From assembly GCA_029204225.1 (NCBI GenBank), contig CM055099.1, positions 63,783,614 through 63,847,613 of the forward strand: a stretch of 64,000 nucleotides of DNA, written 5' to 3'. Both the position numbers and the translations under genes were made by a program. The DNA comes from Diphasiastrum complanatum. Taxonomy: Eukaryota > Streptophyta > Lycopodiopsida > Lycopodiales > Lycopodiaceae. Position 1 is the first letter of the stretch. Each line of letters opens with the position of its first letter. Under the pieces are notes generated by a model, which saw only the letters and a program-made list of their open reading frames with translations, was not told the DNA's origin and did no database searches. Positions 1 through 64,000 of this stretch are shown piece after piece.

Positions 1-3000
1 TTACTCTTGGGATTCTTTGTGGTTTTATGGAGAATTTTCCTTGAGTGCCAATTTGTGATGCTTTTTTGGAGCTTTTTCATGTCTAGATCAAATATTTGGT
101 AGATTTGATTTTTACAGCAAGTGTTTCATTTTAGGGTTCATATATGATGAAATTAATGCTACATGCCGGTTCTCTCCAATGATTTATGATTCTAGCTATG
201 TTTTGGTCAAAATTGCTTGGTTTTTTATGTTTTTTGGCACAAAATAGATAGTAAGAACCAAAATCCAGCAAGATCAGATCAGTTAGATGGTTGTAATTCT
301 GAAATGCTTTGCATGTGTTAGAGAAAGAGTTGTATGTCATGAATTTCCACTTTATGGTGATGAAAAAACCGGAAAATAGCCAAAAATCATCATTTTGCTA
401 GTTTTTTAATAAAATTGGATAGTAGGTGGCTGTAAAACACCATATAGAGCTTGTAAAGTGGTGGATCAAAGTCTTTTGAAGCTTTTCCTGAAGTTAGAAC
501 CAAGAATTCCAGCAATTGAACTTGCAAGAAGTAAAAAAAGTTCAAAAAATAACAATTTTTGGTAATTTTTGGGGAAATCCATAAATATATCATTCTGGAA
601 ATATTTACTGCATAATTAGAATTCCTTTTTACCCTCCCAACAAGCTATCAGACCTGTGAATTGATGGCCGGTGGCTTATGCACCATCTCCATCAAGTTTG
701 AAGCTATTTTGACTTCTACAAATCAAGAAATCTTCGTTCTCAGCCTATACTGCATCTTAGGATTGGTATGAATGCTTCTTGGAAGTCTAATTGGTTGTTT
801 AAGACTGTTGGTAGTATCAATTTTGGGCTAGAATGGGTGCTTGCACGTTTTTGCATGATTCCTTCTTGTGGATGTGAGCCCTACTACTGATTTTCTGACA
901 CTCTGATCCCGTGTGTGAAGCCTAGGTGGTAGGCTAATGTGGCAAGCATCTTGTTCACTTGGTCTCCCTCTATATTGAGCTTTATAGCACCCAATTTGGT
1001 GTCCTGTAGCCAAAGTTATGATCATTTGAAGTTTTGCAGTTTTGTGAGTACAATTGGCAAAATTTGGAATTGTTCTGATTGCATGCCAATCATTTCCCTA
1101 ATTTGTAGTATTGTGTTTGCATGGATTAGTTGCATGCTGATTCTCATAGTAATTCTGACATACATGAGGGATTTACAATTGATTTGAGTGTTCATACGCG
1201 TGTGCTCTGACAATTTTGGTCACAAATCAGTGTTAATGGCTGACAAATTTTGTAAAACTGAAGTTTATGTAAAAAATTTCGTAATGACGTTTGTAATTGA
1301 TGTAGTGTGCTTTGCATGCCAGTTTGACATTGGGTTAGTAACACTAGGAATCAGACATTATTTTGATTATTTTGATTTTTTTGATTTTGATTGCCTTTTG
1401 TACTAACAATATTTTCGTCAGAATTTTTGAATTACATAAATTAAAGTAGAAATTGAATTTTTTAAAAAAATCGAAATTTCGGTCGTTTTTTTCGTCATCT
1501 ATGGAATCAGTTTAGATTAGTGAATTGATTAAACTGAGTTTATCAGTTTGAATTGATCACAATGTTTTCACGAAGTCTAAATTATTTTCCAGTGATAGAT
1601 AAGTTTAAATTGACAGAAGGAACTGCAATGAATTGCCGACAGTTTTTACTGTGTGTTTTTTTTTTAAAAAACTTTTGGAGCTGGGAACTCCCAGATTGAA
1701 AGTTAAAATTTGAATTTTTTTCTTTTTGTTGAATTTCAAATTGGTTAAAATTTGAATTTAGTTACTTGTTTGATAGTTTTCTAATCGATGTTGATCGATA
1801 GAAATCAGTCAAGTGAACGTCTGTGCAAGATACTCATTAAATTTGAATTAAAATCATCAAACTATATGAAATGACTAGATTGGATGAGTGGCAATAGTAT
1901 TGTTTATCTAATCAGTAAATCTGATAGGATACGGTTCAAGAATTACTGAAATGCTATTGGTGGGATTTCCATTCATGTAATTTTATATTCTACGTTTGGA
2001 TAGGTTTTGTCAATATTAACAGAGTAATGCCAAACCAGTCAATTAAAAGGAAAAAAAAAAGTCAAATTTTATTGGAAAATTTGTAATAATAGGAATTACA
2101 TAACTGTTTTTTTTTTTCCAATAAAATCATATGGTGAATTATATTCAAAAGATCAGACTAGTATAGTTTCATATACTAGTAAATGATTTTTGATATATCA
2201 GATATTCAGTCCAGTTATAGGATAGAAATGAAATTGTTTTAAACTTTTTTCGTATAGTAATTAGTTTTTAAAACATTTACGAATGTCATTACGTCTTCTT
2301 GGTACCTTAGTTGACATAGATTTTCAGGGAACTGAAAATCCTAAGGAGGGAAGAAGAGTGGACATCAGAGGTAGTAAGTGTGATCGGGAAATGTATTTCG
2401 TAGTTAGGATTTTGGTAATCCCTGTAAATAATTGCTTAATACCGGTTATTAATTTTCTGGTTAGAATTCATTCAGTTGAATTTGTAAGTGATATCTTTGT
2501 AACCATTGAGTTATCCGTAGTTTTGGATGTCAATTGTGAGGTTACAAGTGGAATCTGATACGTGGATTACATTGGATCTGCTAGTTGACAGAAGCTTGTC
2601 CCTAGATTTGATGCATCAGTAGGGGTTTGAAGCTTATCATTAACCAGAAAGGATCAGGATGTAATATTGAACCATGTTAATTCTTCTGGCTAAGTCACAT
2701 AATCAGATGTGGATTTTGGGTATCCATCTGATAGGCATGGCAGTCATCCAAATAAATGGATTCTTTAACGTTTGGAAACAAGAGATAATATCCTATATGG
2801 ATTATAGGACAACTAGATGATCAACGGAACTCTAGAATATCAGATAAGGCGATTAAGGATTTTCTGGAAGGAAAAGCTGATGGTATGGGACATCAATTTT
2901 GGAAAGGAAATTCTAGGACTATAAAGATCTGATGATCAATGGTGTGTTTTAGAACCTAGTCATGATATGGGAAAAAAAGAAAACCATTTGATCAAATGTG

Positions 3001-6000
3001 GGGTATTTTGGGAATTTTTGAGGTTTAATCTAGATCCCAATGTGGTATCTCATTACCTACAAAATCAGAGGCCCTCAAATCTATTTCTCGCTTTCTTCAT
3101 TAATCCTTTACTTCTTGGTAGTTTCTCAAATATAGGATATCAGACTGATTTATATGATTCTTTCCAGCATGAAGTTATTCTTCTAAAAGACTGTTATGTC
3201 ATATAAATTACTACTTGTGTGAATGGACTTGGAATTCAGATAAATTCTAAGATTAACTTGTTTCAATTTCTTAAACCTAGAATATCTCTGTTGCATAAAT
3301 GGATTTCGATGGAATAGTAGTTTCTATCACTCAGATTGAATATATTTGAAGGAGAAGTCCTATTTTTAATGAAGTGAATCCTTTAGAGGAAGCACTTATT
3401 ACTGACTTTTCTTGGATTTGGATATTTTCATATATCATCTTTCAAGTTAACTTTTATTGAAATTTATAATTTCTTCAAAAGGAGGGGTGACATGGTGGAA
3501 TAAAATTATATTTGGGAATTTGTTGGTTGCATAGTTTTGGAAAAGAGCCAGCTATGGTATAGAAATGAGATTTTTCTGAAAGTAATTTCGGATAGATTCA
3601 GAGTAAGATGCCCAATTGGAACTTTTTGAATATGAGAAATTCTCTAGAGATTGTGTGGACAATTTGGAGCTAGAACAGATTTGGAATTTGAATAAGTAGT
3701 ACAATAAAAGGTCAAAAGTTACTAGTTCCATTTTGATTGGAATAGAAGTAAGTTCGATCAAAATTTAAGTCTGAGAGTTCTGTATTGAAACAACCTTATC
3801 TTAGTTTTAGTACTAGGATCAAAGAGGGGTTGTTTGAGTGGAAGAAATTATGCTATTAAAAGAAATTGGATTGGAAAACTGTTGAGATTGAATTTGTCTC
3901 AAAGATTTCCCGGATATGTTATTTACTCATGAGAAATAGAAAATATTTTGTAGCTGAGTTACAAGATCTCAGTGAGATATGTGAGTAACATATGTGGGTT
4001 TTTAGAGGAATCTGCCAGGTAAGAATGTGTTTATGTACTGGGTCATAGAGAAATTATTCTCATATGTGCACAATTAATCTTGTATAAATCTACTGTGTAA
4101 TCCTAGTTACTAAGGTTATATGGTGGAGTTAACCTAGTCGGTGAACATGAACATATGATCAAGTATTGTTTTGAAAGATGCTTGCAGAGTTAACAAATAT
4201 TTGTATAGAAGATTTATGGATTAACTTATAAATGATTTGGGTAAGGATCTAAATGTGGTGTTATACTAGTATAATTGAATTCTTCAACTAGACATTTGAG
4301 ATTTCTGAATCATTGACAATTAACTTGAGTAGTTGATTACTCCATGATGAAGTTAATTGGTAAAACGACCAGTGTAATATGGATTCACCGGGAATTGATG
4401 GTTTTTGAATTATATTGCTTGTAAGACACAACATGATTAGTGAATCATTTGGGTTCATCAGTTAAAAATTGTGTGCATTGGATATACAGTATTCTTAGGA
4501 TAGAGTATTTTTAGTTAAGGAAGGGACTCAGCTCATTAGTGATTGTATCCCAGAGAGCTCAAGTGGATAACGAATCATAATGAATCCAAGAATGTAGTGG
4601 GTTTCTTTCCTTGCCTAACTCTTGAATCCAAGATCTAGTCAATCTAGCATCAAAGAGACGGAGTTAGTTGTCACACGGAGGTTCGTTCCCATGAAAGCGA
4701 TAGTATAGTTCAGATTTCAACATGAATGGAGGATCTAACACTAACATCCATTAACACTGAGAATTAACACTACATCCATTAACCCTACTTCCATTAACCC
4801 TAAATCCACAACAATGATAGAAACTTACTCTTCTCTCTCTCCCGTTCTCTCTCACAAAAAGCATAAGAAATAGCAATTTCAATAATGATCAAATCCAACA
4901 ATTAACAAAATCCAAAGAAAGCATGAGAAATGGAGGAGAAGAAAGGAAGAACAAGAACATTCATCAATCCATTTCTAAAGAGAACCAATCTACTTTATTG
5001 AAATGAGGAAATGAACATGAGGAACAACTCGAGTTGGTCCCTTTTTATAGTAGCGAGGAGGACCTTGGCCTCTGAATCCTATTGGTTTAGTCTTTAATTA
5101 CCAGTTGTTTATAGAACTTGAATCTTGCACTTCAGTTAAAGAATCATGTTTGGAAGAATATTCCTAAATCCAGTATTTTCTTAGTGGAAAGATTTTGGAA
5201 TGATTATTACTTTTCCTGAGTTATGTTGGACATATACTCCAGTATCATGTAAATGATTAAGTATAATTTTAGATTCCAAAAAATTATGATTGATGAATCA
5301 TACGAATCTAAATATTTATGATTGACAGATCATAAATAGATACTTAATTATTGTCAAGGATTATTCGGAATTGTGATGATTCTGAAGTGTGATGATTAAA
5401 TCTTGGTCTATTAATTGAGTAAGAATTCAAATCAGTGTTTTGAATCTCTTTACTCCAATATTATTGAGAACCTATGGATCTCACGGACATTCTCACAAGA
5501 TAATTATTTTACTTGTGGAGAATTTAATTTATCTAGTGGATGCTATTCAACTACAGTTTATGGCCTGCAGATGCTTGAGTACAGTTCTTCATTTGAATTG
5601 GATCTCTAGTTATCTTAGGAGATGGACAAGTCTATTAAGATGAATGAATGCTATTTTTCTTGCATTTGGTATTAGAAACATGAGCATTTAACTCAAAAGA
5701 GTATCTGGGATACTCAGAGTTGAGTTTTAATCATTCTATAACTTAATGATTCTCCTGGAGATTCTAGATATATGAATTATCATATCTTAGCATCTGGATT
5801 CTAAGGATATTTGTACTTGAAAGCTTATGAATTATTTGTCAGAGTTATGGATAATTTTAGACTGTAATTATAATTATTTTATTATTTCTTTAACTTTAAT
5901 ATCTTAGGTTAGGTTATTTCACCCAGTGTTTCATGTAAGTGCTTTACATGAAGGTGATGTTACTAGCTTGTGATGAATGTAACCCAAATGAAAAATTTAT

Positions 6001-6203
6001 CGATTAGTGTACTTTTCAAACCTGAGTTGTACTCTAGAGCAGAGATTAACGATTTGAAATAGGTTTATCTTTGAGTATTTGTTTGATATGAAAGTCAGAC
6101 TAAGAATAATGATTTTCTCGGTTAATATTGGAAGTTAAAGGAACTGTAATTCTTTCCTGTTTAGAGAGCTTCTAATGATAGAAGCAATTTAAGGAGGGAA
6201 GAA
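1..6203 (+). mobile_element. Degenerate Ty3/gypsy element, internal region
   Basis: AT-rich sequence with no long open frame. Two landmarks on the plus strand identify it. At 5917-5940 the frame reads FHPVFHVS, the hallmark of the C-terminal end of Ty3/gypsy integrases. At 6191-6203 lies a polypurine tract, AAGGAGGGAAGAA, directly before an LTR start. The order integrase end, polypurine tract, LTR is what a plus-strand gypsy element should show. I could not recognise gag, protease or reverse transcriptase upstream; they are either decayed or lie outside the window. The stretch 4530-5300 appears to be a foreign insertion. The left boundary of the element is not visible. Confidence 0.5.
4690..5300 (-). 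repeat. LTR-like fragment in reverse orientation
   Basis: On the minus strand a TATAAAAA box (5049-5042) is followed about 45 bases later by AATAAA (4999-4994) and then a CT-rich tract. This is the compact promoter/polyadenylation arrangement of an LTR R region. At 4738-4810 the plus strand carries several degenerate repeats of CATCCATTAACCCT. It interrupts the gypsy remnant. No coding sequence or primer-binding site was found for it. Confidence 0.3.
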
Positions 6204-6732
6204 TGTTATGTCCATGGCCAGTAAGTAGGATTCAGTATACTCCTAGTCTTGGATACATGGTACTCCAGTAAATCAAGCTGTTAGTTATGCCACGTCATAC
6301 TGGATGTGACCCAAAATTAATTAATATTCTTGTGAGGCCCAGAACACACCAAATGGAGTTCAGACAAGGTATGAGACAGTGTATGCATCTGTAGAGTTAT
6401 CAATAACAATTCTAGGAATAAGTGGTCCATGCTTAGGACTCTATTCTAGGTGAATCTATGTATAGGAAATTTAGGGCTATGCATTGCTATGTGCCTAGGT
6501 TGCTTTTGGCTCTATATATTGAGGCCAAACTCGCCCTACTCCTCATTGTGATCATTGATTCATTGCCAGGGTTTCACTCTACATTCATGCTTCTTATTCC
6601 TTGGCTTGGGGGTGAAGCTTCTAGAGTTGATTGGTTGCTTCTACTTGGTTGGGTGGTTGCTCCATAGTGTGTTTTCCATTGTGTCTTGTCTTGTAAGCAG
6701 GATCTTAGGGAGCTTCCCTTATAGCAGATACA
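6204..6732 (+). repeat. Probable 3' LTR of the gypsy element
   Basis: Begins TGTTATGTCC immediately after the polypurine tract and has a TATA-like TATATAT at 6513-6519 in promoter position. The right end is set tentatively at ATACA (6732). No matching 5' LTR is in the window, so the end and the target duplication are not verified. Confidence 0.45.
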
Positions 6733-8388
6733 AGTGACAAAGAAAAAAGAAGAAAAAGAGACACGAGGGAGACACTCAAGAATGCAAGGTTGTGAGGCTG
6801 CTGGGATCTTCCTAATGTTGAAGATAGCAACCATTTGCGGCAATAGAACATTTTGGTTAAATTGCGGCAATTTGCGGAAGACATTTTTTGTGGTAAAGAT
6901 CGACAACAATAAGCACTTGTACAAATTGAGGAAATCCCACTGCCACCATGAGACTTACATCCTCCATCTAGCTAGGCTGACATCCTATCAAGCAATTACA
7001 AGCACAAACCTGTAAAGCTGACATAAATGAGTGACTAAGGCTCAACCTGAGGAAATCTTACTGCCACCATAAGATTGTACCCTCACCAGATAGATAGCTA
7101 GTAGACAATGACAAGTCAATGAGCATAAAATGACTACTTTGTTTCAAACGTAGAAAATGCACAACCACATACAACTCTGACTCAGATCTAGACTCTCATG
7201 ACAAGGCAACATGCAAGCTCCACACACACTCATGCAAACCAACATGAATGATAAAGCGTCAAATACATGACCAAGGCTTGCGCAAACTGTGGTATCCTGT
7301 CGTACCAACACCTGTGCCACTTGTAGATCTGCTGCTACACCACTGGTCACCAAATCAGGTCCTCAACCATGGCCTTCACCTGTACCAAGATTCCCCCACG
7401 TCCAAGCATATCACATAGATGTCCTTATACATCATCCAAGATCAACCATATCGAACCAATGAGCGCTCCAAGCCTCATTCCTGATGTATCTCCCAAACAA
7501 AGCTATGCTCCAAGCCGCTTTGCCCTGACATCCTGTCCAATAAACCCTGAAAGTTGATCCCCATCCATTCCCCATGCTCCAAGCACAAGAGTCTACCAAG
7601 GACTCAATGAATGAATGTATACAAACCTCACCATAGGCTATATCTGAGTAGCTCACCTATCTCCCAGAGATACTAATGATAGTTTGCATGTCCTACATCC
7701 CATGTAGGTTCAACTTTCCATGCTTGACGTTGCCAACTCTGATCTGACCAATACATAGGCCTCCCACCAAGGAGCCTATCTCCCCAATGTATCAATTATA
7801 TCAACCAAACCAAAGCAAATACACTCTAGATCCATTGTTGTGATGAGAAACTCACCCACGATCCATAGCATATCAGGTAGGATAGCTCCAGAACCCCATA
7901 CCCTGTACCATCTGATCACCAAGTATCCATTACCCGCTGATAGCTCCCCAAGAATCTGTCCACCTATAGTGCAACTAGACTCCAATTGGATCTAACCAAA
8001 AGCTGCATCTTGCCTACCAAAAGATGATGGATAGAAACAACATGTGACGCCAACTTGGAGATAACTGTGCATATAACCATGCAGTTCACCTGATCACTTG
8101 TCAAAGTATCAACTGTCACTCCCTGAGCAACCATCTCCATCCCTGCTAGCTCACAACCATGGGCATGCTAGATCCACATCACCCCGTAATGCACTCCAAG
8201 CCCTCAGGATATGTCGATGCCAATGTCCAAAACTGGCCCCATGCTGTAATGCCAACCTGTACTCCCAAACGGGCACACCATGAAGTCCTCGCCATCAGTG
8301 TCCTCTGCAGTAGATCGCTAGCAAAACACTCATCATGGTGCTTGCCCTCCGATCACACCCTGTGTAATCTCCATCCAACCTAGAGCTG
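6733..8388. other. No recognisable gene
   Basis: Short open frames occur on both strands but none shows a domain, a family motif or convincing splice sites. The sequence is less AT-rich than its surroundings and probably belongs to an unidentified old repeat. Confidence 0.5.
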
Positions 8389-8567
8389 GCTCTCAAAGCT
8401 TCACGCTTTGTCCATTTGCGTTTGCAGCTTCTTAATTCCATCATGAATTATCCACGTAAGTCCTGTCCATGCCAATGGCTCTCAAAGCTTCACACTTTGT
8501 CCATTTGCGTTTGCAGCTTCTTGATTCCATCATGAATCACCCACGTAAGTCCTGTCCATGCCAATGA
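8389..8567. repeat. Tandem duplication, 89-bp unit, two copies
   Basis: A segment beginning CTCTCAAAGCTTCAC starts at 8390 and again at 8479. The two copies differ at only a few positions. It lies just before the open frame at 8606. Confidence 0.85.
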
Positions 8568-8605
8568 CTCAAGTCCAAAATGAAGTAGCTGCCCCCTGAT
8601 GATTA

Positions 8606-9736
8606 TTGTCATTAATCAAACACACGTATGATTTTCGTGATTATGTTAAGGCGTCCAACGAAACAGAGCGATGCGTAGCTAATATTAATGGTATTAGCTT
8701 TCAGCACCAGTTTAAAATCAAATGTAACGAATCAGACATTATATCATTATGGGGCAAACTATTTTCAAATTCAGTTTTGTGGCTACCTCTTGAAGGAGTT
8801 CGATTTTTGCTTAACATTCCATCGACTCAAATCAAGCTTGTTGTGTTGTCTCCCTTGAAGTCCTTGCTAGAAGAACAAAAGGCGCAAAGAGAACATCGTG
8901 AGATTGATCCACTTGCCTCATTAAATTTTTTGGATTTAAGTATTCAAACAGCTTATCATTTTTTTGATGAGTTTGATCAGCATTGGTGGATGGACTTTTT
9001 CGACGAACAAAAAATCAGTTTGCTCAATCTCGAACATACATCAACAACTGATGAATTTCATTGGCCTCATAAATTAGGAACATCAACTACGACTGTCGAA
9101 CCTTCAGATCTTCCTCGGAATAATGATTTCTTGCAGCTTGTGCAAGGTGAGGAACGTGAAATTCATGTGGGCTCAAGGAAGAATAGGCAAAGTGTAAAAG
9201 CTGCAAAAATGAAATGGCGCGATGATTTGAATGAAATCCAAATTGGAAGCCTTGTTGCACTTCTAGCTTCAGAAGATAATAAAGGACATCCATTTTGGAT
9301 TGCCAAAGTACTTGGTTTTATTCGAAATAGCAATCAAACAAAAGTACTACGTGTCCATTGGTTGCGCACCACTTCAACGAATGCTTTTTTGGGAAGGTAC
9401 AAACTCGAAATGTTGCAAGTAGTTCCAAAGGGCAAGAGAAAGAGATTGCCAAAAAATCAACCAAGAGTTGACGATTTGAATCTACAAGATGTAGATGTTT
9501 TGGCATTTAATTTTGAATTAACAATGACCAATCGTCTACGAAAGTCAACAATATCTATATTGAAAGAACGACTTGGATTACTTGAAAAACCATCATCCTC
9601 CACTCGTCATCAACAGAGAAAAGCTGATTTACAATGTTTTTTGTCAACATTAGATGCGGATTCTGAGGAAGACATGCCAGTTGACTCTGATGAAGAAGAC
9701 GGGTCTTCCACTTCATCAGCTGAAAACGAGTGTTGA
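8606..9736 (+). pseudogene. Unclassified 376-codon frame with chromatin-reader-like segment
   Basis: Long open frame of unknown function. It starts with TTG, not ATG, and two in-frame TGA codons lie directly upstream. No methionine occurs until about residue 129, so the 5' part is missing, frameshifted or in an exon I cannot place. Residues about 213-270 (GSLVALLASEDNKGHPFWIA, then a VHWLRTT strand) read like a small beta-barrel of the BAH/PWWP/Tudor kind, which bind histone tails. A basic KGKRKRLPKNQ stretch follows, and the last 40 residues are acidic and serine-rich. The composition suggests a nuclear protein. The single uninterrupted frame in a repeat-rich setting suggests a transposon-derived or domesticated protein. 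The domain assignment is inferred from pattern only. Confidence 0.5.
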
Positions 9737-10897
9737 GAATATGTCAAGTTCTGAATTGAGAGGCATCAGTGAAAATTCCTTAGAAAATGTACTTTAAAAA
9801 AAAGAATGTGCATATATAATTTAAGTTATTTTGTATTTCAATGGGATTTCAAATTTCAAAAATCATTTGTTCTCTTGAATTATTATTTCTTTTGTAATTA
9901 TGATGGTTTTATGAAGTTTGCAACAAAAAACTTGTAGTTTTTTTATTTGAAATATGCATTTTTTGGCATTTTTTAAAAACAAAATTTAGAGATTTATTAA
10001 AAAAATCCATGATTTTGGCCTAAAACTAGGACCATTAAAAAACACCAAAAAAGATTACTCTTTTTCAGGTTAAACTCCCAAAGCAAATGTCATCGTGTTT
10101 GCATAAAGAAGTTACAAAAATGTTATTTTTATTACTTTTTATTATTTATCTCTCTTCTATATGTCATTCCTTATAGGGCCCTTTTTTCTCTTAAGTTTTT
10201 CTAGCATCATTGCGTACTATTTTAATGATAACAACCGATATGGAGCACAAAGCTCTCAAGTTTTGGAGATTGTAGGCTCCAATGTGTTCTCAAGCATGCC
10301 TAGGTAGAGGATTAATCCTAGGTGATCTTGTCTCCTAAACAAGTTAATTTAAAATATAATAAGTCTTCTTGGGAACTTGAAAGGCATTCAACTAGTCTAA
10401 AAATCAATAAAGAATAGTTAAGCTAACAAGTAGCATATACTAAGTATTGCTAATGGGTTGGTGGGAACAAGCCCTTAGCTCTTGTGGCAAAGAATAGATA
10501 ATCACACTTATTGAGAGGTACTCTCTCATGTGGGAAGAGCAGTCTCTCATTTTTCAAGGAAGCTTTAGTACTAGAGGTGAAGGAACACTAAGTAGGTCTT
10601 GCACCCATAAATAGGGCATGGGCATATCTCAAATGAGTGAAAAGAAAACGGTCTACAAAAATTGGATGAGCTATTAAAAGAAATTGGATTTGAATTCAAA
10701 ATTGTGTTCATCATTTCAAAAAGTTGTGGCGTGAGACTAGTAGAGGAAGATTTGTGATCGAAGGAGAAGATGGGCGATCATGATTAAGATATCTGTTGGT
10801 TTGATCTTAATATATGTAGAACATATCTAGCATTATACTAAGATCAAGGGTTGTGGGAAGGAAAGTTATGATGAACTGTTTTTTGTTTGTTTAATTA
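9737..10897. other. Non-coding interval between the unclassified frame and the IRKI-like gene
   Basis: AT-rich and without a recognisable frame. Its right end, a T-rich tract closing in TTTAATTAG (AG at 10897-10898), looks like a splice acceptor, so the next gene may have a 5' UTR intron in here. Confidence 0.4.
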
Positions 10898-10907
10898 GTG
10901 TGATGAA

Positions 10908-13241
10908 ATGGAACAAGAATCTGGTATTATTTCTGCAAGTGATCAAGTGCCATGGCGGCAGAAGGTGGCAAAGTCTGTAAGAAGCAGTTGGAGGCTCGTA
11001 GCTGCTGTCATAGACGTGAAAACACCTGCCGTTAATCAGCAGGATGATGTTTCTTTGGCAAAAGAAAAGGTAGAGGAGCTCTCCGGCATGCCTCAGAGGA
11101 ATGAACAGAAAAAGAAATGTAATGAGCAGAAGAAGATGTTATGCTCAAACCTGTTGGAACTTTCAAAGGATGGATCGGATAGCTCCTTGCAAAGTTACTG
11201 TGGTTCATCTGCCAAAGAAGAAGAAGGGCAAACCTACACCGCCAAAGAGCAGACGTCATCGTCTACAATATACCAAATCTCAGAACAGGAGCCTGAAATT
11301 CAAGAACAATCAACTGATGCAAGATGTGGCGTACGTAGTCTGCTGTTAACTTTTTCATTACATGTTTCAAAATTCAGTGTGAAGTTTTCTGTTTATAATT
11401 ATCTTCCACAACTTTGATGTAACTATGTTCTGTGGAGATGGCCGCTAAAGTATTTCAGTTGCACTTTCTAGATGATATATAACACCGCAGAAGGGCATTC
11501 TCTATGTGTGGGAACTAGAGAACCAGAAAATTCTCACGAGTATACGACAATCAGGAATGAGGCAGGAGATATTTTGTCTTCTAACAGCAGCCGCAATATC
11601 TTTATTTCTGAGAAGGGTGAAGAAACAAATGAAATAGATCCAATGCTATCTGTAACATCGGTTACCAGGCAAGAGAGTAAGACTAATTCCACATACCAGA
11701 GCCCTTCTTCTATCGTCCCCAACGCCAAGTCAAAAGTCTTTCTAACTTCCAGACACGCCAAGTTTGCAACAATAGCTGCTGTAGCAACAGATATAAGTAC
11801 ACTCAGCCGTTCCGGTTCCTGTCCTGCATCTCTGTATGCTACTGCGTTTAAAGCCCAGTTAATGGGCTTCCAGAAACGCTACGCTTATGACATGCACGAA
11901 ATGCACAAATCGCTTGATTCGATTGATACAAGGTTGCAGGAACTTCAAAGACTAAAGTCTATAAACCAACAGCTTGAAGAACTGAATATAAAAGAGAATA
12001 CTGTCAATATTCCGGATCCAATAAACAATGAACAAGCACCAGATCGCAGTACAGGTGTTCTCAAGAGGAAACATCGGCAGCCGCAGCCAGGAAAAATCGT
12101 TTGCTGCAATGAGGCGAATAGCTTTCCGAGCCCATTGAGGGCATCTAAGCAGGAAATTAGCTCATCCAAAGGTTCAGCCGAGCATAATATGTCCGGAATT
12201 CGCAAAAAAGTCATAAATCGTGGAGTCAATGTTCTGCTGAAAGAAAAGGTGCGAAGTAGAAGAAGCTCTTTCCATCAGGAAGACGAGTTGAGCGATACCT
12301 CCTCGGAAGCTCTCTTGAAGGAAAAGCAGGAGCGTCACGTTCACGTTACCCAGGAGAATAAGTGCATCCACAAGCTAGGAAGAAGCTGGTGCTGCTGGTA
12401 CATTCATCAGGGTTGTCTGTCAGCTCTCAGTTTATCAAGTCGACAGCAGTTTGTCTCGGTTGGCTTATTTCAGGAGACTGTGCGAGTGCTCCAAGCTCTA
12501 CTCCACGATTTCTGCACAAAGCTGATCGAGGCAAGGCAAAAGATGCTTCACAAGCTGGGAATCACAATCAACACTAGGTCAACGGCAATGAGTTTGATGA
12601 TGCATGAATTTCTGCCTGACGCTCGATTCGCTCAGATAGAGCACCTGAAATACGGCATTCAAGCATTCATCAACAGAACCATGTTTGAAGATTTTGAGAC
12701 CGAATACTTTGGCATATTAACGCATCGTGACCGGCAACTCAGGAAATTGTGTCTGTTATCATTTCAGTGCTTGATGTCGATCTCACCAGCAGACGCCATT
12801 GACGTCAAAAGCCCCGGGTACAATAGATGCTTCCATCTTTTCTGTAGTAAGAAGCTTCAGCTCTTTCAGGAAAAGTTGGACTGGTTTGAGAAGTGGCCGG
12901 ATAATGTGACGGAGTCTTTTCTGGATGTAAGCAAATATATGTGGATCATACACAATATGGCTAGTGCATTTCGCTCACATGTGTACCTTTTCTACGTGAA
13001 TGAGTGGGCAGAATTTGATCCAGATTACATGGAAGCTGTGGTAGAGGGCTCTCTTGAAGAGCTTGATCAACCTAGAAAATACGTGGAGTTCATGGTCAAT
13101 CCTGGATTTGAGCTCTGCCAGAGAATCATAAAGAGCTTAGTCTATATAAAACCTGCAGCGAGACATAGACTCTCTGATCTTCCAAGCACGAGATTGCAAG
13201 CACCTCCCGATCATGGTAAACAATCGTTCTGGTTTACTTGA
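10908..13241 (+). CDS. DUF641 / GIL1-IRKI family protein, two exons
   Basis: Exon 1 is 10908-11330 and exon 2 is 11472-13241. The 141-bp intron is phase 0, with donor GTACGT and acceptor TTTCTAG. The joined frame encodes 730 residues. Residues about 265-315 (around AFKAQLMGFQKRYAYD) resemble the helical DUF641 region. Residues about 473-707 match the conserved C-terminal part of GIL1 and IRK-interacting proteins: a LLHDFCTKLIEARQKM helix, YGIQAFINRTMFEDF, MWIIHNMASAF, FDPDYMEAVVEG and VEFMVNPGFEL occur in family order. In Arabidopsis, GIL1 acts in light-dependent gravitropism and IRKI contacts a receptor kinase; the role here is inferred only from family. The middle (residues 145-470) is low-complexity and Ser/Lys-rich. 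The protein is quite diverged from the angiosperm sequences I know. A poly(A) signal AATAAA lies at 13482-13487. Confidence 0.65.
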
Positions 13242-16054
13242 ATCCTGAACAATCGCAAAGTAATCAACCCATGACTGAAATGATTAAACAGCTTCAGTCA
13301 TGGAAAGATTAGATTAGTGTATGCATAGAAATATGTGGATTGTTGCTAGATCAGCAAGCATCTTCCAGAGCTGAAACAGCTACTTACAGGCCATATTTTC
13401 TGTCACTGATTCTGAAGTTGTTTCTTACCTCTATCTACTTTTCCCCGTTCTCAGATAACCCAAATTCGGCAGATAAGATAGAATAAAACAGATACCCGGT
13501 TTGTCAACAATCTGCAAATGTATTTGAGGGATCATGCATGGTAAGAAAATTTTCCAGCAGGATTGTTCCGTTCATGGCCATTTTGGGCATTTTGTTCATT
13601 CAAAGAAGTTCACAACAACATTCAAATTTCACCCATTCAAACTTCTTAGCTTTGATGCCATAACCATAAGCTATTGTGATAAATTGTTAGCAGCTCTAAG
13701 TGTCACTCCCTAGGTGAGTTTTGAGCATTGAAATGAATATGCTTCATTGCAATTTTTCTTTCTTTTTAAATTTTCAAATTTTGAATGCCATAAGTGATAT
13801 GTCACTAGTAGGTGACTTTGAGCATTGAGAGTTTCTTTGTTTTAATAGGCAATTTTTGGTTTTTTTATTTTTCAGCCATTTGAATGCCCTACTTACTTCA
13901 AAGCTTTTGATGATATATCAACCACCTTGTTTATATCACATCCTATTCTAGCATCTCTCATTTCATCCATTTAGTAAAGGGGTAGGCCACCTCTCTCAAG
14001 CACCTCATAGTAAGGAAGGCTCGAGGAAGAGAGCCTTCCATTGCACTAAGTTTAAGATATAAAAAATATAATCTAACTATAGCTTGGTTCAAGCAACCTT
14101 AATGTTACATACTCAAGGTTCCTCCACCCTTTCTAATTTTAATGAGCATCATCACAAGAATTTTACAAATTTGTAAGGTTCCTTTCATATAAGACCATGT
14201 CTAATATATTGGTTTTATGTCGTGTAAGTCCTCCTCCAAGTACACAGACTTTTTCAGGAGGTCTTTACAACTTTACAAAGTGAAAAACATCACATTGCCG
14301 AGGTAAAATTTTAGATCAAATTTGAGGGCATTATATGTGTAACAGATTTCTTAATGGTGAGCCAATTACAACTCCTAAAGCCTTGTTCTCATATTTTGAG
14401 ATTTATTTTAGGCTTAGTCAAGGGCGCCGCGTTAGTGTAAGGAGCATGCCACTTCCAAGGCATGTTGCCACTTCGATGGTAGGTTACCTCAATAAAGGTG
14501 TCATGCCCATTGATGGACTGACGTAGGATCTACGTCCTATAAGGAGATCAGAAGGCCTATAAGCTCGACCCATAAATTAGTTATGCTTATGAGGCATTTG
14601 GGCCCTTATGGCATTAAATCATAATCAATGGTTAAGGCCTACAACCTATGATAGTGGATTTATATAGAACTAGCAGTGACTCATCATTTAGTGGCAGATG
14701 TGGCCTAGTTAGGCTATTGATGTGTCTCAATGAGATGTCCCAATTCACTCCCTAGTTGGTGTAGAGCCTTGGAGGGTATAAGTATACCCATGGGCTTCTC
14801 CAGGAGGAGAGCTCGATTAAGAGCAATAACTACATGTTGCTAGATTGACATCTCTCCTTGAGCTATATATTGCTAGTGGTCCATGTTTTTGGGGTTAACA
14901 TCCAGTTGATCTAGGTTTGGTTGGGTATGTTGTATCCACCATTTGTTCCCTATGTGTCAAGTTGGAGCCAACATCCTAGTTTGTGCTTGTCTTGAAAGTG
15001 GTAGCAGAGCCTGTTGGGCAGATTTTTCGCCGAGTTGGAAGATCAACGAGGGAAGTGCCCACACTTCCCTTATGTGAGTGATCAGGGTAACGCCGCTTCC
15101 AATCCCGGGGGCCATCCTAATCACCTTGTACTCCTGGGTCAATGAGAGTTTTCTAGGCTCTCATAGATATGACTGTCAGGAGATGAGATGGCTAACACTG
15201 CCTCAATTAATTTTGGACTTTTTAATTTATTTAGGACTATTTTTTACATGTGGTACCAAAAGAGCTAGATAAAAAAAACAATAAAAAATTAGTAATTGTT
15301 GAAGTGGGATTTTCTCGAGTTCAAATCTCATTTCAACACAACTATAAGCTAAACAAGACAAATTTGGTCAACGAGAACCAATTTAGTTTTTTAAATTTAT
15401 TGACGCTTTTTTCCAATAGCTATGAGGAATCCTTCATATGCAAGCTACTCTTGGATGTTAGAAATGCCATGAAGATAAGACGAGTCTGAAAATTGTTCAC
15501 TTAGGTTTCTCTCATTGCATATATTTGTTGAATTTTTCTCAAGCGCAAGTGTTTGAAAGACACCAACTTTATTTGTTTGCAATTATTGCCATCTCAAAAC
15601 AGTACACATTAAAGGAAAATGACATAAGTTTGCAATGGCACATTCACTAATATTTGTCTTGTCACAGCTGCGAAAAAGATAGGAGCCGATAACATGCTGC
15701 AAAGATCTACCTACAACAATCACCATTGTGGAAGAACAATATCTTCAAATAAAGTTCAGTAAAATCTGTGTATAGACTTTTTCATCAATAAATGAAAGCC
15801 CAAGTTGGGCATCAATACATGTATCCTCTGGGCTCCCAAATTCAATAAAATGGAGCTACATTTAATATATAAATGTATACTTTCCTATCAATTCTATACA
15901 TTTTCAATTTATCTTTGTTCTATGCTATCTATATTTTTCTAATCTTTATTTAGTATAATAAGATCATCAGCAATGCCATCATCAACTGGGGGTGGCTGAA
16001 GCTTTGCCCTCGCCAATATGCTCAGGATAATTTCTTGCCTGAATCTGTACACTT
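13242..16054. other. Repeat-derived interval without a gene
   Basis: No supported frame. It contains a degenerate 100-bp tandem duplication (units near 13700 and 13800, each with GTCACT...GAGCATTGA), a perfect 9-bp stem hairpin GGAAGGCTC/GAGCCTTCC at 14014-14039, and TGGTAGCAGAGCC at 14999-15011. The last resembles a tRNA-Met primer-binding site with one mismatch and may mark the end of a decayed LTR. Confidence 0.45.
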
Positions 16055-16703
16055 GGGCTACTGACTCCAGCCAACTGGCAGTCACATTAAACGACCTAAT
16101 TACTTAGTATAAATCAGCTGTTCTCATACATCTCATTATCAATATATTGTGAATTTTGAAGGAGTTGAATGTTATTACACAACGCTTCCTACGCTCTTAT
16201 CAAGTAGATCGTTCACAACCAAAAAATATTGTAGTTAGCTCTCTATCAAGCTTTTAAGCTTGAATTCTCTTGAGCATTCTAGCTCAGTCTTTTAGAGACT
16301 TATTTTAGAGTTGCTATTGTGCTACTGCTTATCAAGAGAGTCGCTTATTTCAGACTTATTCTCAGTTACTCAGAAATAGCTTTAGAGTGCGCGGTATCTA
16401 TTTGCTATTGTTTTGCGCTCATTAGCATTGGATCTTGTTTTCTTGAATCAATACTATTTTCTTATTGCATTCAGTTTGTGTCAAAATGCATGCATCTCTG
16501 TATTGCTTTTGTAACTGGTAGAAATTATCTGAGAATTCAATACTTTATGTTTGGCTATGTAATCACTTAGTATCTAGCAAAAGTTAGTTGCTAAAGATTG
16601 GACGTGATTCCCATCACTACTGCTTTGTTCAATTTTTGATAGGCGTAGTCATGCATTGGAAGTAGGAAGTTTCCGCTATTCCATTACTCACCTATCTCCA
16701 ACA
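16055..16703 (+). repeat. 5' LTR of copia element A (partial)
   Basis: Ends in CAACA directly before a primer-binding site. Nearly the whole segment recurs in reverse complement at 19459-20025. Its left end is where that similarity stops, so the true LTR start may lie further left. Confidence 0.65.
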
Positions 16704-16736
16704 TGGTATCAGAGCGTACCTATATGGTATCAGAGC
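16704..16736 (+). promoter_or_regulatory. Primer-binding site, present twice
   Basis: TGGTATCAGAGC, complementary to the 3' end of initiator tRNA-Met, occurs at 16704-16715 immediately after the LTR and again at 16725-16736. Only the first is at the standard distance from the LTR. Confidence 0.8.
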
Positions 16737-16920
16737 ATTGATTCTTCTTCAAGGCCTAATACTATTTCAAAGTGCAAGCTCTTATACTTGATATCTTTCG
16801 CGATATCAAATTATTCTTCAGTTTGAATCAATTTGTTTCAGTATCAGAAAATTGGTTTCTTGTTGTTGGCATCCTACATCTTAGCGTCATCGATACAATC
16901 GACAACAGACTAAGTTCTAG

Positions 16921-19328
16921 ATGGATTCTCAAAGTAAAGCTGGTTTTATCGCAGACAAGCTGAATGGATCAATTATTATTTGTGAAAATTTAAGATGACC
17001 TTGCTAATCGCCAACGAGGTGTGAGATGTTGTTACAGGTATCGAAGTAAAACCTGAAGATGACACAGAAGACTCAAAATGTAAATCGAAGGATGGTAAAC
17101 CTGTCGTGCTTATTATTCTCAATGTAGTCAATAAAGCATTACTATGGCATCATCACTTAGGACACTTGAATTATGCATCTACTTCGAACATGTCCAGACA
17201 ATCCCTAGCACTTGATCTTGACTATTCTTTTGGCAAAGTCGATCTCCTTGTTTGTCATAGGTGCATCCTTGGAAAGCAGACTAGGATTCGTTTTAGATCA
17301 AGTCATAGGCATGTGCAAAAGGTCTATAAGATGTTGTTCATAAAAATATATGTGACCTATGCAAACTCCTTCATTACTAGATGCAAAATATTTTATTACT
17401 TTTACTGACGAATTCTCCAGAAGAACAACTGATTACTTCATTAAGCAGAAATCAGAAGCTTTCATCAAGTTCAAACAATTCAAAGAGCATGCAGAAAATA
17501 AAACTGGTAAACAAATCAAAGCATTGAGGTCAGATAACAGCGAAGAATACATTTCCACCGAATTCAAGGAGTATTGCCTTGATTACAACATTGAGAAACA
17601 ATACATTACCTCCTATTCGCCTCAGTCATATGGTCTTGCTGAGAGAAAGAACAGAACCTTAGTTGAATCGGCAAAGTGCATGTTATCACATGCGACACTT
17701 CCGAAGTTCTTTTGGGCTGAAGCCAGCAACCTATATTCAGAAAAGATGTCCTAATAAAGGTCTCTCAGAAAAACCACCATTCGAAGTTTGGACAGGTACC
17801 AAACCTTCTTTATCAAACTTATGAATTTTTGGATGTACTGCTTATGTGTAGATTCCTCATGATTTCAGGAAGAAGCTCGACTTCTAGAGTATCAAATGTA
17901 TTTTCATCAGGTACACTACTTCTGATCAAGCCTAGAAGTTGTTTGATCCTATCGAGTCAAAGATATTCACTAGCCGGGATATCATCTTCATCAAAGATCA
18001 GTTTATCAACCTCAAAAGAAAAGGCAAAGCCCATGTAGCCGATCTATCAGATTTTCCTGACCTATTAAACTTTCCAGTTCCTCAGTCAACTATTCCCATT
18101 GAAGGTCCAAGATCATCTACTCTTGATGAACAACAAATCAATAGTGAATCAGAAGATGATGATGATGTAGTTCATCAACTATAGTATGATGAAAATTATC
18201 AACTTCCTCTATTTTCCAAAAGATCAACAAGAACTAGTAGACCACCTACCAGGTATATCGACGAGTCTGCAGCCTACTTTGTTCATGAGCCGACGACTGT
18301 CGAAGAGGTACTTCGTCAGCCAGATTCTGATCTCTGGAAAGAAGCTATGGGTAAAGAGTATTCATCTCTTACCAGAAACTTAGACATGGACAATTGTCGA
18401 ATTACCTACTAGCAGAAACGTAGTTGATTGCAAATGGATTTTCAAGGTCAAGTACAAAGCAGATGGAAGCATTGACAAAAGAAAAGTCTGACCTGTCGCC
18501 AGAGGATTTTCTCAGGTATACAATGCCGATTACATTGAGACTTTCAGTCCAGTAGTCAAGCATTCTTCTATTCGACTTTTATTATCGTTTGCTATTGCAA
18601 CATATTTGGAAATACATCAAATGGATGTACAAAGAGCGTACCTCAATGGAGTTATTGAAGAAGACATTTACATGCTGCAACCCGAAGGTTAAATTATCGA
18701 GGATAAACACAATCATGTGTGTAAACTCCATAAGGTACTTTATGGTATGAAGCAATTTGCTTGAGCATGGTTTCAAAGGACCAATACTTTTCCTATTGAT
18801 CACGACTACACACCTAGCTCTTCAAATTCGAATGTTTACTTCAAGACAGTGCAACAATCTTTTATCATTATCACTTTGTACGTGGACGACAAATTGCTCT
18901 TTAGCAACATTATCAATCTGATAAAAGAAGGCAAGACGATGCTATCTTCTGAATTTGACATGACCGATCTGGGCGAAGCTCATTTCTGTCTTGGTATTCA
19001 AATTTATAGAGACAAAAACTGAAAGTTGATCTACGAGGTACATCTACAATATGTTAGTCAGATATAATATGATTAATTGCAACTTAGCTCTCTCACCATG
19101 TCTCAAATTGTCAAAGGACCAATGTCCTCAAACAATTCAAGAGAACATTCTAGGAGTAAGCACATTGAACTAAAGTATCACTATGTCAGAAGCAAAGTTC
19201 TCGACAAAGAGGTCAGATTGTAGTACTGTCAAACGTAAGATATGACAACGGATATTTTTACTAAAGCATGAAGCTTGGATGCACACAGAAAGTTCTGTGT
19301 AGAACTAAGTTTAAAGGTCAACGGGGAG
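16921..19328 (+). pseudogene. Copia element A, gutted gag-pol
   Basis: A gag start (MDSQSKAGFIADKLNGS) lies at 16921 and soon shifts frame. Most of gag and all of protease are deleted. A GAG-pre-integrase segment (17140-17340, LLWHHHLGHLN then a CHRC zinc pair) leads into integrase (17405-17950, with ALRSDNSEEY, SYSPQSYGLAERKNRT and a K-F-W-A-E-A stretch). Reverse transcriptase follows at about 18390-19020, with VDCKWIFKVKYKADGS, HQMDVQRAYLNG and the catalytic LYVDD. Only the tail of RNase H remains (19150-19310, KHIELKYHYVRSKV). Several stops and frameshifts make it non-functional. The order IN before RT identifies Ty1/copia. Confidence 0.85.
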
Positions 19329-19458
19329 TGTTGGATTATTCTCCTTCCTACTAATCAACTAATCGGTTTTTAATCTTCATCCAACTATTTATCCAGTTCT
19401 ATAGATTTTCCTGTGTTTTTATATAACTTGTAGAACTACAAGTCTTTTTATGACAACT
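19329..19458 (+). repeat. Start of the 3' LTR of copia element A
   Basis: TGTTGGATTATTC begins right after the purine-rich AACGGGGAG. The LTR runs 130 bases and then meets an inverted LTR copy at 19459, so it is interrupted or rearranged. Confidence 0.55.
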
Positions 19459-20025
19459 TGTTGGAAATAGTTGAGTAATGGAATAGTGGGAACTTCCTAC
19501 TTCCAATGCATGACTACGCCTATAAAAAATTGAACAAAGCAGTAGTGATGGGAATCACGTCCAATCTTTAGCAACTAACTTTCACTAGATCTGACACAAA
19601 TTGAACACAATAAGAAAATAGTATTGATTCAGAAAAACAAAATCAGATGCTAATGAGCACAAAACAATAGCGGATAGAAATCGCACACTCTAAAGCTATC
19701 TCTGAGTAACTGAGAATAAGTCTAAAATAAGCGACTCTGCTGATAAGCAGTAGTGCAATAGCAACTCTAAAATAAATCTCTAAAAGGCTGAGCTAGAATG
19801 CTCAAGAGAGTTCAAGCTTGAAAGCTTAATAGAGAGCTAACTACAATACTTTCTGGTTGTGAATGATCTGCTTGATAAGAGCACATGAAGCATCATGTAA
19901 TAACACTCAGCTCCTTCACAATTCACAATATATTGACAATGAGATGTATGAACAGTTGAATATTACTAAGTAATTAGGTCGTCGAATGCGACTGCCAGTT
20001 GGCTGGATCTGCTGGCATTCATCCA
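19459..20025 (-). repeat. Inverted LTR copy adjoining element A
   Basis: Reverse complement of 16055-16703 with about 90% identity by eye, including CCATTACTCAACTATTTCCAACA as its LTR end (on the plus strand TGTTGG at 19459). It is either a solo LTR of the same family inserted backwards or the product of an inversion. Confidence 0.8.
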
Positions 20026-20109
20026 ACTCCTTCTCAAAAATTGATTGCTGATAAGCGATGATAATTGGCTCTAAACAGTCTGCCTACATAAATGAACATG
20101 ACTGTCACT

Positions 20110-20400
20110 ACAGAAATGAACGTAAACTGTTATCAAGAAAAGCGACAGTGTTGCAAAAAAGACGACAATGTCGGTTTTCTGCGAGAAATGTGACAGTGTC
20201 GCAAAATCTCATTTCCTTAATATTTGGGGTAGCCCCACACTTTGCCAAAGTCATTTTCTTAACATTTGAGGCACTTTGAAAAAATGCAAAGAAATGCGAC
20301 ACTGTATTTTTACTCGTAATTTTTGACAGGCAAAAAATGCGAAAAATGTGACACTGTCGGATTTTTGTAGAGAGAGAAAGCTTGACACTGTTGTCAAACT
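20110..20400. repeat. Cluster of GCGACACTGTC-like motifs
   Basis: Six diverged copies of a 10-13 base motif occur in both orientations, at about 20142, 20163, 20191, 20296, 20349 and 20383. They are separated by AT-rich spacers. Similar GCGACA/TGACAC wording recurs at 22685-22760. Confidence 0.6.
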
Positions 20401-20419
20401 CTGTGTATTTCTGCAGAGC

Positions 20420-21265
20420 TTTGTATTGAGAGTTAAAGCACTTAATGATGAGCTAGCATGCGTTGATGATAGCATTAAGGAAATAGAACTTGTGCAAGTT
20501 GTACTTTCTAAAGCACAAAATCATGGTGAGTCTTCTTCTTATGATAAGAAGAAAGATAGGTCTAAACTGAAGTGCCTCTATTGTGGCATCAATGGGCATT
20601 TTGCTAGTGATTGCTACAAGAAGAAGAGAGATCAAGGAGACAAGCAAGGTAATCTAACTCTTGATGAGGATGGTGTTGATGTTCAAAACACAAATGATGA
20701 TGATTTTGTGATGTCTTCATGTTTAAGTTCTATTTTTGGAGATATTGATCCATGGTGGATTGATAATGGAGCAAGCTCACACGACTTTTCACAAGGAGTT
20801 TTCACTTCTTTATTGGCATATAGAGATAACAAGAGGGTTATCTACACGACCAATGATGGTGAGTGTGCAATCAAAGGGTTTGGCACAATTCCTATTTCTC
20901 TCTTTCCTAATAGGAATGTTCATTTGAAGGATGTTTTGTTCATACCTACTATTACTAAGAATCTACTTAGTGTGAGTCAAGTGCTAAGCAAAGGTCTTAA
21001 GGTGGAGTTTGATGGAGATGCTTGTATGATCAAAAGGAAGGATATCTTGATTGCAAAAGGTAAAAGGCAAGAGAAGTTATTCAAACTAGATGCTTGTGTT
21101 ATTGCTAACCAAGTTGGATGTGTGGCAAGGAAGCAAATATCCATACAAGAGGTTTAACATAAGAGGATGGGGCATCTCAACTTCAAAGCATTGGAGGTAA
21201 TGGCTAGAAAGCAAGTTGTGATTGGTTTTCCAAGATCCTTAACTAGGATCAATCAAGATCTGGTC
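20420..21265 (+). pseudogene. Copia fragment: gag C-terminus and protease
   Basis: A plus-strand frame with a zinc knuckle CLYCGINGHFASDC (CX2CX4HX4C) and an aspartic protease start WWIDNGASSH. The usual DSGA is DNGA here, with the catalytic aspartate kept. LKDVLFIP and NLLSVSQVL follow, then a GAG-pre-integrase start (RMGHLNFKAL) up to about 21265. There the sequence switches abruptly to a minus-strand copia fragment. Integrase and RT of this copy are absent. No true ATG opens the frame. Confidence 0.8.
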
Positions 21266-22645
21266 TAGTGCATAGCATAACATACATCAAAGATCCGATT
21301 AATGAATGCAAAGAGTATTTCGCTAAGTCGAGTACTTCACTTTTGGTCTCAGCACAAGAAAGTTTAGTCAATACTATGCTTGGATCCATTGGTGTATCAA
21401 TTGGTTTGCAATCAGACATATGAAATTTTTCTAAAATGCCTTTTAGATATGTCTGTTGGCTAAGATAGATCTATTTTGTGATCTATTCCTAGTAATGTGA
21501 AATCCTAATAAAGAATGAGCAGCGCCTAGATCAGTCATGTCAAATTCCTTTGACAGATCACTCTTAGTAGTGTTCAGTAGGAAAGTGTCATTAGACAAAA
21601 TAAATGCATCATCTACATAAAGAGCTATATGGACCGAATTGACATCTATATACTTGGAATGAACATTATAGTCAGCTGAATTATTTACAAAACCCAATTG
21701 AATGAGATAAGAGTTGATTCTTTCCAACCATGCCCTTGTGGCCTATTTTAGACCATAGATTGCTTTTTGCAGCTTGCACACTTTGTGCTCTTGGCCTTTG
21801 ACTTCGAATCCGGTTGGAAGGTATACAGCTCCTCTTCGATGTAGCCATTGAAAAATGCTATCTTGACATCCATTTGATGCATTTGGAGGTCTTCTCAAAA
21901 TGCAAGCAATCAGAGTCCTGTGAAATCATAGTATATATGTTCTTGAAAAATTACATCCTAGAAACAAATGCTACATTGGTGGATGGACCATAAACTTTAT
22001 AAGCCTTATGTTCTTCGGGATAGCCAATGAAAATACATTTATTTGTCCTATGATTCAGCTTCTTCCTAAGTTGTTTAGGAATATGAACAAAACATATACA
22101 ACCAAATATTTTTAAATGGCTGACACTAGGCTTGTGTCTATGCCATACTTCATAAGGAGTTGTGTTGTTGACAACTTCAATGTTGGATCTGTTCTATACA
22201 TAATAGGCTGTGGCAATAGCTTTTGCCCAAAACTTCGCATGTACATGCGCTTGATGTAGCATAGATTTGGCAGTTATCTTAGAGACTGATAATAGGTTCT
22301 TAGATAGCTGAGGTACCTGAAGAACATTCTAAACATAACTAGAAAGATCATTCTTGAATACGATCTTGACTATCCCTTTGCCTTCCACGCGAATGGTGCT
22401 TGAATATCTGAGGTAGATGAATTGATCCCTGTTATAAGTTGTGTACTCAATAAACCATTCCTTGTGAGAAGTTATGTGTTGGGTAGTGCCACTTTCCAAA
22501 TACTAGTTGTCATAGTCTTCGTTGCTACATTTGTAAGCCATTAACAGGTGTGATGGTTTGTCTCCATCAAAATCTTGCTCCTTGAATTTTGTCGCATTGG
22601 AGGAGTCTGGTCTAACTGTTTACAACGGTTGATATTCAAACAGAC
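21266..22645 (-). pseudogene. Copia fragment on the minus strand: protease, integrase end, RT
   Basis: Read 5' to 3' on the minus strand there is a protease-like block (22640-22270: YLESGTTQHITSH, NVLQVPQLSKNLLSVS), then the C-terminal integrase block (22255-21970: FGCICFVHIPKQLRKKLN, KCIFIGYPEEHKAYK). Reverse transcriptase follows (about 21900-21270), with ALYVDDAFILSND, FDMTDLGAAHSLLG and YLSQQTYLKGILEKF. The integrase core is deleted and there are several stops. It abuts the plus-strand fragment head-on at about 21265. Confidence 0.8.
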
Positions 22646-23110
22646 GCTCTATTCCAGGGTCAAATAATTTCTGTTCAAGAATATTTTGCGACAGTTTGTC
22701 TCTTCGTTATAGCTTCGTGTTTCGCAAATGTTTGTGACACTTGTCTCTTCGCGACATCTTCGTGTTTCACGAATTGTTTGAGACAGATGACAGTTTTGAG
22801 CTTGAAAAAGAATCCAGAATATTTTGCAAATTGTTCACGACAAGTGAGCTTTGAACAAGAAACATAATATTTTGTGACAAGATTCTGTTTGCGAATCTTT
22901 TGAGCTTTAACAAGAAACCACGAGCTTCTACAAGAAACTGCTTCGCAAATACTTCGCGAATCTTTTGAGTTTTAAGCAAAATATATTTTGCGAATCCTTC
23001 GAGGTTGATCACGAATAGAAATGTTTTGAGTTTGCATTTGTTTCTCATCCTTTGTCAATTAAACTGTGCACTTTGTTAATAGAATCGAGATCTGTCTGAT
23101 CAGGTGTTCT
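22646..23110 (-). repeat. LTR-type sequence of the minus-strand copia fragment
   Basis: The reverse complement of 23035-23100 matches 62985-63055 closely (ATCTCGATTCTAYYAACAAAGTGCACAGT...). That region precedes the primer-binding site of the copia element at the right window edge. Both copies carry repetitive GAAAC/TTTCG wording. This places it as LTR material of the same family, adjoining the gag-proximal end of the minus-strand element. Confidence 0.6.
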
Positions 23111-23469
23111 ATATCTGGAATTTAAGTCCATAGTTGTCTCCTTGTTGATACTATTTCTATTTCAAGATTCTTCTTGCACATGTTTTTATGAATCATCTAG
23201 GTCAGATGCAACCTCTTTTGGGTTCTATGTCTGCTCATCTGATACCTGCAGGAATCATAGATTTTTTCTGTTTTGCTATTCTGCAAAATTACTCTCATTC
23301 TGTGTACAGAAGAATGTCGGGTAAAATACACGGGTATCTGCTAGCAGTTTGACAACTTGCAATTTCTTTACGAAATCGAATCAAATCAGTTGATTTATTG
23401 GAAAGTCAACTTCATCGACTTTCCAGCCAATCTACATCAAAGGATATCTATTCCCGTCTAATTCTACAT

Positions 23470-23760
23470 TCGAATGTCAAAGCATTTTGAAGAACATCAA
23501 AGACCTGGCCATCTTCGACTTCTTCAACCATCAAGTCATTCGACATCCAAAGTGTCCGAAGTGTCCGACTTCTTCGACAACTTCGACCATCAAGGCATCT
23601 GAAGTACCCAAAGTCTCCGACATCACCGATGTGATCGAAGTCTTTGAAGTATTTGACATCTTCGACTTATTTGACTTCTTCGATAATATATTGATCCAAC
23701 TACTTTGAAGTCATCCGAAGGATCCGACATCTTCGACAATCAACTTGTTCAACTACTTTC
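23470..23760 (+). repeat. Degenerate TTCGAC-rich simple repeat
   Basis: Dense, irregular repetition of TCTTCGAC, TTCGAAGT and CCGAAGT. The 73-codon frame at 23487-23708 is a by-product (FEVFDIFDLFDFFDN) and I do not call it a gene. Confidence 0.6.
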
Positions 23761-23776
23761 CGAAATATACGAAGGG

Positions 23777-23900
23777 AAGGAACCGCCAAGGCAAAGGCTG
23801 TAGTCTAATATGAGTCACCGCAGGCTACCGCAAGGAACCACCAAGGCAAAGGTTGCGGTCTAATATGAGTCACCGCAAGCTACCGCAAGGAACTACCAAG
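23777..23900 (+). repeat. Tandem repeat, 55-bp unit
   Basis: AAGGAACCRCCAAGGCAAAG starts at 23777 and 23832, and a partial third unit starts at 23887. The first two full units differ at only a few positions. Confidence 0.85.
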
Positions 23901-23959
23901 CACCACCAGAGACCGCAAGAGTCAATGCTACGGTGATTATTTGAAGACCAGGCACCACT

Positions 23960-24360
23960 AAAAACCAAATTCTAGCAATTGCGGTCCACATACAGTTGCG
24001 ATGAGCACTGTCCTATAAGTCTCATGTACACATTGTACAGCTATCATTATAAGTCAAATACTTCCAAAGTACAATGACAGACATAGTTAGATGACAAGCA
24101 TTTATTGTAATTAAATACATCGATGTAGTGTATAAATACATTTTCATCATGCACTATATGTGATGCTCCGCCAACAGAGCGAATGATATTGAGCATCCAA
24201 GTTACGCCTCCATTTTTCGATTGTAACGTATTCAGTGATGTTCAAGCTTTCATTGTAATATAGAAGCAACATGTTCTTCATATGTGTTTAACGTAAATGT
24301 ATGATGTTGTGATTTAATTACACTTTAACTGTTTTTTCACGCTTGTTCATTCACTCTGAT
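23960..24360 (+). repeat. Possible LTR end with promoter
   Basis: A TATAAATA box near 24130 is followed by a transcribed-looking stretch. An ATG-started gag-like frame begins shortly after, near 24372. No primer-binding site was seen. Confidence 0.25.
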
Positions 24361-24371
24361 CAGATCACGAA

Positions 24372-24640
24372 TGTCTACGACTCCTCAGTTGTTTCAGAAA
24401 CTCAAGAAAGAATATCTCAAATGGACAATGAGAGTCCTAATTTATTCATTACCTATTCATGGTTTTCTCATAACTCAATCACTTAAAATGCTTCCTTCTA
24501 GAAGATGCTACCTCTACCTCTGCTAACCACTCTCTCCAATGACACTTTTGCAAACTCAACATCCTTCAAGATTTATGAGCAATTGCAACTGAGCTTTCAT
24601 GCAAATGCCTCCATTTCTCTCTACAATGCTCGATCATAGA
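24372..24640 (+). pseudogene. Weak copia gag-like remnant
   Basis: The frame starts MSTTPQLFQKLKKEYLKWTM, which has the shape of a copia gag N-terminus (a short leader, then a KW-M-R helix). It breaks after about 40 codons. LSFHANAS follows in another frame. Low confidence. Confidence 0.25.
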
Positions 24641-27251
24641 TGCTCTATTTTTAGTAGAGGTCTATCCTTTGGTTTGATTGATTTGGATTTACAAACAATA
24701 CGTTGACCACATCAATTGACAACCCCTGAAGAATGGATGCTATCTTGACATCATGTCCTCCTTTGAAGCATTGTACATATTATTCATTATTTAAATGTGC
24801 TTACCACATTGCAAATAAACAACTTTAGCTAAATGTATGTTGATTGTAATAATCGCTAATATACCAAATCAAATGCATCAAAATTTTCAAATTAAATATA
24901 GACTACTGCCAAGACACAATTCGAATCATCTATGTACATGCTCACAACTTGGAAAGTGAAAACAATAAAAAAAACTTCCTAACAAAGGGTTATTAATTAA
25001 ATGCAACTAACCAACTCATACTCATACACTTACTATTCAACCTGGTTCAAATAATAGCTTCAAATAACCTCACTTGAGCACCTTTTCTCACACGCACACG
25101 CACATGCACACACACACACACGCAACAAAAATCCTAATAATCGTTGCAACAATCATCACATATTTGTCATTGATAAAATACATATTGCTCTTTCTAGTTC
25201 TATTTCAAAAGGTCAAGCCAAAAGAACATTGAGCACCAAAAAGAAGAGCGCATAGCTTTCTCATATGCACAATGTAGAAGAGTATAGTGCATAAGTGTAG
25301 ATAGCATAAAAGTATCTGAAAACTACTAAAGTGATCTTCCCATTTGAAACCTGGTGGAAATCCTTCCCCAACAACCTCCATCCACCAATAAATCATGAGG
25401 AACAGCTAAGAATCAAATCACATGCTCTAGATGAAACTACTTGTCACTCCCAATAGCTCGTTGATGCATTCATATGACTTAAGCAAATGATGATGAAAGA
25501 AAAGAGCATTTTAAGAAGTATTGCACTTGAGCCTCTAAAGACCACACCTTAGATTTGGAGGGAATCGGGGGACATCAAAGAGGAGGACATTGCAATACAT
25601 AACTTGGATGTCTAGAAAACCTATAACCACGCACTTCTCGATATGCGAGTGTGACATACCAACCAACCTATGGTAGCATCCAAAGCATTAAGACACTTTA
25701 AAACATAATATACTCTAGTAGGAAAGAAAATTGCCAATGAGGCTATTGCTCCTTCGATTACCATTTGGTTCAATTGTATAGTGAGAGAACTTTCCTAAGG
25801 AATTCTGTTGCACCATCAGCACCCTATCTTCTATAAAGTTGATATGATTAGCACAACATATCGTCGAGAAATCACGATCAATTCTCTCAAGGTAGGATTC
25901 ATACAAATACCTAACTCTTGTTTTAAGTTCAATTTTTTATATGCTCGTCTCTTGTATCTTTCTATCCTTAACATTCAAATTGACACAATTTTCTCTCGAC
26001 GTCCCTCCCTCTTTCTCTTGCCCTTAAATTTTGAGGATCTTATTTTTACATCTATCACAAAATTGTCATGCTAACATGGTTGAAATAACAATCACTAGAC
26101 ATCATGTCCAATTCACAAACCGCAAAATCACCTAAAAAAAACAATATACTTTACTAAATATAGAGTTGGAACCAGAGACTTACTATCCTTGAAATTGTTA
26201 ATCTTCTACACATTTCATACTTGGAGGATGGCGTACATATAACAATCATAACCAACTTGATCTTAATCTTGATCTTCAGTCACGATATGAAGAAACATGA
26301 GAATCCTTGTCCAATGAGTGTTCAAGAAATCTTTAACTTGTCAAAAGTAACACCTAGCGTTTCATCCATGTGATCATGTTTTTTGTTTCCATCCTTGCCA
26401 AACTTCTTTAAAACAAGGCTCTTGTTTTAGCCATGTCATATGCACAAGGTATGAACTTGTGAACAAGTTTTTGAACAATCTACATACATTGAGGGCCAAA
26501 AGACTAGTAAGTCCTTTCTGCAAATCCAATTTGGGCCTGCCAAAACCCCAAAATGATTCTATCCGATTAAGTGACAAGTGAAGAAAATGTTTTCAATCTG
26601 ATTCTACTTCATCAATTGCAAAACATTTATACACTAACAAATATAATGTGTAATTTTTACCATATCAAAACTACCAATAGAGCTATGCTAACAAAAATTA
26701 TTGTTTAGAAACAATTCGAGCCTTAGATCAATCTTAAAACTTGTGAAATCAAAGGCCTAGCTATGGAATCTTAGACCCTATAAAAGACACCATGAAAGTT
26801 AGAAAGAGCGAACTAAAAAATGTGGTAGAAACCCAGAAAACAAAAACCTGCTTCAGCTCCTCAACACATGTTGGACTCCCAAAAAGTGAATTGAAATTAT
26901 TAGACTAGCACTCGAAGGCTCCTAGCCATCATGGAGTTAGATGCATGGATAAGATGAGGTGTCACCAATAGCTCGCGTTTTCAAGGCCACTTAGGCCAGT
27001 TAGTTGCACATCTAGCTTAAGTTACAAAAAAAGGGTTACCAAGTACTTACTGATTGCCCCCATTACATCTATACAAATTGTATTGGATAAGTTTGCCTAG
27101 CCATTAGGGTTGAAATAGGCACTACATATCAACATAATATGCTAGCGAAAAGTATGCATATGTCCAAGTCACCAACTACACTTTCATTTTACTTCTTGCT
27201 TGGAAGATAGTGCTTTCCCATTCAAGTTTAATTTAGCTTGGTATAGACAAT

Positions 27252-27252
<1 letters not shown>
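24641..27252. other. No recognisable gene
   Basis: AT-rich sequence with a short CA-rich microsatellite (about 25087-25125). A minus-strand remnant at 26374-26480 reads VHMTWLKQEPCFKEVWQGWK and resembles a second remnant at 27690-27800. No domain was identified. Confidence 0.4.

Positions 27253-27291
<39 letters not shown>
27253..27291 (+). repeat. (CT)n microsatellite
   Basis: About 19 uninterrupted CT units. It gives rise to a spurious Arg/Glu frame on the minus strand. Confidence 0.95.
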
Positions 27292-27296
<5 letters not shown>

Positions 27297-30200
27297 GATG
27301 CTGATTTTTTCATTTGCTACAGGAGGGAACATTATTGAACGCTTTTTCCCCCTAGAGCCATTGCCATGTTTTAAAAGCTTATGTTTTACATCTGCAAGAG
27401 AACTATACACATAAAATTATCATGATTGTTGTCAATAAACAAAATACATTGTGGTCTGTATATTTGTCCACTCTCATGAACCATTGGATCACGCAAGCGA
27501 AGATGAGTGGGACACGACTGATTTCCTGACAGAAGACAAGAAAATGGACCTTGAACTTGACCTCCATGAAATTGGTATTCCTCTCCTCTTTTATGATAAA
27601 TAGCTGAAAAGGATGATAGGCATATACTAGTCAGCTCTAACTTGATCTCCTGTGAAGGTTCCAGAAATGTCAAACCCATCAGAACTGACATCTTTCAATT
27701 TTTCATCCATGTGAGGATGTTCTTTATTCCCATCTTGCTTCCCAAACTTTTCTTTGAATGAAGGTTGACGTTGTAGCCACATCATATGAACCTGGCATAA
27801 CAATTGATAGTTATCAAGATTGAAGTCTAACCCTTGCTTTCAGTTATTTGAAAAGAGTTTCAAAAGACGGTCCTAAAAAAACACCTTGAAAGTTTTGAGA
27901 AAAAATATCCAGCTTCAAATTTTGAACGAAGATGTCCTGAAATTTTCTGGAGAAGAAACACTATAAAGTGCACCAGGTTGAAAATCATCTGTGATAGCAT
28001 AATATTCATGTACTAAAAACACTGCAAAAAGCATCCATTAAAAGTTGCATACTTCTTACTATCATGTAAACATTGAATTTAAAATAAAGAAAAAAAATAC
28101 AGCACTGATGCATTACCTAAGATATTCATACACTCAATTGAAAATCTCAAATCAGACATTATCTAAAGATGAAGAAATGATCTTATCAATGTGATAAATA
28201 CAAGCTCTAGAACCTTGCATTGAAGTTAATGTGTGCCAAGTACATGCATCACAAGGCTTCAGAAGTATTAAACCTAGGAAATTTTGTGTCCCAACTTGGC
28301 AAAAATTAGGAGTACACTTGCTCTGAACATTAATTAAGAATAACAGTGCATAACTAAGAAACTGTTCTAATTCTCTTCAGCAGCAAACTTGGATGGGTTC
28401 AAGCGCTTTCATGTTTCAACCACTAGGACTGAGAATTACTTTGCCACAGTGGAAACAACAGAAACAATGCAGACGTTTTGTAAAGCCTATAACTTTCAAG
28501 GTTATCTTTGCACATGATCATAATAAAGTCTCAGAATAAACAAGGATCACAGTTGCATAATGGAACCACAATTGGCGGTTCAAATCATGGTTCGAACCGC
28601 GATTCGCAACCAAGATTCGCAATTTTTGTTAGGGTTTAGAAATCCTATTTTTTTTGGGTTTTTTTATATGTTTGCATCTGAGACACTTCATCTATTTTCT
28701 GTGATCCTCTTGCAATCTGCTTGTCTGAATCTGCAATGTCATAATGATCAGTGAAGCGATTTGGGACAAACCTAGACGCAGATCAGATCAGAAACCTGGA
28801 CAGAAAGCAGGAACCAAAAAATTGCAGAATCAAAACTCATTGTCAAGAATTCAAACTTGAAGCTCATTATTGAATACATTGAAATCAGTATGCGAAAAAT
28901 CCAACGTTGAAATCTGCAAAAAATGCTGTCATTCACAAAGTAGCTGTAAAAATCAGGACATAAATTCTCCACAGCAGGTCGCGATTCGCTGCAACGCTGC
29001 AATGGATTCTACAGTGTACTGTTACACTCATCCCTTGCAGCGACTTTGTTTTGTTAACAAAGAGTGAGACTCTCTGGTACTAAGAAGTTAAGCCAACCAT
29101 CCTAAGAAATCTCAATATATCACACAGCTTCAGCTACAGTCTCTACCATAAATGAGGGTCAAGCAGGTTGCATTCTTAGAGATGATCAACCATGGAGATC
29201 TTGCTATATCCATCATAACAATAAAGTAGATAGGGCCCATGCAAAGGGAAAATATGCAACAACATGGGTTCAAAGAGATCATCTTATAGGGTTTGAACTT
29301 CTGAAAGATCCGATACACCTATCCACGAACCTCATTTATAGAGTCACAAAAAAATAACAAGAAAATATAAACATTGTGCAGACTGGAACGGCATCTTCGA
29401 TCTCACTACAAGTTCCCACATCAGCTTATGTTTTTTCGTTCTTCGGGTTTTCCCAGATGAATGCTCAGTTTGTAGGAACCTGTTTATTTTATGCAACATT
29501 TTTCTCATATAATGGCCCAGTGCATGTTTTCTAGAAGAACACCGATTCTTTTTGCACTGCTCTTTTCTCATATATTATAAGAGACTGTCTGGGGAAAACA
29601 ACCTTCAGCATTATTTTCTTGGCAAAGGTTCTTAAGAACAAGCAACTGGAAGCAGACCATTCAACAAGTACGTCATAAGATCACTGCAACTTTGCTGCAA
29701 ATGATACTCCTCCTAGCAAAGTGCAACATGTGAATAAACAGCTCCCCTCAACTTGCTCTTTGTAAGAAACGATATCACATTTTTTACGTTGACTTACATG
29801 ACAGCTTCCCATCTGTGATATAGGCAACCAAACAATTGAATCATCCAGATGTTTGGACGTGCAATGTTTGAAACAGGTTAAAAACGTTTGGAAGAATCCT
29901 CCAAACGTTTGGAACCTTTTTTCCACTTTAGTCTTTTAGAGTGCCAAAATTTTTGAAGCGTAGTGTTATGTCCAGAAAGATGACCAATAGCAGTTATGCT
30001 ATATTAAAAGGTTGTTTGCAATGGATTTAATCATTCAAAGCTCGTAGTAGCCTTACATATACAAGACACATCTCAAATGCAAAACATAACAACTAGAGAC
30101 CCGTACTTATACAACTAGCAAGTCACAAGATGATGCATCCATACGTCCGCATCAAAATATTAGCAAAAATGTTGTTTAGGTATTACATAGACATTCCGAA

Positions 30201-32258
30201 TCGAGACTCAATGGTCCATAACAAACTAGCTTCTGGCAACTGCACTATGCAAAGTGCTAATAATAAAGAAAAAAGATGATGTGCTCCTCAAATATGCAAT
30301 GTCCTCCTCAAGGAATACATGCTTGGGCTCAACTACAGAATCATCATCATCCTCATCATCCCCCGAGCCCCTGAGGGGCCTAAAGCCATCGCAATGTCAG
30401 CAGGATCAGGAGGAACACCTGGCATATCCAATCCCTCCTCAATTCCTTCCCTCTAGGCATAATTCACATGACACTTTGGTATTGCCATGACACTGCGTAC
30501 AAGTGAAACTCCACATCTTTCTCAACCTCCAAATTTTGTAGCTGAAGTTCAGGTTCTTGAGATTCATGGTTTCTGATTTTAGATATCAATTTGAGGTTGA
30601 AGTGAATGTAGACCAATTTCTCAGTTGTGGCAGGCTTCAACTTGCTATACTGCAGCTGGCCACGTCAGTGCACGTGGCCGACACTAGGCAGTATGCATGC
30701 TACCAGTCCTCACACTGGGCTAGGAGGGGCTTACTCCATATCAGGGAGTTGGCAAAGTTGGGTGGATCAATTAGTCTTTGCCCTACTGTGGTGTTTAGAT
30801 CTCTAACACTTTGTCAGTGGAAATATTTACGGGATATATTCTTGTATCTTTCCATTTACTTGTCCCTAGCTTCATTACCGTCAATCATAAAAGGACTCTA
30901 CTAATTTGTTGTGCTATTAAGTTCATAGAAGGTATCATTAGTGCACTGAACAGGATCATAATAAAGTCTTATCTCCTTAAAAAATGCTGAAACCCACTGT
31001 TTAGCTCTTTTTGCCTGCCAAGTTCACCATAACCAAGGTTATACCAATAGTTGACAGGGAAATCAAAGCAATTTTTTTCTTACAAGGTTCTGGACCAAAG
31101 ATGAACATACCCCACCACTTTAGTGTTGGTCCATACAAAACCATGAAAAAATTTCAGCAAAACTCCATTTCCAGCTACAGTTCGTCTATGATCCTAACTG
31201 AACTTCACAAGGCTCAAAAACTCATTAACATAAAATATACTCATAATGTTACAAATTCGACATACGGCCAAATCGATTTTACACTCTTCATTATTCCAAA
31301 TTTTCCTATGAGTAATTCTACATTCGGCAGTGATGTAGTTATAACTTGACGAAATAAAAGCAAATTTTTTTTTTTCATGAGTGGGCCCAAGTCAAAGAGC
31401 AAGCATTGTCTTGGCTCACATCATTATAAGAATTTTTTGGCTCAATTCTCCTAGACAGAGTACTAGTCCACTAATAGCATGAGCATCATGGGGCCAATGG
31501 CCTGCTGTCCACAATCACTGATACATCCAGCTGCTGTAGCGACTGCTGTTGCTACCCACTGCAGCACACGCCCCCAGCCATCACCTTCTCAGAACTGAGC
31601 GCTAGGACCCTCACCAGTGTTCCAAGCAGCAGGAAAAAGAGAAAATAGAATTCGAGGATTCAGGGAGGGTGACTTTCAGATCAAGCGTGCTGTTGTTCTC
31701 TCTTGCAGATATCAACTAAGTTTTACATCTCCACTAACAAACATTGTTTCCAGGAACCAAATTTCATACATACAACCATAAGCCAACACCCACAACTTCC
31801 ATGAGTCTGCTTAAATGGATTTTCACTTACTACCCTTCTTGCAAGGTTTCTGAAGGCAAAACCTGGTCATACAGCTCCATGCAAAGATTCAAGCAACCTT
31901 CCATCAAAAGATATTTGTTACAGCTTGCATGCAGGGCTTCTCACCAACAAGAGTTCTGTCGCACACTGCCTACAGCAGTTACTATCTTAAATTTATTTAA
32001 CAGTATCCAACTGCAGATTCTCCATTCAGGACTGTACCCATCCATGCATAGCTATAGGATCCAGATATAGACATCATGCACAACCACTCTCACAAGAGGC
32101 AAGGCCTTAACCAAATAGAGACTAAGATGACTACCTTACGGTTTAGGCCAAGCCTAATACCAACTGCACATGCTTATGGACATAATAGATGATGAGTCGC
32201 ATAGCTTTGAGGAAGCTTCTCAAAGCCAAAACTAGATGAATGTTATGTGTGAGGAGCA
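27292..32258. other. Long interval without a supported gene
   Basis: Contains a minus-strand remnant at 27690-27800 (VHMMWLQRQPSFKEKFGKQD) similar to 26374-26480, a short palindrome built on AAACGTTTGGA/TCCAAACGTTT near 29886-29915, and CGATTCGC-rich words at 28590-28625 and 28978-29000. TGTTATGTCC at about 29969 repeats the start of the gypsy LTR at 6204. I see no exon series, domain or RNA gene. Confidence 0.4.
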
Positions 32259-32611
32259 TGTTAGAAATAAATGACTATGCTAAAGTTAATCTATAGGTTA
32301 CTTTGACCCAAAAGGTCGAGATTTGTGTAACCATGGGTATTTAGTTATTTAGGCCATGTTAAGTTTGTCTTTGCCCTACATTTAGTAAGTGGTTAAGCTT
32401 AGGATTTGTTGGCATTTGGCCACATCCAGGTAAAGTACTTGTATGTTCATTGTGTTTACCATTTTTACATTTGCTAAGCATTGCTCTCCATTTTTCTGCT
32501 TGCATTACTGCTTTCTCTCTCTCCTTGAGGGCGCCTATCCTCTTCCCTCATTTGTCTTGTGGAGATTGTTTGATAGTTAGATCTTGGTGCCTTGGCTCTT
32601 GTTTTCCTACA
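32259..32611 (+). repeat. 5' LTR of copia element B
   Basis: Runs from TGTTAGAAAT to CCTACA, 353 bases, and is followed at once by the primer-binding site. The matching 3' LTR was not found. Confidence 0.7.
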
Positions 32612-32623
32612 TGGTATCAGAGC
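32612..32623 (+). promoter_or_regulatory. Primer-binding site of copia element B
   Basis: TGGTATCAGAGC adjoins the LTR and matches the initiator tRNA-Met type used by plant copia elements. Confidence 0.8.
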
Positions 32624-32769
32624 AACCGGATTTGCAGCAAGCTTGTATGTTGGCGCCCTACCAAAAGAGGAGCTACTCTACTTTGTGATCTGAAAATGCA
32701 TCCTGCTGATTTCTTCAAGTGGAGATTGGATCAGCTTTTTGGTCTCTTTTCAGGTTGAAGTAGGGCGCC

Positions 32770-33095
32770 CATCATGGATCTTGGAGGAGAAATTTTTGGC
32801 GTCCAAAAATCAGCATCTCAAATCCGATTTTTTGCAACCAGTTTTCAGCAAGTCTTGTCTTGAGGATGGCGCCCAAAAATCTGCTTCTAATTTGGGTTTT
32901 GGAGCCTCCTTTGCTGATTTTTCAGGTTTGCAGTCTTGGAGGAGGGCACCCAAAATTGTGGCAACCCTAACAGATTTTTGCATCTCTTGTTGGCTGGATT
33001 TTCAGCCTTAAGCATGCTTTGAGGAGGCCACCCAAAAATCAGCAACAACATCTCTGATTTTGGAGCTTCCTATTGGCTGATTTTTTCAGCTTTAC
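32770..33095 (+). repeat. Leader with about four degenerate 80-bp units
   Basis: GGAGGANGGCGCCCAAAAATC-like words recur near 32790, 32868, 32940 and 33020. Each is followed by a GATTTTT...GC block. It lies in the untranslated leader of copia element B. The leader then joins pol sequence near 33096, so gag and most of protease are missing. Confidence 0.65.
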
Positions 33096-33125
33096 ATGTT
33101 AGAAGAGTCTTCTTTCGGTTTCAAC
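33096..33125 (+). pseudogene. Left half of the interrupted copia B pol frame
   Basis: Encodes KSLLSVST up to the hAT insertion. The frame resumes with MLKQGLVVEF after the transposon, restoring a typical copia post-protease block. This shows both sides belong to one element. Confidence 0.75.
33118..33125. repeat. hAT target-site duplication, left copy
   Basis: GTTTCAAC, identical to 37089-37096. Eight bases is the hAT standard. Confidence 0.9.
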
Positions 33126-34057
33126 CATAGATGCACAGAAACGCGTATCTCCCAGAATCGCACAAAAAAAAAATCGTATATAAATTTTTTTTTGCACTTC
33201 CTCACGGCCAGAATTGCGCCAGCCGTGGAGAAGGTATATTTTTTTATATTGAGCTACAGGTGTCCGATCGAGGCGTGTGGATAGTCGGTAGGCATCTACT
33301 CGGCGATACGGAGGTGGTGTGCATGGTACGGAGGTGGTGTGCATGGTGCCAGGGGGATCTGAGCTTTGTGGAGAGCGAAGCGATCAAATTTCGATATTTG
33401 GTGAGTATAGGCTTGATTTTTTGCAAGTAATGACATTGAGCTGTAGGCAACCAAATCGAGCGTAGTTTGGCTCTAGACCACCTTTTCTTCATGCCCACGG
33501 TGATTTCTACGGTGTCAGTTTCAGCCGTTATGGCACGCCTAGCGAGATTTGAGCACCACATTCCAAATGCTTGTGTTTTTTTGCCATTTTCACAAAATGA
33601 CTTGTGGGCAACTGATTCAGGTGATGTCTGAGCCTAGAATGCATTTTCACATGTCTGCAGAGACTCCTATGACCTCCGTTCCGCCCGTCTACGTCCGTAT
33701 CACAAATTTCGATTTCCATGCCCTAATTCCATGTTTTTTAGGGTTTAGGCGTGGAACATCGTGCAAGCACCTACCAGTAGCGTGGTTTAGGCCTGCACTG
33801 CACTCCTTTACGCCTGCAAGGACTCCCACGCTAGCGTCAGTCGCCTGTTTTCGCTCAAACTGAAATGATTCTATCCCTCCCCCTAATCTCGTGTGTTTTT
33901 TGGCACTTGCTATGATTTTACTAGAATCAATGTGACGTGTGCTCAGATGTGTTGAGCTCTGTTTTAGGCTGGTAATGTTTTTCAATGCAGTGTGTTTTCT
34001 TCTACTGAACGGTTGCCTGCTTATCTTTGTTTGCAGGTTTGATCTCGTGTCGACACG

Positions 34058-34393
34058 ATGCCGGTGCGGGGCCGAGGCCTTTGGGGCGAGGTTGAGCTTA
34101 CCGAGGGGGATGTGGCTACACACCATGGCACAGGAGTGCACAGAAGGAGATGCTTGCATTGTGGTGGTCTCTTCACAAGATCACTTACCAGGGTTAGGGC
34201 TCACGTACTGAGGGTCAGAGGGCCGAGTGGGCGGGCATTGGGCATATCTGATTGCCCTAGGATTTCTGATGAGGAGGCTGAGGCTGTCTATTATGTATGG
34301 GCCCGATGGTGCATCATAGGTTTCCGGACAGGGACAGGGACAGGGACAGGGAGCAGGAGTAGCTGCAGGTTCACAAGCAAGGCTCACAGGTAG
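34058..34393 (+). pseudogene. hAT transposase N-terminus, BED-like zinc finger
   Basis: Starts MPVRGRGLWGEVEL after a clear acceptor CTTTGTTTGCAG. CLHCGGLFTRSLTRVRAHVL has the CX2C...H layout of a BED finger, which binds the transposon ends. GISDCPRISDEEAEAVYY continues the usual hAT spacing region. The C-terminal part becomes a GT/GC-rich tandem (GACAGG repeats near 34327-34350) and the frame is lost. Confidence 0.6.
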
Positions 34394-34815
34394 GCAGGCA
34401 CGGCCCAATACGGGTGCAGAGGCTAGTACAGCACGTTCTGGGCAGGGTTTAGGTGCAGTGCATGGTCCAGGTGAGGCCACTCCAGTTCCACCCGCAATAG
34501 CAGGGCTTAGATAAGAGGGGAGAGCGTCACATGATCAGGTTGGATTTGCGGCAGGGGTCCTCGTCCCTCCTCTTCTTCGGCGGCAGATGTTGGACATGCT
34601 TCAACAGGTTCTCCCAGAGAGAGTGATACACCCACAGATCAGCCATCCATTTCACGTGTTAGACCAGGAGCGCCATATACACAGCAGAGAGAGGTTAGGC
34701 CCAATCAGCAGACCCTTGATCGATGCGGGTGGCAGAGAGAGCAGCATGCCCAATGCACTTGGCTTGCTGGCCAGTTTTTTTACGAGTGCGGCATTCCTTT
34801 TGTTGTTGCTGACAC

Positions 34816-35690
34816 TTGGGTGTTCAAGGAGTTTTGCGCACAGGTGGCAGCCGTGGATGCTACATGGACGCCTCCCAGACGAGAGGCATTGCGAGGCATG
34901 ATGCTTCGTCAGGAAGAGGAGACCATCACGCGGGAGCTGTGTTTTGTGGCAGGTATGGATGCACGATAGTGAGTGATGAATGGACCGACATACGTCGGCG
35001 ATCCGTCATCAATGTCTTGGTTTCTGGCACAGTATTCCTACGTGGCGTGGATGCCACTCGAGGTGGTGATGCCATCACAGCCGATTTCGTATGGGAGGTT
35101 ATTAGAGATGTTATTGTTGACATTGGGGTGGAGCATGTGGTTCAGGTTGTCACGGACAACTTTTCAAATTGCAAGCAGATGGGAGAGATTATGACGAGGG
35201 AGCACCCCGGCATTGTGTGGACACCCTGTGCTGCACATTGCATAGACTTGCTCATCCATGACGTGTGTGCACTTCCATGGATCAGAGAGGTATTGGTTTC
35301 TCCATTTGCTATGCTATCTTGATTGACGCCTGCTCCATGCTGCTAAACACATCTCAACTACCATCTAAACTTTTTACTAGATGTCTGTGCTGCAGATCAC
35401 TTCTATGGCCATGTGCCTGGTCACTTTTGTTACCACGAAGAGGCGTGTGCTAGCCCTATTCCGCACCTTCTCGCACCTAAACCTGAAGAAGCCAGCACCC
35501 ACACGCTTTGCGTTTTACTTCTTGGTGCTAGAGCAATTGACAAAGGTGAAGGACACACTGCGGCGGATGGTTTCCAGCGAGGCCTTCCGAGAGTTCATGG
35601 ACGTCCCACATGTGGCGTTTTTTCGGTCCATTGTGTTCGGTGATGAGTTCTGGACATGTGCTGAGGAGAGATTGCTGAATGATGGTGGAG
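34816..35690 (+). pseudogene. hAT transposase core (DUF659 type), truncated
   Basis: Exon 34816-35289 reads CTIVSDEWTDIRRRSVINVL, then VVQVVTDNFSNCKQMG and WTPCAAHCIDLLIHDV. These are the DUF659/RNase H-fold hAT core in order, with the expected aspartates. An intron (35290-35395, donor GTATTG, acceptor GCTGCAG) keeps phase 0. The second exon reads ITSMAMCLVTF and PAPTRFAFYFLVLEQL, the conserved TRFAT region. The sequence is hAT-like until about 35690 and then becomes unrelated, so the C-terminal hAT dimerisation domain is absent. Confidence 0.8.
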
Positions 35691-36276
35691 GTGGTAGAAC
35701 AACACTATTAGGACCTTTAAGCACATCTGCCCAGGAACGGACAGCGGTATGATGTTGTTCCATTTGACTTTTAGGTTGTTGGATCTTTGCTGAAGTAGTC
35801 GAATGAGAGGAAGCTTCGATTTTGATAGCTGCAACTTCTTTCTTGAGATCGTCGATAGACGAATCTAGTTTTTGAAGATGAGATTGAACAGCTTGGAACA
35901 TAGCTTCAAGAGAAAGAAGGTTTTTTCGATGGTCGTTGAGATATTCATAGGAACGTAACTGATCTGCACGAATGATGGAGATCATAAAGGCTGGAGGCAG
36001 AAGTGATTCATCATCTTGAGTATTCGGGGTCAAAGGGTCGGCTATAATGGATTCACTATTAACAAGAATAGGATCTGATGGAGAGATAGGGATTGCGACT
36101 AGAGTAGAAGGTGAAGGTGAAGGTGAAGGTGAAGGTGAGGAGGATGCTGACGCAATGCTAGAAGCTAAAGATGGCTGAGGCGAAGCTGGAGGTGCAGAAG
36201 CCATTGAGGCTGAGGCAGTGGAGTCAAAGGATTGAGGAGCAGGGGCAGATGTCCCTCCCTTCCGATTCTTGGCCAT
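35691..36276 (-). CDS. Captured or inserted frame inside the hAT element, function unknown
   Basis: The minus-strand frame starts with ATG at 36276 (MAKNRKGGTSAPAPQSF). A low-complexity Ala/Ser/Pro stretch includes a (SP)n run from a GGTGAA hexamer repeat at 36109-36138. A coiled-coil-like helix (LLSLEAMFQAVQSHLQKLD, DDLKKEVAAIK) follows, then RSWADVLKGPNSVV, which recalls the start of plant retroelement gag or ORF1 proteins. The frame runs on into antisense hAT sequence after about 35690, so its native C-terminus is lost. I cannot name the family. Confidence 0.4.
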
Positions 36277-36326
36277 GGTTCACGCTGGCAATTCAGGCAG
36301 ATGATGTAGGGCGATCAGATGTCTGA

Positions 36327-36440
36327 TTTCCGCTTAGGTGTAAGCCCATGAGCATAGCATAGATCATCATAGCGATGGTCAGACCTGCAGATTTCCGTTT
36401 AGGTGTAGATCCGCGAGCAATAGCAGATCACTATAGCGAT
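36327..36440. repeat. Two-copy direct repeat, about 60-bp unit
   Basis: GATTTCCGYTTAGGTGTA...CATAGCGATGG appears at about 36327-36377 and 36388-36441. It sits upstream of the minus-strand frame. Confidence 0.7.
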
Positions 36441-36537
36441 GGGGGAGGGCACACCTGTGATCAGCAGGGCATCGCGATCAACAAGGCATCGCTGGCTGGA
36501 TCAGCCGCGATGAAGCGCGAGAGAGAGCCGCAATGAA

Positions 36538-36563
36538 ACGCGCGCGCGCGAGCCGCAATGAAA

Positions 36564-36638
<75 letters not shown>
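36538..36638 (+). repeat. (CG)n followed by (GA)n microsatellite
   Basis: GCGCGC tracts run directly into about 29 GA units. Two copies of GAGCCGCAATGAAACGCGCG precede it. Confidence 0.9.
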
Positions 36639-36642
<4 letters not shown>

Positions 36643-36763
36643 GGTTGAAAAACGATTCCATATGGTTGAAAAATGTTTTAGTACGGTTCAGGACGATGCA
36701 GTATGGTTCAGAAGATTCAACATGATTTAGCATTTTTGTTTGGTTTGTTGGATCTGAGAGACA

Positions 36764-36768
<5 letters not shown>

Positions 36769-36818
<50 letters not shown>
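36769..36818 (+). repeat. (GA)n microsatellite
   Basis: About 25 uninterrupted GA units within the hAT element. Confidence 0.95.
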
Positions 36819-36821
<3 letters not shown>

Positions 36822-37088
36822 GCAAAATTTTGGAGCATGTGTTTTTTTATTGATTTTTTATATTAAAAGGAGCAATAGCGTAAACCTCGAAGTTGATGCA
36901 CCTAAACTAGACCATCCAACACCCGAAACATTCGGCAAACTACACAGTAATTATGCTCTTAATTAGAGCTTTCATCTGATACCCATATTGCCCAAGAAAA
37001 AACCCAAAAAAAAAATGTTTCTGGAATTTTTTTCAATTTTTCAGAAACGCGATTCTGAAACGTGTTTCAGAAACGCAGTGCATCTATG

Positions 37089-38310
37089 GTTTCAACTATG
37101 TTGAAGCAAGGACTAGTTGTTGAGTTCAAAGAAGATAAGTGTCTTGTCAAGGATCCTAAAAGATCTCTCTTGATTATTGTTTCGGGAACAATGCAAGATG
37201 GCTTATTCATGATGGATACCTATGAGCGACGAATTCCCTCTACATGTCTTGTTGCTTCTACATCACAATCATTGGAGTTGGCTGAATTGTGGCATGCAAG
37301 GTTTGGGCATCTCAACTTTGCAAGTTTGAAGAAGTTGAAGACATTTAGTTTGGTAGAAGATGTTCCTACTATTGAGCAGCCGGAAGGGCATGTATGCGAG
37401 GGGTGCATACTTGGAAAGTTTCAAAGGAAACCTTTTCCAATTGATGGAACTATTAGGGTTCTTGATAAATTTGATTTGGTTCATAGTGATGTTTGTGGTC
37501 CAATGAGGACCAAATCCATTGGAAAATGCATCTATTTTGTGACTTTTATTGATGACTTTTCCCGTTTTACATAAATCTATCCTATGAAGGCTAAATCATA
37601 AGTTTTTTCAACACTTCAAAGATTTTCTAGCAATGGTGGAAAATCAATTTGGGCATTCTTTGAAGACCCTACGCATTGATCGAGGAGGGGAATACATCAA
37701 GAGTACGTTCGGTGCATTTCTTCGAGAGAAGGGAATTCTACATCAAATGACAACTCCTTAATACGCCTCAACAAAATGGTGTTGCCAAGCGAAATAATCG
37801 CACACTTATGGAGATGGCTCGTTGCATGCTCAAAGCAAACGGGCTGCCTCACAAGTTTTGGGTTGGAGCAATTATAACGACGGCATACATAAGCAATCGC
37901 AGTCCTACTAAAGCATTGAAAATATTAACTCCTTATGAAGTTTGGTATGGGAAGAAGCCCACAATCTCTCATTTTTCGCATTTTTGGTTGTACGGCTTAT
38001 GCTTTTATTCCGGATAAACTTCGTACAAAGTTTCAAGATAGAGGAGTTAAATGCATTTTTGTTGGCTATAGTAGTGAAAGCAAAGGCTATAGGCTGTTCA
38101 ATTTGAGCACTAACAAGATTATTGTTAGTCGTGATGTGCATTCTGATGAAAAAAATTCATTAGATGTGGCCCCAACTCAAATCTTGAAGGGGGAATAAGA
38201 ATCTTTATGCTACAGTACAGAAAAAATTTTCAAAGAATTTGACATGAATGATTTATGTTTGCTACATTATTGCCTTGGAATAGAAGCATGGAATGAGAAG
38301 TACAATATTT
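37089..38310 (+). pseudogene. Copia element B, right half of pol
   Basis: Starts with the right copy of the target duplication. A GAG-pre-integrase block (ELWHARFGHLNFASLKKLK, CEGCILGKFQRKPFP) leads into integrase (DLVHSDVCGPM, YFVTFIDDFSRFT; then broken frames to MEMARCMLKANGLPHKFW and IFGCTAYAFIPDKLRTKF). After IVSRDVHSDEK near 38160 the sequence jumps to MNDLCLLHYCLGIE (38244), the FDMTDLG region of RT. Most of RT is therefore deleted, and RNase H and the 3' LTR were not found. Confidence 0.85.
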
Positions 38311-38383
38311 CTACCTTATATATATATAGATTGCAGATTGGACACTGGGAAGTCACAGACCTATCTTCATTATTTAGACCCAA

Positions 38384-38468
38384 CCCAAGGGAGTTGGCTC
38401 AATTGGTTAGCTTGACATCCAAAGTTTCTTTGGTCTCAAGTTCGAGCCTTCCCTTGGAAACCAAGAAG
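38384..38468 (+). repeat. Short tRNA-derived SINE, copy 1
   Basis: An 85-bp body lies between two perfect 16-bp copies of CATTATTTAGACCCAA (38368-38383 and 38469-38484). Pol III box A is TGGCTCAATTGG (38395-38406) and box B is AGTTCGAGCCT (38439-38449), at tRNA-like spacing. The body is tRNA-sized with no obvious non-tRNA tail. Target duplication on both sides indicates retroposition. Confidence 0.8.
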
Positions 38469-38484
38469 CATTATTTAGACCCAA

Positions 38485-39461
38485 TTTTGCCCTGATTTCT
38501 AGGTTTCTAAAGGATTTTATTAGGGTTCTTCCGGCCTTACAATAAAAGTAGGTGCTATTGAGACTGCAGTTCATTTTCTCCAATTTTTAAGTTCATTGTA
38601 GGTGACTCGTCTGCAGTTCTTGTAAGGTGCCAGTACACGTTCTAATTGATGCTCAGGTTCATATTTGTGTTCTCATCATCTATTGTTACTTTATGCGCTT
38701 ATGCGATGCCATATCTGGGATCTGTGGAAGGTCAGAAATCTGTTCACTCAGACAGGAGTTATCTGTTGTTGTGAAGCGGAGGCCACGACCAAGAACAAGA
38801 TTTTACTGGCGATTACTGCGAAGTTGAATCCATAAGGGTTAGTTAAGTGCTGTGGTATAGCAGTGTAAGCTTCTGACCTTTTCTAGTATGTTGTCAGCTC
38901 TAGTCTTTCTGACACTGGCTATGCCAAGTTTTTCATCTGGCCCCATATAAATCTATAACGTAACCCTGTTGTAAATCTCCTGATAATATCATACGTTCAT
39001 CTTTTGAGAAATACAAGTGTGTGAAAACTATAGCAGGTCAGAAGATACAAGGTTTATCATGCTCCTAAGTTTATCTTATGACACCCCACTTGTGATTTGC
39101 TAGGCACAGTGCCTTGATGGGCTCTAGCAACTGACAAACGAAGTCATTCTTGGCATCCATGCCAAAATTTGTGAGAAGGCAGGCGTACATTGTTTGAATG
39201 TGAAGAAAAGTACCTGAAGCGAAGCAGCCCATGTCAAAAGTAGGGATCCGAACACAGCCTTCCTGTCAAATTTCATATCCACCAGTTGTCTATTTGGGCT
39301 TGCCGCTGCTGCTTCTGCTGCATTTTGCTCCTCCCCCTTGATGCCAATGTCACTGAATTCTAAATGTTGCAATGCTCTAATCAATTCAAGGTTATAAATA
39401 ATGCATTGGTGTTAGCTCCTCATTTGATGGAACTGCACAAATATATATCTTGAAAATTTAT
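38485..39461. other. Spacer between the two SINEs
   Basis: No supported gene. The different target duplications of the two SINEs show that this spacer is not the inside of one transposon. Confidence 0.5.
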
Positions 39462-39475
39462 AGAATGGCAAAATG

Positions 39476-39566
39476 CTTCTTGGTTTCCAATGGAAGGCTC
39501 GAACTTGAGACCAAAGAAACTTTGGATGTCAAGCGTTAACCAATTGAGCCAACTCCCTTGGGTAGA
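39476..39566 (-). repeat. Short tRNA-derived SINE, copy 2
   Basis: Reverse complement of copy 1 with few differences (it has GGTTAACGCTTG where copy 1 has GGTTAGCTTG). A perfect 14-bp duplication AGAATGGCAAAATG flanks it (39462-39475 and 39567-39580). It lies about 1 kb from copy 1 in opposite orientation. Confidence 0.8.
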
Positions 39567-39580
39567 AGAATGGCAAAATG

Positions 39581-43360
<3,780 letters not shown>

Positions 43361-44760
43361 TTGTTGGCTGATTCTGACGAGTCCCCAAGATACTCGGACA
43401 GAGCAACTCAAGAGCACCTCTCACGGAGATCTTATCAAATGAAACCACATACAGATTCTGAAATCCTAGAAGATTATCCATACGAGATCAAGCCTCCTAC
43501 AGCTGAACAAATCAGATGTCATAGGTTCTGCCGAATGTGGTCCCAACCCCACGAGCCATCTACAAACCCATTCGAGGGACAAGAACCTGATAGAGCCGAG
43601 TCTTCACAGGCACAACTCCATTTTTATGGTGTTGAACCCTCACAGGCCAGAACCCACCTTAATGGCATTTTTGCTACAAACGGTGCTCATCATGAGAAGG
43701 GAACACCCAAGTAAGATCTACCCAAGTTTGACAGTAGTTCGGACCCTCAAAGATTTTTGCAAATCTTTGAGAATGCATGTGATGTGTATGGCGAAACATC
43801 TCCCGATGCTATGGTCCAACTGTTTTCGATAACCATGATCGCTAAAGCACGTGACTGGTTTTTCAACCTTGATCATGCAGATAAGACAAACTGGTCAATT
43901 TTGAAAGAGTCCTTCATCAAGCATTTTAAGCCCTTTCGCTTCATCGAGAGTCCTTTTGTCAAATTGAGTAACATCAAGATGGCAAAAGATGAACGTGTAC
44001 GAGACTATATCAGAAGATTGATTAGACGTGAGCTTAAATCTAATGATGAATAAATGAGCCTAAAGTTAGCTATGTCTGATGTCATCAAGGAGGAAGATGA
44101 AGGATCAGATGTTCACGAATCCAGAGAAAGGAGAGCACCACGTGCTCTTGTCCATGAGTCGAAGCCGATCGAGAACACTCGAGATCAACTTTGAAAATCC
44201 CAGTTGGAGTTGCTTAATAAGCAACACCAACTACAGATGGAGAAACTCACCAATGAGTTTCAAACTACCCTGAAGTCTATCCAAAGCAGTATGTCTGGCC
44301 AGCCAAACCCTGCACAGGTTCCTTATAGACAAAAACCAATCTGGTGCCCACATTGTCGGGCTACGCATCATGCTGATGCTTGTCCTTCATATCAGCCTAT
44401 TCAGCACATACAATTCAACAATATGCAGAACAACCGTCACAATCTGGAAATTTCTTGAATTATCATGAATATCCACCAGAAAGTTCAGAACCATTAGCCA
44501 TACAAGATGGCTATGCCGTTATACAAGGGCCATTGCACACTAGATGTTTCATCTGTGGTGAAACCGGCCATTTCATGGTTGATTGCCTAGTCAAGACCAA
44601 GTACCATGCCGAGTGTCCCGACTGTGTCAGAAAACACAGTTTCAAAGACTGTCTGAAACAACCAACTAAGATCCTACCTACCCAACACGTTAGTTATGAC
44701 TCCCGATAGGATCCTCACAGCAACAGAACACGAGCACCATGGCAACTAACAGTTAAACTT
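43361..44760 (+). pseudogene. Ty3/gypsy gag remnant
   Basis: Plus-strand fragments in shifting frames. At 43716-44053 FDSSSDPQRFLQIFENACDV, AKARDWFFNLDHAD and FIKHFKPF match the retrotransposon gag capsid domain (DP..F...F), where W-F and the F..HF helix are conserved. Downstream, 44340-44400 has a degenerate zinc site (CPHCRATHHADAC). At 44544-44590 there is a proper knuckle, CFICGETGHFMVDC (CX2CX4HX4C), followed by a second Cys cluster (CPDCVRKHSFKDC). A stop follows FRRELKSNDE-type sequence at 44051 and further shifts occur. No pol sequence was recognised after it. Confidence 0.75.
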
Positions 44761-46705
44761 GCTGCTCAATCGAGAAGTTTCTTGCAAACTTCTACATTAC
44801 CGCACAATACACCAGCTCCATAATGCAAAAAGACACTAATATGAAATGAGTCCTTGTCGAAAGAAAGTGAAATCGATATTCTGTCATCTGCTACAACGTC
44901 CAACCAAGAGCAATCTCCACAGGGAATCGACAGTTTTTCTCCCCTTCCACAAGCTCAAATCTATTTGTCTTTCCACATGCTGATAAGATTTCCAATGTGC
45001 CAATACCCAATAAGTCTAGGATTCGGAAATCCAGATAAAGATTTGGTTCTGAATCTCTTGTTCAGAGAGGTCCTCATCAGGACATAGTACCTCAACCATC
45101 CCTGCATCTCCAACTATATCTTACAACATTTGCTATCAATGATGGTAGATTTTAGTGTCACCAACCTTGCCTTGTTTTGACAAGGGCATGTCAGAGTAAG
45201 TCACATTACTCTACAAAACAAATGACATATTGCAACTATCAAGGAAAAAAATCAATGTTGATGAATGCAAGTTTTGTTCGACAAGTGCTATATAGTTCTC
45301 ACTCTCTGTACAGCCCTTGTTGCTCTTCATTCCTAGTGTGTGATTGATTTTTGCATGAGAAATACCTACTGCACGAGAGTCTTTCCGTAGAGCATCTCAC
45401 GAACACATTTTCATTCATATACCCACCTTTAGATCACCTTGCTCGAAGTTTACGATCTTTGAGCATACTGACACTTTGCAAAGTCTTTGTCACGTTAGAG
45501 TTGATTCCTGAATCTCATCGTCATATTCATTTTTGAGTCAACTACAGCAAGATTGAAACAAATTTAGTTAAAATTTGTTCAATCTTTAGTCCAGTCGCAT
45601 GTTCAACATGTTTCAACTAGGTGTTAAACACACCGATCCAATCATAATCATGAGCAATTACCAGTAACAACATTCCCACCAACAGTTTTTTTTTGGGTGG
45701 GGAGAGAATGGATCTGCTTGGATCCATTGAAGCAGTTACACTGCCAGCAACAACATCAGCAAGATCGATAGCCAAGGTCACAAGTCAAATATGAAAATGA
45801 CAAGGCTAAGAAGGCAGATGTGCAATCCAAAGCGACTCAATCAGAAGAAGTACCCCAGTCACGATGAAGATCCTTCAAAAAAGATAAGCACAAGCATTGG
45901 GAGATCAGATTCCTTCTTCAACCAGCCTCTTGCCATGCATCTACACCCATTGTCATGCCTATCGTCCACACCATCTACCGTTGTCACCACCACCACCACC
46001 CTCCCTTCCATCTGTTTGTTTATCATTGTCCAAGAATCAAGACTGGTTGGTTTCTTGATTCTTGGACCTCTAAAATGTTGTAGATTAGTTCTTGTTGCTT
46101 GTTCTGTGGATTAATCCAGGAGTAGCTTAATTTTAGTAATGTGTAGGATCTGATTTCAATTTACTTTAGAACAAAGTAGAAGTAGATTTCATGGTTGTTC
46201 ACCTGAACTACATGCTGATTATTTGGTTGAACGTTTTGGTTACATGATGGATTAATTGCATGTGACACGGTTCAAGAGAGACAGACCTTGAGCTGTCCTC
46301 TGACAGGCTAGACATTAATACTACATCAATATCAGCCGTTTCTGCCTGGCCTTGCCTGGTAATAAATAAGAAAACAGCCAAGTAATGCCCAAACGAGCCT
46401 GGTAACAGGTAGGAAACAGTTCTTGTAAACAAGAAACAAGAAAGAACCTAGTAAACAGATTCTATAGACAGAGAATCTGCCAACAGGCCTAAAGAGGGCC
46501 TTTGTAAAAGATGCTTTTTTTTTTTCTCATTTGTGTTGCCATGTGGACCAATCAAAATACTGATATTAGGCTTCTACGTAGCGCAAATTTTTGAGTCCAC
46601 ATTAAAAATGGCATAAATTTTTAGTGATAAGTCCGACTTCAGAGAAATTTGGTGCGATAGAAGGCGCTCAAAGAGTGCTTTCAAATGATATCTTACATGG
46701 CATAT
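44761..46705. other. No recognisable gene
   Basis: May include decayed gypsy sequence at its left end, but I could not read protease or RT motifs. Ends at the target site of the next element. Confidence 0.4.
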
Positions 46706-46710
46706 TAATG

Positions 46711-47050
46711 TGCTAGAATAAGTAGGCCCGAGTTTCTCTCACAGTTCATGACTTTCCATGTTCAGCAGTGATTTCAAGTTTTTTACTGTCTTTCTGATAG
46801 TATGCATGTGTGCCAGTTTGACGGTACACATAGTGTAAGTTGGGACACGCGTCCCATAACAGGGACCGAACTGTCATGCAACGGTACCTCACAAAAATCA
46901 GACTGTGTATATATATCTTTCAGTCTCTTTTGTAAATAGAGTTCAGAAGTGTTCTCTTGGTTTTGTGTGTGATCTCTCTTTATTGTTTATCTAATTGATG
47001 TCAGATTGCTTGCAAATTAGCTAACTATACTGCCAGTAAGATCCTTGACA
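46711..47050 (+). repeat. 5' LTR of copia element C
   Basis: Starts TGCTAGAATA and ends CCTTGACA. A TATATATAT tract lies near 46908. Confidence 0.95.
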
Positions 47051-47062
47051 TGGTATCAGAGC
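47051..47062 (+). promoter_or_regulatory. Primer-binding site of copia element C
   Basis: TGGTATCAGAGC adjoins the LTR with no spacer. Confidence 0.9.
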
Positions 47063-48303
47063 CTAGGAGTAGAGTAGTTCGGTGTTAGCTGGAAGCCAAA
47101 TTTTGGGAAAATTCGAAGAACCGTTTACAGTTAGTCAAGCAAGCAATCGTTTGAAGGTGCAGTTGAATTCAAGGCTTCAGAGTAGGTTATTGGCTTGATC
47201 CAGGAGCAAAACTAAAAATCGCTAAATTTTCAAGAATTGGAGCAAACAGAGGGTTGCTGAGAAGAACAGCTTGTTTGCATTCAACTTTGCATCAATTGTG
47301 AAGCCGAAAATCTCAAGAGAGTTCTTGCAGTAGGGCGACCTCAGTGGTGTAGGAGACTGCCAGAAAAATCTCAAAAAAGGGTTGAGTAAATCTCAAGAAA
47401 GCTCCATCCTTTCTACAACTAGGGTTTTCATGTACAAAACCGTGGATCTTTCTCCACACAGACTATGTTTCAGTGTTGTGAATGCATGGAGAGGGGCGCC
47501 CTAGCAGGAAGAATGTACCTACAAATGGCCGTGGGCAGCCGTAGAGTAATCTGAGCGCTGAATCAGCTGGTAGGGAGGCGTGGAGGAAGAACTTGGAGGC
47601 GACCATAGCCAGACTAACGAAGGGAAGGTCGCAGATCATCCGTGCAGCCAGCACAACACAAACCTGAGCGTCTGGAAGTGGTTAGTGCACGGAGGAGGAA
47701 GAGTCATTGCCCAAGTTCGCTGAGAACCGTCGGATAGAGAATCTGATTAATATGTGATGGAGATTGAGTCTCCATGATAAGGTGTGGACCGTGGATTGGA
47801 GATCAACTGTTGGATGAACTTGATGTGGACTTGAAGGGCACTGACAATTTTATTAAAAAATTTCAAGTTGAAAGGGACCCTGAAGTTCAAATTCGTTTGA
47901 AAAAAGAGTTTTACTTCAAAGTGAAGAAACAATGTGTTTTCTTCAAGAGCCTTTAACTTTTGGTCTAAAGCTCCATTTAAGGCCACCCAAAGCCAAAATC
48001 CTCCAAATTAAGGGCAGAAAAGGACTGTACCCTGCAAGTACGGTACCTGAAAACAGAGGGATTGCCGTGGAGAAAGTGTTTGGAGTGCGCCAAAAGTCTT
48101 TTCACCATTCCAGTGGGTAAGTAGTTGGGAGTTGGTGACGAAGGGCATTTCGAAGGACGACACTGATTTGGCTTCCGATTTGGTGAAAAAGCGGCGGGAG
48201 GTCCTGAAATGTTTTTGGTCAGACCTTAAAGTTGACTACTAAATTGCTCTATAAGCTTGTCATTGGCCCTCATTAAGGTGCTATAGGCGCAAATTTTGGC
48301 GAA

Positions 48304-49437
48304 ATGGCAGGACTAGGAGAGTCCGTGCTTGGAGAAGCTAGTAGATTGGATAGGGTATCCAATTACAGCATTTGAAAATTCAAAATGAAAATTATTTTCA
48401 TGGAAAATGAGCTGTGGGACGTTGTCACTGGGGTGGAACAACGGCCAGCTACAACTCTAGCCGATATTTGTGCATTTGACAAAAGGGCGCAAAAGACCTT
48501 ATCCTTGATAAACTTGTCAGTGAAGGATCATGTTATTGCCCAGATTAGTGAAGCTGTATCAGCAAGAAGCGCTTGGGATGCACTCAAAACGCAGTTTCAA
48601 ATGGCGAACCCCTCTCAAATGATGTTTTTGAGGACCAAACTCATAAGTGTTTGCATGGAGGAAAATGAGGGCACAAGGTCCTATTTCACACGAATAAAGG
48701 AGTTACGAGACCAATTAACAGCTATTGGTGAACCAATAAGAGATGTTGAGCTGGTTCACATAGCTATAAATGGCCTATCCGAAAATTTCCAAATGTTTGC
48801 AAGTGGCATTGCTTCAAGGGAGAGACTACCAACAACTAAAAATCTTCATGGCATCATCCTACAGGAGGAACAAAGACGTGAAGTGGTAAAAACTCGACTT
48901 CCCACATCGGAAGATCAAGCAATGCTAGCCAAAGGGAAGCATAAATACAAGAAGCAATCCAAGAAGTCGAATGTGGAGGATGACAATCAAGGATTCACAT
49001 TAGGCAAGAAGAAGAAAGGCAACTGTTTCTATTGCCAAAAGCCTGGACATTGGGCAAGAGATTGTCACAAAAAGAAGGAGGATATTAAGAGGGGCAAAGT
49101 GAAGCAGTTGACCAATTTTGTCGAAGAAGAGAATGATAGCGATAACAAAGATCAAGGCACGACATTTGCAACAACATTAGCATCGCAACATTCCATTGAT
49201 CATACACATTGGTACGTGGACTCAGGAGCAACGAGACACATGACTAGCAACAAATCATGGTTTAAAAATTTGGAGCTTACTGATGATGGAGATAGAGTTG
49301 CACAGGCGAATGACGACGAGTGCCAAATCCATGGAGTTGGTGCAGTGCCTATTCAATTTCCTGATGGACATGTGAAGGTAATGAAAATGTGTTGTATGTT
49401 CCTGGCCTTCAAGAGAGTCTTTTATCTGTTGGTATAA
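48304..49437 (+). pseudogene. Copia C gag and protease
   Basis: The gag start MAGLGESVLGEASRLD at 48304 is in frame with the main 350-codon run (48385-49437) except for one TGA near 48373. The capsid-type helices (WDVVTG, ARSAWDALKTQF, TRIKELRDQL) resemble the UBN2 family. The zinc knuckle is CFYCQKPGHWARDC at about 49024-49065. Protease begins WYVDSGATRHMT (49211) with the DSGA active site. A frameshift near 49385 ends the run before the LYVPGL...LLSV block. Confidence 0.9.
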
Positions 49438-49493
49438 TGATAGATCATAAGTTGAAGGTGGAGTTCAACGACAAGAAATGCTAGATCAATGAT

Positions 49494-50827
49494 GTGAAAC
49501 GGGGTTTCAAGGTGATTGTTGATGGCTTTAGGGATAAAACTCGTGGTTTGTACAAGTTAAATGTTGTTGTTATGAAATGCAATGTGTTAGCATCTACATC
49601 TATATCACAAAGTGATTTATGGCATAGGCGCATGGGGCATTTGAACTTCAAAAGCTTGAGGCTACTTCGTAAGCTCAAGATGGTAACAGGTCTACCTAGT
49701 TTGGATGACAAAGAAGAGTCCATTTGCAAGGAGTGTGTGCTAGGCAAGTTACACAGGAAGAAGTTCAACAAAGAAGGAGCAACAAGGGCAAAATGAGTGC
49801 TTGAGTTGATACACTCTGACCTATGTGGGCCAATGAAGGTAATGTCTATTGGTAAAGCATTTTATTTGCTAACCTTCATTGATGATTACTCACAAAAGAC
49901 CTGGATCTACACCATTAAGCAGAAGTCTGACACATTTGGATGCTTAAAAGCTTCAAATCATTGGTTGAAAATCAGTTAGGTGCTAAGATCAAGGTATTCA
50001 GGACAGATCGTGGTGGTGAGTATCGTTCCACAGATTTTATTGACTTTTGCAAGGAGCATGGCATTAAATAGGAGTTTGCGCAAGTTGATACACCTCAACA
50101 AAATGGGGTAGCTGAAAGAAAGAATCGTACCATTGTCGAAGCAGCTAGGGGAATGATGACACATATGGGAGTTACTGATTCTCTATGGAGAGAAGCTGTC
50201 AAAACTGCTGTGTTCTTACAAAATAGAAGCCCTACAGTTGCAGTACATAATCGCACACCCGAGGAGGCATTCACTGGTAAGAAGCCTAAGATGGATGGGT
50301 TGCGAGTATTTGGATGTCAAGTGTATGTTCACATACCTAAGAGCAAGAGAGCCAAAATGCAGGTAAAGGGCTTGAAGTGCATTTTTATAGGATATGATGA
50401 ACAAACCAAGGTATATAGATGTTATGATCCAGAGGGGCTACGTGTGCACATAAGCCGTGATATCTTATTTGATGAAATCCATAGATTTGGGGATGAAGAA
50501 GAGAATAATGATGAGCTATGCAAGCTTCTCAAAGAGGATGAAATAGTTCTACCACCACAGGAAGATCATCATGAGGATGATGAGGGACATGGTACTCCTC
50601 CCACCATAGAGACGAGATGGAGAGTGAGAAACAAATCTATTGGATCAGAAAAGACTGAGGTAGCAGGTGATAAAAGGAAGGAGCAAGATGCACCATGGGA
50701 TTCCTATTCACCTCGTAGCGAATCACCTCAACGTAAGTTACCCAAATGGTATACTAAACTCATGAGTGACAAGGAAGGGAAAATTGTCGAGCCTAGCAAG
50801 GAGGGAGATTTGTGGCATTCCACATGA
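49494..50827 (+). pseudogene. Copia C integrase
   Basis: The GAG-pre-integrase zinc site is DLWHRRMGHLNFKSL...CKECVLGK. The core has LELIHSDLCGPM (first catalytic Asp), FRTDRGGEY (second Asp) and PQQNGVAERKNRTIVEAARG (Glu region). The C-terminal block is FGCQVYVHIPKSKRAKM and KCIFIGYDEQTKVYR. Stops at about 49795 and 50068 and a frameshift near 49945 interrupt it. The DDE residues are visible. Confidence 0.9.
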
Positions 50828-50869
50828 GAGAGGAAGGAACCTGACAAGTTTCAGGTAAATCTTGCACTT

Positions 50870-52425
50870 ATGAGTGATATTATTTCATCTATTGAACCCT
50901 CTTGCTTTGAGGAGGCCAAAAATCAGGAGATATGGCAAAAAGAAATGCAGGAGGAGATTGATTCCATCAAACACCATGACACATGGGAGATAGTGGATCT
51001 TCCAAAGGGCAAAAGACTTATTGGCAACAAATGGGTATACAGGACAAAGTACAATGCCGATGGAACTATTTCAAAACACAAAGCAAGGCTTGTAGTGAAA
51101 GGCTATGCGCAAAGTAAGGGCATTGACTACTAAGAGACCTTCGCTCCTGTGGCCAAGTGGAATACACTTCGCATGGTGATTGCTTTGGCGGCACTATTTG
51201 GATGGAATCTACATCAGATGGATGTAAAGTCTGCATTTTTTAATGGTAAACTTGAATAAGAAGTGTACATGGAGCAACCTAGTGGCTTTGTGACACATGG
51301 CATGGAAGACAAAGTGTGCAATCTGAAGAAAGCCTTGTACGGATTGAAACAAGCACCACGTGCTTGGTATAGCCACTTTGATGGGCATCTCCTTTCTAGA
51401 GGTTTGATACGCACTTATTCAGATTTCAATCTTTACTACTTTGCTCATGACTCTAGTATCACACTGATTGTGCTGTACGTAGACGATCTCATAATCACAG
51501 GAAATGATGATGAGTTGATTGGTGCAATCAAGAAAGACTTATCCTCTAGTTTTGATATGACTGATCTTGGCTTGATGCACTACTGTTTGGGAGTGGAAGC
51601 ATGGCAAGGTTGCAATAGCATCGCACTAACACAGACAAAGTACGTGAATGAAATTTTGAAGCGTTTCAAAATGTGCGACAGCAAGCCAGTATTCACACCT
51701 GTGGAGGTTGGTAAAAAACTATCTAATCAGGATGAGAGTGTACTAGTTGATGCCACTTTATTTCATCAATTAGTTGGTTCGCTGATTTATCTCACAACTA
51801 ATCGTCCTGACATAAGTTATGTTGTAATTGTTGTAAGTCAATTTATGGCTACTCCTAGAGAGATTCATTGGAAAGCAGCAAAGAGAATTCTTCGTTATGT
51901 GAAGGGCACGATAATCCATGGATTGTTATATGAGAGGCATCATACTTTACCAGTTTTATAGGGCTTTGTTGATTCAGAATGGGCAGGCTATATTGATGAT
52001 AGGAGATCTACCACAGGTTATATATTTCATGTTAGTAATGGTGTATTTTCTTGGTCAAGTAAGAAACAAGACATAGTTGCTCCTTCTACTACAGAATCAG
52101 AATACAAAGCACTATGTTCAGCTACGCAGGAAGCAGTTTGGCTAATAGAATGTTAGAAGACATTGGAATTCTGCAGAATAAGCCTACTGTGATCAGATGT
52201 GACAGTCAGAGTGCCATACAGCTAGCTAAAAATCCTGTATTTCATGCACACACGAAGCATATAGAAATTAAGTATCATTTCATTAGAGAGAAGTTGTTAT
52301 CTAATGAAATACACATAGTGCATTGTAAGACAGAGAATCGGTTAGCTGATATATTCACTAAACCTTTAAGTACTGATAAGTTTGAGTTTTTTAGAGAAAA
52401 GCTCTTTGTAAGAAAGATAAACTAG
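50870..52425 (+). pseudogene. Copia C reverse transcriptase and RNase H
   Basis: RT shows EEIDSIKHHDTWEIVDLP, NKWVYRTKYNADG, LHQMDVKSAFFNG, the catalytic LYVDDLI and FDMTDLGLMHYCLG. RNase H shows FVDSEWAGYIDDRRSTTGY, TTESEYKAL, CDSQSAIQLAKNPVFHAHTK and ADIFTKPL. Stops occur at about 51131, 51257 and 51959, with a frameshift near 52110. Confidence 0.92.
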
Positions 52426-52439
52426 GGCTTAAGGGAGAG

Positions 52440-52779
52440 TGTTAGAATAAGTAAGCCCAAGTTTCTCTCACAGTTCATGACTTTCCATGTTCAGTAGTGA
52501 TTTCGAGTTTTTTATTGTCTTTGTGATAGTATGAATGTGTGTCAGTTTGACGGTACACGTAGTGTAAGTTGGGACACGCGTCACGTAACGGGGACCGAAT
52601 TGTCATGCAGCGGTACCCCACAAAAATTAAACTATGTATATATATCTTTCAGTCTCTTTTGTAAATAGAGTTCAGAAGTGTTCTCTTGGTTTTGTGTGTG
52701 ATCTCTCTTTACTGTTTATCTGATTGATGTCAGATTGCTTGCAAATTAGCTAACTATACTGAAAGTAAGATCCTTGACA
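52440..52779 (+). repeat. 3' LTR of copia element C
   Basis: Starts TGTTAGAATA and ends CCTTGACA; same length as the 5' LTR. Confidence 0.95.
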
Positions 52780-52784
52780 TAATG

Positions 52785-53844
52785 AGCTACAGTTAAAAAG
52801 TTATGGCAAGCCAAAGGTATTAGTTTAACTATTATAATATTTTAATGATACAAAAGGGATCTTTGCACAAATTGTTACAAGGCCCTTTTCGAGCTCAAAA
52901 CTCTCCTAATGCATACAGAGGATATTCAACATGACCAAGGATTGGCAAAGTGGCTTTTTAAGTATCATGAGACGCGACAAGTTGTGCTTGTTAGTCCTAT
53001 CAAGACAATACAATTTGAGAATGGAACGTGATTAAAGACATGAGGAGGACTCCACTAGCTACAAAAACTCTAGATTGCCTAATAAGAGCTTCTATAAATG
53101 GACCAAAGCTAGTGGACATGGAGTGGTAATGAGTTTTTAAGATATGGAAAGAGAGCAAAGACATGAATATAAGTGGTAGTTGTATTGTGAGCTGAGAAGC
53201 TTAAGACACCTATTTGATATATTTCATATTTTTTCATGAGTATTAATTTAACTAGTAAAGCTTGTCATTTAATTTTTATGTTGTTCTACATTAAAACTCG
53301 TGCCTTCAAAACTCTTAACTTGCATGATATGCAACCAATTTGAGAGTTTCAATTCATAATGCATTTTCTGTGAGAAGATATTATCATTAATCCACCCATG
53401 GGTTATGATTCAATTTCACCTTTCTCATGAAAATGATGCTATTATATCTTTTTCAAGACTGTTTAAGAAAGTAGTGCAAAATGGGTTATCAATATTTTCC
53501 CTTTGCATAGCCTAGATGCTTTTTCTTTACACAGCCTTAAGTCCAACAACCATGTGCAACTATTGCTACCAGCTTTTTCATAAAGATTAAAAAATAAGCA
53601 TCATCATGTGTTTTTTAATATTGGAGACAAATGTTCCACTACAAGATCACAAGACAAACACTCCATGTATTAAAACCAGCACAAAATAAAAAGCACAACA
53701 AGTAACCTTCTCAGTCAAACTAAGGAGGAGTTGTGGATCTTCACATGGTACACAAATTGTTTGATTCTTCCCAATTACACCATATTTTCAAATAAAATAC
53801 GTGTTATATGTAATAAGGGTCCCATGTGCGATTGTCCCTAGAAC
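52785..53844. other. Intergenic, 3' of the terpene synthase
   Basis: No supported gene. AT-rich with short frames only. Confidence 0.5.
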
Positions 53845-53850
53845 TTTATT
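53845..53850 (-). terminator. Candidate poly(A) signal of the terpene synthase
   Basis: AATAAA on the minus strand, about 130 bases after the stop codon. Confidence 0.4.
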
Positions 53851-53977
53851 TTAATGTCCCTTCGAAAAAGTTTAGTACATGATGTATCACAAAGTATTGC
53901 AAATGGCCAGTTTTTAGATGATTTTTACAATTATACATCAATATGGACAATGCAGCTTCAAATTAGACAGGACTGAA

Positions 53978-56900
53978 TTATTCCACTGGATCAAAAAGAA
54001 TGCTCGTGACGTGCTTTTTCATTGCTGTGCTCGAAGAAAATCCATCAGTCTCAGCATACATGAAATGCAAAACTTTGGCCATGTTGAGGTGCAACTCCTT
54101 GCAAGCTCTGGGAACTTTTGTGGGTCTTAGAATCTCAGATACAAGCTGTTTCCTTGTGTGATCAATCTCATTCTGAGCCTTGTAGATTGCCTCCTCCTCT
54201 GTGATTTGGTACTCTCTCATGTAAATTGAAATGCTATTGGGCTTTCCTTGCCGTGACTCCCTCTGCAGAAACAAATTAGTATCAGCAGTATGTGGTGTTG
54301 GGAATTGTCTTAAAAAGACATTGCTGTGGCAGAAATATGTCTATACAGGAGCTGATGATCAGATTTTGCTTACCCTGTATCCTTGGATATCATTTAATAA
54401 GCGTCCACAATGGCTCAGGAGTTGCATTACTCTCCTGTAGTCTGGATGCGCCACGATTTCATCAGTCAACAACTCCCCTACAAAGTAAGCTGACGTGAGT
54501 ACAATAGGCTCTAGTGCTATTGAGATCTGTGAGACATTCGTGTACTCTTGTATGGTAGGCTGCTGTCCTGACTGTGTCCACTCAGCCTCCTTCAGGTATG
54601 ACTCTACCAAGCGTATCCACTGTAAAGACAAGGCGCTAATTACAAGTCATTGATCTGTGAAACCTGTAGTTCATCTAGAAAAAGTGACTGTATCAAAAAT
54701 TCAAATGTCAGACTGAGCGGGCCCGAAAAGTTCTGTAATGTAGGGACAATGAGTGTGAGGAATGACATACAATTTCATGTAAATGTGAGCCGATATCGCT
54801 CCCTTGGTAACGTCTTCCTTCTTGAATGATGTCATCGGTTGTGTTGTAAAGTGCAAGGAAAACGATTTTCATGTCCTTGGACAGATTGTCAATAGCTGAC
54901 AGATTCCAGCTGAAACCAGCAACTACCTCAGCTTGAATAATTTGTAGAGTTTTTTGCAGCCCACATGACACGCATAAATGCTAATGCTAACTACAAAGTA
55001 CTGATGGAATCTTTCGCTTACCTTTTGACAGCAGCAACAAACTCTTTCAGATCATCCAAAGAAGCTCCGACATCAAAAAGATCGTCAATAACAGTCGATA
55101 GAACACAGCAGCGTGTCCAAACGGACCGCATACAAGCCATTTGGGGCTCAAATGCTGTTGCCGCAACTGTGAAGTAGCATTCAAGTGCCTTCTGACGAGA
55201 AAATTCCAGTTTCGAAAGTTGCATCTCTTCGTTCCAGCTGTACAGGAGCAAAAATTTTGTCTCGTAACGAAAAGATGCGCTAGTTCTTTCTCAAGGACGT
55301 AAATAGAAGCAATTTGCTAACCATTCAATTACATGACCTGAAATCAATTTGCGAGTGCAGAGTCTATAAAGTCAACATAACTCATAGTACTCTCTGTTTA
55401 GTTTAAAACTTAAACCCACTTCAAATATAGCAGGTGGCACAGCGGGCCAGACCTGTATATTTGCTGTAATTCCTTTTGAAAGTTGGACTGGCACACGTTA
55501 GAATCGGCCTTCGCTAGATTTAAGAGCATGTGATTGCTGATCATGTGCATTCTGTATTAAGACATATCTCACTCAATTATTTCAAGTGAAGATAGAGATG
55601 TAAACCTAGTACGGATTAAATCGCATGTGTGACAGCACATTGTATCTCATATCAGCATTAACTTCTAATTTGATAGTCTTTATTCACCTATAGACACTTT
55701 TTCCTATCCACGGATCGTTTGTTCCATAGAGCTGAATGTATTTCCGGGACTCAATTCGTTGTAATGTGGCACACCACGGAAAATCCAGAGCAAACTTGAC
55801 CTGTAACAAGCTCATAGGGATTCAAGATGCCAATTCTACATGAAAGAAAAGATCGTATCGCCTGCGCTCGAACATAGACTAGGAAATTTTATGAGCATGA
55901 TCATACCTCTCCAACTAAGTCCTTCGCTATAACCCACTTGTCAAAGAGAGTATTGGTATTGCGCGATCGTTCCAAAAATTTCCTTGTAAACAACTTTGCT
56001 TCTTCAAGAATTATCTCCTCGGGAAACTGTAACTGAGAAGCTCGATACAGCTGGAACATGCCAGTAGTTGCTTGGCCTACTTGTCCATAGAAAGCGAAAA
56101 ACTCTCCATCCTTCTCGAAATGACTGAAAACATCTGCCAACAATATCCAGCTTGACTCGTACTTTGCTATAATTTACACAGAAGATTAGATACTGTGATA
56201 GTGATAGACATCCACCACGGGCTAAACTTACCAGCAGAGACATCATATCCATGGAGTCGAAGAAGGCGGAACGCCATAGCCGTGTCGTCCACGTCTTGTA
56301 CAGAGGTTTCTCGTCCCCAACCTATTCCATTGGGCGTCCAGTATCTGAGGAATATTCAACAAACGATTCACCTCCTCCGTGAAAGATATGTTGGATGACA
56401 CAAGGACCTGATTTTAAGCATTTCATATAGTCGAAGCTTGCACGTAACTGGAACAGAAGTAATCCAACGGCTACAACAGGAGGATTATCATCATAATTGG
56501 ATCTATCATCATCTTGGCATAACAAATTAACGAAAGAAGATTTCACCTGTAGACGTAATCAAGTGCATCTTTAATCTCTTGCTTAAAGTAGCGAGAGATC
56601 CCAAGACGCTCAAGCCGATCCACGACCCACAAACGTTCGAATAGGTCCACGGGGTATACATTTGGAACTGCAATTGTTTTAAAGCAAAAGAAAATTCAGC
56701 TCGCAATGTTCTGAGTCCTGAATCACAGAGAATCGCCGCTGTACTTCTAACCTTATGTGTTACAGTGAACATTAAGAATGACGTTGCATATAATGAACCT
56801 CTACATAAAAGTCATGTTAATTGCACCTGCATTGCCAAATTTTTGCAGTATTGAAGTCAAATATTCTTGGCATCTACGATCACGTGTATGCATGAGAACG

Positions 56901-58993
56901 CATGCTGTTGATGCAGGCGAATTCAAAAACGATCCATTTTTGGACTGGAGTCTCAGAATCTTTTTCCAGTCCACATAATGGCTTAGCCCTTCTAAAGAGT
57001 GTAAGAGAGTTGTAGGAGTTTCATGCAACTTGTCGACGGATATCCTGCACTGACAACGTGAATCAGGATGGCAACAACACACAAGACAACAGACTACACA
57101 ATATCAAGATTCTTATGTGCTGGAGCATGAGTTTAACTAATCCATATGTTTACTAGCAGACTTAGCCTTCACAGCGTTACTATTTTGGAAGCTCATGATT
57201 TACAATATCTCCATTCCAATGAGAATGCTTTTATTTATTGGGGATATCAAAGTTGACCTTTTAAGCTTCTTCTCTTTCAGTGCCACGATTCGTTTTACGA
57301 TTGGCGCATTATATGGAATATCGATGTTTAATCTTTGTGCCTTCTCGAGCATTGTAGGAAAGACTATCTCAAATCCTATTGGCATGAGAGTGATATCAGC
57401 AACCTCCAATAGTTGCATTCCGCTGTGAATGAACCTTACACCTAATCATGTAAAACACATCTCAGAAAGTGTTCACAAATGCAATAAGCTGGTATCAAAC
57501 TTCAACAATATAAATTGGCGAACTAGTATAAGTCAAGTACAAGCTAACCTTTTTCAACGTTACTACGGCCCACTTTCCAAGTCGACAAGGCTACAACGCA
57601 TGCGAGAGTAGAGCATATTCGATCGAAGGCGAGGAAAAGGTGCGGGTCTCCCCATGAGCCGTCATGTAGCTGGTTGTTGATTATCCACTCCACACATTTC
57701 GGAAATTGAGGCCCTTCAGATCCATCATCCAAAGAAGGGACAATCGCTACCCAAGCGGTATCGTAAGCAGATATTGATATATCGCCATCGCCCATCGAGC
57801 GTAACATCTTTCTTACTGTTTCGACCAGGCCCTCCAATCGTCTCCTTGGCAATTCCTGGGACTCCCCATAATAGAAAAAGATCTTAGCTGCTGGTACACG
57901 GCTAGTTTAAGTCCATAAAGGATATCAATGCTTGCTAAGAGGAAAACATCTCCAACAAAGAATTACCTGAATGATTTCAGTCAGAGCCGGTTTAAATTCT
58001 ACTTCTTGGGTGCTGGTTCTACTTCGAGAAACGTCTGACAGAATCGTGTTTCTTACTGCAGACAATATAAGAAACAAAAAGTAGAAAAAAAAATCTGAGC
58101 CTTATACTCATCGGAAGCTGGAAAACAACCTGATCTAAGATACAATTATATACTTGAAAAATTTAATCAAAAGTTTGTCTAGAAAGTAATGTGTTGGTCT
58201 TTTCGAAGCTCCAACGTAGAAAAACAAGTGAGATATGGGCAAAAAGGCAAATTTTGAAAAAGAGAATCTCGATAGAGGAAGTCTGTCAGTAGCAACAGTA
58301 CACTTGATGCATGGTATGAGTTTGTGCTAGACCTGTTGCGGATGCTTGATGCTTGGACTAAGACTAGTAGGGGAGATTATGTGGTCTATGGAGGCTGTGC
58401 GAACGGATGCATGCTCCAGAACTGGAATGAGAAGATCGTTTTCTGTGTCTCGACTCTCAAAGACTGATGAGGGACGTGAGCCAGCTGGTATTGGCAGGTG
58501 GTCCGGAATAAGGATTATGTGCTCTACAACATAGCCAGGTATAGTGAGTGTGAGTTAAGCAAAATACCTAGCATCAACTTCTTCTCTTTCTTTAATCCGG
58601 TTTTGGGATGTTACAAGCTCAACAATCACCATGCAGCCTTGAGAGTTTTCAGCCTAAGACTCAAAAACCTAAACTGAATAATCTCACAGATTTTTGGATA
58701 ACTAATCAAAAGTACTGCACTAGCTACTAATTAGGCCTTCGCCTTTCATAGTCTTACCCTGATCAATCCTACTAACTGCTCATAACCACGAAGTGCAAAC
58801 ATCATAGAAAGTAAGTAAACCAGAATTACGTTTTTAGCTTACCCAGAAGTGGGCGCCTCTTAATCTGCATGCCCGAGTACCGCATTGAAGGTTTACATTT
58901 TGCTGAAAATGGCTGTATGTCAGAGAAACTGGAGCCTCTGCTGGGCACATTGACGAACCCAGTAGAGTTTATATTACAGGTGTAGCTCGCCAT
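53978..58993 (-). CDS. Bifunctional class II/class I diterpene synthase, ent-CPP/kaurene-synthase-like, 14 exons
   Basis: Exons: 58993-58843, 58055-57967, 57855-57549, 57441-57258, 57044-56827, 56667-56547, 56344-56232, 56133-55907, 55800-55688, 55551-55453, 55237-55022, 54909-54771, 54619-54374, 54262-53978. All are GT-AG with matching phases, total 2508 nt, 835 residues, no internal stop. Residues 1 to about 50 are Ser/Lys/Arg-rich, like a plastid transit peptide. SAYDTAWVA is at 109-117. The class II dyad motifs are LHS (His259) and PNV (Asn319), and the general acid motif DVDD is at 374-377; these predict GGPP to ent-CPP. The class I domain has DDLFD at 592-596 and NDIQGYRRE at 735-743 (Gly in the usual Ser/Thr place, as in kaurene synthases). 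PIV at 697-699 is the helix break whose Ile favours kaurene formation. The C-terminal half reads like a kaurene synthase ([32 protein letters not shown]). Thirteen introns fit the ancestral terpene synthase class. Product and stereochemistry are inferred. Confidence 0.9.
58056..58842 (-). other. Intron 1 of the terpene synthase
   Basis: 787 bases, donor GTAAGC, acceptor TTGTCTGCAG. The largest intron of the gene. A plus-strand 62-codon frame at 58346-58534 has no recognisable homology and is treated as noise or old repeat. Confidence 0.75.
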
Positions 58994-59154
58994 TTCCCAC
59001 AAGCTCACTTTCTATCTGTACATGAAGCATGAGAACATATATTAATCAGCGCCTAAAATTCTGGAGATCTGAGTGCCACATAATGGAAGACAGAGACAGC
59101 CCACTACCTCTTTTCAGCCAATTCTGCCAACTGTGAACCATCAGAGGGTTACAT

Positions 59155-59230
59155 CCAAGGATTTGCTGAGTTGGTTAGCTTGATATGCAAAGTTACAGGT
59201 TGAAGGTGCTCTTGAAAACCAATATGCATA
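59155..59230 (+). repeat. Diverged SINE copy 3
   Basis: GCTGAGTTGGTTAGCTTGATATGCAAAG parallels the box A half of copies 1 and 2. AGGTTGAAGGTGCTC and GAAAACCAA follow in the positions of box B and the 3' end, with several changes. No clear target duplication. It lies about 160 bases upstream of the terpene synthase start codon. Confidence 0.45.
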
Positions 59231-59245
59231 TTTTGAACCTTAATG

Positions 59246-59252
59246 CTATATA
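59246..59252 (-). promoter_or_regulatory. Possible TATA box of the terpene synthase
   Basis: TATATAG on the minus strand, about 253 bases before the ATG. Position is plausible for a plant promoter but the sequence is common in AT-rich DNA. Confidence 0.2.
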
Positions 59253-59401
59253 TTGAAGTACTCCATCATTCTTTGAAGGGCAAACCATTCTTATTCCTAA
59301 AAAGAGTTTTGGCATTTTTGTGAAATTTTGGCATTTTTGTGAACGAATTAGAGGAGACTCTAGAAATGAATCTGAATGAGTACGTGGGGCAAAAGTTTTT
59401 A

Positions 59402-59492
59402 TTGTAAAATTTTTTACATGCAGCTTTTGGCAACATTTACCTTTTTTACATGCACCTTTTGTGGGGAATGTGCATGTAAAAATAATTTACAA
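59402..59492. repeat. Hairpin with about 21-bp arms
   Basis: TTGTAAAATTTTTTACATGCA (59402-59422) pairs with TGCATGTAAAAATAATTTACAA (59471-59492) with small mismatches. The about 48-base loop contains another ACATGCAC. Could be a tiny foldback element. Confidence 0.55.
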
Positions 59493-59587
59493 CATAAAAA
59501 AGAAAGAAAAGTAAAAATAGATTTAGGAGGAAGGGATGCCCCTTGGGCGATTTCGCCCTCGGAAGAGAGTCCCCACCCTAGGTGGCC

Positions 59588-59603
59588 ACCCCCCCCCCCC
59601 CCC
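59588..59603. repeat. Poly(C) tract
   Basis: About 16 consecutive C, interrupted only at its left edge. Confidence 0.9.
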
Positions 59604-59783
59604 AAATGCTAGGTGCTGTGGCTTTGTATTCAAGAGGCACCCTCAGAGCCTCAATATGCATCCACCTTTCTCTCTCCTCTGGAATATGCCATTCTCTTTC
59701 CAAAATGTTCATCCACCTTTCTCTCTCATTCTCTCACTAAAACTTGCATTCTCTCTCCACCCTCACACATAAGCATTACTTAG

Positions 59784-59910
59784 TGAAAGGCCTGAGGGCC
59801 TCAGGCCTTCTGTGCAGCAGGTTGGGGCCCTACCCTTGAGTTCTCGCCCTCAAACAAGGGTTGTGCTAGCACGGAAGGCCTCAAACGAGGGCCTTCCAAC
59901 CCCCATAAGG
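59784..59910. repeat. GC-rich foldback cluster
   Basis: Near-perfect palindrome AGGCCTGAGGGCCTCAGGCCT, then CCCTTG...CAAGGG, then GGAAGGCC...GGCCTTCC (about 59873-59900). The last hairpin resembles the one at 14014-14039. Confidence 0.6.
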
Positions 59911-62312
59911 CCTTTTCTCTTGGTGTGCTATCACATGACTTTGACCACCTATTAAAACATGATTTTGACCACTAACAAAACATGTCTATTTATTGTGCAA
60001 CAGTCATTTTAGTGACCTTTGCATCTGACGACCATAAAATTATGGCAAGGCAATTGGAAACCAAAATTCATGTTTAAACCTTGAAGCTATCTTGTAAAAT
60101 ATTCCACAGGTCTTTGAATTTATGTTTTGGGGAAAGGTATTTTTAATGACCTTTGCACCCGATACTAGGTGTAAAGATCACTAGATAGACTTTTCCTAAG
60201 CATAAACAATTTTGGCATTTTACATTATGTTCCAAAATAATTTTATGGCCCATAGGTTTTGACCTTTTATGAGGTGTAGTGCCCAAATTTTTCATGGACA
60301 TTTTATGAGGTGTAAATTTCATGTCAAAAGTTTTATGAATTGCAAGACTAGGTAATGTGTCACATGTTGCTCTTACAAATGATAATCTACTATACTATTT
60401 TATGGTCCTTTTCCATAAAACAACTCACCCACAAAGCTAAAATTCATAATTTCCAATTGAGGAATGAAGTTATTTGCATGATTTAATGCACTTCAAACAT
60501 ATGAAATAAGATTCCCACACAATTCTTTAAAACAAGTTTCTAATTAGACTCCAATTGCTTCAACTTTTAGATGAAATTTGACCCATCATTCAACTTCATT
60601 ACTTGAAGGGTGTTTTCCTTCATACGACATTTTGTAGATTTTGAGCTTTCAATATTTTCAACCTAGTTTAGAGATGGCATATAGCATGAAATCCATTAAG
60701 CCCAGTCATGGTCACATGTTTATTGAAAGATCTTTCTTATGGCAAGCTAAAGGAACCATTTATACGAATTTTTGGCCTTGCCTTGCAAAAACAATTGTGT
60801 TCAAGTGGGCATGAACATGAAACAGTGAAGAGCATATAACTTTCAAAGACATCAATGACAAAAAGGAGAATGTCACTAAAGAGGACAAATGTGTGATTGT
60901 ACAACACTTACAAGCCACCAAAAAATAGACTTCACTAAAAAATGAAAAATCAAGCATTAAATTATGGTAGACTTCATGAATAAGTAATAACAACTTGATA
61001 TGTCCCTTGTCTTGTCCTAGTTGAATCTAGTTGACTGAGTATGTTTATGCGAATGGACAAACAAGAACAAATCTTTTTCTATGTATGAAATGCTTTGAGG
61101 GCTTTGTGTTCCATATTTTGGATCTACGTACTTATGCGGTTAGGTCACATATATATAATACTCGTTATGTTCAAGTATGCCAAAAAGTTTGACCCAACAT
61201 AGCGACAATTATAGGTTTGAAAACCTATCAAATTTGAGCATATGCAAATTTTGTTCTCAATATTGTCACGTATGCCAAATCCATAATGCACTCAATTATT
61301 AATTTTGGAGGGTAGTGGTCAAGGCCACATTTCATAGAGAATTATTTTTCTAGCTTTTCAAGCATGCCAATTCTTTATAAAGGAAAATGCTTTTATTTTT
61401 TTCTTTCATTTTTCCATCCACATGAACCAATAAAAAGCCTATAATTGGACCTCAACACAACAAACACAAACTCCCATAACATGATCGTAGACTGTACTTG
61501 TCATTGGGCAAGTCTAAAACACATGTGGCTTGTAACACTGCTCATGGTATGGCTCTCGAGCACAAACTCCCATAATTTGAACATGAACTTGGGCAATATT
61601 GATATGTGGTATTACTTACAGGGCCATTTTGAGTCACTTGGGTTTCTCTTATGGCACCATCATTTCAGTATTCATCTCAAATACTTTTGACCCAATCTTG
61701 TTCTAGGTCAAAAATTGTGTGAGCAAGCAAATATAAGAAATTATGTTTGCCACAATATGTTCCTTGTCCATTTGTACTAAATCTCGTTGTCATAGCTCAA
61801 CATTAACCCTAACCACCTTTTGCCTAAGAGTTAAATTGATTTGACTCTAGAAATGGAATTCAATCCTTCCCAAGAATTTATCAACACAATGTAACAATGA
61901 CAATCTTTAATAACGTGAAATATGGCCAATGTCTTTTTCTTATAAATTAAAAGTTATTTTCTCCTCATTGGATATTTTCCTTTCATCAACTATTACATCA
62001 TGCTCTTACTTTAGCATTACCCGCAATCATTTTTCAAAAGTATCATTTTTAATCACAAATGGCTTGGGAATAGCAAGAAAGCATAATATGAGTGTAGAAT
62101 TTGTGGGTGAAGTCAATTCCTCAATTATATTTGTGCTTATTCATTCCAAATAAAATACACCTAGAGAAGTACAACATTGTTAGCATATTGCACAATTTTC
62201 TTTTGGTAGAAACACCGAATTTAATTTCAATAGAAAGTTATTGATTATGTTATTTATTCAAAATTGAAAAGTGGTTGGGACATTGCTTAAACTAAAGGGG
62301 ATTATTTTGAAC
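59911..62312. other. No recognisable gene
   Basis: AT-rich interval; short frames only, no domains seen on either strand. Confidence 0.5.
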
Positions 62313-62530
62313 TCATAAAAATTCATCACCTTGCTCTACTCCAATTCCATGGTATCTTTTTCTAAGATGAAGTTTGAAAAGGAATCTAGCTCCACGTAGT
62401 TCATTGAACAAGTCATTCACAGTAGGAATTGGAAACCCTTTTTTTTTTATGATTGCCTTATTCAATTCATGATACTCAATCCCATTCTGAATAATGTGAT
62501 GTTTTTCCATACCAGAAAATAACCTCAACC
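62313..62530 (-). pseudogene. Ty3/gypsy reverse transcriptase fragment
   Basis: The minus strand reads YHELNKAIIKKKGFPIPTVN, then DLFNELRGARFLFKLHLRK and YHGIGV. This is the start of gypsy RT (D-YR-LN, ..PIP.IDDL.D.L.GA..FSK.DL..GYHQI), diverged at catalytic-region residues. Only about 60 codons remain. Confidence 0.75.
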
Positions 62531-62674
62531 AAAACGATTTCATGCACCACCTCCTTGTTTGGTGGAAGACCAAGTGGTAAATTTTTAGATTTGTTGCATT
62601 TGAATATTTTATCTAACTTAAGCCAAGTTTTCAAATGTGCTTGGCTCTAGTATATTTCAACCCAACAAATCTAA

Positions 62675-62774
62675 AAAGCATGCAACACTGACAAAATATG
62701 AATGCAAAAATAGACAAAAAGTGGAAAGCATGCAACAATGACAAAATCTGAATGCAAAACTAGACAATTATGTA
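62675..62774. repeat. Tandem duplication, 50-bp unit
   Basis: AAAGCATGCAACAMTGACAAAATMTGAATGCAAAA occurs twice, 50 bases apart. Confidence 0.8.
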
Positions 62775-62779
62775 TTCAG

Positions 62780-63621
62780 ATTGAATGTATAGAAATACAA
62801 GTCAGATGATGCTAGTGAGCACAAATCAATAGCGGGTGAAACCCCATGCTCACAAGGATAACTACAATCTATAACAACTATGAGCTTGTTCTAACAATCG
62901 GTTTAAAAAGAAAGAATCAATGCTTGAAAGCATCTACTATGTCTGTCTCTGATAAGCTGTCATCTCAACTATAGAACATGTCAATAGACAAATCTCGATT
63001 CTACCAACAAAGTGCACAGTCTAATCGACAAAGGTTGAGAAACTGAATTCGAAACATTTTTATTCTTGTTCGAACTCGAAACAGTTTTATTCTTGTTCAA
63101 ACTCAAAACACTTTTATTCTTGTTTGAACTCGAAACATTTTTATTCTTGAACTCGAACTTGAAAGATAAATTGTCTCAAAAGATAAATTGTCTCGAAAGA
63201 TAAATTGTTTGGAAACAAAATGTCATTGTATATCAATTGTCTTAATGGTTAGATTGACAGTTATAGAAGGAAGAAGGGCCAAAGACCCATCATGTGACAA
63301 TATAAGTACATGTACACTTACTCATTGTATGCACAAGGCAACAAGAGATGTATATAGAAGAATCAAAATCAGAATTATAAAAATTCGATTGATCAAAGTT
63401 TGCAACAAATGATTTTTTTCCAGTCCTTCTGATTATCCAAAATTGTCTCTCACACTCACTCATATATCTCCTAAATCCGCATGTTTTATTCAATCAAAGT
63501 AGAAACTGCTCTATTAGTACATAAAGCATAATCAGACACGATTGAAGACACTGATATTAGTTTGATTTATTCAGACTTTCATTGTGTTCTCTGAAGGAGA
63601 ATTCCTAGTATTTTACCTACA
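62780..63621 (+). repeat. LTR of the copia element at the window edge
   Basis: Lies before a primer-binding site at 63623-63634. It shares a 70-base block with the reverse complement of 23035-23100. It contains a 27-28-bp minisatellite: four units of CGAAACATTTTTATTCTTGTTCGAACT-type sequence at 63044-63150, then three units of AAAGATAAATTGTCTC. The left end is uncertain. Confidence 0.6.
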
Positions 63622-63622
63622 G

Positions 63623-63634
63623 TGGTATCAGAGC
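63623..63634 (+). promoter_or_regulatory. Primer-binding site of the edge copia element
   Basis: TGGTATCAGAGC, then a gag start about 50 bases further on. Confidence 0.8.
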
Positions 63635-63683
63635 TGACACATCCATCAACAGTCGTATCTGGAGCTAATTCGAAAGAATAGAA

Positions 63684-64000
63684 AATGTCTTCGATCAGCA
63701 ATATTCAATCTAAGATCAATACGATCTTGGATACAGAGAAGGTTCAAATTATTTAGTCTGGAAGTTAAAGACTTCACTCATACTGAAGGGCGAAGGTCTT
63801 TGGCAATGGGTAGATTCAACAGAAGAGAAGCCAATTACTCCTGAAAAAGGACTTCATGAATGGAGAGAGAGAAATGACAAAGCTATAGCAATTATTGCAT
63901 CTTCAGTTAATGACAGCATAATACTAGATCTTTCATCAACTTCGAACGCAAAAGAATTGTGGGAAGAATTGCAAACCAAGAATGAGACTCGATCACGAAA
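63684..64000 (+). pseudogene. Copia gag N-terminus, cut by the window edge
   Basis: ATG at 63684 opens MSSISNIQSKINTILDTE. A single-base change near 63740 shifts the frame, after which SNYLVWKLKTSLILKGEGLW and AKELWEELQTKNETR follow. These are the standard copia gag N-terminal helices. It continues beyond the window. Confidence 0.75.

Follow-up and report, generated by a model that had tools for sequence, protein, structure and literature searches.

The accepted model for these enzymes holds that an ancestral bifunctional CPS-KS split into a CPS and a KS. The abietadiene synthase of Abies (PDB 3S9V, TPS-d3) is also bifunctional. The bifunctional CPS-KS kind itself has been recorded before, in bryophytes and in one fern. 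The initial annotation of the DNA studied here named mosses and liverworts as its sources; that list was incomplete, as the fern Lygodium has such an enzyme as well, LjCPSKS (PMC9945934). Described by their motifs, LjCPSKS and the moss PpCPS/KS each combine, in one tri-domain protein, a DxDD with LHS/PNV and a DDxxD with PIx (PMC9945934). In non-seed plants, LHS/PNV/DxDD and DDxxD/NSE/PIx are reported to correlate with the production of ent-CPP and ent-kaurene (PMC9945934). Selaginella moellendorffii, the lycophyte cited for the split model, is described as handling the same pathway step with two separate enzymes, a CPS and a KS (PMC7758035).

Here, we describe a gene of the lycophyte Diphasiastrum complanatum, found in a 64-kb window (the whole stretch of DNA that was analysed). 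Unlike Selaginella, it holds both sites in one protein, with the motif set of the moss and fern enzymes. It differs from those enzymes in its lineage, in having STxxDDxxD for TTxxDDxxD, and in having several paralogues. Judged by its motifs, it probably encodes a bifunctional ent-CPP/ent-kaurene-type synthase. No description of a lycopod CPS/KS was found in the literature searched; this search was limited, and earlier publication is possible.

Gene structure and active sites

Splicing reproduced exactly what had been proposed for the gene, on the minus strand: its span and 14 exons (Table 1) and 835 sense codons, closed by TAA, with no internal stop. All 13 introns are GT-AG, and two of them have weak donors. 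A protein-to-genome alignment returned identical exons; here, the query was the same protein, which makes this a self-check only. An alternative acceptor for exon 8 lies 33 bases upstream (exon start 56166) and is in frame; its use would place 11 more residues ahead of the conserved DVF. Of the two, the shorter exon, which gives the conserved reading, was chosen. No Rfam family was matched at gathering scores within the 64-kb window.

Table 1. The window gene and its exons, in window coordinates.
Feature	Position	Strand	Content
Whole gene	53978..58993	-	bifunctional CPS/KS-type diterpene synthase (predicted); 14 exons, 835 aa
Exon 1	58843..58993	-	start codon; plastid-transit-like N-terminus
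Exon 2	57967..58055	-	
Exon 3	57549..57855	-	gamma domain begins; SAYDTAW aa 109-115
Exon 4	57258..57441	-	weak donor GTCAAC
Exon 5	56827..57044	-	LHS aa 258-260, His of class II dyad
Exon 6	56547..56667	-	PNV aa 318-320, Asn of class II dyad
Exon 7	56232..56344	-	DVDD aa 374-377, class II catalytic acid
Exon 8	55907..56133	-	acceptor TTGGCAG, then ATG; conserved DVSADVF reading
Exon 9	55688..55800	-	
Exon 10	55453..55551	-	weak donor GTCTGG
Exon 11	55022..55237	-	STVIDDLFD aa 588-596, class I DDxxD (DDLFD aa 592-596); Ser replaces first Thr of KS signature
Exon 12	54771..54909	-	
Exon 13	54374..54619	-	ISIALEPIV (PIV aa 697-699), key KS-type Ile 698; NDIQGYRRE (aa 735-743) begins
Exon 14	53978..54262	-	rest of NDIQGYRRE, C-terminus, stop

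The protein scores above cut-off with two Pfam profiles, Terpene_synth (PF01397, 169 bits) and Terpene_synth_C (PF03936, 235 bits), and its residues 83-834 align to abietadiene synthase, which is likewise tri-domain. Residues 1-60 include 11 Ser, 8 basic and 2 acidic residues; from this plastid-transit-like composition, the N-terminus is predicted to be a transit peptide.

Both active sites are complete. The DVDD with its LHS/PNV dyad (class II), and the DDLFD and NDIQGYRRE (class I), are intact as first read. Arabidopsis ent-CPS (PDB 3PYA) has an identical LHS and PNV, with DIDD where the Diphasiastrum protein has DVDD; at the aligned place, however, it has no DDLFD-like motif, whereas the window gene keeps both sites. 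The claim that the C-terminal half reads like a kaurene synthase survives in part. It is borne out by the KS-type PIx motif, here PIV, and by the class I tree described below, but not by the phytohormone KS signature TTxxDDxxD, which is STVIDDLFD here.

The gene family and its genome

A search of the 1.74-Gb assembly with the PF03936 profile scored 52 candidates and reported 36 matches, in 17 places. Judged from its sequence, each of the 17 belongs to the CPS/KS, TPS-h or KS-like type, L021 and L024 being classed by eye only. No TPS of the seed-plant kinds (TPS-a/b/g/d1) was among them, and no separate CPS was found among the places read behind the 36 reported matches, a count to be taken as a lower bound. 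Abietadiene-type (TPS-h/TPS-d3) loci are found in the same genome (L013-L018 and L022).

The initial annotation had considered a gymnosperm host. This supposition fails on gene content, which points to a clubmoss: the 17 places hold no seed-plant-type TPS, microbial-type terpene synthases are present, and there is a KS-like gene. By our own count, 42 of 57 PF19086 matches lie outside the 17 places; the one of these 42 that was read looks microbial-type. Seed plants are described as having lost the microbial-type synthases (PMC6779861).

The CPS/KS-type family comprises four distinct loci: the window copy, L010, L011 and L012. The paralogue models are homology-based predictions; that of L010 opens with a spurious codon, and at the exon 3/4 junction it and the L011 model both miss a few codons. 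L011 (the C1 copy) has every signature that was looked for. In L010 (the C6 copy), the class II dyad is altered, to LYS/PNA. L012 (the C4 copy) has its class II half, but the last two exons of class I (13-14) were not found nearby. At a further locus, L019 on C10, the class I site is KS-type; no class II motif could be recognised there, in a model that is poor across query aa 358-517. L019 looks TPS-e-like; TPS-e is described as absent from mosses and ferns (PMC9945934), and a moss or fern host is disfavoured on this ground.

A second copy of the window gene (L009), identical in its coding sequence, sits 3.1 Mb away in the opposite orientation, the two lying on C8 at 63.84 and 66.95 Mb. From position 53185 to the end of the window, the two copies differ by three gap positions only. 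The second copy may be an effect of assembly.

Selection was assessed with four sequences, the window copy being compared with the three other distinct family members. Against all three, dN/dS is 0.24-0.28 in the class II half and 0.22-0.25 in the class I half, where L012 contributes 119 codons only. Both halves of the gene are under purifying selection. Compared with L011, each half of the window gene has more silent than amino-acid change (Fisher P ~1e-12 and ~3e-10; the numbers of sites were back-calculated from the dN/dS output). This excess, together with the PDB search for the class II half, in which Arabidopsis ent-CPS ranks first (567 bits, E 3e-169) ahead of abietadiene synthase (545 bits), implies that the match to the gene family is not due to chance. 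The window copy is a diverged paralogue. At 62 positions, its residue is shared by none of the family members that have one at that site (two or three of three).

Trees were built against clan-S sequences (TPS-h type, AgAS, AgBIS, TXS, 7WAT) and AtCPS, a reference set that holds no characterised KS or CPS-KS. Left out were L009, whose protein is the same, and the partial or broken L017, L018, L020, L022, L023 and L024. The class I tree separates the window group, with the KS-like L019, from the clan-S sequences used (support 100). A clan-S group excludes the window gene in the full-length, class II and class I trees (support 99, 95 and 100). The window gene may belong to TPS-c, whose members would group with CPS and CPS-KS; in these trees, AtCPS does not pair with the window group and adjoins clan S, with support of 91 (full length) and 88 (class II).

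Predicted mechanism and competing readings

If the bifunctional reading holds, both sites of the protein would work, in a diterpene synthase of gamma-beta-alpha architecture that is targeted to plastids; targeting, chemistry and product are predicted from families with tested members. GGPP would first be protonated by the middle Asp of DVDD, in the class II site that lies between the gamma and beta domains; deprotonation by a water molecule bound to His259 and Asn319 would then give ent-CPP. The ent-CPP would move on to an alpha-domain site, either of the same enzyme molecule or of a second one. There, DDLFD and NDIQGYRRE would bind Mg2+ and ionise the diphosphate, and with Ile698 in PIV, the cation would be free to pass the pimarenyl stage and yield ent-kaurene. 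An Ile-to-Thr change in the moss PpCPS/KS is reported to divert the product to pimaradiene (PMC5118566).

The window copy might instead be bifunctional but specialised, turning ent-CPP into another product (for example ent-isokaurene, a hydroxykaurane or pimaradiene) to serve in defence and not in making hormones. This is unlikely, though not remote. Residue 588 is Ser, where L010, L011 and L012 all keep the leading Thr of the KS signature (TTVIDDLFD). The 62 window-specific positions, the family of four distinct loci and the altered dyad of its sister L010 point the same way. Against this, PIV, DDLFD and NDIQGYRRE are intact, and dN/dS is no higher in the class I half than in the class II half. 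Further, Thr to Ser is a conservative change, and what the two Thr residues do is described as unknown (PMC9945934).

A quite improbable reading makes the gene effectively monofunctional, with one site weak in vivo though intact by sequence, so that it would serve as a CPS beside the KS-like L019. That gene would need ent-CPP from outside, a separate KS is reported to be able to use released ent-CPP (PMC9945934), and L012 offers a relative that has kept its class II half without exons 13-14. In the window gene, however, the two halves are equally constrained. The gene shows neither the class I motif loss that marks a monofunctional CPS (DDLFD and the NSE motif are intact) nor the class II motif loss that marks a monofunctional KS of the TPS-e kind.

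That the gene encodes an abietadiene-type enzyme (TPS-h/TPS-d3), as in conifers or Huperzia-type lycophytes, is very hard to maintain. Such loci do exist in the genome, and abietadiene synthase is the best PDB match of both the full-length protein (774 bits) and the class I half (211 bits), with no match named KS among the 42 of that half. This ranking is expected, however: as of 2022, no structure of a KS had been recorded (PMC9945934). The contrast with the conifer type drawn at the outset holds: the abietane motifs LYS/PCH and VSIAL-GTV are replaced here by LHS/PNV and ISIAL-EPIV, and the trees put the gene outside clan S. A recent pseudogene or an assembly artefact, which the identical inverted copy might suggest, is scarcely credible, given a frame free of stops and frameshifts, GT-AG introns throughout and strong purifying selection, and a false second copy would leave the first one valid.

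Implications for clubmoss diterpenes

The CPS/KS-type genes are probably the source of ent-CPP in Diphasiastrum complanatum, for gibberellins or specialised diterpenes. Within the family, L011 is a better candidate for the hormone enzyme than the window copy. Tentatively, and at somewhat less than even odds, this clubmoss may have no dedicated CPS lineage and still draw its gibberellin precursor from bifunctional enzymes of the ancestral type, with the CPS/KS split recurring in separate copies. Here, L011 would be the intact member, the window copy diverged, L010 altered in its dyad and L012 lacking its class I end, beside the KS-like L019 with its degraded class II half.

Finding an intact bifunctional family in a second lycophyte line, alongside a truncated copy and a KS-like gene, would push the CPS/KS split to a later date or show that more than one split took place. 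The clubmoss paralogues are also a ready-made set of enzymes for testing. If the split has indeed recurred, the genus Diphasiastrum would be a natural experiment on the separation of CPS and KS functions.

Two active sites in one polypeptide

The initial annotation had proposed an intact bifunctional gene of 14 exons and 835 codons, and splicing the minus strand of the window reproduces that model: all 13 introns are GT-AG (with weak donors after exons 4 and 10), and the 835 codons are followed by TAA. Classical plant TPS genes are described as having 12-14 introns (PMC6779861). A Pfam scan of the protein matches both terpene synthase domains. Within residues 1-60, Ser and basic residues are abundant and acidic residues scarce, a composition that would fit a predicted plastid transit peptide.

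The two catalytic sites claimed for this protein are likewise present, the residues of both being conserved (see table). LHS and PNV are described as hallmarks of ent-CPP synthases that serve hormone metabolism, PIx together with TTxxDDxxD as hallmarks of kaurene synthases (KS), and LYS, PCH and VSIAL as hallmarks of the abietane type (PMC9945934). Here, the gene carries LHS, PNV and PIx, and misses TTxxDDxxD by one residue, S588; the account in PMC9945934 assigns no role as yet to the Thr pair of that signature.

Motifs of the window protein and terpene synthase loci among the PF03936 places read
Feature	Position	Assignment
LHS	aa 258-260	class II motif
PNV	aa 318-320	class II motif
DVDD	aa 374-377	class II motif
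DDLFD	aa 592-596	class I motif
ISIALEPIV	KS-type Ile698	class I motif
NDIQGYRRE	aa 735-743	class I motif
Window gene	window 58993..53978, minus strand	CPS/KS type
L009 (its copy)	C8	CPS/KS type
L010	C6:37.90 Mb	CPS/KS type
L011	C1	CPS/KS type
L012	C4:39.06 Mb	CPS/KS type
L017	C5:77.81 Mb	TPS-h type
L018	C14:46.04 Mb	TPS-h type
L013-L016, L021, L022, L024		TPS-h type
L019	C10:62.78 Mb	KS-like
L020, L023	near L019	KS-like

The chemistry, stereochemistry and product that we infer run through both sites. GGPP would be converted to ent-CPP in the gamma-beta site, and the ent-CPP would then be released and converted to ent-kaurene in the alpha site. In PpCPS/KS, the key Ile is Ile741 (PMC5118566). 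The residue 31 positions before the key Ile, counted without gaps, is Tyr667 in the window protein, Phe in its paralogues, and Cys in L019. This position is perhaps that of Ala710 in PpCPS/KS, in a register we assume to be ungapped. If so, and as a lead only, the bulky residue would favor ent-kaurene over hydroxykaurane.

To judge from sequence, neither half of the gene looks like a relic. Compared with the other three distinct members of its family, the window gene gives a dN/dS of 0.24-0.28 over the class II half and of 0.22-0.25 over the class I half (L012 contributing only 119 class I codons); the ratio is higher, 0.50-0.74, in the N-terminal 82 residues. Silent changes are in significant excess in both halves against L011, with site numbers back-calculated. 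In a PDB search, the class II half matched Arabidopsis ent-CPS best (567 bits) and abietadiene synthase second (545); abietadiene synthase led for the class I half (211 bits), where none of the 42 matches was named KS.

The inverted copy and its surroundings

Window 35049-64000 has an inverted copy 3.1 Mb away, at C8:66.94-66.97 Mb (L009, L026, L028, L031, L032). Over the 10.8 kb that start at 53185 and run to the end of the window, a stretch that includes the entire gene, the two differ by no substitution and only by three gap positions, which fall within 58.0-61.0 kb; all 17 substitutions in the 48.1-58.0 kb piece lie left of 53185. Pieces from 35-42.4 kb and 48.1-53 kb are 97.4-100% identical. 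Either the region was duplicated recently and has undergone gene conversion, or the copy is an effect of the assembly.

About 2 kb past the 3' end of the gene lie copia-type retrotransposon open frames (48376-51961, plus strand; gag and SH3-like domains by Pfam), one of which, 51260-51961, appears reverse-transcriptase-like by eye. A 589-aa plus-strand frame at 11472-13241, in which Pfam matches a GIL1/IRKI C-terminal domain at 33 bits, is likely a host gene, and another at 34813-35322 carries DUF659 (Pfam, 115 bits), a domain that occurs in hAT-like transposase genes.

Paralogues and phylogeny

L011 retains every signature tested, including TTVIDDLFD. In L010 the class I site is canonical and the class II dyad is changed to LYS/PNA. 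Replacing the corresponding His of Arabidopsis CPS by Tyr or Phe is reported to yield a kolavenyl product (PMC9945934), and because of its dyad, the class II product of L010 may differ. A partial copy of L010, 99.96% identical, at the end of the unplaced contig C3957 (L030) is probably a haplotig.

L012 retains LHS, PNV and DVDD in an intact class II half. Exons 13 and 14 were not found in the 9.7 kb past exon 12, where copia-like sequence sits, and no PF03936 match to these exons is reported nearby; truncation may have turned L012 into a CPS, or it may be a pseudogene. The KS-like L019 has EPIV and ATVLDDFFD (ATxxDDxxD) in class I. The region corresponding to aa 358-517 gave no tblastn match, and the aligner's class II candidate, QDVHDSD, is weak, leaving no clear class II motif. 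L020 and L023 are fragmentary copies in its vicinity.

The class I tree (12 sequences) separates, with support 100, the window group and L019 from the TPS-h type, AgAS, AgBIS, TXS and 7WAT, which we take to be the Selaginella miltiradiene synthase. This second, clan-S group has support 95 in the class II tree (12 sequences), with the window group outside, and 99 in the full-length tree (14 sequences). Arabidopsis CPS adjoins clan S (support 88 and 91, respectively), not the window group; on trees with few references and long branches, TPS-c membership of the window group is no more than possible.

The terpene synthase repertoire and the place of the family

The assembly comprises 1.74 Gb in 5176 contigs. 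Of C1-C23, the 10 contigs whose lengths were read become shorter as the number rises, 101.6 Mb for C1 and 42.5 Mb for C23, and C24 has just 10.9 Mb, a step suggestive of n=23. A PF03936 search of the assembly reported 36 matches in 17 places. With PF19086, 42 of 57 matches (our count) lay away from plant-type TPS places, including C15, C17, C1 and C7; the one such locus read, L033 (C8:45.28 Mb), has FDDINDD and NDLLSVKSE and looks like a microbial-type terpene synthase. Together, these CPS/KS-type, TPS-h-type, KS-like and microbial-type synthases fit a lycophyte of the Lycopodiales. The gymnosperm host once entertained, which carried much of the interest of the initial annotation, is not borne out.

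No separate intact CPS outside the window family was found among the places read from the N-terminal-domain search (33 matches, 39 scored) and the whole-protein search (at least 94 matches, 54 of 144 candidates scored), a scope that leaves C5:63.17 Mb, C20:44.81 Mb and C21:35.14 Mb of the latter unread; C2:37.70 Mb is a TPS-h-type fragment.

Among the TPS-h-type genes, L017 and L018 keep DxDD but read YDLFR in place of DDLFD and have an altered NSE motif; they are candidates for class II-only enzymes. L013, L015 and L016 are further genes of this type; L015 has LYS, PCH and VSIAL, given as abietane synthase motifs of the lycophyte enzymes HsLS and PdLS (PMC9945934).

Bifunctional CPS-KS enzymes are on record for certain bryophytes (PMC5118566) and for a fern (PMC9945934), whereas separate CPS and KS enzymes are reported from Selaginella (PMC7758035), unlike the window gene, which joins both sites in one protein. 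Thus, with the CPS-KS kind itself already known, it is the phylogenetic place of this family, intact and probably bifunctional in a clubmoss, that is informative.
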